From the NCBI GenBank assembly GCA_023301465.1, contig JALZUQ010000003.1:1-55187 (forward strand): a DNA stretch of 55,187 nt, read 5' to 3'. Source of the DNA: Oligoflexales bacterium. GTDB taxonomy: Bacteria > Bdellovibrionota_B > Oligoflexia > Oligoflexales > JALZUQ01. Made by a program: the position numbers and the translations under genes. Position 1 is the stretch's first letter. Every line of letters begins with the position of its first letter. Positions 1 through 55,187 of this stretch are shown one piece after another. A model generated the notes under the pieces. It was given only the letters and a program-made list of their open reading frames with translations, made no database searches and was not told where the DNA came from.

Positions 1-98
1 TTGGTTGTTTGGTTGTTTGGTTGTTTGGTTGTTTGGTTGTTTGGTTGTTTGGTTGTTTGGTTGTTTGGTTGTTTGGTTGTTTGGTTGTTTGGTTGTTT
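1..98. repeat. Octanucleotide tandem repeat, 12 perfect copies
   Basis: The unit TTGGTTGT is repeated without a mismatch from base 1 to 96, followed by a partial unit. The array starts at the window edge, so the real copy number may be higher. It lies just past the stop of the minus-strand transporter gene. Because the unit is 8 bases long and contains no stop in any phase, both strands stay open through the array, and any change in copy number would shift a reading frame that crosses it. Confidence 0.95.
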
Positions 99-120
99 GT
101 GTGATGGTGCGAATCTCAAC

Positions 121-1347
121 TTACTTATTTGATTTTAAGTTTTTCCAAGAAAGAAAGAGCCAGAATCCTATTATGATAGGAGTCGAAACAAGCCAAGTTG
201 TTACACCTAAACTTTTTATACTTAGTTCAGCCCCTCGAATAGTCGCCCCCATAGCCCCCTTACTAAACCGGTAACCTAGAGAGTCGATCAACTGTTTTGA
301 TCGGTACTTTGCATCATACGGTAGGTCCATATAGAGAATTTCTTTACTGGACCGAAAAAGAGAATAATCAAAAGCCTTAAAGCATAAAAATAGTAAACCA
401 ATCGAGAATAGTGATGGTTGGAAGGCTACAAAAATAGAAATGATGAGTAGTGTGCATGGAATGAGTACTTGAATCGTTCTTGCAGATATTTTTGCTAGGA
501 GTATGGGGGTAACTATAAACTGACAAAAACAAGCTGCAACACTTAACCAAGCGTAGAATTTTCCAGACCATGCAGTCTCTTGGTTTGGGTCGCTAAAATG
601 CTGACTAAGCTCCAATTGAAAAAGGTAACTCACCAAAGCTGAGACTACCTGAGTGGTTAATACAATAAGAAGAATATTTCGCAGTAAACGAAATTTTTTA
701 AACATGGAAAACCCATCTTTCCACCCAGTAGATTGATTTGTGCTAGTTGCCTCTTTACGAGGTTCTCCAAAATGTTGCATCATTCTATATGAGACTACTC
801 CACTAAACACGCATAAAACCCCTGTTAAAGAGGGCATCCATTGGTTTCCAAATTTTGTCACGATGCTTGAAAGTAAAGCGGCCCCAGCCAATGAGCCAAT
901 TGAACCGACACCGCAAATCATCCCGGTCCATTTTTTTGCTTCTTGTTTGCTTAGTTTTGAGTTTAAAAAAGACCAGTATTGCTCGATAAGAAGAACGATG
1001 TATGCGTCTTTAAGCATAAATAAAATGGCTGGTGTAGATTTCCAGTTTTTTTGTAGTGAGTAACTAGAAACGATAAATGCTATTCCAAACAATATGGATG
1101 ATATAAATAATGTCCATTTACTGCCAAATCGACTTAAAGAAATATTATATAAATAAATGAAAAAGAGTACGCATAATGGACTCAGAGCCATCATGAGGGG
1201 GAAATTTTCAGTGCCGTACTCTGACTTGACAAGCGTATTTGCAGTGCTTCGAATGATTTCGTACCCCATCAGTGTAGTGGAGCCGAGTGCAGCTACATAT
1301 AAGGCAAGCCAAATAGGTGATTTTGTTTGGGTATTGTTTTGATTCAA
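121..1347 (-). CDS. MFS-type transporter of the ATP/ADP (NTP/NDP) translocase-like group
   Basis: Polytopic inner-membrane protein of about 408 residues with around ten to twelve hydrophobic segments. The stretch with EQYWSF and KKWTG, followed by a Gly/Ala-rich helix, and the later segment FRSSKEILY ... DAKYRSKQLID ... YRFSKG resemble the bacterial nucleotide-translocase-like branch (Tlc/Npt-related) of the major facilitator superfamily. Substrate cannot be read from sequence. An upstream ATG at 1377 exists, but it lies inside a terminator hairpin. A TTG at 1347 with GGAG eight bases upstream is a better start and leaves the first membrane helix intact. The gene follows the lipoprotein gene at 1419-2276 on the same strand, separated by that terminator, so it is either read through or has a promoter I cannot see. 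Family assignment is moderate. Confidence 0.6.
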   Translation of the reverse strand: MNQNNTQTKSPIWLALYVAALGSTTLMGYEIIRSTANTLVKSEYGTENFPLMMALSPLCVLFFIYLYNISLSRFGSKWTLFISSILFGIAFIVSSYSLQKNWKSTPAILFMLKDAYIVLLIEQYWSFLNSKLSKQEAKKWTGMICGVGSIGSLAGAALLSSIVTKFGNQWMPSLTGVLCVFSGVVSYRMMQHFGEPRKEATSTNQSTGWKDGFSMFKKFRLLRNILLIVLTTQVVSALVSYLFQLELSQHFSDPNQETAWSGKFYAWLSVAACFCQFIVTPILLAKISARTIQVLIPCTLLIISIFVAFQPSLFSIGLLFLCFKAFDYSLFRSSKEILYMDLPYDAKYRSKQLIDSLGYRFSKGAMGATIRGAELSIKSLGVTTWLVSTPIIIGFWLFLSWKNLKSNK

Positions 1348-1359
1348 GGTGAAAACTCC

Positions 1360-1395
1360 AAAAAAAAGCTTAGACATCGCAGTCTAAGCTTTTTT
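1360..1395 (-). terminator. Rho-independent terminator after the lipoprotein gene
   Basis: A perfect 14-base-pair stem (1362-1375 with 1382-1395) closes a six-base loop. On the minus strand it is followed by eight T. It sits 24 bases after the stop of the gene at 1419-2276 and directly in front of the ribosome-binding site of the transporter gene. Confidence 0.85.
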
Positions 1396-1418
1396 GATTT
1401 GAAGTTGAATGGGTATTT

Positions 1419-2276
1419 TTATCTTTTTTCTTCTAATTGAATAGTTGCTGTAAAATTAACGTCTTTGATAGTTTCTTCTTTTGTATAAGAAGTAGGGTTT
1501 CGGATATCTCCCATTCTTCTACGATCTTTTTTGTATTTAAACTTCTTAATAAAATCTTTACTTTCATCTTCTGTAAAGAAGTTGAGTTCACTATCTAAGC
1601 CAAAGCCAGATGGAACAATGCCAGTACCGTATACGTCAATAGTGTTGTCTTTACTATGAGCTTCAAATGCGGTTTTAAGTTGAATAGCAATGCCTTTTGG
1701 TTTTGATTTTTTACTATCATCTGAGTCATCTAACATTGCAGTGATATCTTCTTCTTTGATATCCATAAACCCAATGTCATCATCGTCATCAAGCTTGGGA
1801 GCTCCTTCATTTAATTGAGCTGGATCAATAATAAGATTTGCATTGACTGTCACACTGTAAATAAAATCAGTTTCTTTCTTTTTGCTACTCATATCAAGTG
1901 GTCTACCAGCAAATAAAGTCGTTTCAAGGTCTTTTAGTTTGATGGTTTTGAAGTTTTCTGTTTCCCATGAGCTAATACTAACCTTTAGTCTTGTATCGCC
2001 TTCTTTGAATGTTTTGAGGTGTTTTAATTCAAAAAGTTTCTTTAGTTCAGCTGGCTCAAAACTTCTAGATAATAAAGGTAGAGACTGCTTGTATGTTAAA
2101 AAATATAGAATACTTTTTTTCTTTGCGTCTAGAGTCCCGCTGAAGCTTTCAAGGTTAACCTCTACTTTAGTTTCTTTTGAGTCTTTAATTTTAACATCTT
2201 TGATTGAAGATGTGCTGTTTTCACCACAACTGATAGCAAAGATGGTTGCTGTTGCTAGTAAGATAAAACGTTTCAT
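1419..2276 (-). CDS. Lipoprotein of unknown function
   Basis: 285 residues. The N-terminus is a lipoprotein signal peptide ending in AISC (Cys17), so the mature protein is probably lipid-anchored in the outer or inner membrane. The middle carries an acidic stretch (KLDDDDD, then DDSDDSKK at roughly residues 158-190), and the rest is beta-prone and rich in Lys and Glu. I do not recognise a family. It has its own strong terminator (1360-1395). The upstream gap contains no other minus-strand gene close by, so it is probably transcribed alone or first. Confidence 0.85.
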   Translation of the reverse strand: MKRFILLATATIFAISCGENSTSSIKDVKIKDSKETKVEVNLESFSGTLDAKKKSILYFLTYKQSLPLLSRSFEPAELKKLFELKHLKTFKEGDTRLKVSISSWETENFKTIKLKDLETTLFAGRPLDMSSKKKETDFIYSVTVNANLIIDPAQLNEGAPKLDDDDDIGFMDIKEEDITAMLDDSDDSKKSKPKGIAIQLKTAFEAHSKDNTIDVYGTGIVPSGFGLDSELNFFTEDESKDFIKKFKYKKDRRRMGDIRNPTSYTKEETIKDVNFTATIQLEEKR

Positions 2277-2546
2277 GTGTGAACTCCCTTTATTACGTCA
2301 TTTTAAGCTGTCTTACACGAAACCTAACAACATCTTGGCCTAATGGCCAGTTTATTCTTACTTGGTTCATAAAGTTTGCATTTAGCCTGCATGTCTTGGA
2401 GAGTAAGGGTAGAGTGTTGGTGTTTATCTGTGCTTCTAAAAAGTAGTGTAAATGCAGTTATTTAACGATAGTTGTGTCAGTTTTGTATTAGTAAAACTTA
2501 TGAGGTTTCAGTAATTTTAATAATTTTTTTTATACCGCTGTGTTGG

Positions 2547-2692
2547 CTATATTACTTTCAGAGGGGGGGGAGGAACTCTCTCAAACTTTCCAGATAACCA
2601 ACCGGGCTTTACAAGCTCACTTCTTATCCGAAATGATCCAACCATAATGACTTCAAACCCTGGCCGGTAGGCTGGGGTAGCCTCACTTTTTA
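2547..2692 (-). other. GC-richer element with a 48-codon open frame; gene remnant, dispersed repeat or structured RNA
   Basis: The gap 2277-2695 contains no long gene. Its left part (2277-2546) is ordinary AT-rich DNA with nothing I can name. The right part is clearly richer in G+C. On the minus strand it is open for about 48 codons up to a TAG at 2547-2549. The encoded peptide is varied and protein-like (for example YRPGFEVIMVGSF, then VKPGWLSGKFERV) but has no good start; an ATG at 2645 would give 32 residues. The open frame continues backward into the 3' end of the gene at 2696-3508 in another phase. A G8 run lies at 2563-2570. There is a short hairpin (AGGCT/AGCCT) near 2669-2683. I cannot say whether it acts as RNA, peptide or repeat. 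Confidence 0.35.
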
Positions 2693-2695
2693 AAG

Positions 2696-3508
2696 CTACT
2701 TCCAGCGAAAAGACCCTGAATAAAAAGCAGATCCTTTAGTGTAAACTCCCATGTCCATGCTTGTTAACAAAACTCTAAAGTGAGCATTCTTTTCTAAATT
2801 ATTTGTAATGGTTCGGTATTCACTTTTTGTTAGTGCGTGGGGTAACTCAATGCTTGAGCCTAATGAAAGCCACCTGACAGCATCTTTTATTTTCCCATTG
2901 TACTTAATGTATAAACGCTCAGGGTGTTTTGTTAGATTGATGAGAGAAAAAATATCTTTTTGAGAATAAGATAATGGAATATCTAACTGTACGTCCCAAA
3001 TAACTAACTTTTTGCACTCTGATATGGTTAAACCTTCACAGGTCATCCAAGTACGTGTGGCATCAAAGTTTCTTCTTGCGATATCATCAAGCTCTTCAAA
3101 AGAGTAATTTGAAGAGGATGGAATAAAAATTTCTAGATCATGTCCTGAGTAGCGAAGACATTCTTTTTTGGTAAACCCAGTGCAATCTAGGCTGATACCT
3201 TCTACGCCCTCATCGCGAGCATGGATGATTTTAGAAATTTCTTTGTTAGAGTAATTTCTTTTCAATAAAACACTCATCATAGCATCTTGTCTTCCATAAA
3301 AACAAAACTCAAAATTAAAAACCCCACAATCTGCTTGGCTGTCATCTTTGAACCTGCTGTTATAGTGCCAAAGTTTTTTCTTACCCACTTGGTCTTGAAA
3401 TAAAAATTTAGAGCCTTGCACAAGCATGGTTTCGATCTCTTTGATGGATGCATTTAAAATAGTGGATTGGCTATAGATTAATAATAGAGCAATACAAAAA
3501 CGTTTCAT
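2696..3508 (-). CDS. Exported protein of four Cys/Tyr-Ser repeats, function unknown
   Basis: 270 residues with a plausible signal peptide ending near residue 20 and no lipobox, so probably periplasmic or secreted. The body consists of about four units of 48-60 residues. Units two and three show the pattern C-x-G-(F/L)-T-x-x-E-C, then an (I/L)-x-I-P stretch, then Y-S-x-x-(E/D)-(I/L). The first unit (CGVFNFEFC ... YSNKEI) and the last (IELP ... TKSEY, no Cys) are more divergent. The paired Cys in each unit could form disulfides in the periplasm. I do not recognise the family. It is transcribed divergently from the helicase gene, with 177 bases between them that must hold both promoters. Confidence 0.8.
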   Translation of the reverse strand: MKRFCIALLLIYSQSTILNASIKEIETMLVQGSKFLFQDQVGKKKLWHYNSRFKDDSQADCGVFNFEFCFYGRQDAMMSVLLKRNYSNKEISKIIHARDEGVEGISLDCTGFTKKECLRYSGHDLEIFIPSSSNYSFEELDDIARRNFDATRTWMTCEGLTISECKKLVIWDVQLDIPLSYSQKDIFSLINLTKHPERLYIKYNGKIKDAVRWLSLGSSIELPHALTKSEYRTITNNLEKNAHFRVLLTSMDMGVYTKGSAFYSGSFRWK

Positions 3509-3685
3509 GAATTTTCCCCCCGTTCATTATGCTTTTATCTTCTGTTTGAGTAATTATGACTGTATTTTCTTGGGTTTGTAAAGTAGCCGTGCCTAGTAGA
3601 TTGTCATCAAATATTCGCCATTCGTTGATTGTCAGCTTCTGGAGATTCCTATAGACTTTCAAAGTCTCTTAAAGGAGTGCTATTC

Positions 3686-5971
3686 TTGACGTTGTCCAAT
3701 TTGCAGCTGAGTATTATTAAAGAACAAGAACAGATATTAGAGCAGATTCAAAAGGCTGTTCACCAGTCTACATTGGAGAGGCGAGGTGTTGACTATCAAA
3801 GGGTAGGAGATACCATTAAAGAGCTACGTGATGACGCAATCACAGCATCTGACTCAGATCTATCAGCTATCTTTGATCAGTTAAACACTCAACGTGCTTT
3901 ATACGAGAGAACTCATATTGAGAAACTCCCCGATACTAGAGCCCCATACTTTGCGTACTTATGTTTAGAAGAAAACGGCAAACAAAAACACGTACTACTT
4001 GGCTACTACACGTACCTCAACGTCAAAAACTTTCCAGTAATAGACTGGAGGCATGCTCCTGCGGCTCGGATTTTCTTTAACTACAGGCAAGGTGAGGAAT
4101 ACTGTGAAGAGTTTCCGGGTAGGATAGCCGAGGGAAAAGTCATTAAACGTGTCGTCTTGACCATGGATAACGGAAAGTTAGTAGGCATCGTTGCAGGTGG
4201 CGAAAACTTTAAATTCATCCATAATGAGTGGAAACTTTCCCCTGCAGCATTCCAAGCAAAATTTGCAGGTGGAGAAGCTTCAGCAGACCGTAGTATTGGA
4301 ACGGGGCAGGGTGGGCAAGCCAGTGCACAAATATCTGCTCTTTTGGATAAGAGTCAATACGAGATGTTAAACGCTCCCCTAGAAGACCCATTATTAATTT
4401 TAGGTGGTGCAGGTTGCGGTAAAACAACGGTTGCGTTGCACCGAATGGCTTTAATCACTTACCGCCATAAAATACCAACCGATAAAATGGTGGTGATTGT
4501 TCCAGAAACTGGTTTGGTTAGGTTAACAAAGAGACTTCTGGCTTCTTTAGCCATGAGTCAAGTTGCTGTATTAACCTTTGATCGTTGGGTAGAACAACAA
4601 GCACGTAAAGTGCTAAGAGGTCTTCCAAAGCGTGTTTATCCTGATACTTCAGGTAACATTGTCAAATTTAAGCGGCACCCAGCGATTGAAAACGGGATTG
4701 ATGAATTAATTCGAATTCAAAAGTCTACTTTACTAGAAGAACTATCAAGAAAATTCCCACGACTGTTTCAATCAGAGGCTGACGGTTCATTGTTTGGTGG
4801 TGCTTATGATTATTCGTCTGTAAAAGGTAAATGTTTTTCTCATTGGCTTCACCTTCTAGAAAAACAAGTGATATCCAATGCATCGCAAAACATGCACCAT
4901 GATCTAAGGACTTTCTTCAAAAATCAAAAACGCACACTTCTAAAACCATTGGACGATCGTTTAGAATTGTTTACAAACAGAAGAATTTTAGAACACATTG
5001 TTGAAGCAAGTGGTGGTGAACTCAAAAAAAGCATGGTGGACCAAGTGATCGACTACTCTAGAGAACAATTTTCTAGAACAGCAAAAGACCGTTACCGAGA
5101 TGTTGATATGGATAACTTGAAAACCATTGATGGTAAATCCCTTGCGGAGCAAGAAAGCCAAAGTGAACTTGCTGGAACCATTGATGCTGTCGATTTCCCG
5201 ATTTTGCTACGTCTTTTATTCAAAAAGACTCAAGGACGTGGTCCGGGTTTACAGTCTTTCCCTAAGTACATGCATATGGTGATTGATGAGGCTCAAGACT
5301 TATCTCCAACAGAGCTTAGAGTCTTAAGTAGCTCTCTTGATCCTGATTGTGCGGTTACTATTGCTGGAGATGCAGCCCAACAAATTAATACAACAACGGC
5401 TTTTTCATCTTGGGGAGATTTACTGAATACCATGGGGCTTCCAGAGGTTAGTGCTAAACACCTAACGACAACTTATCGCTGTACAACTCAAATCACAAAG
5501 TTTGCAAGGCAGGTTCTTGGTGCTCAAGATAATGAAGTCGGTTTACACGCTATTCGTGATGGAGCTCCCGTGACGCATTCTGTGTTAGCGTCTGATGCTC
5601 ATGCAAGTATTTTCTTGGCTGATGCTTTGAATGACCTGTTAAACCGCGAGCCGATGGCTTCTGTAGCAGTGATTTGCAAAAAGACAGCAACGGCTAGTTC
5701 TATTTATAATGCCATCAAAGATTTACCAAAAGTTCGAATGGTACTTGACGGAGAGTTTGATTTTAGTCCGGGGGTAGATGTGACACTTGCTGGGCAAGTA
5801 AAAGGATTAGAGTTTGATTATGTGATTGTCCCTGATGCAAGCTCGCATATTTATCAAGATACAGATGAAGATAGAAGATTACTGCATGTTGCTAGTACAA
5901 GAGCCATTCATCAACTTTGGGTCGTATCTGTTGTAAAACCATCTTCTATTTTAGGTTTTTTAAATGATTGA
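3686..5971 (+). CDS. HelD-like superfamily 1 ATPase/helicase
   Basis: About 761 residues. An N-terminal helical part begins with IIKEQEQILEQI, as in HelD proteins. It is followed by the family's DWR-containing segment (VIDWRHAPAARIFF), Walker A GGAGCGKT at about residue 240, Walker B VIDEAQD at about 532, the motif AGDAAQQI, TTYRC, GQVKGLEFDYV at about 705 and a final RLLHVASTRA motif. Known HelD proteins in Gram-positive bacteria release RNA polymerase from stalled complexes; that role here is inference, and a DNA helicase role is possible. The frame is open from a TTG at 3629, but AAAGGAG at 3671-3677 points to the TTG at 3686. The stop overlaps the start of the chorismate mutase gene. Confidence 0.85.
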   Translation: MTLSNLQLSIIKEQEQILEQIQKAVHQSTLERRGVDYQRVGDTIKELRDDAITASDSDLSAIFDQLNTQRALYERTHIEKLPDTRAPYFAYLCLEENGKQKHVLLGYYTYLNVKNFPVIDWRHAPAARIFFNYRQGEEYCEEFPGRIAEGKVIKRVVLTMDNGKLVGIVAGGENFKFIHNEWKLSPAAFQAKFAGGEASADRSIGTGQGGQASAQISALLDKSQYEMLNAPLEDPLLILGGAGCGKTTVALHRMALITYRHKIPTDKMVVIVPETGLVRLTKRLLASLAMSQVAVLTFDRWVEQQARKVLRGLPKRVYPDTSGNIVKFKRHPAIENGIDELIRIQKSTLLEELSRKFPRLFQSEADGSLFGGAYDYSSVKGKCFSHWLHLLEKQVISNASQNMHHDLRTFFKNQKRTLLKPLDDRLELFTNRRILEHIVEASGGELKKSMVDQVIDYSREQFSRTAKDRYRDVDMDNLKTIDGKSLAEQESQSELAGTIDAVDFPILLRLLFKKTQGRGPGLQSFPKYMHMVIDEAQDLSPTELRVLSSSLDPDCAVTIAGDAAQQINTTTAFSSWGDLLNTMGLPEVSAKHLTTTYRCTTQITKFARQVLGAQDNEVGLHAIRDGAPVTHSVLASDAHASIFLADALNDLLNREPMASVAVICKKTATASSIYNAIKDLPKVRMVLDGEFDFSPGVDVTLAGQVKGLEFDYVIVPDASSHIYQDTDEDRRLLHVASTRAIHQLWVVSVVKPSSILGFLND

Positions 5972-6224
5972 ATCCATAAGGGAATCTATTAGTATTTTGG
6001 ACAAGAAGCTTCTGCAAGTGATTCAAGAGAGAATGCAGTTATCTGATCAAGTTGGAAAAATTAAGAAACAAAAGAACACTCCTGTGAAATGTCCAAATAC
6101 TGAGTCGGATGTTTTGCGGAGGTATCGTACAATTGGATCCGAACTCAATTTATCTGAAAAATTCTGTGTAGACCTTGCTAGTCTTCTTTTAGAAGAGTCA
6201 GTAAGAATACAAAAAAAATCATAA
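5964..6224 (+). CDS. Chorismate mutase, AroQ class, small monofunctional form
   Basis: 86 residues, the length of an isolated AroQ domain, which converts chorismate to prephenate on the way to Phe and Tyr. All-helical sequence alignable with the mutase domain of E. coli PheA. Arg6, Arg23, Lys34, Glu47 and Gln82 fall on known active-site positions (Arg11, Arg28, Lys39, Glu52, Gln88 of PheA). The position of PheA Arg51 is Thr46 here, so activity or specificity may differ. It has no prephenate dehydratase or dehydrogenase partner nearby. It overlaps the HelD-like gene by eight bases and is therefore probably translationally coupled to it. Confidence 0.8.
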   Translation: MIESIRESISILDKKLLQVIQERMQLSDQVGKIKKQKNTPVKCPNTESDVLRRYRTIGSELNLSEKFCVDLASLLLEESVRIQKKS

Positions 6225-6258
6225 AAAAAGGCCAGCTTTGATAAAGCTAGCCTTTGAA
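6225..6258. terminator. Bidirectional terminator between convergent genes
   Basis: The stem pairs 6227-6239 with 6243-6255 (12 pairs, one C/A mismatch) around a GAT loop. The A-run at 6223-6229 becomes a T-run on the minus strand, so termination is likely stronger for the minus-strand lipoprotein gene than for the chorismate mutase gene. Confidence 0.75.
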
Positions 6259-6273
6259 AGAATCTTTTAGATT

Positions 6274-7956
6274 TTAGTCTGAGATCGGTACATACCAATA
6301 TCTCATTCTAAATTTTGCTTCACCTTCTACATTATTGCTAACGCCAGAAACGTTACAATCTTTTGCTCTTGTGAAGTCACTTTCATTACCATCGCCATAA
6401 GTATGAAGGCCAAAGTTAAGAGTGTTAGGTGTTACGCCATCAACATATAACTGAGAAAATAGAATCTGAGCATATGCGTCATTCGCTTCGTAATTCCAAG
6501 ATGCAGGCGTTTGACGAGAAGGCATCTGGTCTACATTTACTGGTGGTAGATTTGGACTTCCACCGTTAAATTTTGGCGGAGCATTTACATTATTAATATT
6601 GAATGGAGCACGTTGCCCGGTTGTTGTGTTTGTCGTTATCTTGCTCCAGTCGTATACTGGCAGGTCAGACTCAGCAGTTCGGTTTAATTTATCAACCATG
6701 CCTTTAACCATATGTGAAAATACATAATGAGAAGAACCTGTTGTTCCGAGTGTTAGTCCGCCTTGGTCGTGAACTTTAATTTTGTGGTCAAGAGGTTTTT
6801 CAGCAAAGCGGTCATAAGAAACGACTTCAAAATCACAAACATAAAACTTAGATGGGTCCGGCATGTTTGCAGGTTGTGTGCAACCTTCTTGATGAGCGTT
6901 TGGATCTAATGGCCAACGTGCAGTAATAACTCTGTAGCCAGTTTGAACTCTACCAAAGTTTCCGTTTGCATCTAATGTGTCTTGAGCACTGCTGTAACTA
7001 CAGCTTTGGTTGATGTTTTTTCTAGAAATAAAGTCAACCTTCATGTTTTCAGATGCATTTCCTAGCCAGTTTTCTTTTCCGATATCAGCACAACGTTTTT
7101 GTACTTGTGCGTGGATACATGCAAATGTGCCTTCTTCACATTGTGTGATTCTGATTTCAGTTTGATCTTGTCTAGATCTAATACCATTTTTAGTAAGGTA
7201 CCCAGAAATTGTAATAACATCAGTTGCATCATTTGACTTGATTTCAACATCAATAATTTCTTCTACTCTTTGTCCTTCTGTTCTTTGGTCTACTTCATGA
7301 CCATTGGCAGAAATGATAATGCTATCAGCACCATGAGGAGAATATATACTATATGAACCGGTTTCATTTCGGAAGATTTCTGGTGTTTTAGTGGTTAAGT
7401 CAATAACTGGTCTAACAACAAATGGAAAATAATGTGTGTTTTCTCCACCGTCAGCTCTAGTGTAGTTTAGTTCTGCCATATAGTGGCCCGGTACATAGTT
7501 ATTTGTTTCAATTGTAGCTTTATTTAAAGGCTCACCATTTGTAATATCAACTGGAGTTTTAGGGTCTTGAGTTCCCGCAGGGTATACTACAAGGCTTGCG
7601 GTAGAACTTCCTTCTGGAACTTGCCAATGAAGATCAACAGGGTTACCGACATCAACTATTGGAGTAGGGCCAGTATACTCTCTTGGTAATACTTTAGGGT
7701 AGTTTGGGTCTTGTGTATCATGGATGTAAGAATCATCTGCTGGGTTAATATCTTCACCAATTGCTTGTGGTCCTGCTTTTAAGATACCTGCGTCAATTGA
7801 TTGGACATTATTTGTTAATTCTTCATTTGGCTCTTCGACAAGTAAATCGTCATTATTGGTGGCGTTTTTTTCTTGATTAGAACCGATTTTGTTTATTTCA
7901 GACTTACAACCTATAATAGGTAACAAGCAAAAAATTGCTATTAAACTTACTCTCAT
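6274..7956 (-). CDS. Large lipoprotein of unknown function
   Basis: 560 residues, lipoprotein signal with Cys17 (LPIIGC). A low-complexity Asn/Glu/Asp-rich linker follows. Then come beta-rich regions (about residues 95-270) that look like two immunoglobulin-type or similar sandwich domains, for example VDLHWQVPEGS and the later MAELNYTRADGG. The C-terminal half has several Cys (CEEGTFAC, QRC, CSYSS, CDFEV, RAKDC), suggesting disulfide bonding outside the cytoplasm. No family recognised. It is the last gene of a minus-strand group of three lipoprotein genes (30 bases after its neighbour), and the bidirectional terminator at 6225-6258 ends it. Confidence 0.8.
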   Translation of the reverse strand: MRVSLIAIFCLLPIIGCKSEINKIGSNQEKNATNNDDLLVEEPNEELTNNVQSIDAGILKAGPQAIGEDINPADDSYIHDTQDPNYPKVLPREYTGPTPIVDVGNPVDLHWQVPEGSSTASLVVYPAGTQDPKTPVDITNGEPLNKATIETNNYVPGHYMAELNYTRADGGENTHYFPFVVRPVIDLTTKTPEIFRNETGSYSIYSPHGADSIIISANGHEVDQRTEGQRVEEIIDVEIKSNDATDVITISGYLTKNGIRSRQDQTEIRITQCEEGTFACIHAQVQKRCADIGKENWLGNASENMKVDFISRKNINQSCSYSSAQDTLDANGNFGRVQTGYRVITARWPLDPNAHQEGCTQPANMPDPSKFYVCDFEVVSYDRFAEKPLDHKIKVHDQGGLTLGTTGSSHYVFSHMVKGMVDKLNRTAESDLPVYDWSKITTNTTTGQRAPFNINNVNAPPKFNGGSPNLPPVNVDQMPSRQTPASWNYEANDAYAQILFSQLYVDGVTPNTLNFGLHTYGDGNESDFTRAKDCNVSGVSNNVEGEAKFRMRYWYVPISD

Positions 7957-7986
7957 GATTTTCTCTCCAGTAAAAATATATAAAAG

Positions 7987-8709
7987 TTAAGGACTAATGA
8001 CATATCCCCAAGACGCAATTAATGATGAAATTGCTGCTTTTGGGTCCGTATTGCATTGCTCTTGAAATTCATCTTTGAGCAGTTGCCTATTTTCATCGGA
8101 TAAATTTAAAATTACTAAACACTCGTCAACTATTTTAGTGATTCCATCGACTGTTTTACAGTCGCAAGCATTTGAATCAATTGAATTATTGCTTTTTTGT
8201 AAGATTTCACAGTTATGTCCAACAACATTTGCGATATTTGAAAGTGCCACTAGGTAGTCTAAACTAGGTGTGTTTAGCTTTGTTCCGGTTTTTGTTAGAG
8301 AAAGCTCTCCATCAATAAGGTCGATGTTTTTTTGAATAATATCGTCTCCAACAGAGTATAAATTTGGTAGCAAGAATGCATTAGTGCCTTGATTCGGCTC
8401 ATCTCCAATGGCCATAATACTCTCAGCTTGAACCTTTGTTAAGTCATACCTAGGGTCTATGCATTTTAAGTGGTTTCTAATCTGACTTGTGCTTAAAAGC
8501 TGAAGTTCAGGCCTGGTTCCATCAATAATTCTATGTTCTTGTGTGGGTTCTACTATTTCAGATTCTGGAGTAGCAGATGGTCTAGGCGTTATTTCTTCCG
8601 AGGTATCCGTATTCGGTTCGTCAATTACGCCTTGATCATGAATGTTTGATTCTTCTTTAGTACATCCAAAAACCATAAGGATATAAAGAATGGATATAAG
8701 TATTTTCAT
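7987..8709 (-). CDS. Small lipoprotein next to the heme lipoprotein
   Basis: 240 residues with a lipoprotein signal peptide (MVFGC, Cys16) and a Pro/Thr/Glu-rich linker to about residue 60. The rest is mostly helical. It contains HLKCIDPRYDL and a cluster CDCKT near residue 185, and a further Cys near the end. No CxxCH heme motif is present. It starts inside the stop of the heme-motif lipoprotein gene (ATGA), so the two are translationally coupled and probably work together. In cytochrome/DUF1501-type loci an accessory lipoprotein is plausible, but no function can be read here. Confidence 0.8.
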   Translation of the reverse strand: MKILISILYILMVFGCTKEESNIHDQGVIDEPNTDTSEEITPRPSATPESEIVEPTQEHRIIDGTRPELQLLSTSQIRNHLKCIDPRYDLTKVQAESIMAIGDEPNQGTNAFLLPNLYSVGDDIIQKNIDLIDGELSLTKTGTKLNTPSLDYLVALSNIANVVGHNCEILQKSNNSIDSNACDCKTVDGITKIVDECLVILNLSDENRQLLKDEFQEQCNTDPKAAISSLIASWGYVISP

Positions 8710-10472
8710 TCTACTTCTCCTGTTCCAGCTTTACATTGAAAAGTTTCAGATGAGAAGTAAACTTTAGTTAAATCCAGTATCTTTGTTTTGTTTAATTGAA
8801 AGCTTTCTTGCATTTTTTGAATAAGCTCAAAGTTTACACCTGAGGAGTTTGAGAACGCTCTATGTGCGTGTCTGGCAAAACCTTTGAATGCTAGGTTTGG
8901 GTTGGAGACCAAATACCTACCTAAATCTCTTGCTGAATGAAAAGGAATTTGTGAACCGCCTGCAAGTTCTGCACAAGCAGTGCCTCTTTCTAGAATAAGG
9001 TTGTCAATCATTTTGTAATCAACAGGGACTTGGTCAGTAGAGCCTTTAGGTATATAGGTCCAGTCATCTCCTATAGCTGCTTGGTAGTCACCACTATCTA
9101 AAATCCCTAAGTTTGAGTCTGTGAATATTAAACCACCTGAAGAAAACGGTCTAAATAAAACAGAGCCAGCTGCTAAATGACGAGATATATGACAGCTCTG
9201 GCACAATCTGTCTGTTTTAGGAATGCTTGCTACACCTCTTGCACCGCCGCCTTTGTAACGTGTGTCTATTTGTTCGAGGCAAGTTGGAAGCGGTGGAATT
9301 GCTTGATCATTGGAACTTACATCATTAGATGCTTCAAAGCCTTCGCCCCATAACACAAAATACATAGATGCTACTCGACCATAATTATTATTTTCAACTA
9401 GATAACTAGATTGATTTGTATTTAAAAAACCTAAGGTGTCAAAAAATCCAGATCTTGGTTTGGATAGAGGGCAGTCTGTCCATTCTGATGAGTTGTTGAC
9501 GCACCCGTAAAACTCTGCGGTATTTTTACTGACCCTTACAAATGGTTTAAAAAAGTAATCTAAATAGGACCATTCTGAAAAACGATGTAACATTTGTTGA
9601 TAAAACTCATTTTGTAAATCTGCATAAGCTTCTGGTTTAAAAGGTCCATTGAAATCTATTGCACCTGATCCACTTATATAATGTGAGATTTTTTTAAGGC
9701 CATTTTCTTTAAATTCAGACTGATAATTATTCTCATCTAATAAAGCTATAAATTTGATTGCATTCTCATTGTCAATAGTCGTAGGTGAGTTGCTTAAGAA
9801 ATTAGTACGTTCTTCAAAGTTTGGTATTCTGTTAAATGCGGCAAGAAAAAACCTATTGAGAAAATCTTCACTGCTGATTTTTTCACTGCATTCAAAGGTG
9901 AAATCAATCTCAACTTGTTCATTATTGTTGACGTTTCCATATAGCGATTGTGCTTCGGATACAATGATTGGAACTTGTGTGTGAAACCATCTGAGTACTT
10001 TTTTAATTTCAAGCTCTAAGTCATCATCAAGGTCTCTTTTAGGCATCGAAGCAGGTGTGTTTGGAGCATTTGGGAGTATTTTATGGAAAAGACTTTGATA
10101 GACTGCTGCCGACAGTGTGGAGATTTCTAAGTCTTCTTTTTCAAGTCTGTTCTTTGCCATTGGCCATGCGGCGTGGAAAATATTTGGTTTTCCAGACTCA
10201 TCATACCCGTGACAAACACTACAGTTATTATCTAAAAACTCAAAAACAAAGTCGTCATCAGGTATAGGTATTTCTTTGTTTATAATAACTGTTAAAGAAT
10301 CTTGCTCATTTGGTTGTGTATTCAGTCCTTCTTTATCTTCTGGTGCAGTTTTATTATCATCAATAGCTGGAGCTGAGCTTGAATGAGAACCAACTCCTGC
10401 AGGTTTACAGGCATTGATAGCAATTAAAACTAGAATAATAATTTTTAATTTACTGCGTATAATCATGAACAT
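8706..10472 (-). CDS. Lipoprotein with two c-type heme motifs, planctomycete-type cytochrome-like
   Basis: 588 residues. Signal peptide ending INAC (Cys22), then a disordered linker. A first heme-binding motif CSVCH lies at residues 84-88, with a possible Met ligand in PASMPKRD at about residue 145. A second motif CQSCH lies near residue 423. The spacing and the large domain between the motifs recall the cytochrome-containing DUF1549/DUF1588/DUF1592-type proteins that often sit beside DUF1501 genes in Planctomycetes; I cannot fix which Pfam family applies. A DUF1501-like gene lies divergently upstream, which supports a joint role, perhaps periplasmic electron transfer. AAGGA stands six bases before the ATG. 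Confidence 0.7.
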   Translation of the reverse strand: MFMIIRSKLKIIILVLIAINACKPAGVGSHSSSAPAIDDNKTAPEDKEGLNTQPNEQDSLTVIINKEIPIPDDDFVFEFLDNNCSVCHGYDESGKPNIFHAAWPMAKNRLEKEDLEISTLSAAVYQSLFHKILPNAPNTPASMPKRDLDDDLELEIKKVLRWFHTQVPIIVSEAQSLYGNVNNNEQVEIDFTFECSEKISSEDFLNRFFLAAFNRIPNFEERTNFLSNSPTTIDNENAIKFIALLDENNYQSEFKENGLKKISHYISGSGAIDFNGPFKPEAYADLQNEFYQQMLHRFSEWSYLDYFFKPFVRVSKNTAEFYGCVNNSSEWTDCPLSKPRSGFFDTLGFLNTNQSSYLVENNNYGRVASMYFVLWGEGFEASNDVSSNDQAIPPLPTCLEQIDTRYKGGGARGVASIPKTDRLCQSCHISRHLAAGSVLFRPFSSGGLIFTDSNLGILDSGDYQAAIGDDWTYIPKGSTDQVPVDYKMIDNLILERGTACAELAGGSQIPFHSARDLGRYLVSNPNLAFKGFARHAHRAFSNSSGVNFELIQKMQESFQLNKTKILDLTKVYFSSETFQCKAGTGEVE

Positions 10473-10605
10473 TCCTTTGAACAGCTTTCGGGTTGACTGT
10501 AGGTTCGCTTTAATAAAAGAGAATAAACTTATAAAATTATTAGTTGTTTTTGGTGTTTAACCTTTTTTGTGAATGTGCCGATTATGGATAAGATTATAAA
10601 AAAAA

Positions 10606-12282
10606 ATGAAGAGTGTTATGAAAAGAAGAGACTTGATTAAGCAAATTTTATATACAAGCCTTGGTGGTACCGTAGGTTTGCATGTGATTGAAGAGTACTT
10701 AAGGGGTCTTCCTGTTTCGCATTTTTCTTCTAATAGTCTTGATGCATTTGATTTTTTAAAAAACGAAAATCATTTTGGTTATCAAAATAAAATATGGCAA
10801 CCAAAGGCATATGCAGCACCAAATGATGGTGTAAATATAATTTTTATTCGTGTGATGAACCTTATTCATACGCCATTATATTTTAAATTTTTGGAGTACA
10901 CAGGTTCAAAAACTAGTCGTTCATGGGAAAGTAGTGTCAGAAATAAAGACACGAGAACTCTACTTGAATCAAAAGGAATCTTTGATAATGCTTCAGGGCG
11001 TTTTGGGCAATTACGCTTAAACAAGTGGTTTGGTGATATGCTGCAAAATGGTAAAGATGAAAGTAACGATTTTGTCAGGCATTTAACAGCTGACGAAAGA
11101 GGTGATTTTCCAGAAGAAGTAGCACTTCAATGTTTTTTGCATGTAAATCAAAATATAGTAAAAGAGAATCATTCGTTCAAAAACACTTTGTTAGAGTATA
11201 GTGGTACGCCGGGTTTTGGTGGAGATATTGGATATCATTTACATCAAAACAATATTGTGAATTCTCCGTTTGGAATTGCTGCGTTTAATATGGGAAGAGG
11301 AGTAGAAACAACAGACGGCACTGGCCGAGTACCGAACCGGGTAATTGGTCACGATCTTAACCAGTTAGTAGCACAGGGGAAATCTGTAAGAGATTACGTC
11401 AATATATTATTGCAAAGTTTGGGTGTTGGTTTTGTCAATCAAGACTTAGTTGCTAAGTTAGATCGTTTTACGGGTGTGAATAGTGAGATTAGAGCAGCAT
11501 TAAACTCATCAAGGTCAAAAATTCAAAGCCAATTGACTCGGTTAAATGATATCGGTGATATTGAAGGACTAGCTCATGATATGGGAGCTTTAAAAGGAGC
11601 TAATAACATTCAAGCCGGTGACGGCAATGTAGAAGTGACAGCTAGTTTAGAGTTCTTGTCACAGTGTATGTTAGCGTCAAATCTCTTAGATATTCCGGGA
11701 GCCCCTATTAGAAATTTTTCTATGCTTCTTAATATTTTTGATATTGATAACTCTTCACTAGACAGTACAAGTGCACAAGGTATTAGTCGCCCTTATTCCA
11801 ATATTGAAGGAGCAAGGCAGCTTGCTCTTGGTATGAACTTGCTGGCACATGTTATCAAAAGACACCCAAAAACAATGGTGGTGATGGCATCTGAAGGCGG
11901 GCGTGGAAAAAACGGTGGAGATAATAAGGTCTCGCATATGTTTGTGATGGGATCAAAGGCGACTGCAGGAATGGTGGATCATCTTTATACTGACCCTAGT
12001 ATTTTTACCAATTCATCTCACCCTTACCATAATGAGCCAAATGCTGGTGATGTAGGAGCAAATAATTCTCCGGGTCTTATCAAAGATGGGTCTGGATTAG
12101 CGTTCTATCAACAAGGTGAGCTAAAAAGTGCATCATCAGGTACTAGTATAAAAGACAAACACGTAACTGTTTCCTCAGTACTAAACGGTGTTGTACGAAA
12201 AATGGAAAATATGTCCGGAATATCTCCTGACTCATCTTCTGTAGCTGGTTTAGGTGATTATGTTGAGTTGAAGTCTAAGTGA
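10606..12282 (+). CDS. Tat-exported DUF1501-like protein
   Basis: 558 residues. The N-terminus KRRDLIKQILYTSLGG has the twin-arginine and hydrophobic stretch of a Tat signal, so the protein is exported folded, probably with a bound cofactor or metal. Near the C-terminus, VVMASEGGRGKNGGDN followed by SHMFVMGSKA resembles the conserved SEFGR...NGG.DH segment of DUF1501 proteins (alkaline-phosphatase-like fold). The usual His of that segment is replaced, so catalysis is doubtful. The start may be the ATG at 10606 or 10618; the Tat motif is kept in both. It is divergent from the heme lipoprotein gene (133 bases between) and its 3' end overlaps pgsA by eight bases tail to tail. Confidence 0.65.
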   Translation: MKSVMKRRDLIKQILYTSLGGTVGLHVIEEYLRGLPVSHFSSNSLDAFDFLKNENHFGYQNKIWQPKAYAAPNDGVNIIFIRVMNLIHTPLYFKFLEYTGSKTSRSWESSVRNKDTRTLLESKGIFDNASGRFGQLRLNKWFGDMLQNGKDESNDFVRHLTADERGDFPEEVALQCFLHVNQNIVKENHSFKNTLLEYSGTPGFGGDIGYHLHQNNIVNSPFGIAAFNMGRGVETTDGTGRVPNRVIGHDLNQLVAQGKSVRDYVNILLQSLGVGFVNQDLVAKLDRFTGVNSEIRAALNSSRSKIQSQLTRLNDIGDIEGLAHDMGALKGANNIQAGDGNVEVTASLEFLSQCMLASNLLDIPGAPIRNFSMLLNIFDIDNSSLDSTSAQGISRPYSNIEGARQLALGMNLLAHVIKRHPKTMVVMASEGGRGKNGGDNKVSHMFVMGSKATAGMVDHLYTDPSIFTNSSHPYHNEPNAGDVGANNSPGLIKDGSGLAFYQQGELKSASSGTSIKDKHVTVSSVLNGVVRKMENMSGISPDSSSVAGLGDYVELKSK

Positions 12283-12850
12283 TAGAATCTGAGTTCGTTT
12301 GTGCAGATTCATGTTCACGCCAACTGATTGCAAATTGTTGGGTATAATAATAGGCGGAGTACAAAGAGAAGAATACCGATACCCATAAACCAACCATGCC
12401 AACTTCAGGCCAATTGATATCAATAAATTTTTCATTAATTAATAGGCACATGATAGCACCGTCTTGGAAAAAAGTTTTGACTTTGCCGCTTTGGGAAACT
12501 TTGAGGGACCAGTTTTTCTTTGCTGCATAATTACGAAGTGCACTAATATAAAATTCACGACTCAAAATTAAGCATACTATCCATGGTGCAACAACGCCTT
12601 CAGCAGCTAGTAAGATAAGGCAGCAGCAAACCAGTAATTTGTCAGCAATGGGATCTAAAATTTCTCCCAATGTTGTGCCTAGCTCATATTTGCGGGCTAG
12701 GTAACCATCGTAGTAGTCTGTAATGCTAGCTAGTAAAAATAAAGCAGCACTTGTTACTTTTGCAGCAAAAGAGTCGATTGGGTAAATGAGTACTAATACT
12801 GGGATCATGGCAATTCGAGCCATAGTTAAGTAATTTGGTAAGTTTTTCAT
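12275..12850 (-). CDS. pgsA: CDP-diacylglycerol-glycerol-3-phosphate 3-phosphatidyltransferase
   Basis: Makes phosphatidylglycerol phosphate, the first committed step of phosphatidylglycerol and cardiolipin synthesis, in the inner membrane. The CDP-alcohol phosphatidyltransferase signature is complete: DYYDGYLAR followed by GEILDPIADK, giving the D-x2-DG-x2-AR-x8-G-x3-D-x3-D pattern. Four to five membrane helices are visible. The frame is open to 12904, but the typical N-terminus MKNLPNYLT begins at the ATG at 12850; no clear Shine-Dalgarno sequence separates the candidates. The C-terminus ends in a Ser/Asp/Thr-rich tail overlapping the convergent DUF1501-like gene by eight bases. Confidence 0.9.
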   Translation of the reverse strand: MKNLPNYLTMARIAMIPVLVLIYPIDSFAAKVTSAALFLLASITDYYDGYLARKYELGTTLGEILDPIADKLLVCCCLILLAAEGVVAPWIVCLILSREFYISALRNYAAKKNWSLKVSQSGKVKTFFQDGAIMCLLINEKFIDINWPEVGMVGLWVSVFFSLYSAYYYTQQFAISWREHESAQTNSDSIT

Positions 12851-12922
12851 CGTTTTAATGTCCATGGTGAGCATGATATGATAAACCCGGCAGGTTTGCA
12901 TCATCTTTCATGAAGAGAATTA

Positions 12923-14056
12923 GTGAAAAAAAATTGGATACATAGCGAAAAAAGAGGCAGTGGTGACGTATTTAGGCTCGTGGATCGGAAGGTTCATATC
13001 ACTCCACCAACGTCTGGAACTCATATCATTTGCGACATTGATAAGACCTATTTGGAGACCGCTTTTGAGACTTTCTTTCAATTAGCTTCTGTTGCATTCG
13101 AAGGTGCTAATGACAAGGTATCTGTTCAGGGTGCTAAGTACTTTCTTGACGCTTTACAGTGGCAGCGTAATGATGTTGAGCCCTCGGCTCCTTGTGGCTT
13201 GCATTTTATTTCGTCTTCTCCACCGCAGTTGCGTCGGCCCATCAATGAAAAATTCAGTAAAGATCTAATTCATTGGCACAGTGACACCCTAAAAAACCAA
13301 ATGCATAACTTAAAAAAAGGGCGAGTAGATCAACTTCGGCACCACATTGCATATAAAAATGCTGCGATTTTAGATCTTCTCGCTAGTTTTGAGCTCAAAG
13401 GTTCAAATATTATCTTGATTGGAGATAACGCTGAGAGTGACAGCTATATTTATTTTGGTGTCGCAGCATTATTGAATGGTGCTTTTTCTGTGGCTGATTA
13501 TAAAGAATATTTAAGTGCAGTAGATGTCACGCCAAAGCACCAAGAAGAAATTTTAGATACTTATGAGCATATTAAAGGCAATGACAACTTTGTAAGTCAG
13601 ATTTTTATTAGAAAAGCACCGGGATATAAAGTGTATGAAAATTCTGACTATAATAAATGGTTGATTCAATTTGATGATTTTCTTCATTTGTCATTTCAAA
13701 TGTATTTTTCAGGTGTTTTTGAACTAAATAACTTAGAGTATGTGTGTAAAAGTTTTTATCACAGCTGTTTTTTTTCAGATCAAAAAATTTATTCTTATGC
13801 AAATTTTTTCAAAAAAAATAACCCTGGAACGCGTAGCGATAAGATGTGTGAGATGTTGCGTGGATTGCTAGTCAATGAGAATAAAGATCACAGTAATATA
13901 AATCCGAATTTAAAAAAGATAAGTACTGATCTTGATAGTATACAGTTAAAGTTTAAAAATAGTTATGATAAATCATCTTTTTTTAATATGACTCAGCAAT
14001 TAGAGTTGTTTGTAAAAAATCGTAGAGCAGAGATGAAATTAAAAAAACCGTCATGA
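12923..14056 (+). CDS. App1-like (DUF2183) HAD-fold phosphatase
   Basis: 377 residues, cytoplasmic. Motif I of HAD phosphatases is CDIDKTYLET (Asp38, Asp40). FISSSPPQLRRPI at about 95-107 is motif II and matches the SxSPxQL hallmark of the App1/DUF2183 group. Lys145 and LIGDNAESD at 165-173 give motifs III and IV. Yeast App1 is a phosphatidate phosphatase; bacterial members are mostly untested. Its position head-to-head with pgsA, another phospholipid gene using a related substrate pool, fits a lipid role but does not prove it. The C-terminal 150 residues are helical and not assigned. Start is GTG with AAGAGA upstream. Confidence 0.7.
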   Translation: MKKNWIHSEKRGSGDVFRLVDRKVHITPPTSGTHIICDIDKTYLETAFETFFQLASVAFEGANDKVSVQGAKYFLDALQWQRNDVEPSAPCGLHFISSSPPQLRRPINEKFSKDLIHWHSDTLKNQMHNLKKGRVDQLRHHIAYKNAAILDLLASFELKGSNIILIGDNAESDSYIYFGVAALLNGAFSVADYKEYLSAVDVTPKHQEEILDTYEHIKGNDNFVSQIFIRKAPGYKVYENSDYNKWLIQFDDFLHLSFQMYFSGVFELNNLEYVCKSFYHSCFFSDQKIYSYANFFKKNNPGTRSDKMCEMLRGLLVNENKDHSNINPNLKKISTDLDSIQLKFKNSYDKSSFFNMTQQLELFVKNRRAEMKLKKPS

Positions 14057-14058
14057 TA

Positions 14059-15039
14059 TCATATGAAATGAGTAGATTGACTGCCTATGAGTCGGTGTAG
14101 ATTGCCTTCTAGGACACTAAGAGGCATGTCATTGAGTGTTAGGTAATGAATGACAAACCTCTTTAGTTTTTGATTTGAATTTAAAAAATCAATGCCCTGA
14201 TCCATGCTTTCAATTAATAGTATTTTATGTAGTGGGAAATCTTGATCACTTTTTTTGCTTGATACAATGAATGCTTCTCTTATTTTGTCGCAAATTTTTG
14301 TGGGTATTCTTTCACCCCATTTAGGATCAAAAATGATTCCAGCTTTTTGAATGACATCTGCAATATAAAATTCCACAAAAGGAAAACCTTCATTTATTTT
14401 AATCCAAATAGCATTTTTGTTGCCTTTTTTTTCGTTGACATTTACTTCACCGTTTTTATATGACATTTTGATTTTAAGTGCTAATTTGCTTGCTAAAAAT
14501 CTATATGGATTGTCTGATAGTTCAGTGATTTTTGGCTTTTCATTTGCAAGTTTCTCAATAGTGGTTTTTTGAAAGTATACTGTTTTACGCTCAATTAACC
14601 TTTTCCATGTTCTCATTGAAAGAGAAGGAATTTTTCCCATTACATACACTGGAATTTTTGATGCCCCAACAAACAAACTCATGATTAAGTGGTGGTGACC
14701 ATCAATAACGAGAAAACCATCTGGAGAAGAAAGTACTTTAATTGGTCGATTCAAAGGAAGCAGACTCTTTCCTTTATCAAATGCTAGCTCGTACTTATTG
14801 TTTTTTTCTGACCAAGATACTTGCCATTTTTTGTATTTTGATCGAAGCTTTTCAAAAGCGTTTAAATATGAAATTTGGTCTTGTCCCGGGACAAGCCTTA
14901 ATATTGAAATAAATGAGGTTTCACCTTGGTCAATGGCAATTGGTTCTAAGTTTGAGTTGGATCCGAGGTGGTTATAGTGTTCTTTTATAGCGTTGAAAAA
15001 AAACTTAGAGTTATATGGTTCTTTGATTGGGTGAGCCAA
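14059..15039 (-). CDS. ParB/Srx-like (ParBc_2-type) domain protein
   Basis: 326 residues without signal peptide. Residues about 90-130 contain LPLNRPIKVLSSPDG and LVIDGHHHLIMSLFVG, then IPVYVM. This is the strand-DGHHR-helix core of ParB-like domains, closest to the 'putative ParB-like nuclease' group (ParBc_2), where the usual Arg is His here. Proteins with this fold include DNA-binding CTPases and small-molecule or protein kinases, so the activity is open. The N-terminal 90 and C-terminal 190 residues are unassigned. It is convergent with the phosphatase gene, with only two bases between the stops. Confidence 0.6.
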   Translation of the reverse strand: MAHPIKEPYNSKFFFNAIKEHYNHLGSNSNLEPIAIDQGETSFISILRLVPGQDQISYLNAFEKLRSKYKKWQVSWSEKNNKYELAFDKGKSLLPLNRPIKVLSSPDGFLVIDGHHHLIMSLFVGASKIPVYVMGKIPSLSMRTWKRLIERKTVYFQKTTIEKLANEKPKITELSDNPYRFLASKLALKIKMSYKNGEVNVNEKKGNKNAIWIKINEGFPFVEFYIADVIQKAGIIFDPKWGERIPTKICDKIREAFIVSSKKSDQDFPLHKILLIESMDQGIDFLNSNQKLKRFVIHYLTLNDMPLSVLEGNLHRLIGSQSTHFI

Positions 15040-15245
15040 CTTTATTTCCTTTGTTATCTGTAGGTTATATTAGTTTACATATAAACATAGGACAACTCTT
15101 TTGATGTGTGTTTGAACCCATGATTTGTTTTTAAGCCTCTGATATTATTGGGTTTACTGGTCCTCTTCAAGGATAAGTTAAGTGTTCTCAGCAGAATACC
15201 GATAGTGATTCAAAGGTAGATAAAAAATTGAGGAAACTTCGGCGT

Positions 15246-16598
15246 ATGAACGTATCATTAAAAACACATAAGTTAGCTTGGGTTTTAATGCTCGCATCAA
15301 TCATGTTTGTTGCTTGTAAAGAACAAAGTAATTTTTCAGGTGGGGCACAAGACACACCTGATGTAGATAACGGTAGTACAGCCGGCGGGGAAACGGCTCC
15401 CGGGGTTGGCGGCATTGGCGGCATTGGCGGTGTCGATAGTGGAGAAGATGGCCCGGGGACTGGTGGGATTGGTGGTATTGGAAATCCAGACTTTCCTACG
15501 GATGATCCCAATAAACCTGATTCGAATTTGGTTAATATTGAAGGAACTACTTCCCAGCCACTTACTGAAACTGTAGGTAGCTTTAGTTTAGAGCAAGGTA
15601 TCTCTTTTGATCCCGGTAAAGGTAAAACGACTGAAGGTTTTACGATTGATAATACTCAATCAGTTGTTTTTGCATTAGATGTTACAGCTAGTATGGGTCC
15701 TAATATTGCTGGTTTAAAAGCGGGTATTGTACGCTTCGCTCAAAAATTATTTGAAAATGGTTTTAAAGTAAAAGTAGGGCTTGTGACGTTTGGAGATAGT
15801 ATTCAAAGTAGGTTTAATCTCACAGATGATCTAGCACTATTTAAAAGCACTGTTGATAGTTTGGTTGCTGCTGGTGGTAATGGCGTAAACGAAGCATCAT
15901 TAACAGCAGCTAATGCAGCATTAGATATGCTAAGTAGTCAAGCCAGCCCAACAGATGTAAAAAGTGTGGTTGTGATTACCGATAACCCAGGACACTCCAC
16001 AAATGATACTTCACCAAATTGTGATGTTTCACCGCTTGTTTCAAAGTTAAACGCTCTAAGCTCTCAACAACAAAAGCTTACAAAAATTTTCTATTCAGTT
16101 AGTTCAGATACTACTGTAACTTCCTTCGGAAGAGTAAAAACATGTGGTGGTTATCAATCGGCTGTTTTTCAGTTTAATGATATTATTAATAAAGCATTAA
16201 CAGTAGTACCAGCTACTCTGGAAAGAGGTGGTCCACTAACCTACCCATTTAATGGTGATGTGGTCATTGATGATTTTGTAAATAAGTTGAAGAATGCAAC
16301 TCCTAAAGCTGAAGAAGTTTGTATTGCACAAAAAGCTGATTTATTTTTAAATGGTGATTTAGTTGCTAGGTGGCCTGAAGCTGATTATGACTTAAAAGAT
16401 TCTTATGAACTTTACTTAAATGCATCTAAAATAAGATGGCTTAACCCTGTGACAGGTGCAGAAATTGTGCCTGGCCCCGGTGCTGAAGTAAAAGTATTTC
16501 GTTGCTGTTACAAGTTGGAAGATGCAGAAAGAGGTCTTTTTGATAAAAGCTGCCCACGTGGTGGTGACCAACAAGAAGTTGATTTTACTGTAAACTAA
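15246..16598 (+). CDS. Lipoprotein with von Willebrand factor A domain (first of two)
   Basis: 450 residues. Start is the ATG at 15246 with GAGGAAA nine bases upstream; a TTG at 15228 is less likely. Lipoprotein signal ends FVAC (Cys24). A glycine-rich linker with GGIGGIGG repeats runs to about residue 85. A vWA domain follows, with a MIDAS-type metal site ALDVTASMG (Asp145, Thr147, Ser149) and VVITDNPGH later. The C-terminal part has several Cys (CCYKL, SCPRGG) and is unassigned. vWA domains bind proteins through a metal ion. The protein is followed by its own terminator, so it is not in one transcript with the Ig-like gene, though both are clearly of one type. Confidence 0.8.
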   Translation: MNVSLKTHKLAWVLMLASIMFVACKEQSNFSGGAQDTPDVDNGSTAGGETAPGVGGIGGIGGVDSGEDGPGTGGIGGIGNPDFPTDDPNKPDSNLVNIEGTTSQPLTETVGSFSLEQGISFDPGKGKTTEGFTIDNTQSVVFALDVTASMGPNIAGLKAGIVRFAQKLFENGFKVKVGLVTFGDSIQSRFNLTDDLALFKSTVDSLVAAGGNGVNEASLTAANAALDMLSSQASPTDVKSVVVITDNPGHSTNDTSPNCDVSPLVSKLNALSSQQQKLTKIFYSVSSDTTVTSFGRVKTCGGYQSAVFQFNDIINKALTVVPATLERGGPLTYPFNGDVVIDDFVNKLKNATPKAEEVCIAQKADLFLNGDLVARWPEADYDLKDSYELYLNASKIRWLNPVTGAEIVPGPGAEVKVFRCCYKLEDAERGLFDKSCPRGGDQQEVDFTVN

Positions 16599-16615
16599 CA
16601 AGATATCTTTAATGT

Positions 16616-16645
16616 AATAAGCCTATTACCATTTAGGCTTATTTT
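16616..16645 (+). terminator. Rho-independent terminator
   Basis: A perfect ten-base-pair stem (16616-16625 with 16634-16643) with an eight-base loop, ending in a short T-run. It lies 18 bases after the vWA lipoprotein stop. Confidence 0.75.
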
Positions 16646-16652
16646 GCATATA

Positions 16653-16682
16653 TTTACATACCCCATGCTAATAGAGGATAAT
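16653..16682 (+). promoter_or_regulatory. Candidate sigma-70-type promoter for the Ig-repeat gene
   Basis: TTTACA at 16653-16658 and GATAAT at 16677-16682 are separated by 18 bases, placed between the preceding terminator and the ribosome-binding site AAGGGG of the gene at 16708. Predicted by eye only. Confidence 0.4.
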
Positions 16683-16707
16683 ATAGCTATCAAGGGGAAT
16701 CTATATC

Positions 16708-19700
16708 ATGCATATTTATCTATTTTTATTATTGTTCGTTTTTACAACAGTTTCTTGTAAAAATATCAAAGAAGAAGAAACCAGACAACGTTACGGAGTT
16801 CAAAACTTCGGTAATAATGGTGATTCGATTGGTGTCGATGGAACGGATGGCGATGGTTTAGATGCTGGTGGTGTTGATAGTACCGGTGGCGATGGTTTAG
16901 ATGCTGGTGGTTCGGTATCAGATGGAGGTGCCGTCGGTGGTACTGTTAGTGATGGTGGAACAACAACCGGAACAAATTTTGGTTTGTCATCTGACGATAT
17001 ATTATTGACCGCTAATGGAATAGGGTCTGTTTATTCTGCAGAAGCAAATGAAAAGTTGACTATTGCATGGTCTGCATCAGAATTTAGAGAGTGTTTGGTC
17101 GAGCCTCTTGGGAAGTCGGGTTTGTCAGGAAATGACGAAATCACAATGGATAAAGCTTTTATTGTGATTGGTGCTACATGTCAAACGAATGATGGTCAAA
17201 CAAAATCAAAAACCCTTGTAGTTTTAAGAAGAGAAGACTCAACAACACCTACTACTGGTGGTGTTGCAGAAGTTATTAATTTATTTACTCCAACAGCTGT
17301 TGATGCAGGTAAAAATTTTGATATAAGTTGGAGTGCATTTGGATTTGATTCATGTGAAGTTATTCCATTAGATCAAAGTGGTTTAAGTGGAACGGCTACA
17401 ACTATGGTTACTACTGCAACACAGATATCTGTAGAATGTTTAAAAGATGAAGTAAAAACTATTGAGTCAAAAGTTATAAATGTAAATACAATTGATAAAC
17501 CAGAGATTACTGTTTTTATCAATGGTCAAAGTGGAAGTCCTGAAGTAGAAAAAGGACAAGATGTTTATATTTCTTGGGATGTGAAAAATTTAGGGACTGA
17601 AGGAAAATGTGATTTTTCGCCGAGTGCTGCTACAAAAGTATCAGATAATCGTGTGAAAATTAGTTCTATTCAAAGTGCTGTAGACGTTATTGTAAGCTGT
17701 GAAGGTTTAGGAGGGACAACTTCTGTTACAAAAAAAATTAATGTAAGAGATCCAGTCATTCCAATAAAGCCGATAGCTTCTTCACTATTAGTGAACAACG
17801 TAGCAGTGATTGACGAGAATATTAAGACTTTAAAAGTAAGAAAAGGTAGTGATTTATCAATTGTTTGGCAAAGTGTAGATGCTGAATCATGTGAACTTCG
17901 AGCAGGTAGTCTTACTGTCAATAATATTAATGGTAGCGAGAATTTAGACAATATTACTACAGAAACAAATGTAATTTTAGTATGTAGAGATTCAAGTGGT
18001 GCTTCTGTAAAAAGAGAAGTAAAAGTAGAGCTAGATGAATCCATTAACCTTGAAATTGTTTCTTTCTTAGCGAATGGTCAGGCTTCTGTGAAAATTATTC
18101 GTGGACAACCAGTGTCTTTACAGTGGGAATCAAAGGGTGCCAGTAATTGTATTGTTAGCCCGAGTGATCATGAGGGTGTATCAAATAATGTAAAAATAGA
18201 CAGTCTTGAAGAATCTACAAGTTTTGAATTAAAGTGTTTTCAAGGTGCTGAGCAAAAGCTTGCAGTTGTAACTGTAAATGTACTTGAGCCTTTTGAATTA
18301 AATCCATCTGCAGAATTGACAGTAAATGGTTCTGCAGCACCCGTTACGATTAATCCAGGAGATGATGTCGTTATTGCTTGGAGTGCTGACTTGTCGGGTA
18401 CTGAATGTGTTCTTTTGCCAAATATGCAAGTTACTAGAAGTACTACCGCTGCCGGTTTGACAGGTAATGTCACTATGAGAAACATAACAGTTCCTTTTGT
18501 ATCAACGCTATATTGTTACAACAAAAGTGGTTTTGATGTTAGTAATGTCAATGTAAATGTTCGCGGTTTTGAAAACCCTGCTAATATAACGAATGCTGAT
18601 TTAACCATTAACGGTAAAAAAGCTAGAGATCAGATCAACAAAGGTGAAAATGGGTTGTTTAGCTGGCAATCACAAAATGCAACAAAATGTCATTTTCTAA
18701 AAGATAAAATTGACCAATTAAATGGTAATGTTAACAGAACAAATGTCACAGAATCCGAGTTAGGGCTGGTCTATTGTTCAGGTGCAAGTGGCAGTGTTAT
18801 TGACGCGGCATATCTTGATACTGAAGATTACTCTGGTGGTGCTACTGCAAGCCTAACCGTGAATAACTCTGAAGGAAAAATAACAGTCAATTATGGTGAT
18901 ACAATTACACTGCGTTGGAATAGTTCAAACGCACAAAATTGTCATGTTCAAAATCTAGGAGATGTTGATTCAAGTGGTGAAGAAAGTATCGTTGTGAGTA
19001 ATAGTACTGTATTTCGCTTAAGATGTGTTAGTAGCGAAAATAATAATAAGTTGCAAGATATCGTGGTTGTAAATGTGAGGCCCAGAATTTTACCACCTTT
19101 AGATGCGACGGTTTCTCTTTTTGAACTAAAGAACAATGTGAAGACAAGTAATGAAGTAAATGCTGCACATAATGCTGCGATCACATTAGGTTGGGATTCT
19201 ACAAACTCTTCATCATGTCAGTTAGCATTTCGTATTGGAAATCAAGTTAATTTCACTAGTATTACTAGTTCTACACAAAAATCTGCTACTTTTAAAACAA
19301 CGAATAATGCACCAGATATAGAGTACCGAGTAACTTGTGCTGGAACAAATGGAAGTACGGCAACTTCACTCTTGAAGGTGTTAAGAGATTGTCCGAGCCA
19401 CGTAATGTTTACAACTATTACTTGGTATGCTGGTAACCAGGTAAACCCTGGAGGTTCAAGTACACTTCAAGGTGCAGATGATCTTTGTGTTTCAGCCGCT
19501 CGTAGTAGAGGGTTATGTAACAACCGAAGCTTCAAAGCAGTATTATCAAGCGGGCAAATAGAAGCAAAAAATAAAATTACAATCAATGGTGCAGTTTATA
19601 ATAATAGGTCGACAGGTCGTCAACTTATTGCAAATAATTCATCTTCTTTTTGGACAAACTCTGATTGGCCAACTTCAGCAAAATATTCAGAAACTGGACA

Positions 19701-19923
19701 AATAGCTCCATTACTATTTGCTGGAGCAGCTCAAGATAATAATGTTTGGACAGCTACAAATAATCTTGGTGGTTCGACTTCACTTCATTGTACAAACTGG
19801 ACTAGAACAACAGGCCGAGGAACTGCAGGATCAATTGCTGAAATTGATGATCGTTTTAGAGACGGTTCATTTCAATCTCAGGATTGCGGTAAATCAAAAC
19901 ATTTGTACTGCATGTCTCAATAA
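16708..19923 (+). CDS. Surface lipoprotein: nine Ig-like repeats with a DUF1554-like C-terminal domain
   Basis: 1071 residues. Lipoprotein signal with TTVSC (Cys17), then a Gly/Asp-rich linker (repeated GDGLDAGG). About nine repeats of 80-95 residues follow up to residue 895. Each has a strand with I-x-W-x-(S/A) and, 8-11 residues on, Cys, then a second Cys near its end, as expected for disulfide-bonded immunoglobulin-like sandwiches (for example LTIAWSASEFREC, VSLQWESKGASNC, ITLRWNSSNAQNC). The last 175 residues, with GADDLCVSAA, FKAVLSSG, SFWTNSD and a final CGKSKHLYCMSQ, resemble the DUF1554 domain of leptospiral lipoproteins. Likely an adhesin or surface stalk; ligand unknown. The hydrolase gene follows after two bases. 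Confidence 0.75.
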   Translation: MHIYLFLLLFVFTTVSCKNIKEEETRQRYGVQNFGNNGDSIGVDGTDGDGLDAGGVDSTGGDGLDAGGSVSDGGAVGGTVSDGGTTTGTNFGLSSDDILLTANGIGSVYSAEANEKLTIAWSASEFRECLVEPLGKSGLSGNDEITMDKAFIVIGATCQTNDGQTKSKTLVVLRREDSTTPTTGGVAEVINLFTPTAVDAGKNFDISWSAFGFDSCEVIPLDQSGLSGTATTMVTTATQISVECLKDEVKTIESKVINVNTIDKPEITVFINGQSGSPEVEKGQDVYISWDVKNLGTEGKCDFSPSAATKVSDNRVKISSIQSAVDVIVSCEGLGGTTSVTKKINVRDPVIPIKPIASSLLVNNVAVIDENIKTLKVRKGSDLSIVWQSVDAESCELRAGSLTVNNINGSENLDNITTETNVILVCRDSSGASVKREVKVELDESINLEIVSFLANGQASVKIIRGQPVSLQWESKGASNCIVSPSDHEGVSNNVKIDSLEESTSFELKCFQGAEQKLAVVTVNVLEPFELNPSAELTVNGSAAPVTINPGDDVVIAWSADLSGTECVLLPNMQVTRSTTAAGLTGNVTMRNITVPFVSTLYCYNKSGFDVSNVNVNVRGFENPANITNADLTINGKKARDQINKGENGLFSWQSQNATKCHFLKDKIDQLNGNVNRTNVTESELGLVYCSGASGSVIDAAYLDTEDYSGGATASLTVNNSEGKITVNYGDTITLRWNSSNAQNCHVQNLGDVDSSGEESIVVSNSTVFRLRCVSSENNNKLQDIVVVNVRPRILPPLDATVSLFELKNNVKTSNEVNAAHNAAITLGWDSTNSSSCQLAFRIGNQVNFTSITSSTQKSATFKTTNNAPDIEYRVTCAGTNGSTATSLLKVLRDCPSHVMFTTITWYAGNQVNPGGSSTLQGADDLCVSAARSRGLCNNRSFKAVLSSGQIEAKNKITINGAVYNNRSTGRQLIANNSSSFWTNSDWPTSAKYSETGQIAPLLFAGAAQDNNVWTATNNLGGSTSLHCTNWTRTTGRGTAGSIAEIDDRFRDGSFQSQDCGKSKHLYCMSQ

Positions 19924-19925
19924 TA

Positions 19926-20870
19926 ATGATGAATATTTTCTTTCCTATATTTTTGATTTTAGTGACTTCATGTATTCATATTCATGAAAAACCAGCTAGG
20001 TCTTTTTGGCAAAAAGCAGATTCTTTGACCTCGTCACCAGAGACAGTTTTTGAAGATCTTAAAAATCAAGGTGATTTTGAATTCGAAATAATTATTGGAA
20101 AAAGAATTTTTTTAAATGGTGGTTTGGAAAGTGTTATTGGTGATTTGTATTTCTCCAAGACACAGAACCCTGCACCGTTAGTTGTTTTTTCTCATGGAAA
20201 TAAAAGTTTTAAAGAAGCACATAGAACTCAAGCAGAAAGATTTGCTTCGTGGGGGTTTAATGTTGCAAACCTTCAGTTTCCAAGTAGAAAGCGTTGGGTG
20301 AAGAATGGTAAATTATTAAGTGAATTCGTTGGTGAAATAACAAGTAAATCTAGGTGGTTAGGGCATGCTTTTGATAGGGGCAAAGTTTTTGTTGTTGGGC
20401 ATTCATTTGGTGGTTCAGCAGCATCCATCGCTGCTTCGAAGCAGTCAAAAATCTCTGGTTTAATTCTTTTAGATCCTGCAGTAGTTCACACTTCAGTTAT
20501 AAAAAACTTAAGTAATGTGAAAGTTCCTGTCTTTTTACTGGGTGCAGATCGTAAAAGGTATAAAGCACGTAAGCGTGATTATTTTTTTAAAGGTGTTAGG
20601 GGGAAATTTTTGGAGTTATCCATAGCTGGTTCCACTCATAATGATGCTCAATACCCTTCAATGACTCAGATATTTGCATTAGGGTATGATCCTTCTGTTT
20701 CAGGGATTTATCAAGAGAGGTTCCTAACAATTGGATTAATAGCAGCTTTTGATTTGGCAATGGGTAAGCAGATGGCTTTTGCTAAGAGAGTTTATCAAAA
20801 AATTTCTCGTTTTAAGAATATGGTTAAAAATTTAAAATGGCATGACAAAGTACGAAGAAATAAAGGGTAG
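19926..20870 (+). CDS. Lipoprotein alpha/beta hydrolase
   Basis: 314 residues; lipoprotein signal LVTSC (Cys16). Alpha/beta-hydrolase core: VVFSHGNKSF (oxyanion-hole region), nucleophile motif GHSFGGSAA, ILLDPA with a likely acid, and GSTHNDAQYPS with the catalytic His. The order and the HGN motif fit the dienelactone-hydrolase/PAF-acetylhydrolase-like group, so an esterase or lipase acting outside the cytoplasm is the best guess. It is only two bases behind the Ig-repeat gene and five bases before the second vWA gene, so the three form an operon. Start may be either of two adjacent ATG codons. Confidence 0.75.
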   Translation: MMNIFFPIFLILVTSCIHIHEKPARSFWQKADSLTSSPETVFEDLKNQGDFEFEIIIGKRIFLNGGLESVIGDLYFSKTQNPAPLVVFSHGNKSFKEAHRTQAERFASWGFNVANLQFPSRKRWVKNGKLLSEFVGEITSKSRWLGHAFDRGKVFVVGHSFGGSAASIAASKQSKISGLILLDPAVVHTSVIKNLSNVKVPVFLLGADRKRYKARKRDYFFKGVRGKFLELSIAGSTHNDAQYPSMTQIFALGYDPSVSGIYQERFLTIGLIAAFDLAMGKQMAFAKRVYQKISRFKNMVKNLKWHDKVRRNKG

Positions 20871-20875
20871 AAAAT

Positions 20876-21850
20876 ATGAAACAAGCAATATTAGTAATAG
20901 TTGTAATATCAATTTTCTGGGGGTGCAAAGAAGAAGAAGTGATATTTACAGACTCTTCTGACAATTTTAATGGCATTTCTTCTGGGCAGGGTGTAACCCC
21001 TAATTCAGTTCCAACCTCTAGCCCAACTGTTGTTAGTGTAGAACCACCTTCTGAGGCAGGTTTTGGTGATCAAGGGGTGCCCTCTGTTGATCCTGTTTTT
21101 CCTGATAGTCCTGTTTTTCCTGATGAACCCACTGAAGAAGGAAATGCTCTTTGTCGAAAAACTTTCGTTGTGCATTTTAGGTTTGTTTTGGATATCACCA
21201 CTAGTATGAGAGATGTCTTTCCTGTTATTAAAAGTAACGCTAATGCATTTGCTCAGAATGCAGTTGCAGCTCTAAAAAGTGGTTCTACTGAAAATATAAC
21301 ACCATTATTCAGTTTAACTACTTTTGAAGATGGAGCACCCAATAGAGCTACACATCAAAATTTAGAGAGTTTAAATTCCTTTGTTCAAAGAATGAGTAGT
21401 CTTGAAATAAGTAAAAGAACTGATAATGGTGATTGGCCAGAAAATGGTGTTACAGCATTAGAGTCTCTCATTAGTACAAAAATTGACCCAACATCTGTTT
21501 TAAATGTTGTGATTTTTATTTCCGATAATTTCGCCCATAGGGGTGGTGCTAAGTTTAGCCGTGACTTTTCTTTGAGTTCATTACGCAATGCGGTCTCAAA
21601 TAAAGTTTCTGAGACTCCCATCTTGTTTTTTGACGCTACATTAAACTCTATTCCAACAGATGACCCACACCTTAGAAATCAATTATTACCTTCATATGCA
21701 ACGGTTCCTGCAGATCAGTGGAATGTAGCAAGAGATCAAAGTCCTGGTAAACTCATAGGGAAAGGAATAGGTTTTCCATTGAATAGTAGTTCTTTGGTGA
21801 TTGATATCCCTAGTTTTATAGAGGATCATAAGACGGAAACATGTCTTTAG
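20876..21850 (+). CDS. Lipoprotein with von Willebrand factor A domain (second of two)
   Basis: 324 residues; lipoprotein signal FWGC (Cys17), then a Ser/Pro/Val-rich linker with repeated DPVFPDSPVFPDEP. The vWA domain starts at about residue 90; the metal site is VLDITTSM (Asp106, Thr108, Ser110), and VVIFISDNFAH matches the second loop. It is shorter and more plainly a single vWA domain than the protein at 15246-16598, and the two share the D-x-T-x-S form of the metal motif. It is the third gene of the operon with the Ig-repeat protein and the hydrolase. A partner role with the Ig-like stalk is inferred from position. Confidence 0.8.
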   Translation: MKQAILVIVVISIFWGCKEEEVIFTDSSDNFNGISSGQGVTPNSVPTSSPTVVSVEPPSEAGFGDQGVPSVDPVFPDSPVFPDEPTEEGNALCRKTFVVHFRFVLDITTSMRDVFPVIKSNANAFAQNAVAALKSGSTENITPLFSLTTFEDGAPNRATHQNLESLNSFVQRMSSLEISKRTDNGDWPENGVTALESLISTKIDPTSVLNVVIFISDNFAHRGGAKFSRDFSLSSLRNAVSNKVSETPILFFDATLNSIPTDDPHLRNQLLPSYATVPADQWNVARDQSPGKLIGKGIGFPLNSSSLVIDIPSFIEDHKTETCL

Positions 21851-21869
21851 TTTTTATATTTTAATGTTT

Positions 21870-22160
21870 TTAGACATTTCTATAAATAACCAGATCTCGG
21901 TTTTCATACCTTCCGATAAGGATATCTCGTCTTCGTGAGTTGCAAAATGCCACGTAGTTTTTGAATTGTGACTGATTGTCAAAGCACTTGATCATTTTCT
22001 TGCAGCTTGAACAAACCATCATCATGTTATGGGTGGAGTGCTGGGTCAGTGTATTATAACAACATTCAGGAACATTGCTTTCGCTAGTATGAATAGCCAC
22101 AGGCGGGGTGTTTTTTATCTGATTGTCTGTTGTGGGTTCCACTGTCATACCTTGTTTCAC
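21870..22160 (-). CDS. Possible small Cys-rich protein
   Basis: A 96-codon frame (GTG start) fills most of the otherwise empty gap between the vWA gene and lipB. The peptide has VCSSCKKMIKC, a CxxC pair with further Cys, and a basic C-terminal half, which could bind zinc or be disulfide-bonded. No ribosome-binding site is well placed; the ATG at 22148 is an alternative. It is downstream of lipB on the same strand (81 bases). It may be chance; I could find no other gene in this stretch. Confidence 0.35.
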   Translation of the reverse strand: MKQGMTVEPTTDNQIKNTPPVAIHTSESNVPECCYNTLTQHSTHNMMMVCSSCKKMIKCFDNQSQFKNYVAFCNSRRRDILIGRYENRDLVIYRNV

Positions 22161-22241
22161 TTAGTCAGTATTTTGTTTATCCTAATGAAAAACCGTTGGC
22201 TATTCAAGGATTGTGGCGACTGTTCATTTTATAGTGTCTTT

Positions 22242-22877
22242 TTATGAGGCTGCCGTAGTTGCAGACAGGATAGTTTCATAAAGTTTTTCTTTAAATAGCT
22301 TCATGTCGAGTTTTTTTCCTGTTTGAGACAGGTATGATGTCATTTTTACGCCTTGTAGGCCACATGGTAGGATTGTTTTAAAAGTGTCCAGTGTATTGTT
22401 TAAATTAATTGCGATTCCATGGTAGCTCACTCGTTTGGCTATTCTAATCCCAATAGAAGCAATTTTGGTTGAATCGTTTAACCAAACGCCGGCAGGGTCT
22501 AATTTTGGAAAACAGGGTAGTTCATATTGATTTAATGTTTTTGCTGTCGCATTGGCAAGCAGTTCAATTAAGCCTTTTGCACCTAAGTTTAAGTCTCTTA
22601 CCCTAAAAATTGGGTATACCACCAGTTGTCCTGGTTCGTGGATGGTTAATTTTCCACCACGTGTGGTGGGTACCACGTCGATGCCTTGATTTTTTAGCCA
22701 GTCAGGTGTGGCAATTAAATCAGAAGCATCAGAGTTTTTTCCCATGGTAACAACAGGAGGGTGCTCTACAAAAAGGCAGTAGCTCTGTCCAGAGCTTGCA
22801 GCTTTCTGGTGGAATTCTAATTGTTTCCTAAGAGCTTCATCATAGCGAAGCAAGCCTAATTCGACTTTTTCGATCAT
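22242..22877 (-). CDS. lipB: Octanoyl-[acyl carrier protein]:protein N-octanoyltransferase
   Basis: 211 residues, the family length. Moves octanoate from acyl carrier protein to lipoyl domains, the first step of lipoate assembly in the cytoplasm. RGGKLTIHEPGQLVVYPI (from residue 73) is the LipB signature, with Glu at the position usually held by Gly in YHGPGQ. The catalytic pair is Lys138 (STKIASIG) and Cys172 (LPCGLQG). It is the last gene of the ruvA-to-lipB run, six bases after the DHH phosphoesterase gene. No lipA is present in the window. Confidence 0.93.
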   Translation of the reverse strand: MIEKVELGLLRYDEALRKQLEFHQKAASSGQSYCLFVEHPPVVTMGKNSDASDLIATPDWLKNQGIDVVPTTRGGKLTIHEPGQLVVYPIFRVRDLNLGAKGLIELLANATAKTLNQYELPCFPKLDPAGVWLNDSTKIASIGIRIAKRVSYHGIAINLNNTLDTFKTILPCGLQGVKMTSYLSQTGKKLDMKLFKEKLYETILSATTAAS

Positions 22878-22883
22878 AGCTTA

Positions 22884-24101
22884 TTAATCATTATCAAGGA
22901 TCGAGTTTTCTTCGACACCAATTTTTTCGTATAAGAGTTCGTCTATGGTTTTTTTGATAAGTATCCAAAGGAGTTCTTTATCACTACATTTTGTAAAGAC
23001 CCCTAAAGGAATTTGAAAACCACCTTTATCTTTACGACCACCACCATAATAATTACCATTTTCGTCTTTTCCGAAGACTTCTTTGATCCATTTGTCTGGG
23101 TCTACAGTATGAGATTTTGTACGTAGTGAGCCATCAATAAATTTATTGTCAACGATACCGTAATTCACTACGGTTTCGATACCCTCTCGTTGGAGTAGGT
23201 AATCTGCAGATTGCCCAATTCCGTCACGGTCTTCGTCTCTTACGTAACCGACACCTGCAAACATAAAGGTTCCGCGAACATCTTTACGTTGTAATGCAAT
23301 TTGAGTGAGGTCCATCGTTTTTCCAGGAATAGACTGTTTAGAGATTAATGCCAATAGGTCTCTGTCTAAATGCTGAGATAAAAACTGGCTTGCAGCATAG
23401 TCAAAAGATGTAGCATTCACAAAATTATCAGTATCCGATCTGACACCATGCATTAATGCAGTTGCGATCTTTTTTTCTTCTTCTGTTTCACCACTAAATT
23501 GGAAGTCTTCGTGTTTGAGATACTCACTATAGATAGCTGCATTCGAGCCATAGTTTTCACGAATATCTAAGAATGTAGACTTTACATTTCCTAGGGTTTT
23601 ATGGTGGTCAACAAATACAAGTAGTTTGCATGCTTCTGGTAGCTCGACAGGTAGTTCAGGGCTTTGTGAATCATTTACTGCATAGTAGTCAAATGAACTC
23701 ATATCAACAGTGTCTGAATATTCAATCATGCCAATGTCGATCTTCTTGACCAAGGCTCGGTTTTCATGATGAGAAATTTTTTCGTAATGCATAATTGTGG
23801 TTTGAATCTCATACTTTGCGGCGATCCAACGCAGTGCGAGGGCACTGGCAATATTATCTGGATCTGGATAACCTTTTATCCAAATAAGTAGGCTACTTCC
23901 GCGAGCACCAGCTAATGTATGTTTTAAGTCACTGACTTTTTCTTGAGTCGAGCTTTCATTCACCATGACAGCTGTTTCATTTAGTTGATTTTTTAAGCTT
24001 ATCAATTCCGCTTCTTTTGCCTTTAGCTTTGCAGCAATAGACTTTGGCTTAGCTTTGTATTCAACTTTAGTATGACGATCTTTTTCCCGGTTGTTAGCCA
24101 T
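22884..24101 (-). CDS. DHH/DHHA1 phosphoesterase, NrnA-like
   Basis: 405 residues. After a charged, probably coiled-coil N-terminus (about 70 residues) the DHH catalytic domain shows KGYPDPDNIASA (metal-binding Asp pair), FDYYAVNDSQ, VFVDHHK (the name-giving motif at about 163) and GVRSDTDNF. The C-terminal DHHA1 domain ends with GGGRKDKGGFQ, where the usual GGGH is GGGR. Relatives degrade oligoribonucleotides, pAp or cyclic dinucleotides; which one applies cannot be told. The N-terminal extension is unlike standard NrnA. GGAGG stands five bases before the ATG. A 67-base gap separates it from the Bax1-like gene upstream. Confidence 0.8.
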   Translation of the reverse strand: MANNREKDRHTKVEYKAKPKSIAAKLKAKEAELISLKNQLNETAVMVNESSTQEKVSDLKHTLAGARGSSLLIWIKGYPDPDNIASALALRWIAAKYEIQTTIMHYEKISHHENRALVKKIDIGMIEYSDTVDMSSFDYYAVNDSQSPELPVELPEACKLLVFVDHHKTLGNVKSTFLDIRENYGSNAAIYSEYLKHEDFQFSGETEEEKKIATALMHGVRSDTDNFVNATSFDYAASQFLSQHLDRDLLALISKQSIPGKTMDLTQIALQRKDVRGTFMFAGVGYVRDEDRDGIGQSADYLLQREGIETVVNYGIVDNKFIDGSLRTKSHTVDPDKWIKEVFGKDENGNYYGGGRKDKGGFQIPLGVFTKCSDKELLWILIKKTIDELLYEKIGVEENSILDND

Positions 24102-24168
24102 GGAACCTCCAAAACGCTTACTATTGATTCGGCTTCGTGGACCGAAGTATAAAGGCTAACATTTCTGG

Positions 24169-25353
24169 CTAAGAAGAAAAGTACTTCGATTTAATGTGCG
24201 TTATTAGTGACTTATAATTAATCTGTCGGTTGAAAATGTAAGCATTATAGGAACTTAAAGCCATATCTGTGATAGGTTCTGCCTTCCTCTTTGAGGCTTT
24301 TTCGATGGTTTTCTTGGAGAGAACCGCTACTAGTTTGATATTATCTCCAAGCTGGCTTTGTTGGGCTGTAATGAATTTTTTAAGTTGATGCTCATCTAGC
24401 TCGGCTACATAAACAATTTGATTGCCTTGGGTGATTTGAGTATCGGGGAAAATCCAGTTTTGATGCCCCAAACAAATAGGCGATAATGCTTCCTCAGTTT
24501 TTTGTTTGAACTCTTTTTTGAGCTGAGTTGTTAGTTCGGATTCTTCTTGTAGCTTGTCGATTTGATCAAGGTCTTTGAGTGGAGCTTTTAGGTCAAGCTT
24601 AAGACCAGCTTGGTCTCTGCTTATACTAATCTTTGACTCCAGCTCCCAATGAGGGATTTTCCACAAGCTTTTTAATAGGTGACTTAGTTTTTTGTTGGCT
24701 CTATAAGCTGCAATTTTTCCAGATTGCTTACAATCGATATCAATATGAGTGGATTGATCATTATGGGTTTTGATATGGCAGCGAATTTCATGAAAGCGAA
24801 TTTTTCTAAAGACCTCTTTAAGCAAGAACTTTTTAGAGTAGACTTTGATATTGATGTGGTCTGCATAAATTAATAAGCCTTGGTGCATTGCAAGGTTGTA
24901 AAAAGCAATAAATTCATCTTTGGACTTAAGAGAAAAGTCGTTTTTATGAAGATCAGTGGTTAAGTCTCCATAGATATCAGAGCAGAGCTGTTTTTCGAAA
25001 TTTGAGCCGTCTTCAAAGGTTTTTTGAAATTCTTCAAATGAGTCCCACTCATTTTCAGTTCTAAGCTTTTGTGCACTTTCAATCATTTGCAGTCTTATTT
25101 CTGACTCAATGCTGACGGGTTCTTTGAACTCACTTGCTCTATTTAATATACTTAAAGCACCGTCTTTTAGGTACTTTGAGCGAATCATGGTCCCGGCTTG
25201 ATTCTCAAGTTTTGTCTTGGATGTTTCTTTGCTTTCTGCGTAGAGCTCGAAAAGGTCGGCTAAGCCATTTTTCATGATAGTTTTCATGCTTTGTAGTTTT
25301 GGGAGTATGTTCCCATTTTTGATCTGGAATTTAATGCTACTTTTGGTAAGCAT
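24169..25353 (-). CDS. Bax1-like protein (DUF790), nuclease partner of XPB
   Basis: About 394 residues, no signal peptide. It follows the XPB-type helicase gene with a 17-base overlap, and its features fit DUF790/Bax1, the archaeal XPB-binding nuclease. An N-terminal segment FQIKNGNILPKL leads to LADLFELYAE, a middle region to FAFYNLAMHQGLL-like sequence, and a C-terminal nuclease-like part has WIFPDTQI, then VYVAELDE, recalling the PDF...EIVGFW segment of archaeal Bax1 in weakened form. In archaea Bax1 cuts DNA unwound by XPB during excision repair. Start ATG at 25353 with AGAAGG upstream, rather than the longer frame to 25413. Assignment rests on sequence pattern plus pairing. Confidence 0.65.
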   Translation of the reverse strand: MLTKSSIKFQIKNGNILPKLQSMKTIMKNGLADLFELYAESKETSKTKLENQAGTMIRSKYLKDGALSILNRASEFKEPVSIESEIRLQMIESAQKLRTENEWDSFEEFQKTFEDGSNFEKQLCSDIYGDLTTDLHKNDFSLKSKDEFIAFYNLAMHQGLLIYADHINIKVYSKKFLLKEVFRKIRFHEIRCHIKTHNDQSTHIDIDCKQSGKIAAYRANKKLSHLLKSLWKIPHWELESKISISRDQAGLKLDLKAPLKDLDQIDKLQEESELTTQLKKEFKQKTEEALSPICLGHQNWIFPDTQITQGNQIVYVAELDEHQLKKFITAQQSQLGDNIKLVAVLSKKTIEKASKRKAEPITDMALSSYNAYIFNRQINYKSLITHIKSKYFSS

Positions 25354-26722
25354 GGTGCTGCCTTCTACGTTCGTTGACGCCTTGTTCCATGGTGTTTTTA
25401 GCAACAATTTCATACAAGGTTGCTACTTTTCCGGGTTGGTGTCTGAGGATTCGACCGAGTCTTTGCACGTGCTCTCTTACAACGCTTGATCCAGAAACAA
25501 CTACCCCAACACTAGCTTCAGGCACATCAACCCCTTCATTGAGGACCTTTGAGGTCACTAGAACCTTGATGGTGCCGTTTCTAAAGAGCTCGATCATTCT
25601 TTTTCGTTCTTTTGGTTTGGTTTTGTGGGTGATCACTGCCAAAAAGAATTTACGGCCAATTTTATAAGCCATGGCGTTATCCTGGGTGAAAATAATTGTA
25701 CTCTCTTCTCCGTGATCTAAAAGAATTTTCCATACAGCGTCAATTTTTCCAGAGGCTGCGAGGGCGATGTTTTTTTGCTCTCTATAGGATTTCATGGCTT
25801 GCTTACCTCCCGGCAAGTAAGATGATTTTTTAATAAAATCCATCCACCCAGAAGCTTGGCTCATATTGATGTTTTTTGACCTTAGAAAACTAAGGTAAAT
25901 CCCTCGGTGGTAACGGTAGTCTTCTATTTCTTTATTGGTGAGTTCAATTTCGATCTTTCGGATATCATATGGTGAAAGAACTTTGGATTGCATGGCCTGG
26001 ATGTCTGCTTGATAACACAGAGGTCCAAGGTACTGAAAGATGATTTCTTCAAGTCCATCAGACCTTTCAACAGTTGCTGATAGTCCAAGCCTGAATGGTG
26101 CAATAGAGCGTATTGCAATTTGTCTGTTTTGTGGGGCAGGTAAGTGATGGCATTCATCCACGACTAAAAACCCAAAGCGGTCACCGATTTTATCAATAGT
26201 CAAGTAAGCACTATCGTAAGTGGCAACTGTTATGTCCTCAATTTCGTGCTTTCCTCCACCAAGTTGGCCAACTGAGACACCAAACAAATCAGTGATAGTT
26301 TTTTTCCATTGTAGAAGAAGGTCAATGGTTGGAACGACCACCAGAGTGGATCTTCCAATCTTTTCCATGGCAAGCATTGCAAGTATTGTTTTTCCGGCAC
26401 CAGTTGGAAGGCTTACAACGCCACGCATTTTGCTGGCAAACCATTTGTTGAGTGCTTTTTGTTGGTGAAAGCGTGGTGTAATGGGCTTTGTAAAATTGAG
26501 GGAAATCTTTTGATAAGAGCTTGCTTTGTCTTCTAGGAACTTAAGTGAGGAGTGTTCCACAAACTCCTCTACAATTCCACGGTACTCACAGGGTTGGCTT
26601 GAATAGCCTCCTGTAAATTTATTCTTTTGCCACCGCATTGGGCTGAGAAATTCGGGTAAAGCTTTGAGGTGTAACTCACCTGAAATAAACTCTAATGAAG
26701 TTTGAGTCGTTTGCTCACTCAT
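25337..26722 (-). CDS. XPB/Rad25-type superfamily 2 DNA helicase
   Basis: 461 residues. An N-terminal region of about 80 residues (LSPMRWQKNKFTGGY) precedes the motor: RFHQQKAL (Q-motif region), LPTGAGKT (Walker A, 105-112), VVDECHHL (Walker B, 188-194), LGLSATVERSDG (motif III and the position of the XPB RED motif), TSKVLNEGVDVP (motif V) and QRLGRILR (motif VI). The XPB family unwinds DNA for transcription initiation and nucleotide excision repair in eukaryotes and archaea; bacterial copies are scattered. Its overlap with a Bax1-like gene is the usual archaeal pairing. It overlaps the small membrane protein gene upstream by four bases (ATGA). Confidence 0.85.
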   Translation of the reverse strand: MSEQTTQTSLEFISGELHLKALPEFLSPMRWQKNKFTGGYSSQPCEYRGIVEEFVEHSSLKFLEDKASSYQKISLNFTKPITPRFHQQKALNKWFASKMRGVVSLPTGAGKTILAMLAMEKIGRSTLVVVPTIDLLLQWKKTITDLFGVSVGQLGGGKHEIEDITVATYDSAYLTIDKIGDRFGFLVVDECHHLPAPQNRQIAIRSIAPFRLGLSATVERSDGLEEIIFQYLGPLCYQADIQAMQSKVLSPYDIRKIEIELTNKEIEDYRYHRGIYLSFLRSKNINMSQASGWMDFIKKSSYLPGGKQAMKSYREQKNIALAASGKIDAVWKILLDHGEESTIIFTQDNAMAYKIGRKFFLAVITHKTKPKERKRMIELFRNGTIKVLVTSKVLNEGVDVPEASVGVVVSGSSVVREHVQRLGRILRHQPGKVATLYEIVAKNTMEQGVNERRRQHHAYQK

Positions 26723-26943
26723 GGCTCAGGGGTATTCTCTTTTTTTGCTCGCCATGCCCACTCGCCTAAAAAGAACGGAATAGATAAAACCGTGATCAAA
26801 GCAAATAATTGTCCAAGGGCCGAAAGCCATGCTGGTACGGGTTGACCGGTAAGTTTGAAACCTGCCCATAAATTGCCAATAAGAATTAATATAATAAATA
26901 AGCAAGCAATCCATTTTGAAGTGTGAAATTTTAGGTAGTTCAT
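26719..26943 (-). CDS. Small two-helix membrane protein
   Basis: 74 residues with two hydrophobic helices (about 11-30 and 38-62) joined by a short loop with GQPVPAW, ending in a charged tail. Four bases after ruvB and overlapping the XPB gene start by four bases, so it is surely translated as part of this run. No family recognised; the layout resembles several short inner-membrane proteins of unknown role. Confidence 0.75.
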   Translation of the reverse strand: MNYLKFHTSKWIACLFIILILIGNLWAGFKLTGQPVPAWLSALGQLFALITVLSIPFFLGEWAWRAKKENTPEP

Positions 26944-26947
26944 AATA

Positions 26948-27976
26948 TTACTCAGTGCTTTCTAAGTTAAGGCTTGCACCTTTTGGGGTAAGGCTGCGAC
27001 CTCTAGGTCCACGGCTCACATAGCCTTTGTGAACTAAGTATGGTTCATAAACGTCTTCAAGGGTTTGTCTGTTTTCTGCAAGTGTTGACGCAATTGTTTC
27101 AATTCCAACAGGGCCACCATCATAGCGATGTTTGATAGTGGTCAGAATCAGTCGATCCATTGGATCGAGGCCATTTGCGTCAATTGCTAGTTTCTCAAGG
27201 GTTTGGCTGACAAACGCCTTGCTTACTTTGGTTTGGTCCTCATAAATCGCAAAGTCTCTAATGCGTTTAATCAGTCTATTAGCAATTCGAGGTGTTCCTC
27301 TTGATCTTGATGCAAGAAGTTGAGTTGCTTCAGCGTCAATATCCAAGTTCAATAATTTCGATGATCTTTCTAATATTTTGCTCATTGCACCAGTTTCGTA
27401 AAACTCAAGCCTCTCTTGAATTCCAAAGCGATCTAATAATGGCGAAGAAATTTTTGCGAGTCTCGTGGTAGCACCCACCAAGGTAAATGGTGCGACTGGC
27501 ATGTTGACGGTACGTGCAGCTGCACCTTGACCAACGACAATATCCATCGAAAAATCTTCCATGGCACTATATAGAATTTCTTCTATGTGGATAGGAACGC
27601 GGTGAATCTCATCAATAAATAAAACAGAGCGAGGTTCTAAGCTTGCAACAATGCCAGCAAGATCACCAGGTTTATCAAGAGAAGGCCCGCTGATTTGTTG
27701 AAAGGGAGCTCCAAGTTCTGAGGCAATAATCCTTGAAAGTGTTGTCTTCCCTAGTCCCGGCGGACCATGGAAGATGACATGATCTAGTGCTTCTTGTCGT
27801 TTTCGAGCAGAAGCAATATATACCTTAAGGTTTTCGATAGTTTTTCTTTGGCCGGGAAACTCATCGAAACTAAGTGGTCTTAACTTGTTTTGATTGAAGT
27901 CAACTTGTTGGAAGCTAGGTCCAACAATACGCTCCACAATTGGGCTATCAGTTAAATGGTCTTCTTCGTGACTCAA
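26948..27976 (-). CDS. ruvB: Holliday junction branch migration helicase RuvB
   Basis: 342 residues, the family length. AAA+ motor that drives branch migration with RuvA. Walker A GPPGLGKT (71-78), Walker B LFIDEIHR (119-126), sensor GATTRLAKISSPLLDRFG, and the C-terminal winged-helix with RGRSLTPKG are all present. The start is TTG at 27976, with GGAGG five bases upstream, overlapping the ruvA stop by four bases. No ruvC is in the window. Confidence 0.96.
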   Translation of the reverse strand: MSHEEDHLTDSPIVERIVGPSFQQVDFNQNKLRPLSFDEFPGQRKTIENLKVYIASARKRQEALDHVIFHGPPGLGKTTLSRIIASELGAPFQQISGPSLDKPGDLAGIVASLEPRSVLFIDEIHRVPIHIEEILYSAMEDFSMDIVVGQGAAARTVNMPVAPFTLVGATTRLAKISSPLLDRFGIQERLEFYETGAMSKILERSSKLLNLDIDAEATQLLASRSRGTPRIANRLIKRIRDFAIYEDQTKVSKAFVSQTLEKLAIDANGLDPMDRLILTTIKHRYDGGPVGIETIASTLAENRQTLEDVYEPYLVHKGYVSRGPRGRSLTPKGASLNLESTE

Positions 27977-28680
27977 AAGACCTCCCTGGGATCAACAGTT
28001 TTTTTGGGTGCTTTTCTAAATTGTTGTAGAGCTTTTTTGAGAAAAGTAGAAAAATCTTGGTCTTGTGAAGCCTCTTCAGTGAAATCAATTTTTGAAATAG
28101 CTTTTGAGATATCTTTGCTTTTGTAGCCAAGGTTTTCGAGTGCAGATACTATGTCACCACGCATGCTGTGGTCTTCTTGTGCTGGTATGCTTTTTCCGTC
28201 AAAGCCAAAGTGATCAAAGTCTAGTTGAATATGCTTTAGTAAGCTCGGGCATTCTGAGTCATTTGAATTTTGTGGCCACTTGGACTTTTTGTTCTTGAGG
28301 TCTACAATAATTTTTTGAGCTAAAGTTGGCCCAATTCCACCAACAGAAGAGAACACTTCATGTTTACCGTGCTCTGCGGCATATTGCATGAGTTTAGGGC
28401 TAATAGTGGAAAGTGCTGCTAATGCGATTTTTGGTCCCACTTTATTGATGCTGATCAGTAGCTTGAATATTTGGCGGTCACTAGTTGAGCGAAATCCGTA
28501 GAGTTGTAAGGCGTCTTCTCTGACTCTAGTGTAAACCCACAGCTCTACTTCGCCCCCGACTTCTCTGTGGTTGAGCAATACTGATGTAGGTACCTCGACT
28601 TCATACCCAACCCCACCAACATCTATGGTAAGAGAGTTTTGTGCTCTAAAACGAATTTTACCTTTGAGGTAAGATATCAT
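27973..28680 (-). CDS. ruvA: Holliday junction DNA-binding protein RuvA
   Basis: 235 residues, somewhat longer than the usual 190-205 because of an enlarged acidic linker before domain III. The OB-fold N-terminus begins MISYLKGKI; helix-hairpin-helix motifs are at about 70-130 (VGPKIALAAL and VGGIGPTLAQKI); domain III has ALENLGYKSKDISKAI. RuvA tetramers bind Holliday junctions and recruit RuvB. ATG at 28680 overlaps the stop of the HAMP-like gene, with GGAG seven bases upstream. Confidence 0.95.
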   Translation of the reverse strand: MISYLKGKIRFRAQNSLTIDVGGVGYEVEVPTSVLLNHREVGGEVELWVYTRVREDALQLYGFRSTSDRQIFKLLISINKVGPKIALAALSTISPKLMQYAAEHGKHEVFSSVGGIGPTLAQKIIVDLKNKKSKWPQNSNDSECPSLLKHIQLDFDHFGFDGKSIPAQEDHSMRGDIVSALENLGYKSKDISKAISKIDFTEEASQDQDFSTFLKKALQQFRKAPKKTVDPREVF

Positions 28681-29282
28681 GAGTGCTCTCCAATGCTTTT
28701 GCTCCAGTGTTCAACCATGAGTTTTATTTTTGTTTCTACCTCATTTAGCTCGTCGGAATTCAATTTTTGATTTGCTTTTTGAACTTGTGATAATAGTTTT
28801 TCGAGTTTTGAGATGTCGTCCCTTGTTTTGTCAGCAAGTTGTGAAGTTGCATGATTGATATTTCTCATTAAGTATTTTAACTCATCATTTTTACGAAGTT
28901 TTAACTCACCAAAAAAGTTTCCGTGACCAAGTAGTCTGAGTTTTCTCACCACAGAATATAATGGGCCAGAAATTCTATGGGAGAGATAAAGCCCCATTAG
29001 ACCCAGAGAAAGCATATTGGTAAGTAGTGCTACAACCATGGCTAGCATAATGGGAGTTGGAAGAAATTTGGGTATTTTGAGGATTTCAAATTTGTAGAGT
29101 GGCCATAATAATACAAAAGAAGTTACAGCTGTTGATACTAACCCAACTAAGATGGATAGTTTTATGATTCGAAACTGAAAATCCCAGTCAAGTAAAACGG
29201 TTTTTTTATGTTTATGTTGTGTGTTTTTGGCGGTAGTGTTCAAGTGCAAATTCCAAGATAATCTTGCTATAATGTACCTCAA
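28677..29282 (-). CDS. HAMP-like membrane protein
   Basis: 201 residues. Two membrane helices (about 38-60 and 76-101) flank a short outer loop; then YLSHRISGPLYSVVRKLRLLGHGNF matches the start of a HAMP linker, and the rest is a coiled coil. No kinase, cyclase or methyl-acceptor output domain follows. It is a signalling-type stub, and its place as first gene before ruvA is unusual. Start is TTG at 29282 with AAGG five bases upstream; no in-frame ATG precedes the first helix. Confidence 0.7.
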   Translation of the reverse strand: MRYIIARLSWNLHLNTTAKNTQHKHKKTVLLDWDFQFRIIKLSILVGLVSTAVTSFVLLWPLYKFEILKIPKFLPTPIMLAMVVALLTNMLSLGLMGLYLSHRISGPLYSVVRKLRLLGHGNFFGELKLRKNDELKYLMRNINHATSQLADKTRDDISKLEKLLSQVQKANQKLNSDELNEVETKIKLMVEHWSKSIGEHS

Positions 29283-29504
29283 TTCACCTTCTCAGCAAAC
29301 ATGGATTTTGTGCTGAAAGATGTCTAATATTCACTGTCTTGAGTTTTATTGAATAAATTGTATAAGTAATGTTCAAATCAACCAGTTTTTACTAGCAAAG
29401 CCTTTGGGCAAAAAATTCCTAGCTCATGGGTTAAAGCTGTCTAAAATTCTTGAATAGGCTGATTTTTCCAATCATTTCAACAGTCATTATAGTAAAAACA
29501 CAAT

Positions 29505-29535
29505 TTTACCGAAAAACTATTATCTTCAATATAAT
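29505..29535 (+). promoter_or_regulatory. Candidate promoter for the Cys-rich lipoprotein gene
   Basis: TTTACC at 29505-29510 and a perfect TATAAT at 29530-29535 are separated by 19 bases, 21 bases before the start codon at 29557. The long spacing suggests a weak or activated promoter. The rest of the 274-base gap to the divergent run shows nothing else clear. Confidence 0.4.
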
Positions 29536-29556
29536 AAGATTTTAGAGGTTATTACG

Positions 29557-31437
29557 ATGAAAATGTCTGTTTTGATGCTTATGGCTATGTTTACACTCAT
29601 AGGTTGTAAAAAGTTCACAAACCCGAGCAATTCAGAAATTGAAAAATATGAAAATGTATCCGGCGATATTTGTGGTTTAATTGCAGATGAAGCAAAACTA
29701 AAGGTTTCTCTTACAGAAGAGTCATTAGAAACAATTCAGTTAAATATTATTTCTAGAGAAAAAGATATTTTAGAGTTGCTTTTACAAAAAGCTTCAGTTT
29801 GCCAAGCTAATAAAGATTTAAAAGACCTTGCATGTAACGCTATATTATCAAATGCGACTGAGTTTAATTATGACAAAAAACTTAAGGACTTAAACACTAA
29901 TTGCAATATTGTTAAAGTAGAAGTTGCTGAAGTGAATGATGATTTAGAGGATTTCCAACCAAGTGTAGAAGATCTAGATGGTATAGAGGCTCAGTTTGAT
30001 GATTTGAGTTCTCTTCCAATCGAAGATATCGAAGCTTCTTCTGCTGGAGGAAATTATGCAAAACTTAGAACTCGCACTAAGATTATTGAAAAACTAACAA
30101 CATACTGTTCTATTGCTGCAAAGCTGGTTGGTTTGAAAAAATCTCAATCAAGTACTACATCAACATTGAGCAGTAGAACGATTCGTTTTTGTTCTAGTAA
30201 GCCTATTCAAATAGTATGCTCTGGGTTAGTCACGCAAACAAACGAAACATTAGCAGCTCTTTCAGAGCCTCAACCTCATCTTTTTAAAGAGGCTTCTAAA
30301 TCTTACTATACTAAGCATACTAAAAGTATTTTTAATTCAGATCTTAAGGAATGTATTAAAGGTGTCAAAAAAGATGTGGCGAAAAAACTTGCAAAAGAAA
30401 CTTTGAAATCAGGAAGTAAGAAAGTAGTGCAGTCATTATTTCAAGAATCTATCAAGAAATTTTCGACTCAAGGCACATCGCTTTTAAAAAAGCTAAAATT
30501 AACAAAAGGCCTTTCTCAGTTAAAAACAGAAATTTGTGCATTTGCCCTTGGTAATGTCGGTAAACAAATAACAAAAGTACCACATGAAGAATGGAGTTCT
30601 AGTCAAAGTTGTGTAACAGCTGGAAAACAAGGTCAAGAAAGATTGTCTGCTTGCTTGCAAACGGGACATCAAATTTGTCAAAAAATTAGTGGATATGTTG
30701 ATTTAGAAGCTCATACAGGTTCATTGTCAGACTCTGATTGGGGTAAAGTATTAGCTGGTGTAGGTGAGTTTGGAATTAGTACTGCAGCGACTGCATTACC
30801 TCCAGTAAGTCTTGCGGTGGCAGGAATGGTTGATGAGATGGATAAAGGAATTAAATCCTTATTTGGTGACGGTTCAGAAACAAATGCATTTTTAGAATGT
30901 ACTATAGGACCTGCAGCACGATGCCTATCAGCAAACTTTACTGCATGGAGTCTCGGGTTTGAGTTAGATGACCTTAAAAAGCCTGTTGATACTTGGAAGT
31001 CAGAAAAGAACGAACCTGAATACATTGTCAGAGACTTCTGTGTTTGTGATCGTCAATGTTACATGGATGATATTGGTTATGATACGCCTTTTGGAGATGC
31101 AGCAAAAGTCAGGACGGTGGTGCCAACTGGTAGTGCTGGTACTCGGCAATGTGCTACGAAAGAAGACTCTTTCTATACTGGGAGAAAAAAGAATGGCTGG
31201 CATACATATGCTTACCAGCATAATTGTAAAGTTTTAAAAGCAAGAGTGAAGTCTACTGGAAGCAGCGTGTCAGGTAATGCAGCTGCATTTAATGAGATTA
31301 TGGAATTCCAGGAGAATGGAAAATGGAAGAGTATTTTTACTCCATCCCCTCAAGTTGCTGAAGGCAGTGTTTCTCAGCAAAGAACATCTTTGCAGGCTGG
31401 GGATGCTAATTCATTGTATCCAACATGTCTTAGATAA
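29557..31437 (+). CDS. Large Cys-rich lipoprotein, function unknown
   Basis: 626 residues; lipoprotein signal TLIGC (Cys17), with GAGG eight bases before the ATG. The first 200 residues are acidic and helical. A Lys-rich helical part follows (270-330). A Gly/Ala-rich hydrophobic stretch GEFGISTAATALPPVSLAVA lies near 410, and the C-terminus has clustered Cys (FCVCDRQCYMDD). About twenty Cys in total suggest several disulfides after export. No family recognised. Confidence 0.8.
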   Translation: MKMSVLMLMAMFTLIGCKKFTNPSNSEIEKYENVSGDICGLIADEAKLKVSLTEESLETIQLNIISREKDILELLLQKASVCQANKDLKDLACNAILSNATEFNYDKKLKDLNTNCNIVKVEVAEVNDDLEDFQPSVEDLDGIEAQFDDLSSLPIEDIEASSAGGNYAKLRTRTKIIEKLTTYCSIAAKLVGLKKSQSSTTSTLSSRTIRFCSSKPIQIVCSGLVTQTNETLAALSEPQPHLFKEASKSYYTKHTKSIFNSDLKECIKGVKKDVAKKLAKETLKSGSKKVVQSLFQESIKKFSTQGTSLLKKLKLTKGLSQLKTEICAFALGNVGKQITKVPHEEWSSSQSCVTAGKQGQERLSACLQTGHQICQKISGYVDLEAHTGSLSDSDWGKVLAGVGEFGISTAATALPPVSLAVAGMVDEMDKGIKSLFGDGSETNAFLECTIGPAARCLSANFTAWSLGFELDDLKKPVDTWKSEKNEPEYIVRDFCVCDRQCYMDDIGYDTPFGDAAKVRTVVPTGSAGTRQCATKEDSFYTGRKKNGWHTYAYQHNCKVLKARVKSTGSSVSGNAAAFNEIMEFQENGKWKSIFTPSPQVAEGSVSQQRTSLQAGDANSLYPTCLR

Positions 31438-31546
31438 CTTTTTCATCAATAAAATTTACTATTTAGTCAATTATAGTTGACAGGCTTAAAGCCCAAGTAT
31501 AGGTTTCTCCCATTAGAAATGTTCTATTGAGAATTAAGGAGTATCT

Positions 31547-32007
31547 ATGAAGGTTTACATGATTTTATTCGGTTTTTTTTAACAGGTTGTTTTACAGCTG
31601 TAAAAATGGATGAAGAGTATCTAAGTGCTAATGCAAAAGAGCAGTACAAAGACTCGCCAAGCAAGTGCTATCAAGCAGCAAAAAAAGTTGTCACGGACAT
31701 GGGCGGAAGAATTGAAAAAGAAGACAAGGGTAGAATGTTGTTTTCATCAAATCGTTTCACGCTTCAAAGATCAGCTATTGCAACTGGATCAAAGTACAAT
31801 GCTTCTGCAACGCAGATCAACGAAGATCACAAAATTTATATTCAAGTAAATAAATCACCAAAAGGTTGTGCTGTTAAATTTAAAAAGTACAGAGTATGGG
31901 TAAACAATGTTGAATATGAAAAACTTTACGATCACCATATAAAGCCAAAGGTTTTTAACCCGTTTTTTGCTAATTTAAAGTCTGAGCTGAAAGGCGATAT
32001 TTTATAA
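31547..32007 (+). CDS. Small lipoprotein gene interrupted by a frameshift at a T8 tract
   Basis: AAGGAG at 31536-31541 precedes an ATG at 31547 whose frame reads MKVYMILFGFF and stops at TAA inside the signal peptide. Shifting by -1 at the T8 run (31573-31580) continues as LTGCFTAVKMDEEY, which completes a lipobox (FLTGC) and runs to the stop at 32007 (about 148 residues in all). The ATG at 31606 in the downstream frame has no ribosome-binding site, so the split is not natural gene order. Nine T, or minus-one slippage on U_UUU_UUU, would restore the protein. Mature part is basic with two Cys; no family recognised. Confidence 0.7.
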
Positions 32008-32045
32008 ACTTATATAGCTTATTTAATGGTTTAAAAGTTTAAAAA

Positions 32046-32079
32046 TGGCTGCGAGAGTTATCTTTCGCAGCCACTTTTT
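32046..32079 (+). terminator. Rho-independent terminator
   Basis: Perfect nine-base-pair stem (32046-32054 with 32065-32073), ten-base loop, then C and five T. It follows the interrupted lipoprotein gene by 38 bases. An A-run on the left makes it partly bidirectional. Confidence 0.85.
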
Positions 32080-32190
32080 ATGCAATTAATATCTGATTTT
32101 GTTATGAATTCTCGATAATATTTTTTTTGCAAAACTTGCATTTCACCTTCATCCACGTGATGATATTATATGAAATATATGAGGGTGTTT

Positions 32191-32559
32191 ATGATGGATG
32201 CATTTAAAGTTGGCCAAAACTTAGTAGAGTACTGCAAAGCAGGCAAAGAACATGAATGTTTAGAGAAACTTTATGCAGATCATGCAACAAGTTTTGAACC
32301 TATGGCAGGTCCAAATCAAGTATGTGAGGGGATTAGTGCTATAAAAGAAAAACATGAATGGTGGAAGGAAAACACCACTGTGCACGCAGTTTCAGTAACC
32401 GGTCCTTTTCCATTTAAGAATCGTTTTTCTGTCATATTTGATATGGATGTCACCATGAAACATGATCAAAAACGAGTTCAAATGCAAGAAGTAGGGCTTT
32501 ATACTGTCGAAAACGGTAAGATCGTAAAAGAAGAATTTATGTATCAATCTGAAAAATAA
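32191..32559 (+). CDS. NTF2/SnoaL-like protein
   Basis: About 122 residues with the fold pattern of SnoaL-like proteins: helices with CLEKLYADHATSFEPM, then GISAIKEKHEWW, then a curved sheet ending QEVGLYTVENGKIVKEEFMY. Such proteins are small isomerases, hydrolases or binding modules, or regulate partners, and the substrate cannot be inferred. An upstream ATG at 32170 is in frame, but GAGGG lies six bases before the ATG at 32191. Twenty bases upstream of the SRPBCC-GyrI gene, so probably in one transcript. Confidence 0.75.
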   Translation: MMDAFKVGQNLVEYCKAGKEHECLEKLYADHATSFEPMAGPNQVCEGISAIKEKHEWWKENTTVHAVSVTGPFPFKNRFSVIFDMDVTMKHDQKRVQMQEVGLYTVENGKIVKEEFMYQSEK

Positions 32560-32579
32560 TGATCTGAGGTTTTTTTATT

Positions 32580-33521
32580 ATGTTTTCAATACCTTTTCAA
32601 GTTCGTGAAAGTATGATCATTGCAGGGTCGTTAGAAGAAGTTTTTTCAGTAGTATCAGATTTCTCTCAATGGAGTCATTGGTCACCTTGGTTATGTCAAA
32701 ACCCCAAGGCTAAAATTGAGATTCAAGGCGAAGCATCGCAAATAGGCCACCGTCAAAGGTGGGCTGGTGAGTGGATAGGGGCGGGTGAGAATGAAATTTC
32801 ATATATAGAACCACTAAAAAGCATTGATCTTCATTTAAGATTCAGAAAACCATGGAAAAGTAGGGCCGAAGCTAGGTTCGAATTTTCGGAATCTGATCAA
32901 GGAGTGGAAGTGGTTTGGAGCCTTCAAAGCAGTCTTCCAATATTTTTATTTTTTATGAAAAAGATGATGGTAGCATTAATTGCCTCAGATTATATGCGTG
33001 GTTTAATCATGCTAAAAGATTATATAGAGAAAAAAGAAGTAACAGCTCAAACAGCAATACCAGTCATAAAAAAACTCCCTTCTTTTCATTATGTAGGGCA
33101 AAAAGATTCATGTACCCTTCAGAATATTGGGTCTTCTATGGAGAAAAACTTTGCGGTTCTCTATAAGTTTGTAGAAGAGTCCTTGTACCCTGAGCCGGAC
33201 TTTTATTTAAGTATTTACCACAAGTTTGACCTTGTGAAAGGGGCTTGTGAATATACTGCTGCTATGGGGTACTACCAGCAAAAACCCGATGCTGATTACC
33301 TTAAAGAAAGTGGCAAAGTACCTGAGCATGAATCTGTTTGTGTGGTTCAAATGGGAGAATATAAATTTTTGGGAAATGCTTGGGCTGCTGCGAGGAGTTT
33401 TCAAAGGTATAAGAAACTAAAGATGGATAGATCTATCGCTATGTACGAAAAGTATGTCGCTGTTCCTCCAAAAGCAAAAAATAAAGATATACGTACGGAA
33501 ATTTGTGTGCCTGTTACTTAA
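32580..33521 (+). CDS. SRPBCC domain fused to a GyrI-like effector-binding domain
   Basis: 313 residues. Residues 5-150 fit an SRPBCC (polyketide cyclase/START-like) ligand-binding fold: SLEEVFSVVSDFSQWSHWSPW, then ARFEFSESDQGVEVVW. Residues 160-313 resemble the GyrI-like domain of AraC effector-binding proteins, with KKLPSFHYVGQKD, SIYHKFD and the final RTEICVPV. No DNA-binding domain is present, so it is a stand-alone small-molecule binder. Its stop overlaps the convergent NlpC/P60 gene stop by four bases. Confidence 0.75.
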   Translation: MFSIPFQVRESMIIAGSLEEVFSVVSDFSQWSHWSPWLCQNPKAKIEIQGEASQIGHRQRWAGEWIGAGENEISYIEPLKSIDLHLRFRKPWKSRAEARFEFSESDQGVEVVWSLQSSLPIFLFFMKKMMVALIASDYMRGLIMLKDYIEKKEVTAQTAIPVIKKLPSFHYVGQKDSCTLQNIGSSMEKNFAVLYKFVEESLYPEPDFYLSIYHKFDLVKGACEYTAAMGYYQQKPDADYLKESGKVPEHESVCVVQMGEYKFLGNAWAAARSFQRYKKLKMDRSIAMYEKYVAVPPKAKNKDIRTEICVPVT

Positions 33522-34903
33522 TCGCTGTTTTGGGATGTATGTGATTTAGCTCTCAGAACAAATTGAAGCGGTTCTTTTGTAATGTTTAACTTACGAAACA
33601 TAATGCCTTCATAGTCTTTGTCATCAGATCTGGTTGCTTCAAATACGATGCAGCTGGAATCAGTAAGCTGTTTAATGAAAAACACAACATGGCTCCTGTT
33701 TCCGCCGTATCCGGCATTCCAGTTCAGCACGTCTCCAAGCTTTAATTCTGCAAGCTTTCGCTTGGAGGATGTCGGTGTCATTAAAGTTTCAAATTTGTCA
33801 TGTAACTCTGCAACGAGATTAGGGTATTTCGTTAGTTTTTGGCTTGGTTTATTGATTTCGTTTGGCAGTTGGATTTGTTGTGTGGCAGCTTTTGCAATTG
33901 TTGCGGTGGTGACTCTGTATTGTAAGTCAAAGATATCAGAAATAAGCGAAGAGCAATCTAGGCCCCTACATACTTTATCTTTTGTGTGCCCGCCGTAAAC
34001 ATAGCCGATATTGGGGTATAAAAGCATGTCATCATATCTAAGCCCAAAATCACCCAAGAGTTGTGAGGCTAATGGTGAGTTTGGGTATTCACCAATATGA
34101 ACAAGTTTTAGGTTTTTATAATCAGTGAAATCACTGCCATCGTTAAGTTTTGTGAGAGAGTCTACATTGTTTGAGACTAAGTACATGTAGATGCACATCA
34201 CTCTAAAGACTGTTTTTTGGTTCTGTGTAAGCCCTAGTTCAAAAAACTCAAGTTTTTTAGGGGTTAATGAATTTGTTAGGCGTAGGTGCTGAAACATACT
34301 AGCAGCGTCAATGAGAAGTCCGGTTTTGCGTTTTTTTGGGTTAGAGTCATATTTACTAAAAGCAAGCTTTCTCATACTAGTCCAATTTGCAATTTTAGAC
34401 TTTGCTTTGAGTAGTTTCCACGCCTTGCTGGCAGTGATATGGTCTGCTTTAAGCTTAAGAAGCAACTGATTTGAGATGTCTTTATCATTAAAATCTTTAT
34501 CATTAAAAAGAGTGGGGTCTTGAATTTTATTTAATAAAAACCTTATATCAGCTTGAATATGATCAAGGTGAGATTGGTAAAAATCAAGTATCTCACGACC
34601 AATGCTTTTTGAGTCTAGATATTGAAATATATTTAGCCTAGTGAGTTGATGGTCATGTAATATGTCTTGGTGTTCTAGTTGAAGCTGAAAAGTAGGAACT
34701 TCAGGTAAGTTTGAACTTTGAGGAGCTTTGGAGCTCTCGTTAAAAGCAGGAGTTTTTGCTGCTTGATTCGAGGTTCCAGTACCGCTAGTAGTGCGAGTGT
34801 TTTGGCATGTTTTACATGTTGGTTTTGATCCACAACTTACAGTAGCTAAGAATAAAAGTAAGAAAAGTGCTGGTTTGAATTTACCGGTTTTTATAAAACT
34901 CAC
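33518..34903 (-). CDS. Lipoprotein with NlpC/P60-like cysteine peptidase domain
   Basis: 461 residues; signal peptide ending ATVSC (Cys24), then CKTC and a Thr/Ser/Gly/Asn-rich linker. The central 200 residues are helical. The C-terminal domain has YVYGGHTKDK, then GLDCSSLISD with the catalytic Cys at about 317, and GNRSHVVFFI with the catalytic His at about 405, as in NlpC/P60 enzymes that cut peptidoglycan stem peptides. Gly-Gly instead of the usual WGG precedes the Cys. Start is GTG with AAGGAG five bases upstream, 23 bases inside nth. Confidence 0.7.
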   Translation of the reverse strand: MSFIKTGKFKPALFLLLFLATVSCGSKPTCKTCQNTRTTSGTGTSNQAAKTPAFNESSKAPQSSNLPEVPTFQLQLEHQDILHDHQLTRLNIFQYLDSKSIGREILDFYQSHLDHIQADIRFLLNKIQDPTLFNDKDFNDKDISNQLLLKLKADHITASKAWKLLKAKSKIANWTSMRKLAFSKYDSNPKKRKTGLLIDAASMFQHLRLTNSLTPKKLEFFELGLTQNQKTVFRVMCIYMYLVSNNVDSLTKLNDGSDFTDYKNLKLVHIGEYPNSPLASQLLGDFGLRYDDMLLYPNIGYVYGGHTKDKVCRGLDCSSLISDIFDLQYRVTTATIAKAATQQIQLPNEINKPSQKLTKYPNLVAELHDKFETLMTPTSSKRKLAELKLGDVLNWNAGYGGNRSHVVFFIKQLTDSSCIVFEATRSDDKDYEGIMFRKLNITKEPLQFVLRAKSHTSQNSD

Positions 34904-35501
34904 AATATCTCCTTAAGTCACATTCTTCACATAATGGCTTACGTGCTTTGCATAAGCGTCGTCCAAGGAAAATAAATTGATGATGCACTTTTGGAAGGTA
35001 TTTTGTCTTAATGACATCAAGTAAAGCAAACTCGCATTTTGCAGGTGTCGTTTCTTGGTGTAGGCCTAATCTTCCAGTCACTCTAAAGACATGGGTATCC
35101 ACCGCGAGAGTGGGTTCTCCAAAAATCTCCGCTAAAACAACATTTGCCGTTTTGCGTCCAACGCCCGGCAATGCTTCAAGCCCTTCTCGTGTTTGCGGAA
35201 TTTTACCTTTGTGTTCATCTAGAATAATTTGCGACAAGCGTAAAACGTTTTTGGATTTTGTAGGAGCAAGGCCGATGGACTTGATGTGGCTTAAAAACTT
35301 AGGTTGTCCCATTTTGACAACTCCCTGCGGAGTAAATCCCTTTTTGTATAAGGGGGTCATGCACTCGTTTACCTTTTTATCAGTGGTCTGTGCAGACAAA
35401 ACCACCGATACAAGTAACTGAAAAGGAGTCTTGTGAAAAAGCTCGCAGTGAGCGTCTGGAAACATCACATCTAGTTTTTTTGCAACTAAATGGAAACTCA
35501 C
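34881..35501 (-). CDS. nth: Endonuclease III
   Basis: 206 residues. DNA glycosylase/AP lyase of base-excision repair acting on oxidised pyrimidines. The helix-hairpin-helix ALPGVGRKTANVVL carries the catalytic Lys117; the catalytic Asp is Asp135 in LAVDTHVFR. The 4Fe-4S loop is Cys184-x6-Cys191-x2-Cys194-x5-Cys200, complete. ATG overlaps the stop of the ferredoxin gene by four bases, and the next gene begins inside nth. Confidence 0.96.
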   Translation of the reverse strand: MSFHLVAKKLDVMFPDAHCELFHKTPFQLLVSVVLSAQTTDKKVNECMTPLYKKGFTPQGVVKMGQPKFLSHIKSIGLAPTKSKNVLRLSQIILDEHKGKIPQTREGLEALPGVGRKTANVVLAEIFGEPTLAVDTHVFRVTGRLGLHQETTPAKCEFALLDVIKTKYLPKVHHQFIFLGRRLCKARKPLCEECDLRRYCEFYKNR

Positions 35502-35779
35502 TCTGAAACTTCGATTTTTACGTCACCTAATACTTTGCACTGACATGCAAGACGTTCTTCGGGTTCTGCTGCCATTGTGGCAAGAAAGTCTTTTTCGTCA
35601 TCGCCCATTGAGGTTAAATTTTCAGCACCATCAATGACTTTGATCATGCATGCACCACATGCACCATCTCTACACCCAAATAATATCGACGTGTCATGCT
35701 CTTCAGACATGTCTATCATCGGATATTGATCCCTCACCTCTATCGTTTTATCATCAGTGGTAATGGTTATTTTATGCAC
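35498..35779 (-). CDS. 2Fe-2S ferredoxin, plant/vertebrate-type fold
   Basis: 93 residues. Cys36-x4-Cys41-x2-Cys44 (FGCRDGACGACMIKV) and Cys79 (RLACQC) hold the 2Fe-2S cluster as in chloroplast-type ferredoxins. Soluble electron carrier. First gene of the ferredoxin-nth-NlpC run, and its neighbour nth carries a 4Fe-4S cluster; whether the two cooperate is not known. Divergent from pepA, with 78 bases between the starts. Confidence 0.9.
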   Translation of the reverse strand: MHKITITTDDKTIEVRDQYPMIDMSEEHDTSILFGCRDGACGACMIKVIDGAENLTSMGDDEKDFLATMAAEPEERLACQCKVLGDVKIEVSE

Positions 35780-35857
35780 GATCTCTCCTCATATGCATGT
35801 ATTCTTTTTCTATTCTAGCATATTGTGGGGTGTCAAGGTTCAACATTAGGGGTGCTT

Positions 35858-37366
35858 GTGAAAAGAACATTAGGTGGGTTTCAAAAGAAGCCTTGGTTAG
35901 AGTCGGTGGTTGTCAGTAGCAGCCCAAAAAAAGCTAAAGATACAACAAAAGCAAAACTTCACATTGGTGATCAGCAGTCCATGCAAAAGCTTGCAAAGTC
36001 TTTAGCAACAACCGTTTGGGAGCAAAAAAGTTGTAAGCCAATGAAGAGCTCGGTGTTGATTCATAGTGCAGATGGCCCCATTTGGTGTCTGGTCATCTCT
36101 GAGCCTAAGTCAGAAAGTATCAATGAAATTCCTGCTTCTTATTATGCTCAAGCTAGGGACCGAGTCGGCCAGTGTTTAGCGGAGTTAACTGGGTACGCTG
36201 GGAAAACGCATTTAGAAATTAAAGTTCATGGTTTTAAAAAACATAGGGATCAAATTATTGGTGGTGCTTGTGTAGGTTTAGAGCTTGCTAGCTATCAATA
36301 TAAAAACTCTGAAAGCCATCAAGATAAGCTACCATCTTCTGTTTTTATGGAAGATACCAAAAGTGAAATTTTAGATCATGCATGGCAAGGGTGGGGGACT
36401 AATTTAGCAAGGCATCTAGTGAACCTTCCGGCTAATATCTTGCATCCAAAATCCTATGCAAAGATGACGGAAGATCTTTTTAAATCACAAGCATCCGTCA
36501 AGATAAATATTCTCACACAAAAAGAAATTTTAAAAAACGGCCTGAATTTACTAGCAAATGTTGGTCAAGCAGCTGAACATACCAGTCGACTTATTCATTT
36601 AAAATACAGGCCTAAACAGGCAAAAAACAAAACAAAAATCCTCGTGGGTAAAGGTATCACCTTTGATAGCGGTGGGTTGGATGTCAAACCTGCCCAATTC
36701 ATGAGATTGATGAAAAAAGACATGGGTGGATCGGCAACGGCAATCGGTGCTTTTGCTCAAGCTGTTTTTAGTAAAACAAAATTGAATATAGATTGTTTCC
36801 TTGCTGTGGCCGAAAACGCGGTATCTGCAAATGCATTTCGACCGGGTGATATTATCACTGCGGGGAACGGCAAGACTGTTGAAATTGATAATACCGACGC
36901 AGAAGGTAGGTTGGTGCTTGCGGATGCCTTGTACTACGCTCAAAAAACTATAAAAGCAAAAGATAGAGGCCCTCTATTTGTATTTGCAACCCTAACAGGA
37001 GCGATGAGAGTTGCAGTGGGGCTTGATTTTGCAGGGCACTTTAGTAGCAATGATAAAACCGCTTCAAAACTATGGAATTCATCAGTGGCTACACAAGATT
37101 TAATATGGAGGCTGCCTCTTTATCAGCCTTACTTTAGGTCTCTTCAGAGTTCGTTTGCTGATTTCGCAAATAGTGGTTCACGTTATGGCGGTGGAATCAC
37201 TGCAGCACTTTTTTTGCAGCAGTTTATAGAAAAAGAAACCGATTGGAGTCATTTTGATTTTATGGCGTATCAGTCTTCATCGAAGGGTGCATTACGAGGT
37301 GAGGGTGGAAATGGGCAATTAGTCCAGTTAATGAGCCATTACTTTCGAGAATCAGTCGTCTCTTAA
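35858..37366 (+). CDS. pepA: Leucyl aminopeptidase, M17 family
   Basis: About 502 residues from the GTG at 35858 (AGGGG five bases upstream); the frame is open further, to 35825. The C-terminal catalytic domain has VGKGITFDSGGLDVKP (Lys and Asp metal ligands, about 262-277), MKKDMGGSA (Asp), and NTDAEGRLVLADAL (Asp and Glu ligands and catalytic Arg, about 344). Cytoplasmic di-metal exopeptidase that removes N-terminal residues. N-terminal domain is divergent, as usual. Sixteen bases upstream of a short leader ORF. Confidence 0.92.
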   Translation: MKRTLGGFQKKPWLESVVVSSSPKKAKDTTKAKLHIGDQQSMQKLAKSLATTVWEQKSCKPMKSSVLIHSADGPIWCLVISEPKSESINEIPASYYAQARDRVGQCLAELTGYAGKTHLEIKVHGFKKHRDQIIGGACVGLELASYQYKNSESHQDKLPSSVFMEDTKSEILDHAWQGWGTNLARHLVNLPANILHPKSYAKMTEDLFKSQASVKINILTQKEILKNGLNLLANVGQAAEHTSRLIHLKYRPKQAKNKTKILVGKGITFDSGGLDVKPAQFMRLMKKDMGGSATAIGAFAQAVFSKTKLNIDCFLAVAENAVSANAFRPGDIITAGNGKTVEIDNTDAEGRLVLADALYYAQKTIKAKDRGPLFVFATLTGAMRVAVGLDFAGHFSSNDKTASKLWNSSVATQDLIWRLPLYQPYFRSLQSSFADFANSGSRYGGGITAALFLQQFIEKETDWSHFDFMAYQSSSKGALRGEGGNGQLVQLMSHYFRESVVS

Positions 37367-37382
37367 AAGGAATTGAGGTATC

Positions 37383-37442
37383 ATGAGTCAGAATTATACA
37401 GTTTTAATAAAGAGTCTTCAAAGGGTAGGTGGGGTTATATGA
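37383..37442 (+). CDS. Possible 19-residue leader peptide
   Basis: ATG at 37383 has GAGG four bases upstream and reads 19 codons (MSQNYTVLIKSLQRVGGVI) to a TGA that overlaps the ATG of the next gene (ATGA at 37439-37442). The 3' part of this ORF also contains GGTGGGG, the ribosome-binding site of the next gene. Translation of the short ORF could therefore control the next one by coupling. It is short enough to be chance, but the ribosome-binding site and the exact overlap favour use. Confidence 0.45.
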   Translation: MSQNYTVLIKSLQRVGGVI

Positions 37443-38191
37443 ATAGTTATATATTGGTTGCAGTTTTTTTGTTGTGTAGTGAAGTCTTTTCGCAAAGCCT
37501 CCCAAAACCGGGGTCTCAAGCAGAAAAAGTGATTGAAAACATCAAACAAAAGGCCAAAGAGTTCCCTACAGCTAAGCCTGCTGTAAAATCCCCCGACCCT
37601 CAAGGAGAATACGAACAACTTTTAAGTGACAAACTAAAAGCGATTCAACCAAGACCATTACAACCAGAAACAGTTGATGTGGATCCTAAAAAACCAAAAG
37701 CAAATAAAGAAGTTCCTAAGTCTATCAATCAAAAAAATGCAAAACCGAAAGCAGAAGAAAAGTTTTTTGATAAAGCTTTAAATGATTACCGTGAACAAAT
37801 TGGAGATAAGTCTTTTAAGCTAGATGATGAGGAATCTGTTGGTAGTCAAAAAAGAGCTCAAACCGAATATGAAAGAATCACAAAAGAACTTGAGAAGCTT
37901 AATAAAATTGATCAAGCACAACAAGATGAGCAAAAACGAATTGAAACTCAGCAAGCCATTCAAGATGCACGAGAGAATTTAAAAAGACTAGATAAATATA
38001 AAAAATATAAAAATCAGTATGAAAAAAAATATAACAAAGAGTTGAACTCCAAAAAAAATGAAAAATTAGGTGTGTTGAATGATGATGAGTTTCTTGAAAG
38101 TGGCGGGCTAGAGGATTACTCAAATATTGTGGATCCGTTCGAAGACCTACAAGATGATACAGAAGATGAAAATTCGGAGTTAGATGAATGA
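37439..38191 (+). CDS. Exported coiled-coil protein
   Basis: 250 residues from the ATG at 37439 (an in-frame TTG at 37373 exists, but its extension is unlike a signal peptide). Signal peptide with cleavage near VFSQ-SLPKP. The body is very rich in Lys, Glu, Gln and Asn and forms long helices (residues about 130-215, with heptad-like KELEKLNKIDQAQQDEQKR). The end is acidic (ends DDTEDENSELDE). Overlaps the next gene by four bases. No family recognised; it may form a periplasmic scaffold with the following membrane protein. Confidence 0.75.
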   Translation: MNSYILVAVFLLCSEVFSQSLPKPGSQAEKVIENIKQKAKEFPTAKPAVKSPDPQGEYEQLLSDKLKAIQPRPLQPETVDVDPKKPKANKEVPKSINQKNAKPKAEEKFFDKALNDYREQIGDKSFKLDDEESVGSQKRAQTEYERITKELEKLNKIDQAQQDEQKRIETQQAIQDARENLKRLDKYKKYKNQYEKKYNKELNSKKNEKLGVLNDDEFLESGGLEDYSNIVDPFEDLQDDTEDENSELDE

Positions 38192-38859
38192 ATCAAAAGC
38201 CTATTAGTCATGGAATCAGAATTTGGGCTTTTCACTTTCAAGTAGCAATACCTTTGGTGTGCTTTTGGATTGCTATGATATTGCTATATTTTGCTGTCTT
38301 TAGGGTTGCTGGACTTGATTTAATGCCTATTGAGGGGCTGTATGAAAGATGGGGTGAGTTCTCTTTTTTTGAAGGCCAGCCTATGTGGGCCAAAATGGAG
38401 TCTGGTGTATGTCTTGCTTTTGCTGTGTTGTTTACATTAGTAGGATTGATAGAAATGGTTTCTTATGTGTTCTTCAATTTGGCAAATCCATTAAAGGTGA
38501 TGCCGCGTATTTCTAAAAATCTTGGTCATTATTATTATGATGAAGTAGCAAAAGAAAAAAGCACATCGAATCTTCTTTATTTAAAAAACTCACTTTTTTA
38601 TGGTCTAGCATTTGTTGCTTTTTTTGTTCCGATGCTTTGTGCAACTGGAGTGGTTGAATTTGTGAACATGAATGATATCGAAAACAATAAAGAAGCATTT
38701 ACTGGTCTTTTAAAAAGTACAGGGATTACTTTGTTGTGTACCACTGGCTTATTTTTGATTTTGGATTTTCTGTATATCTTGTTCATGGAAATTCACCCAA
38801 AACAAAGAACAATTTTTGAGGTTATCTTTAATTTCAGAAAAGTTTCTGGTCGTCAATGA
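38188..38859 (+). CDS. Four-helix membrane protein, function unknown
   Basis: 223 residues with about four membrane helices (roughly 20-40, 70-92, 135-158, 173-200). The first loop (about 45-68) has EGLYERWGEFSFFEGQ. The cytoplasmic segments are Lys/Asn-rich. Joined on both sides by ATGA overlaps, to the coiled-coil gene and to the amidohydrolase gene. No family recognised. Confidence 0.75.
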   Translation: MNQKPISHGIRIWAFHFQVAIPLVCFWIAMILLYFAVFRVAGLDLMPIEGLYERWGEFSFFEGQPMWAKMESGVCLAFAVLFTLVGLIEMVSYVFFNLANPLKVMPRISKNLGHYYYDEVAKEKSTSNLLYLKNSLFYGLAFVAFFVPMLCATGVVEFVNMNDIENNKEAFTGLLKSTGITLLCTTGLFLILDFLYILFMEIHPKQRTIFEVIFNFRKVSGRQ

Positions 38860-40130
38860 GTGTTTTAAAATATAAAAACGCAACGTCAATAGATGGAAAT
38901 TCCTTCGATTTTTTTGTGGTTGACGGAAAATTTAGCAATGAGTTTGAAGGTCAAGTCAATCAACAAGTTGACCTGTCAAATAAGCTGGTTATCCCAGGAC
39001 TTATCAACAGCCACACCCATGCAGCCATGACTCTCTTCAAGGGTTTTGCAGATGATTTGACGTTTAAAGAGGGCTGGGAAGGTAAGGTTTGGCCTGCTGA
39101 ATCAAAAATGAGTCCAGAAGATGTTGAGGCAGGTATGCGTTTTGCTACTCAAGAAATTTTATCCACTGGAACGACGACTATTAACGATATGTATTTCCAT
39201 ATGGAAAGACTGGCAGGTGTATGCAAACAATCTGGGTTAGCTGCTCATTTAAGCTTAGGTCCTATCATTCCAAAAATTTTCCCCGGTGAATACAAAACAA
39301 AAATTCAAAACAGAATTAACCTTCTTGAGCAATATTCCCAGGACCGTATTTATGGAGTTTTGACGCCGCATGCACCTTACTCTCTACACCGAGATGATTT
39401 AGAGTGGGTCGCTGAGGTATCTATAAAACATGATCTTTTGGTTCATATGCACGTTGCTGAAAACATGTGGGAAGAAGATCAGTGTAAAGCAGATCATGAT
39501 GGCCTTAGGCCAATAGAGCTATTAGACAAAACGGGTGTCCTCGACAGACCATTTATCATGGCACACTGTGTCTGGTTAAGTGAAGCCGATTACGAGTTTT
39601 TAGGAGATAAGCCTAATGTAAGTATTGTTCATTGCCCTTCTAGTAATATGAAGCTTTGTAGTGGTGGGGATCAAAAACAGTCGTTTTCTTATGAATTAGC
39701 AAAAAAGTACGGTGTAAATATTTGTCTTGGAACGGATGGTAGTGTTTCAAACAATAGTTTAGATATGTTTGAAGAAATGAAAATAGCTGCACTGCTTGCA
39801 AAACATCAAACAGGAGACCCAAAGTGTCTACCAGCACAAGAAGCGTTTGACCTAGCAACGATTAATGGTGCGAAAGCATTACGTCAGCAGTCATCAAAGT
39901 TTGAAGATGGCTACGAGGCAGATTTTATGGTCATTGACCTCGATCATTTGTTGATTCAGCCTAAGCATTTACCATTGAGTCATTTGGTGTATGGCGGTAG
40001 CGGTCATATGGTAGAAGCAACCTATGTATCAGGAAGAAAGCTATTCGACCGTAACATCAAAAACCAAGAAAAATATTTATCTATATCAAAAGAGTTTAAT
40101 CAAGCTTCAAGGAGGCTATGGGATCTATGA
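38856..40130 (+). CDS. Amidohydrolase, 5'-methylthioadenosine/S-adenosylhomocysteine deaminase type
   Basis: 424 residues. TIM-barrel amidohydrolase with IPGLINSHTHAAM (His53 and His55), AQEILSTGTTTINDMYF, HMHVAEN (third His), MAHCVW (fourth His) and LGTDGSVSNNSLDMFEEM (catalytic Asp). The order and the GTTT...DMY motif match the MtaD/SsnA group, which deaminates MTA, SAH or related purine nucleosides with a single Zn or Fe. Substrate is not certain. It overlaps pyrC by four bases if pyrC starts at 40127. Confidence 0.85.
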   Translation: MSVLKYKNATSIDGNSFDFFVVDGKFSNEFEGQVNQQVDLSNKLVIPGLINSHTHAAMTLFKGFADDLTFKEGWEGKVWPAESKMSPEDVEAGMRFATQEILSTGTTTINDMYFHMERLAGVCKQSGLAAHLSLGPIIPKIFPGEYKTKIQNRINLLEQYSQDRIYGVLTPHAPYSLHRDDLEWVAEVSIKHDLLVHMHVAENMWEEDQCKADHDGLRPIELLDKTGVLDRPFIMAHCVWLSEADYEFLGDKPNVSIVHCPSSNMKLCSGGDQKQSFSYELAKKYGVNICLGTDGSVSNNSLDMFEEMKIAALLAKHQTGDPKCLPAQEAFDLATINGAKALRQQSSKFEDGYEADFMVIDLDHLLIQPKHLPLSHLVYGGSGHMVEATYVSGRKLFDRNIKNQEKYLSISKEFNQASRRLWDL

Positions 40131-41434
40131 AACAAGAAAAGCACGCAAAAGTTTTTATTAAAGGTATTCAAAAATGGTCAGCCACCGAAGACCCAATCGT
40201 CACTTCTTTAAGGGTTCATGACGGAATTCTTTTGGAGGAATCTAATAGCTTAGAGCCGCTTCAAGATGAAAAAGTTATTGATGGATCTAATAGAGTTTTG
40301 ATACCTGCTGGTGTAGATCCTCAGGTGCATTTGAGAACACCCGGTCAACCAGATAAAGAAACTCCTGAAACAGGTATTCAGGCAGCAATTGCTGGAGGCT
40401 ATAGTGCGGTTCTTACCATGCCAAATACAAAACCAGTGTTAGACCACCCAGAAGTGGTTAAGTCCACTCACAAGCTATTTGATCTAGAGAATTATTCCGA
40501 GTTTAAGGTTTGTTTGTCTGTGGCAATATCAAAAAACCAAAAATCTCGTGAGGCTGTTGATTTTGATGCTTTAGCAAAGTCTGGAATCCATGCATTCACA
40601 GATGACGGATATGGTGTGCATTCAACAGAGATCATGGAGCAGGTTTTTGCAGCATCTGAACGTACGGGTTTGCCAGTTCTTCAACATGCTGAGGTAGCAG
40701 GTCATGGTGGGCTATTAGCTCCTTCTAAAATCCAAGAAGAGTTAGGCATCAAAGCATACCTCCCTGAAGCCGAGTCGGATATGGTGGCACGTGATATTGA
40801 ATGCCTCAGAAAATTTCCAAAAGCGAGGTATCATGTACTTCATGTTTCTTGTCCTCGGTCTGTAGAGCTAGTCAAAGAGGCTAAATCCGAAGGCCTTGTA
40901 GCAAGCTGCGAGGTTTCTCCTCATCACTTATATTTTTCTAGTGAAGACATTCGTCCTGACAATACTCATTTTAAAATGAACCCACCTTTGCGTAAAAGTG
41001 AGTTTAGAGACTACCTTCAAAAAAGCTTGGCAAATGGAGATATAGATTTCGTAGCCACGGATCATGCTCCTCATGAACATAGCTCTAAAGATGTGTCATT
41101 TAAAGCTGCGGCTTATGGCACAACAGGTCTTCAAACATCCTTAAGAGTGCTATTAGACTTATATCGAAGAAAAATTTTAACATCTCAACGTTTAGTGCAG
41201 GTTTTTTCTACTGAAGGCTCTAAGTTTTTAGGACTAAAAGATGGGTTTGGTGGATTTAAGGTAGGTGAAAAGTTTCGCGGAGTTATTATTGATGACTTTG
41301 ATAAGCTTTATGAAGTGACATCCTCGGAGTTATACTCTAAGTCAAAGAACAATTGCTTTGTAGGTAGTTCGTTGCCAGCAAAGGTGAATTCTGTGATTTT
41401 AGGTTTAGATACGTATGACTCTTTAAAGGGTTGA
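40127..41434 (+). CDS. pyrC: Dihydroorotase, class I type, with Gln in the HxH motif
   Basis: 435 residues. TMPNTKPVLD, FTDDGYGV, LQHAEV, HVLHVS, SPHHLYFS and FVATDHAPHEHSSKD are the dihydroorotase motifs. The enzyme closes the dihydropyrimidine ring in pyrimidine synthesis. The N-terminal metal motif is DPQVHLRTPG (Gln66, His68), so the first His of the usual HxH is Gln; some dihydroorotase-like proteins carry this, and full activity is not assured. AGGAGG lies at 40106-40113 and fits the ATG at 40127 better than the one at 40118. It then overlaps the previous stop (ATGA). A terminator follows. Confidence 0.8.
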   Translation: MKQEKHAKVFIKGIQKWSATEDPIVTSLRVHDGILLEESNSLEPLQDEKVIDGSNRVLIPAGVDPQVHLRTPGQPDKETPETGIQAAIAGGYSAVLTMPNTKPVLDHPEVVKSTHKLFDLENYSEFKVCLSVAISKNQKSREAVDFDALAKSGIHAFTDDGYGVHSTEIMEQVFAASERTGLPVLQHAEVAGHGGLLAPSKIQEELGIKAYLPEAESDMVARDIECLRKFPKARYHVLHVSCPRSVELVKEAKSEGLVASCEVSPHHLYFSSEDIRPDNTHFKMNPPLRKSEFRDYLQKSLANGDIDFVATDHAPHEHSSKDVSFKAAAYGTTGLQTSLRVLLDLYRRKILTSQRLVQVFSTEGSKFLGLKDGFGGFKVGEKFRGVIIDDFDKLYEVTSSELYSKSKNNCFVGSSLPAKVNSVILGLDTYDSLKG

Positions 41435-41492
41435 AGAATCTGCTTTCGTAGCTGTCTATCTCGTTCGTTGTGGTTTTTTTATAACTTTAAAT

Positions 41493-41534
41493 TTCCCCCT
41501 TATAAATAATAGTTCATAAAGGGGGAAGTTTTTT
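41493..41534 (+). terminator. Rho-independent terminator after pyrC
   Basis: Stem of TTCCCCCTTAT with ATAAAGGGGGAA (one bulged A), loop of about twelve bases, then a T-run starting at 41529. It ends the plus-strand run. Its T-run reaches into the stop region of the convergent lipoprotein gene at 41533. Confidence 0.8.
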
Positions 41535-42210
41535 AGTTTGCTTCTAAAATATTTTTAGTCTCAGATAGTTTAGACTTAAGGTCAGTAACTGTCTTATTAG
41601 CATCACTTAGCACAACAACAGCTGCTATAGAGTCATCTAATTCACAAACGTCAGCGTTTGGAGCGTAATCATCTCTTAAGGTTTCAAAGCCTGTGATCAT
41701 TTCTTCTGTGATCGAAATTATGCGAGGAGCAATGGTTTGTATATTTTCAGAGTTTAAATTAAGAGAAAGTTGGTTTGCTTCACTCTTTAAGGATTCAAGG
41801 TTTTTGTGAAGATCCTTTACTTCAGGCAAGCAATTTCCATTGGTATATTGAACTTTTCCTAGTGTTTCGGCATTCGATATGGCTTTGCTTTCGGAGTCAG
41901 TAAATGTATTCGTCAAGTTTAAGATATCGTTCTTCGTTATGCTGCTATCACATTGATATGGGAATGATTCAGATAGGTTTTCTGAGCTTGTTTTATATGT
42001 ACTTATGTCTTCAGCTCTTTCTAAATATGTTTGGTTTGTCTGGTTTGAGGTTGCAGATAAGTCTATGATTTTAGCTTCTAGTGATTGATACTCACCTTGT
42101 TGCAGTAAATCTGAAACAGAACAAATTTTTTCATTAGAGCCTGAATTCGAGCTTCCACCGCAAGCAGTCATCATTAAACCAATTCCTGTTATCAATAATT
42201 TAATTTTCAT
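41533..42210 (-). CDS. Helical lipoprotein of unknown function
   Basis: 225 residues; lipoprotein signal MTAC (Cys17), with AGGG five bases before the ATG, followed by GGSSNSGSN. The mature part is almost wholly helical, rich in Ser, Asn, Thr and Glu, with three later Cys (FPYQC, NGNCLPE, DVCELD). Likely a helical bundle on the periplasmic side. Convergent with pyrC. The 198-base gap upstream (42211-42408) has a short GTTGAT/ATCAAC hairpin and no gene. Confidence 0.8.
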   Translation of the reverse strand: MKIKLLITGIGLMMTACGGSSNSGSNEKICSVSDLLQQGEYQSLEAKIIDLSATSNQTNQTYLERAEDISTYKTSSENLSESFPYQCDSSITKNDILNLTNTFTDSESKAISNAETLGKVQYTNGNCLPEVKDLHKNLESLKSEANQLSLNLNSENIQTIAPRIISITEEMITGFETLRDDYAPNADVCELDDSIAAVVVLSDANKTVTDLKSKLSETKNILEAN

Positions 42211-42408
42211 CTTTGTCCCTCGTATTTAATAGTTTTTAATAAGTCTGTTGATGTTAATCAACTGAGAATTCCAATAATGCAAATAGTATGCTTCTATAAC
42301 ATACCGAAATTATTGAAATCTTGCTGCTTGTAGTTTTGACACTTGTGTGGTTTTTGGACGTTTCTGAAGGAATTGTCGGGTCATTTTTTCTATGTTCATT
42401 AAGTAGTA

Positions 42409-43845
42409 TTAATTTTTATAAAGCTTATCAATAAGGTCAAGAGCAATATCTTTAAGAGCACCTTTCTTACTGAGTGACCCCATTAATCCGTAAATAGATG
42501 CAGTTTCTGATGGTGCGTCTTGATTAGTGACTTGATTGGTTTGTTGTTTTGCAAGTGTTTGCACTAAGTTTTTAGGTGCTACTTTAATAAATGATTTCAT
42601 CATAGATTGCTTTACTTTTGAGGTGGAAGTGTATTCTTTTTTTGCTACTTCTAATAGCTCTTTTACATCCTTCATGAATACATCCATGATCTCTTCGTGT
42701 CCCGGCATGATGGTGAGGTGAATGCTTTCAGGGGAGGTGTTTCTATCAAAACACCATCCTTTTTCGGTAAGTAAATCTGCTAATCGAAAAATATTACATT
42801 CTTTTGATTGAATAGCTAAAATACTTGTTTCGGGTTTTTCCATAATGGTTTGTAGTCCATCAATAGCATTTATACGCTTATGAAAATCATGTGTGACTTT
42901 ATGAATTTGCTTGAACTTTTCCATGTAACCATTCAAGCCAAAAAATTTCATGATAGCCCACGCAGCTGCAATAGGGCCTCCAGATCTTGAACCAAGAATG
43001 CTAGGTGATATATAGACTCCACCCGGCCAAGCAGTGGTACAAAAAAACTGATTTTTTCTTAGTTCAGCGTCTTTGTAAAGTATGACTGACGCTCCTTTGG
43101 GGGTAAACCCATATTTATGAAGATCGCATGATATAGAGGTGACTCCCGCCGTACTTAAATCAAACTTTGGTACATCAAAGCCCAGTTTTTTGTAAAAACC
43201 TAAAACAAACCCTCCAATACACGCATCCACGTGACACAATAGTCCGTTTGATTTTGCTAGCAAGGCAATCTCTTCGATGGGGTCAATCACACCGTGAGGG
43301 TATGAAGAAGCAGAGCCCACCAATAGAATGGTATTTTGATTGATGGTTTTTTGATAGTCAGAAATTTTTGGTTTAAAAGTAATTGGGTCTACTTCAAGTT
43401 CGGTGATCTCAATATTAAAATAATGGCAGGCTTTATGGAAAGCCGGGTGAATCGTCACTGGTACAACAATATTGGGTCTAGTGGCTTGAGGTCTATGTTT
43501 TTTTGCCCATTCTCTTGCGGTCTTTACTGCTAACAAGATGCTTTCAGTTCCACCTGTTGTCATGGTTCCACGGCAGTTTTGATCTCCACCAAGAACCTCT
43601 TTTGTCATCATGACCACTTCGTTTTCCATTTTGTTTAAGCTTGGAAAAGCAGTTGGGTTGAGGGCGTTATCACAGCTAAACTCAGCGATCACCTCTTTGG
43701 CAATTCTATCAGCTTCATCTCCTCCAAAATAAGACAAACAAAAGCTTTTTCCCTCTTTCCAGTGAACATCATTTTGTTTTAGGTTTTGAATTTCAGATTT
43801 GATCTCTTGGTGCGAGAGGCCTTGGTTAGGAAAGATGTTTTGCAT
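42409..43845 (-). CDS. PLP-dependent lyase of the sphingosine-1-phosphate lyase type
   Basis: 478 residues. Group II decarboxylase fold: TMTTGGTESILLAVK (phosphate and cofactor binding), SYPHGVIDPIEEIA, HVDACIGGFVLGF (cofactor Asp), and SCDLHKYGFTPKGASVILY with the PLP-binding Lys at about 245, as in eukaryotic SPL. Then TAWPGGVYISP and SRSGGPIAAAW, also typical of SPL. SPL splits sphingoid-base phosphates to a fatty aldehyde and phosphoethanolamine. About 60 extra C-terminal residues are helical. Not a membrane protein, unlike the eukaryotic enzyme. Twenty-nine bases after the DUF819 gene. Confidence 0.82.
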   Translation of the reverse strand: MQNIFPNQGLSHQEIKSEIQNLKQNDVHWKEGKSFCLSYFGGDEADRIAKEVIAEFSCDNALNPTAFPSLNKMENEVVMMTKEVLGGDQNCRGTMTTGGTESILLAVKTAREWAKKHRPQATRPNIVVPVTIHPAFHKACHYFNIEITELEVDPITFKPKISDYQKTINQNTILLVGSASSYPHGVIDPIEEIALLAKSNGLLCHVDACIGGFVLGFYKKLGFDVPKFDLSTAGVTSISCDLHKYGFTPKGASVILYKDAELRKNQFFCTTAWPGGVYISPSILGSRSGGPIAAAWAIMKFFGLNGYMEKFKQIHKVTHDFHKRINAIDGLQTIMEKPETSILAIQSKECNIFRLADLLTEKGWCFDRNTSPESIHLTIMPGHEEIMDVFMKDVKELLEVAKKEYTSTSKVKQSMMKSFIKVAPKNLVQTLAKQQTNQVTNQDAPSETASIYGLMGSLSKKGALKDIALDLIDKLYKN

Positions 43846-43874
43846 AGGTTTCTTTATTGTAAGTTCAAACTATT

Positions 43875-44966
43875 TTATAATAATAAAACTTTATATACAA
43901 ATAACCCCATGAATGTTCCGATTGCAATTCCAATACTCCCAAGACCAATTCCAGCAGCTAACAAGTCTGGCCTTTTCATGTTTTTAGAAAACAATAAAAT
44001 AAATGGAGGGCCGTAAACGCATGCAATGTGAGCAATCACGGCTTCATCTTTTGAAGCTTTACTAAAGTAAATAAATAGTGAATAAATACATGCGTTAATA
44101 GTAAGTACACTTAAGAAGGCAAAACAAATATAAAGTAGTTCATGGCTAATCTCAAAGTTTTTAAACTGTAAGCCCATCAAAAAACAAAAAATTAAAAGCA
44201 AATATTCACCCCAAATAACACCTTCTTCTTTATTGTTTGTGTTGTAAAAATGAGTGAATATTGTACTGAATATCGTAATTGCTAATATAATAAAAGTGGA
44301 TACCATTTGTTGGAAAAATACTACAGATAGCCCGATGCAAATGGCGTTGATGACGATGGAAATACAAATATACTTTAATGCTGATATCTTAAATTTGCAC
44401 TGGTGGGTAAGTAAGGTTTCTTCGCTGGGCTCTTGTGAATATTTCTTTGGGGTAATCCTCAGTAAAATGAATAAGTAAATCGCACCGATGATAAAGTCTC
44501 CTGCAAATATCAATTGAAATAGTTTATCACTCATATCTAAAGCTAGTTTTACTGACATTAAGTTTGCACTGCTACCTGTGTAAGTAGATTCAATCCCAGC
44601 TAATACCATGGGTAGGTTTTGAATTTTACCTTGAAAACAAAAGACTGTAACAAGCACGCCTACCGTTATGGATACCAATGAAGCAAGAAAGTATTTCAGT
44701 AATGTGGGTGATTTTTTAATAATTACTTTAAGATTAGTGCTGAGTAGAAGTAGGGGTAAGGATAATAAAAGAGTGATTTCTATTAATTGAAATTTTTTTG
44801 TAAAATAAAACCAGTCTCCACAAAGTAGGGATACTGTCAAACCAAGTGCGTAGCATACTAAAACTGCACCAATTGATTTTATGATGCCCGTTTTTTGCTC
44901 TCGCTTTTGTATCTGATAAACGAGGTAGCAAATAATAAAAATGGATAGCCACTGAAAATAAAACAG
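43875..44966 (-). CDS. DUF819-family membrane protein without a standard start codon
   Basis: About 363 residues with some ten membrane helices. LAGIESTYTGSSANLMSVKLAL and GIGLGSIGIAIGTFMG resemble the conserved Gly/Asn segments of DUF819 (YjcL-like) transport-type proteins. The first standard start in frame is TTG at 44840, inside the second helix region. Upstream, the frame stays open and encodes FYFQWLSIFIICYLVYQI, a proper first helix. A Shine-Dalgarno-like AAAGG stands eight bases before a CTG at 44966, so a CTG start is proposed; ATC or ATT nearby are alternatives. Substrate unknown. Probably cotranscribed with the SPL-like gene. Confidence 0.6.
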   Translation of the reverse strand: MFYFQWLSIFIICYLVYQIQKREQKTGIIKSIGAVLVCYALGLTVSLLCGDWFYFTKKFQLIEITLLLSLPLLLLSTNLKVIIKKSPTLLKYFLASLVSITVGVLVTVFCFQGKIQNLPMVLAGIESTYTGSSANLMSVKLALDMSDKLFQLIFAGDFIIGAIYLFILLRITPKKYSQEPSEETLLTHQCKFKISALKYICISIVINAICIGLSVVFFQQMVSTFIILAITIFSTIFTHFYNTNNKEEGVIWGEYLLLIFCFLMGLQFKNFEISHELLYICFAFLSVLTINACIYSLFIYFSKASKDEAVIAHIACVYGPPFILLFSKNMKRPDLLAAGIGLGSIGIAIGTFMGLFVYKVLLL

Positions 44967-45046
44967 ATTGATTACCTTTCTTAAATTATCTAATATTTTA
45001 GCAGATTTGCATGAAACATAAAAATGAAACCCAGTAAGGAGAATGC

Positions 45047-45838
45047 ATGAGACCCCACTGTTATATTACGGGAGCCTCTTCAGGAATCGGTGCTGCACTT
45101 GCAAAAGAATATGCAAAGGATGGTTATAATCTTACCTTTACAGGGCGGAGAGTTCCTTTGTTGAATCAACTTAAACAAGAGCTAGTGGGGTTATACCCAG
45201 ATTGCAAAATAATAGTATCTCAAGTGGATGTGTGTGATGAAAAAGCAATGTCAGAGTCGATTGCTGACTCACTAAAACAGTTTCAAAGACTGGATGTCTT
45301 GATTGCAAATGCTGGCTACGTTGTGGGAGGTGAGTTTAAGAACCTTCAAACAAAAGATTACCGAAACCAGTTTGAAACAAATGTTTTTGGAGTATTGCAT
45401 ACGATATATCCAGCCTTAAAGTCTTTAGAAGAGTCTAACGGGAGCTTGTCTATTATCGGTAGTGTAAATAGCTACCTAACACCTCCAACTGTATCTGCTT
45501 ATGCCATGAGTAAATATGCCGTTAGGTCTCTTGGAGAGGCTTTGTATCATGAGCTTAAACCAAAGGGAATCAGTGTAACGATGATTTACCCAGGGTTTGT
45601 AAAATCTGATATACGGATTCGAAACAAACAAGGTGCTGTGTTAGAACGCAAAAAAAAATCAGAACCAAAACTAGCAATGGATACAGATGTAGCTGCTCGG
45701 CAAATCAAAAGAGCAATCGATAAGCGTAAACAAGAGGCTGTGATTACATGGCATGGAAAATTTGCGGTGTGGTTCAAGAGGTTTTGCCCTGTTTTTTTGC
45801 CGTACCTATTTAGGTTGCAATCCAGAGGTAAAAAATAA
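45047..45838 (+). CDS. Short-chain dehydrogenase/reductase
   Basis: 263 residues, classical SDR. Cofactor motif TGASSGIG (8-15) with FTGRR after the second strand favouring NADP; NAG at 88-90; catalytic Ser139, Tyr152 and Lys156. A basic C-terminal extension with FKRFCPVFLPYLFR is typical of SDRs that sit on membranes and handle lipid substrates. It is divergent from the DUF819-SPL pair, 80 bases apart. A 3-ketodihydrosphingosine-reductase-like role is an attractive guess from context only. Confidence 0.82.
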   Translation: MRPHCYITGASSGIGAALAKEYAKDGYNLTFTGRRVPLLNQLKQELVGLYPDCKIIVSQVDVCDEKAMSESIADSLKQFQRLDVLIANAGYVVGGEFKNLQTKDYRNQFETNVFGVLHTIYPALKSLEESNGSLSIIGSVNSYLTPPTVSAYAMSKYAVRSLGEALYHELKPKGISVTMIYPGFVKSDIRIRNKQGAVLERKKKSEPKLAMDTDVAARQIKRAIDKRKQEAVITWHGKFAVWFKRFCPVFLPYLFRLQSRGKK

Positions 45839-45858
45839 GTTCTATCCTAGAGTTAAGC

Positions 45859-45896
45859 AAAAAACGCTCATGATTGATATCAGGAGCGTTTTTTTT
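45859..45896. terminator. Bidirectional rho-independent terminator
   Basis: CGCTC (45865-45869) pairs with GAGCG (45884-45888), with an inner TGAT/ATCA stem. Six A precede and eight T follow, so it can serve the SDR gene and the convergent EEP-family gene. Confidence 0.85.
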
Positions 45897-45909
45897 AATT
45901 TTGAATGAT

Positions 45910-47166
45910 TTATTTTCTTGGTGAGTAAAAGTATTTTTTATCGCCGGGACAATGCTTGCTGTTTGGTTTTCTTGTCATTTCTTTAAACTCAGCAATGATT
46001 GGAAAATGGTCTGAGTACCCAAATTCTGTCACGCCAGCTTGAGGTTTTACTACAAATTTAGCTGGTACTCCTTTTATGTTGGTGCCTGAGTGAGGTCTTG
46101 TGACATCGGTTTCTTTTGGTTGTGAATAAGTATAGGTTTTTGTGTAGAAGTCACTGGTTTGAATTCTATATTCAGCAGCATCTAGCATGAGGCCTGTTTT
46201 GCAGCTTCTTTTTTTGTAGACATCAAGATTGTCGCTTACCAGAAAACGATCTAACATGTTCCAAGACATTTTACGTGCATAGAAATACGTTCCGAAAGGT
46301 ATTGAGTTCTTGATACTTACTTTGATATTTTTGTCGTTGTTAAAAGCAGTGTGCACATCGTTTAACTCAAACTTTGTATTTTGAAGAACATCTTCAATGG
46401 CATTGGGCTTATCAGTCGGGAGGGTGTTAAAATCCCCTGCAAGTAAGTAGTGGGCGTTGCGTATTTGACTTCTTCGCTTAAGAAGATGGTCTTGGAGTTG
46501 CCTTGCAACAGCAGTTCTGACAGAGGCTGGTGCAGCTTGTGATGGAAAATGTACAGCATAAACAAATAAGGTGTATTTCTCATACAGTTTAAAGCGAACC
46601 TCTAGGATATTTCTAGTAGGTTTGGAGGGGAGTCCTGTCTCTTTTTCCATGCGTGCGTAGTCTAAAACGATGTCTTTTTGAGAGACGTAGCTCAAGTTTT
46701 CGTTTTCTTTATAAAAGATTGCAACATCAATACCTCTGCGGTCGGGACTTGTGGTTATTGCAATATCATCAAAGCCTAGTCTGGAGTTTAGTCTTTCAGC
46801 GATGCTCTTGTTCTCAATTTCAGAGGTAACTAAAATATCTGGAATGGATTGAGTATCGTTTTTAATAACTCTAGAAAGCCTATCCATTTTGTCGTTGACT
46901 CTATCGGTTGTCCAATTGACGTAGCATTCTTTTTTGTACCAAAAATTACGAATAGTTTCACAATATGCTGCTTTTCCTTCAGTGCCAGTAGGTGTGAACG
47001 TGAGGTCGTTTTTGTCAGTATCGTGAAATTCATCAAAAAGGTTTTCTAAGTTGTAGGACATGATTTTTATGGGTGGTTTTGGAGGATCAACGGTGACACC
47101 AAATGCAAAAGCCGAACTAAATAACACCAACATAGATAGAGCAATAGCACGTACCAAAACAGACAT
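45910..47166 (-). CDS. Exported endonuclease/exonuclease/phosphatase-family protein
   Basis: 418 residues from the ATG at 47166 (AGGGGGG five bases upstream); the frame is open to 47277. Signal peptide ends near SSAFAFG. EEP core: IMSYNLENLFDE (metal site), VTSEIENKSIAERL (Glu), GIDVAIFY, YAVHFPSQAA, LLAGDFNTLPTD and a final GYSDHFPIIAEF (catalytic Asp-His). Members include DNases, phosphodiesterases and sphingomyelinases. With the SPL-like gene nearby a lipid phosphodiesterase is conceivable, but the sequence fits a nuclease equally. Confidence 0.82.
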   Translation of the reverse strand: MSVLVRAIALSMLVLFSSAFAFGVTVDPPKPPIKIMSYNLENLFDEFHDTDKNDLTFTPTGTEGKAAYCETIRNFWYKKECYVNWTTDRVNDKMDRLSRVIKNDTQSIPDILVTSEIENKSIAERLNSRLGFDDIAITTSPDRRGIDVAIFYKENENLSYVSQKDIVLDYARMEKETGLPSKPTRNILEVRFKLYEKYTLFVYAVHFPSQAAPASVRTAVARQLQDHLLKRRSQIRNAHYLLAGDFNTLPTDKPNAIEDVLQNTKFELNDVHTAFNNDKNIKVSIKNSIPFGTYFYARKMSWNMLDRFLVSDNLDVYKKRSCKTGLMLDAAEYRIQTSDFYTKTYTYSQPKETDVTRPHSGTNIKGVPAKFVVKPQAGVTEFGYSDHFPIIAEFKEMTRKPNSKHCPGDKKYFYSPRK

Positions 47167-47286
47167 AGAGACCCCCCTCTTACCCACACTCAACACTCTG
47201 TTAAAATGCTGAATTATTTTAGAAAAATTAACTGAAATTTCTACTGAGGTTGTCTCTAATCTGAAAGTTAATGTCAAGTAGTGAAA

Positions 47287-47309
47287 TCAAAAAACACTGT
47301 ATGTAGTGT
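47287..47309 (-). terminator. Short terminator after the cupin gene
   Basis: ACACT (47294-47298) pairs with AGTGT (47305-47309), and on the minus strand a run of six T follows. It lies about 24 bases after the cupin stop. The stem is only five pairs. Confidence 0.5.
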
Positions 47310-47332
47310 CTGATTTTTAAATTTGTCTGTTA

Positions 47333-47710
47333 TCAACACAATTTAGCGTTTTCTTCTAGTTCCATATTGGCTTCTTCTTGCCATCTGATCCAAAGCAGTT
47401 GAAGGGGGGTGTTTTGAATATTTGTCCAAGAATGAATGGCGTTCTCTGGGTGGTATATCCAATCACCAGTTTTTACGGTTTTTGTTTCTTTGTTTACTGT
47501 CCAGCGTGCTTCTCCTTGTATTACAAAATACATTTCTGATACTTGGTGTACGTGGGGAGGGTATTCGCTAAGAGGGTCTAAGGTTAATGTTCCAGTGAGG
47601 ATGCCTTTAGGGTGATTGAGTATTTCGTTGTAACGATAAACTTTCTTGAGTTCTTCGGAGTAGTTGGGGTTTGTTTGCCAGTTTGATCGATTCAAAAAAT
47701 AATCGCTCAT
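47333..47710 (-). CDS. Small cupin-domain protein
   Basis: 125 residues from ATG at 47710 with GAGG nine bases upstream. Single cupin barrel: YPPHVHQVSEMYFVIQGEA (His and Glu metal ligands in G-x5-H-x-H-x3-4-E form) and GDWIYHPENAIHSW (second motif with His). The family covers isomerases, dioxygenases and sensor proteins. No neighbour gives a pathway clue. Confidence 0.8.
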   Translation of the reverse strand: MSDYFLNRSNWQTNPNYSEELKKVYRYNEILNHPKGILTGTLTLDPLSEYPPHVHQVSEMYFVIQGEARWTVNKETKTVKTGDWIYHPENAIHSWTNIQNTPLQLLWIRWQEEANMELEENAKLC

Positions 47711-47887
47711 ATGTTGATGCCTCACATGAATTTATGGTGGTTAAGTATGTTTGTATTGTCGTAAATAGTGGAGCTGATTGTCAACTGTCACTTATTACCT
47801 ACTACTGATTTAAAGATGCATGGCTATTATTTTAAAGGCTGAAAATAGGTTGTATTTACTCTGTGGCTGATTTTTTGTGAATGTTTA

Positions 47888-49360
47888 TTAACCTAGGTAA
47901 CGAATGCGAATATTATCAAGGTATGCTTTTTCAGAAACACTTTGCCCAGTAATTTTTTGAATTAGTTCAGGTGTGGTGTAAAAGCTGCCATGCTCATGAA
48001 AGTTTGAGCGAAGCCACTTAAAAATATTTGAGAAATCACCACTTAATAAATCTTGTTTCATGTTTGGTAGTGCTTTTTGCATCGTCTCTTTAAGTTGGGC
48101 TGCAATCAAAGCACCTAAAGTATAAGAGGGGAAATAACCAAAAAGTGCTGCAGGCCAATGGACATCTTGAAGACAGCCTTTGCTGTGTTGGTCCTTTGGG
48201 TTTATGCCAAGATAAGTTTCCATTTTGGAGTTCCAAGCTTCTGCAACGTCATCAACTTTTAATGACCCATCAAACAAAGCACGTTCTAACTCATAGCGTA
48301 AAACAATATGAAGAGGGTAGGTGACTTCATCGGCGTCGATGCGGATAAACCCGGGTTCTACGTTGCGGTAATTTTGACGGAGATTTTCGAGGCTTAATGA
48401 AGTGTCTTTTCCAAAGTGTTCTTCAAGGTGCGGTTGTAAGAATTGAATGAATTCTTCACTACGGCATATTTGCATTTCAATAAAAAGTGATTGGCTTTCA
48501 TGTGCAGCCATTCCAATCGCTTTTCCGACAGGTTGATCTAGCCATTTTTGAGGTAGGCCTTGTTCGTACATGGCGTGTCCAGTTTCATGAAGTACTCCCA
48601 TGATGCTGCTTGAAAAGTCTTCTTCGTGATATTTAGTGGTCAGACGGACATCTCTTGGGTCTCCACCACAAAACGGATGAGGGCTGGTATCAAGTCTTCC
48701 TCGTTCAAAGTCAAACCCAAGTTTTTTCATAAGAAATAAAGACAAACTACGTTGTTTTTCTTGAGGTACTTTGCAAAACGGTTGAGGTTTTGATTTTTGT
48801 TTTTTTGTGATTTCTTGGACGAGTTGAGGGAGTTCTTTTTTGAGTGCGTCAAAAACAGGGTCAATATGTTCCATAAGAAGACCCGGTTCGTATTTATCTA
48901 AAAGAGCATCATAAGGATTTAGTTCAAGAAGGTCCGATAAGATTTTAGATTCTTCAATGCTGATATCGACTAGCTTTTGTAAATAAGGTTTGAACCCATT
49001 CCAGTCGTTGTTTTTTTTGAAATCAGGCCAAAGCTGCTCACATTTTGATGCTAATAATGACTTTCTTTCAATAAAATCTGGTGTAAATCCTTGGTTGATT
49101 TTCAGTTGTCTTTCCATGAGGGCTAGGTTTTTCTCTTCCCAAGCTTCTAAAGACTCACTTTTTGCTGCACTGCATTTATCTATAAGGGTTAAGTCTAACA
49201 ACATGTTATGCCCAAGCGTATTTAGAGTTGCAATAGCTTTGCTTCTGATGGAGCCTCCACCTTTTGGCATCATCGAAGACTCATCCCAATACAAAACACC
49301 ATTGATATGCTGGATGTGGTTATATTTTTCAAAAACGTTTGAAAGATCTTTGTAGCTCAT
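47888..49360 (-). CDS. Carboxypeptidase Taq, M32 metallopeptidase
   Basis: 490 residues, the family length. The zinc motif is HETGHAMYEQGLP (about 258), with DPRDVRLTTKYHEEDF before it and ESQSLFIEMQI after it. Also IRIDADEVTYPLHIVLRYELE, conserved in M32. Cytoplasmic enzyme that removes C-terminal residues with broad specificity. Twelve bases after the CPBP gene, the end of a three-gene run. Confidence 0.93.
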   Translation of the reverse strand: MSYKDLSNVFEKYNHIQHINGVLYWDESSMMPKGGGSIRSKAIATLNTLGHNMLLDLTLIDKCSAAKSESLEAWEEKNLALMERQLKINQGFTPDFIERKSLLASKCEQLWPDFKKNNDWNGFKPYLQKLVDISIEESKILSDLLELNPYDALLDKYEPGLLMEHIDPVFDALKKELPQLVQEITKKQKSKPQPFCKVPQEKQRSLSLFLMKKLGFDFERGRLDTSPHPFCGGDPRDVRLTTKYHEEDFSSSIMGVLHETGHAMYEQGLPQKWLDQPVGKAIGMAAHESQSLFIEMQICRSEEFIQFLQPHLEEHFGKDTSLSLENLRQNYRNVEPGFIRIDADEVTYPLHIVLRYELERALFDGSLKVDDVAEAWNSKMETYLGINPKDQHSKGCLQDVHWPAALFGYFPSYTLGALIAAQLKETMQKALPNMKQDLLSGDFSNIFKWLRSNFHEHGSFYTTPELIQKITGQSVSEKAYLDNIRIRYLG

Positions 49361-49372
49361 AAAGTGAAACCC

Positions 49373-49963
49373 TTACTTTTTGGAGCGTTGTTCACTCCGT
49401 ATAGATAAAAAAGAAGTAAAATTGACGAGAAAGTGAATAATGATCACAGGCCAAATAGTTCCTAAACTCTCGTACAACCACCCTAGCACTAAGCCTGCAA
49501 AAACACACCACGCAGTCCATAAATTCATACGGCCATTCGGTCCAATGTGTATGATACCAAACAAAAGAGACGTTGCAAATAAGCCTAAAAAAGGTTGAAT
49601 GCCACCTCGAAATAAAAGCTCTTCTCCCACTCCACTAAGAACTGCGAGGAGAAATGCTAATCCGATACTCATATCTGTCAAAAGCTCTTCGATGGTTTTT
49701 CTTAATTCTTTGAGATCTTCTGAGAAAGAGTCGATGATATATGCACTTGAAACCAATAAGCCAGTGCCACACGAAATAATAGCTAAAAACTGGAAAATAT
49801 TCATGGTCTTTGACGTGATAAAAAAATGTTCTAGCATATTGTCACTACTAAAATACATTAATGCACCACCGGCTAATGCCATAAGTGCGTACCCAATCAT
49901 ACAGATTTTAATGAAGTGTTTTTTTCGTGTTTGTGCTGAATGTGAAAAAGGAAAATCACTCAT
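49373..49963 (-). CDS. CPBP-family intramembrane metalloprotease
   Basis: 196 residues, about five to six membrane helices. The three family motifs are present: EELLFRG (Glu114, Glu115, Arg119), LLFGIIHI (Phe135, His139) and HFLVN (His177, Asn181). Relatives process prenylated proteins, bacteriocins or regulatory membrane proteins. Four bases after the exchanger gene. Confidence 0.85.
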   Translation of the reverse strand: MSDFPFSHSAQTRKKHFIKICMIGYALMALAGGALMYFSSDNMLEHFFITSKTMNIFQFLAIISCGTGLLVSSAYIIDSFSEDLKELRKTIEELLTDMSIGLAFLLAVLSGVGEELLFRGGIQPFLGLFATSLLFGIIHIGPNGRMNLWTAWCVFAGLVLGWLYESLGTIWPVIIIHFLVNFTSFLSIRSEQRSKK

Positions 49964-49967
49964 GGTA

Positions 49968-50981
49968 TCAGCTTGTAACTAAAAAGCTAGAGATGGTGAT
50001 AAAGGCATATAGTCCTAGTAAAAGCCAGCCTGCAAATTTAGGCATAACTGGTTTACTTTGATAAGTAGCCCAGCGGAAGACACATAAAATGACCATCATC
50101 GCAGGAAAGACTAAATAAAAGAAATGACCGGGAGCAGCAAGTCCCTCTGGTGTGACTGTTGCTGCAGCTCCTGCTACGAAAAGGACATTTAAAATATCAG
50201 CACCGATAATATTCCCTACAGCGAGTTCGCTTTGTTTTTTCTTGAGTGCAGTGAGTGCTGTAATAAGCTCAGGTAGAGAAGTACCAAAAGCGACGAGAGT
50301 TGCTGCAATAACACTATCAGGAATCGACATGCGAGTAGCAAGCTCAGTGGCTGAGTGAATTAAAAGCTCAGAGCTGAGAATCACAAAAACAAGGCATATA
50401 AAAAGTTTTCCGAGAATAAGGGTTGTGGGGTCTTCGTCTTCTTCGGGTTCTGATTCCTGTGAACTAGATTTTGCACTAAAAATACTAAAGACCATATAAG
50501 CAACAAGTAAAGCAAGAAAAACCCAGCCTGCCCATTGCGGCATGCTTCCACCTAAGGAAAAAATAGAACTTAGGTTTCCAAATGGGACGCAAACTAAAAT
50601 TAGTAAACCACCTGCAATAAGTTGAAACCATGCAGTCCACTCGATTGCTTTTCGGTCTACGTGAAGGGGTCCAATCACACAAGCTAGGCCTAAGATAAGG
50701 CCGGTGTCACAAATGATAGATCCAACAGCGTTACCCATTGCTAATCCTGGGTTTCCTCGAAATGCAGCCATGACGGAAACAACAACTTCTGGTGTGGTAG
50801 TTCCTAAGCTAAGAATCGTAGCACCCACGATAACGGTTGGAATGCTAAGTTTTTTGGATAAAGAAACAGCGGCTTCTACTAAAATATCTGCGGATTTACC
50901 AAGAATGATAATCGCAATGATTAAACAACCTACAATCAATAGGCTGTGAGCATCGTGAATAAAATGAAATAAACTTTCCAT
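49968..50981 (-). CDS. Sodium/calcium exchanger-type cation antiporter (CaCA)
   Basis: 337 residues, ten predicted helices in two inverted halves. The alpha-1 repeat is ILSLGTTTPEVVVS with GNAVGSIICD, and the alpha-2 repeat is LVAFGTSLPELITAL with GNIIGADILN. An acidic cytoplasmic loop (SEPEEDEDP) lies between. Exchanges Ca2+ for Na+ or H+ at the inner membrane. AAGG eight bases before the ATG. First gene of the exchanger-protease-carboxypeptidase run. Confidence 0.93.
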   Translation of the reverse strand: MESLFHFIHDAHSLLIVGCLIIAIIILGKSADILVEAAVSLSKKLSIPTVIVGATILSLGTTTPEVVVSVMAAFRGNPGLAMGNAVGSIICDTGLILGLACVIGPLHVDRKAIEWTAWFQLIAGGLLILVCVPFGNLSSIFSLGGSMPQWAGWVFLALLVAYMVFSIFSAKSSSQESEPEEDEDPTTLILGKLFICLVFVILSSELLIHSATELATRMSIPDSVIAATLVAFGTSLPELITALTALKKKQSELAVGNIIGADILNVLFVAGAAATVTPEGLAAPGHFFYLVFPAMMVILCVFRWATYQSKPVMPKFAGWLLLGLYAFITISSFLVTS

Positions 50982-51020
50982 GCTGATACCTTACACAATC
51001 AAGTATATACTGGCAAAAGT

Positions 51021-51149
51021 TTATTGGTTGTTTTTATCTCTCGTTTGTAAATCTATTTTGGACTTTGGTGGGGCGACGACATTTGCATAAATGTATAGCC
51101 CACAAAAGAATAGTCCCGCAATGATAACCACTAGAGTGCGTGTTCGCAT
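51021..51149 (-). CDS. 42-residue single-helix membrane peptide
   Basis: ATG at 51149 with AGGA about nine bases upstream. The peptide is MRTRT, then a hydrophobic helix of about 20 residues (LVVIIAGLFFCGLYIY), then a polar Lys/Asp-rich tail outside. It lies in the gap between the exchanger gene and the single-pass membrane protein gene, on their strand. Too short for standard calls, but the start signal and topology are coherent. Confidence 0.6.
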   Translation of the reverse strand: MRTRTLVVIIAGLFFCGLYIYANVVAPPKSKIDLQTRDKNNQ

Positions 51150-51235
51150 GAGTTGTTTTTCCTCATATTAAAATCATTTATTGCAAGTCTATCATATTTA
51201 GCATTTTAGTTGTTGTTACCTGTTTACTATTCTTC

Positions 51236-52591
51236 TCAGAAAAACTCGATTTCCTTGATTTCAGGTATGGAATCATTCGCTTTTTCTAAGTCGTTTTCCC
51301 ATCTTTCACTCATTGATTCTACTTCAATGAGATCCATTTCTTGGCTTTCAGAGGATTCGTTTTCTAGATCATAATCGGAGGCTGACGCTATTCCATCATA
51401 TTCTTTTGCGACTGTGTATCCAGAAGTAGTGGGGTTATCAACGATATTAGTTCGATTAGCTGCGAGTTCAGTTCTTTTTGCTAAAATAACTTTACCCTTA
51501 CTATGTTGCACATTGACCCAGTTACTGATTTGCTCTGAGGGATCATTTAATGCTGCAGTTAGGTATAGTTTATTATCATATGAATGAGGCTGGTTTAATA
51601 ATGCTACTAAAGCATTTTTTCTCGCAGATCCACTGACATAAGGTATTGCGTACCTTAATAAATATGCAGTTGAATTATCATGTGCCTCATGGAACCTCGT
51701 AAAATACCTTGAAACCAAAGGTTGTCTCGTATTTCCAAATAAATTTTGAATCTCAGACCTTGAAAGAACTTCACCAAATTCCACAAGAGTTTGAGCAGCT
51801 TCAAATTTTAACCAAAACTTCTGATCAGTTATCAAAAAGTCTCTTAAAAGAGTATCAGCTCCACGCTTTCTTGCGGCTCTTATCATGCGAATTGTTTGTA
51901 AGCGTTTGAAAATGAATCTGTGTGTTAGGCCTTTTATTAACTTTTTTTGTGCTCTTTTAGACCAAAACTCACCCATGTTACCTTTGTCATTGATATAGGT
52001 ATTTGGAATCGAAGCGTAAAGGTTTTCTAGTGTGTTATAGTTTGAGTTATCAGATACTTCAGTGATCGAGCTGCCAATTTCCTCTTCAATACTATCAACT
52101 TTTGCTTCTTCCGCCTCAGCTATGACTTCAGTTTCATTCGATTTTGATTTTTTAGAAGAGTTATTCGTTTCAGTTTTGACTATTGGAGCTTGATCACTTC
52201 CAGCAAAGTGCTCATAAGCAAAGTAGGATGCCGTGCTAATAACGCATAGAGCAATGACAGCAGCAAATATTTTGTAATATGATCGATCAGATCCTATGTT
52301 ACCGCTAGCTCCCAAAAGCTCAATATCCCCATTATCTCCCATGATCGTATGGTTTTCTGCTTCTGGTGCAAGAAAAGCATGATCTGCACTAGTTGCTAAT
52401 TCAAAGCCTCCAGCAGAGGAGTCGGTAGTAGATAAATCAAGAAAACCTTGGTCTTGTTGGCCTGTGCCCAAGACCGCTGTTGGTTCAGCTAATTGGAAAG
52501 AAGGCTCAGATTGCATCGTGCCAAAGCTGGCAGCAGAAGAAGCAAGGGTTCCGTCTGTTAAATCCAGTATTTGTTTTTTATCATCTGACAT
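51236..52591 (-). CDS. Single-pass membrane protein with disordered N-terminus and helical repeat domain
   Basis: 451 residues with AAGGAG before the ATG and no cleavable signal. The first 100 residues are Ser/Ala/Gly/Asp-rich and disordered, with repeated acidic-leucine motifs (ILDLTDG, FLDLST, FELATS, IELLGAS). One membrane helix lies at about 105-126. The outer part has an acidic linker, then a helical domain (about 200-340) with HEAT-like features (FWLKFEAAQTLVEFGEV, ARKNALVALLNQ). The short repeated cytoplasmic motifs could be docking sites. No family recognised. Confidence 0.75.
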   Translation of the reverse strand: MSDDKKQILDLTDGTLASSAASFGTMQSEPSFQLAEPTAVLGTGQQDQGFLDLSTTDSSAGGFELATSADHAFLAPEAENHTIMGDNGDIELLGASGNIGSDRSYYKIFAAVIALCVISTASYFAYEHFAGSDQAPIVKTETNNSSKKSKSNETEVIAEAEEAKVDSIEEEIGSSITEVSDNSNYNTLENLYASIPNTYINDKGNMGEFWSKRAQKKLIKGLTHRFIFKRLQTIRMIRAARKRGADTLLRDFLITDQKFWLKFEAAQTLVEFGEVLSRSEIQNLFGNTRQPLVSRYFTRFHEAHDNSTAYLLRYAIPYVSGSARKNALVALLNQPHSYDNKLYLTAALNDPSEQISNWVNVQHSKGKVILAKRTELAANRTNIVDNPTTSGYTVAKEYDGIASASDYDLENESSESQEMDLIEVESMSERWENDLEKANDSIPEIKEIEFF

Positions 52592-52753
52592 AGTTAACTC
52601 CTTGATGAAACAAGCATCATGGTCAGTTATCGAACAAATTCAAAAAATGTTTAGGATTCTTTCAAAAAAAATATCGTAGAGAAAATATTACGTTAAAATA
52701 AGTAAGTTAAATCAATGGCTTATACCTGGCTATATGAAGAGGGGGCTTTTATC

Positions 52754-52819
52754 ATGAATCTTAAGTTGCTAATATCTTGGGATGTTATAGAAAAGATGCT
52801 ACGGATTTCTCGACTTTAA
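52754..52819 (+). CDS. Possible 21-residue peptide upstream of fusA
   Basis: GAGGGGG lies eight bases before an ATG at 52754, a strong ribosome-binding site. The frame reads 21 codons (MNLKLLISWDVIEKMLRISR plus Leu) to TAA, 54 bases before fusA. It is in the 282-base gap 52592-52873, which otherwise shows no gene. It may be a regulatory upstream ORF or chance. Confidence 0.4.
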   Translation: MNLKLLISWDVIEKMLRISRL

Positions 52820-52873
52820 ACTTTTTTGGTCTTGGAGTTTGATCATTCACATTTAATATTTTGGGACGGGGTT

Positions 52874-54967
52874 ATGGCTCTTAAACTAGAAAAAGTTCGC
52901 AACATTGGAATCTCTGCACACATTGATTCCGGTAAGACAACACTCACAGAACGTATTTTATTCTACACTGGATTGATCCACAAAATTGGAGAAGTCAGGG
53001 GAGCTGGTGATGGTGCCACGATGGACCACATGGAACTCGAAAAAGAACGCGGTATCACAATTACTTCTGCCGCTACCCAAGTAAACTGGAAAGATATTAC
53101 GATTAATATCATTGATACACCGGGTCACGTTGACTTTACCGTAGAAGTAGAACGTTCTCTAAGGGTACTCGATGGTGCTATTTTAGTTCTTTGCGGAGCT
53201 TCTGGAGTTCAGTCTCAGTCGATTACTGTAGATAGACAAATGAAACGTTATAGCGTTCCTTGTCTTGCTTTTATTAATAAGATGGACCGTGCTGGAGCAA
53301 ACGCTTTCCGAGTTATTGGTCAGCTTCGAGAAAAACTAAATCATAATGCAGTTGCAATGCAAATTCCTATTGGTTCAGAGCATGATTATCAGGGTGCTGT
53401 AGATTTAGTACGTATGGTTGCTTACTTCCATGATGGCGAAAAAGGCGAAACTGTTCGTGAAGAGCCAATCCCTGCGGACATGAAAGAACAAGCAGATGAG
53501 TATCGTGCTATTATGCTTGATGCATTGTCGATGCATAGCGATGAGATGATGGAGCTCATGCTCGAAGAAAAAGAAGTTCCAGAAGAACTTATCCATAAGG
53601 TAACTAGAGAAGTTGTTTTAGCTCGTTCGTTGACGCCAGTGTTTATGGGTTCTGCTTTTAAAAACAAAGGCGTTCAGCCACTATTAGATGCAGTTGATCG
53701 TTACTTGCCGACTCCACTAGACCGCCAATACACCGCGACAGATAACGATAAAAGCGAAGAAGTAAAAATTTATCCTAAAGCTGATTTACCTCTTGTAGCG
53801 ATGGCTTTTAAGATTACCGACGAGACTTTCGGTCAGTTGACTTACACAAGAATTTATCAGGGCTCCCTCAAAAAGGGCGAGTCTCCATATAATTCTCGTA
53901 TGAAAAAGAAACTGCGTGTTGGGCGTATCGTGAGGATGCACTCCGATAAAAAGCAAGATGTTGATGTTGCTTATGCTGGAGATATTGTTGCGATGGTAGG
54001 TGTCGACTGTGCATCTGGTGACACTTTCTGTGAGGAAGGTACAAACTTATCCCTAGAAAACATCTTTGTGCCAGAGCCAGTGATTGAACTATCTATTAAG
54101 CCAGAGAAGCAAGATGACTTAACAAAACTTTCAAAAGCATTGAATAGATTCCAAAAAGAAGATCCAACATTTAGAGTTTGGGTAGATAAAGAGAGTAACG
54201 AAACACGCATTGCAGGAATGGGTGAGCTTCACTTGGAGATTTATGTTGAGCGTATTCAACGTGAATACAAAGCAAACGTAGTCGTTGGGCAGCCAAAAGT
54301 TAACTACCGTGAAGCACCTTCTATGGTTGCAAAGTATGACCACAAACACAAGAAACAAACAGGTGGTTCTGGTCAGTACGCTCACATGGTCGGAAAGTTA
54401 ACTCCACTACCTGTAGAATCAGAAGAAACATATATTTTTAAGAATAATGTTGTTGGTGGGTCTATTCCAAAAGAATACATACCGGGTATCGAAAAAGGCC
54501 TTAACGAAGCAATTGTGAAGGGACCTCTTGCAGGTTGCCAAGTTATTCAGACTCAGTTTGATTTAGATGATGGTGGTTTTCACCCAGTGGATTCATCAGA
54601 AATGGCATTTAAGGTTTGTGCAAAAGCTGCTTTCAAGCAAGCTTTCTTAGCCGCAGATCCTAAGCTCTTAGAGCCAATCATGAAAGTAGAAGCAGAAACT
54701 CCAATGGAATTCCAAGGTACCGTTCAAGGTGATTTGAGTTCACGTCGTGGAATGCTTCTTGGTACAGACATGATGGAAGATTATGTTGTCATTCTTGCAG
54801 AAGTTCCATTATCAGAGATGTTTGGATACTCAACGGATCTTCGCTCCAAAACTCAAGGTAAAGCAACCTTTACGATGGAATTTGCAAAGTACCGTGCGGT
54901 ACCAACAAATATTCAGGCACAGATTGTTGCAAAGCATAAAGAAGATCAGGCTAAAGGTAACAAATAG
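52874..54967 (+). CDS. fusA: Elongation factor G, spirochaete/mitochondrial EF-G1-like type
   Basis: 697 residues from the ATG at 52874 (GGGA eight bases upstream); the frame is open from 52826. Translocase GTPase of protein synthesis. GTP-binding motifs AHIDSGKT (15-22), KERGITI, DTPGH and NKMD are intact. The AHIDSGKT form (instead of AHVDAGKT) and [12 protein letters not shown] fit the spd/mtEFG1 branch found in spirochaetes, planctomycetes, delta-proteobacteria and mitochondria. Domains III-V follow ([19 protein letters not shown]). It is not in a str operon here: no rpsL, rpsG or tuf adjoins. Confidence 0.93.
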
Positions 54968-54995
54968 TCTTTCTTAACTTGAGTATTAGAATTTT

Positions 54996-55027
54996 AACCG
55001 GGCTTTTTCGAAAGTCCGGTTTTTTTT
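54996..55027 (+). terminator. Rho-independent terminator after fusA
   Basis: AACCGG and CCGGTT pair at 54996-55001 and 55015-55020, extended by a GCTTT/AAAGT stretch with one G-T pair, loop TTCG (a stable tetraloop), then a T-run to 55027. Confidence 0.88.
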
Positions 55028-55064
55028 AAGTAAAATTGATCTGCTTTAGTTGAGATGAGGGCGA

Positions 55065-55138
55065 TTCACGCTCTAACGTGAACGTAGTCGTGATCGTGAT
55101 CAGCTCAAAGAGCGGTGATCCTGATCGTCGTTAACGAC
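55065..55138. other. Cluster of three inverted repeats, GATC-rich
   Basis: Directly after the fusA terminator. TTCACG (55065-55070) pairs with CGTGAA (55077-55082). An imperfect stem centres on GCTC-AAA-GAGC (55103-55113), with TGATC/GATCA arms and four GATC sites between 55092 and 55126. GTCGTTAACGAC (55127-55138) is a perfect palindrome. This 75-base stretch is richer in G+C than its surroundings. No gene is visible. It could be a protein-binding site, a structured RNA or a small repeat. Confidence 0.55.
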
Positions 55139-55187
55139 ACAATTTACTTAACATTGATACAATTCTAATAATTAAATGTTTTCCTTC

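Follow-up and report, generated by a model that had tools for sequence, protein, structure and literature searches.

The window analysed here comprises 55,187 nucleotides (positions 1 to 55,187 of contig JALZUQ010000003.1, assembly GCA_023301465.1) from an Oligoflexales bacterium, and contains a closely spaced run of minus-strand genes (Table 1). The ORF coordinates agree with the earlier note, which had described ruvA, ruvB, xpb and bax1 as a single minus-strand run and had reported a 17-base overlap between xpb and bax1; this overlap lies at 25337–25353, and both ORFs are intact. The 225-base interval between ruvB and xpb is filled by an ORF encoding a 74-residue membrane protein, whose stop overlaps the ATG of xpb by 4 bases, and the run is therefore closely packed. 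All its genes overlap or lie no more than 67 bases apart, the DHH gene beginning 67 bases downstream of bax1. Judged from this packing, one transcript for the whole run is plausible. Scans of the run for promoters (21 versus 18.1 ± 4.5 in shuffled sequences) and terminators (6 versus 6.7 ± 2.9) gave no excess and are thus uninformative on this point. The HAMP-like membrane protein is also conserved upstream of ruvA in five loci of the order.

Table 1. Features of the minus-strand run and of the Bax1 protein, with positions in the window
Feature	Position	Strand	Remarks
HAMP-like membrane protein	28677-29282	-	directly 5' of ruvA; weak WalK/SiaA matches
ruvA	27973-28680	-	TIGR00084 above cut-off; neighbour
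ruvB, Holliday junction branch migration helicase	26948-27976	-	TIGR00635 and NF000868 above cut-off; neighbour
Two-TM membrane ORF, 74 aa	26719-26943	-	between ruvB and xpb
xpb, archaeal-type XPB helicase, 461 aa	25337-26722	-	matches A. fulgidus XPB, 319 bits
bax1, DUF790/Bax1 family, 394 aa	24169-25353	-	ATG at 25353; PF05626 match
Bax1 N-terminal predicted XPB-binding site	24895-24972	-	Y128, D130, Y152 and N153 kept; T at 132
Bax1 nuclease core	24400-24537	-	E273, P303-D304 and E318 kept; FHRW after E318-L319 missing; 90-relative alignment
DHH/DHHA1-type phosphoesterase-like protein, 405 aa	22884-24101	-	both Pfam domains just under gathering cut-off
lipB, lipoyl(octanoyl) transferase	22242-22877	-	TIGR00214 above cut-off; neighbour

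Three further proteins in the window deserve mention in their own right. The DHH/DHHA1 protein is 58–76% identical across the order, which makes it more conserved than xpb or ruvB, and has no sequence match in the PDB. A small cysteine-rich ORF (21870–22160, minus strand; CCYNTL...CSSCKKMI) adjoins lipB, and a similar ORF adjoins lipB at another locus (L028, 4684–4965). On the plus strand, positions 16708–19923 encode a 1071-residue protein that resembles a secreted lipoprotein, contains many repeated segments and matches no Pfam family.

The best solved match to the xpb product is A. fulgidus XPB (E=3.8e-94, residues 37–454), and S. tokodaii XPBII is matched with E=7e-83. As to an N-terminal damage recognition domain, residues 1–36 have no match, the alignment starting at residue 37; from there, the alignment to both archaeal proteins shows no large gap, and the ThM region is ungapped. 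Motif I (TGAGKT) and motif II (DECHH) are present. The SF2 motor residues (the Walker lysine, the D, E and H of motif II and the arginine of motif VI) are kept here and in 101–102 of 102 aligned XPBs. The equivalent of the RED motif reads RSD; most of the 102 aligned relatives retain its R and D but differ in the residue between them, and S. tokodaii XPB has RDD (PMC7672443). Against the NCBIfam equivalog NF045503 the protein scores 192 bits, under the cut-off of 610 bits; it lies outside this equivalog, yet is plainly an XPB homologue. Its end branch in the XPB tree is 0.67, compared with a median of 0.2. Because the match to the archaeal XPBs runs gap-free through the thumb, the sequence groups the protein with the Bax1-binding XPBs of archaeal type. 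It is not of the type found in Mycobacterium tuberculosis, whose XPB is likewise a bacterial XPB helicase but has a eukaryote-like N-terminal domain, no ThM and no reported Bax1 partner (PMC3353954).

A search of the 394-residue protein with the DUF790/Bax1 model, as the earlier note had proposed, gave 71.5 bits for PF05626 (gathering cut-off 28.8 bits, E=7.6e-20), and this is the sole DUF790 protein in its genome. The NCBIfam equivalog NF053694 was matched with 26 bits (E=3.8e-6), under its 500-bit cut-off. A plain phmmer search against the PDB returned no match for Bax1, so that an alignment profile and the predicted fold were needed. The profile, built from this protein and 39 bacterial relatives, matches chains 8gy8, 6p4o, 6p66, 6p4f and 6p4w with E-values of 2e-53 to 2e-45. 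A single-chain AlphaFold2 model computed on the relatives' alignment has a mean pLDDT of 86 and a pTM of 0.76. Bax1 chains take all of the first eight places among its PDB matches (E from 2e-20 to 5e-17), with the next best at E=2e-3, and its TM-scores to Bax1 structures are 0.52–0.58 on the query. In the predicted XPB-binding site, the four retained residues share their numbering with the residues mutated in TaBax1 (PMC7293015). A peptide-pattern search of the genome contigs for close relatives of this Bax1 found none. Pfam, the PDB profile, the predicted fold and the conserved pairing described below thus bear out the identification of an XPB–Bax1 pair in the earlier note, which had named a missing DUF790 match, a model unlike Bax1 or an unconserved pair as evidence against it; on each of these three points the opposite was found.

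The catalytic acids of AfBax1 are E275, D305 and E318 (PMC7293015), and all three are kept here, as E273, D304 and E318, with nearly the same spacing. In the model, E273 lies at the start of a helix, D304 at the start of a strand after FP, and E318 at the end of the next strand. Both the PD aspartate and the motif III glutamate are conserved in 89 of the 91 rows of the Bax1 alignment, this protein included. The remainder of motif III departs from the family: in the alignment, F is found at +2 in 80 rows of 91, H at +3 in 76 and W at +5 in 79, whereas here the motif reads AEL-DEHQLKK, retaining the acid and lacking the four-residue FHRW segment. Furthermore, the conserved arginine of the helix after motif III is replaced by F, which two lysines immediately precede; this helix is the proposed new site of the catalytic lysine in the DUF790 family (PMC1913061). 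The earlier note had called the motif weakened, and its reading of FPDT...AEL is correct, with FHRW and the helix arginine lost. Its comparison with the archaeal EIVGFW was misleading, because most bacterial Bax1 proteins near this one carry ELFH(R/P)WH instead. A minority have EIVGFW or similar forms, and some of these accompany a second, more distant XPB type: such a pair, with an EIVGFW/EIVGYW-type motif, occurs in some Oligoflexales (L025, L049 and L050, in genomes G004, G036 and G032), at least two of which have the other type of pair as well.

Since the acids are kept while FHRW and the helix arginine are lost, we read the active site as intact in its catalytic residues and altered in its surroundings. 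The departure is real, but it does not prove that activity is lost. The protein also evolves unusually fast. Pairwise identities of Bax1 and XPB correlate with r=0.88 over 4371 pairs, a value to which shared ancestry contributes, and this Bax1 has the lowest mean residual against XPB of 94 sequences (-10.0). Where the XPBs are 48–58% identical, this Bax1 averages 18.7% identity (n=49) and other Bax1 pairs average 30.3% (sd 5.0, n=2945); the pairs are not independent, and all these identity figures are descriptions rather than tests. In a quick Bax1 tree, which serves for branch lengths only and not for the placement of this protein, the terminal branch leading to it measures 5.78 changes per column (median 0.4). 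The long branch and the low residual could mean relaxed constraint. Because Bax1 evolves so fast and the lost FHRW is part of motif III, a change in the rate or specificity of its nuclease is probable and outright loss is not certain, a reading of the domain that draws on one single-chain model.

A more radical possibility is that Bax1 has lost its nuclease activity altogether and persists as a non-cutting regulator or scaffold of XPB, its N-terminal XPB-binding domain being kept. Consistent with this, it is the fastest-evolving Bax1 of the 94, neither the FHRW segment nor the helix arginine is present, and it retains Y128, D130, Y152 and N153 in the N-terminal region. Relatives within the order point the same way. 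In both genomes of family f6 (G006 and G012) the aligned D/E pair is absent from Bax1, and in G001, the sole other genome of the same family as the present one, a 221-residue ORF overlapping an intact xpb (L053:162-827, minus strand) matches the N-terminal region of Bax1 only (hhalign E=8e-6, probability 84%; about 0.2% in three shuffles). That contig, however, ends 161 bases past the stop of the short ORF, so the shortening itself may reflect a frameshift or an assembly fault. In the present protein, moreover, E273, D304 and E318 are kept at near-archaeal spacing, which is not what random decay would tend to leave behind, and the ORF has its full length and a confidently folded model. We accordingly regard a complete loss of cutting as unlikely, if a serious contender. 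A broader version, in which Bax1 proteins of Oligoflexales have repeatedly changed from nucleases into partners of XPB that no longer cut, with the active site lost in f6, the nuclease domain lost in G001 and this Bax1 as an intermediate, strikes us as doubtful; if true, such a natural series would separate the regulation of XPB by Bax1 from DNA cleavage.

The earlier note had also presented the pair as unusual for a bacterium, which is not supported. XPB is present in 29 of 38 genomes of the order and DUF790 in 28 of 38; across the phylum, 39 of 58 genomes carry DUF790. Among the 80 nearest named bacterial XPB loci, which are not a census, a Bax1 ORF follows XPB on the same strand in 72: within 300 bp in 69 and within 20 bp in 54, with overlap in 37, the other three (L066, L087 and L120) being further off. 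These 80 loci come from Lentisphaerota, Poribacteria, Myxococcota, SAR324, Magnetococcales, Planctomycetota and others. The pairs of Lentisphaerota, Poribacteria, Myxococcota, Planctomycetota, Magnetococcales and other Oligoflexales share the gene order and short overlap seen here, and their XPBs are 43–58% identical to this one. Their Bax1 proteins, in contrast, carry ELFH(R/P)WH and are only 14–22% identical to the present protein, which is without FHRW. One record, L083 (BNCN01000001.1), is labelled Comamonas sp. KCTC 72670, yet both trees place its XPB and Bax1 within Myxococcaceae, and its label may be wrong or the sequence contaminated.

A 2005 survey described DUF790 as almost confined to archaea and cyanobacteria (PMC1189080), and a 2012 paper stated that no bacterial XPB–Bax1 complex had been identified (PMC3353954). 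In the open-access literature we found no bacterial XPB–Bax1 complex and no experiment on a bacterial pair, which is not proof of novelty; all the Bax1 biochemistry and structures found there are archaeal. What the locus holds is a divergent example of a known pair, and the bacterial branch to which it belongs is widespread and apparently unstudied.

The position of the pair beside ruvAB had led the earlier note to suggest a combined repair unit. Such a unit, coupling Holliday junction branch migration to excision, would fit the shared strand and close packing at this locus. It would also fit the presence of ruvB beside the pair in 7 of the 29 XPB-bearing genomes, which represent four families (G000, G002, G017, G024, G025, G032 and G036, with G002 inferred across a contig break and the count limited by contig ends in some other genomes). 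The survey of relatives that the note had proposed speaks against it, since ruvB is not beside the pair in 22 of the 29. In 13 genomes the 74-residue ORF immediately precedes the DHH gene and nothing intervenes, xpb being elsewhere (10 genomes) or not found (3), so that the two genes flanking the pair here are direct neighbours there. Likewise, ruvB and the DHH gene lie 1.4–5.2 kb apart on one contig in seven genomes that have no pair between them. The run includes lipB here, and the same stretch in relatives carries uppP, metK and truB-like genes (named by eye from the sequence), while RuvC is encoded elsewhere in the genome. The order ruvA–ruvB–xpb recurs in a Lentisphaeraceae locus (L067), but there two genes intervene between ruvB and xpb and no Bax1 follows, so that it offers weak support for a functional link. 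Taken together, these observations make a combined unit very improbable. They are most simply read as an old neighbourhood of ruvAB, the 74-residue ORF and the DHH gene in which xpb–bax1 is present, in some lineages, as a two-gene cassette; the nearness of the pair to ruvAB is then an inherited location and looks like an accident of position.

The small membrane protein upstream of xpb belongs to a family with two TM segments and the pattern A..FI.LI..GN.W......P.W, found in 29 of 38 Oligoflexales genomes and without a convincing match in Pfam, NCBIfam or the PDB. It lies upstream of xpb in 15 genomes of the order, and wherever its context was read (every one of the 29 but G006) it adjoins xpb or the DHH gene. 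We considered it as a third component of the pair and rejected this, given the 13 genomes in which it directly precedes the DHH gene and xpb is absent from that position; we read it as a gene conserved beside the DHH gene, not as an XPB component. In Lentisphaerota a different small membrane protein (YPNWKRG ... AFRPxK) lies upstream of xpb (L064, L066, L068, L084, L095, L103, L108, L109, L111, L112, L117, L128 and L133). Homology between these small TM ORFs and the Oligoflexales 74-residue ORF was undetected (hhalign probability 0.8%).

We consider it likely that the locus encodes a bacterial XPB–Bax1 helicase–nuclease pair that acts as in archaea, carried as a two-gene cassette and including an altered Bax1. 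From the family membership, pairing, helicase motifs, catalytic acids and predicted Bax1 fold seen in sequence and model, we infer by analogy a complex that cleaves DNA in repair. The N-terminal domain of Bax1 would dock on the thumb and the second motor domain of XPB, as in archaea. XPB would translocate on duplex DNA and open forks or bubbles, and the PD-(D/E)XK-like C-terminal domain of Bax1 would cut next to the junction. UvrB, UvrC and RuvC were all found in the same genome, and the pair would therefore be an addition to bacterial repair, working beside the standard systems and not instead of them. That it is an anti-phage or other defence module is hardly credible: helicase–nuclease pairs are frequent in defence, XPB scores 216 bits against the PADLOC PbeA helicase models, and the pair is patchy in presence and variable in location within the order, but XPB scores higher against archaeal XPB (319 bits), Bax1 has no PADLOC match, the neighbours are housekeeping rather than defence genes, and the XPB relatives of the order mostly cluster together in the tree.

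Among the closest known systems are the archaeal XPB–Bax1 pairs of A. fulgidus, S. tokodaii and T. acidophilum (PDB: 6p66, 6p4f, 6p4o and 6p4w), whose genes are likewise adjacent. Common to these and to the pair described here are the XPB motor domains with the ThM, the N-terminal docking residues, the E/D/E core and the predicted fold. The present pair differs in having RSD at the RED motif and, in motif III, AEL-DEHQ without FHRW or GFW. Its Bax1 ends at 394 residues, whereas AfBax1 has 468 and a long C-terminal domain, and its host also has UvrB and UvrC.

Bacterial XPB–Bax1 pairs thus occur in many phyla and have their own form of motif III (ELFHxWH). Tractable hosts among these bacteria, such as myxobacteria, could show the role of XPB–Bax1 in vivo, and the divergent Bax1 described here would be useful mainly to test which parts of Bax1 are needed.
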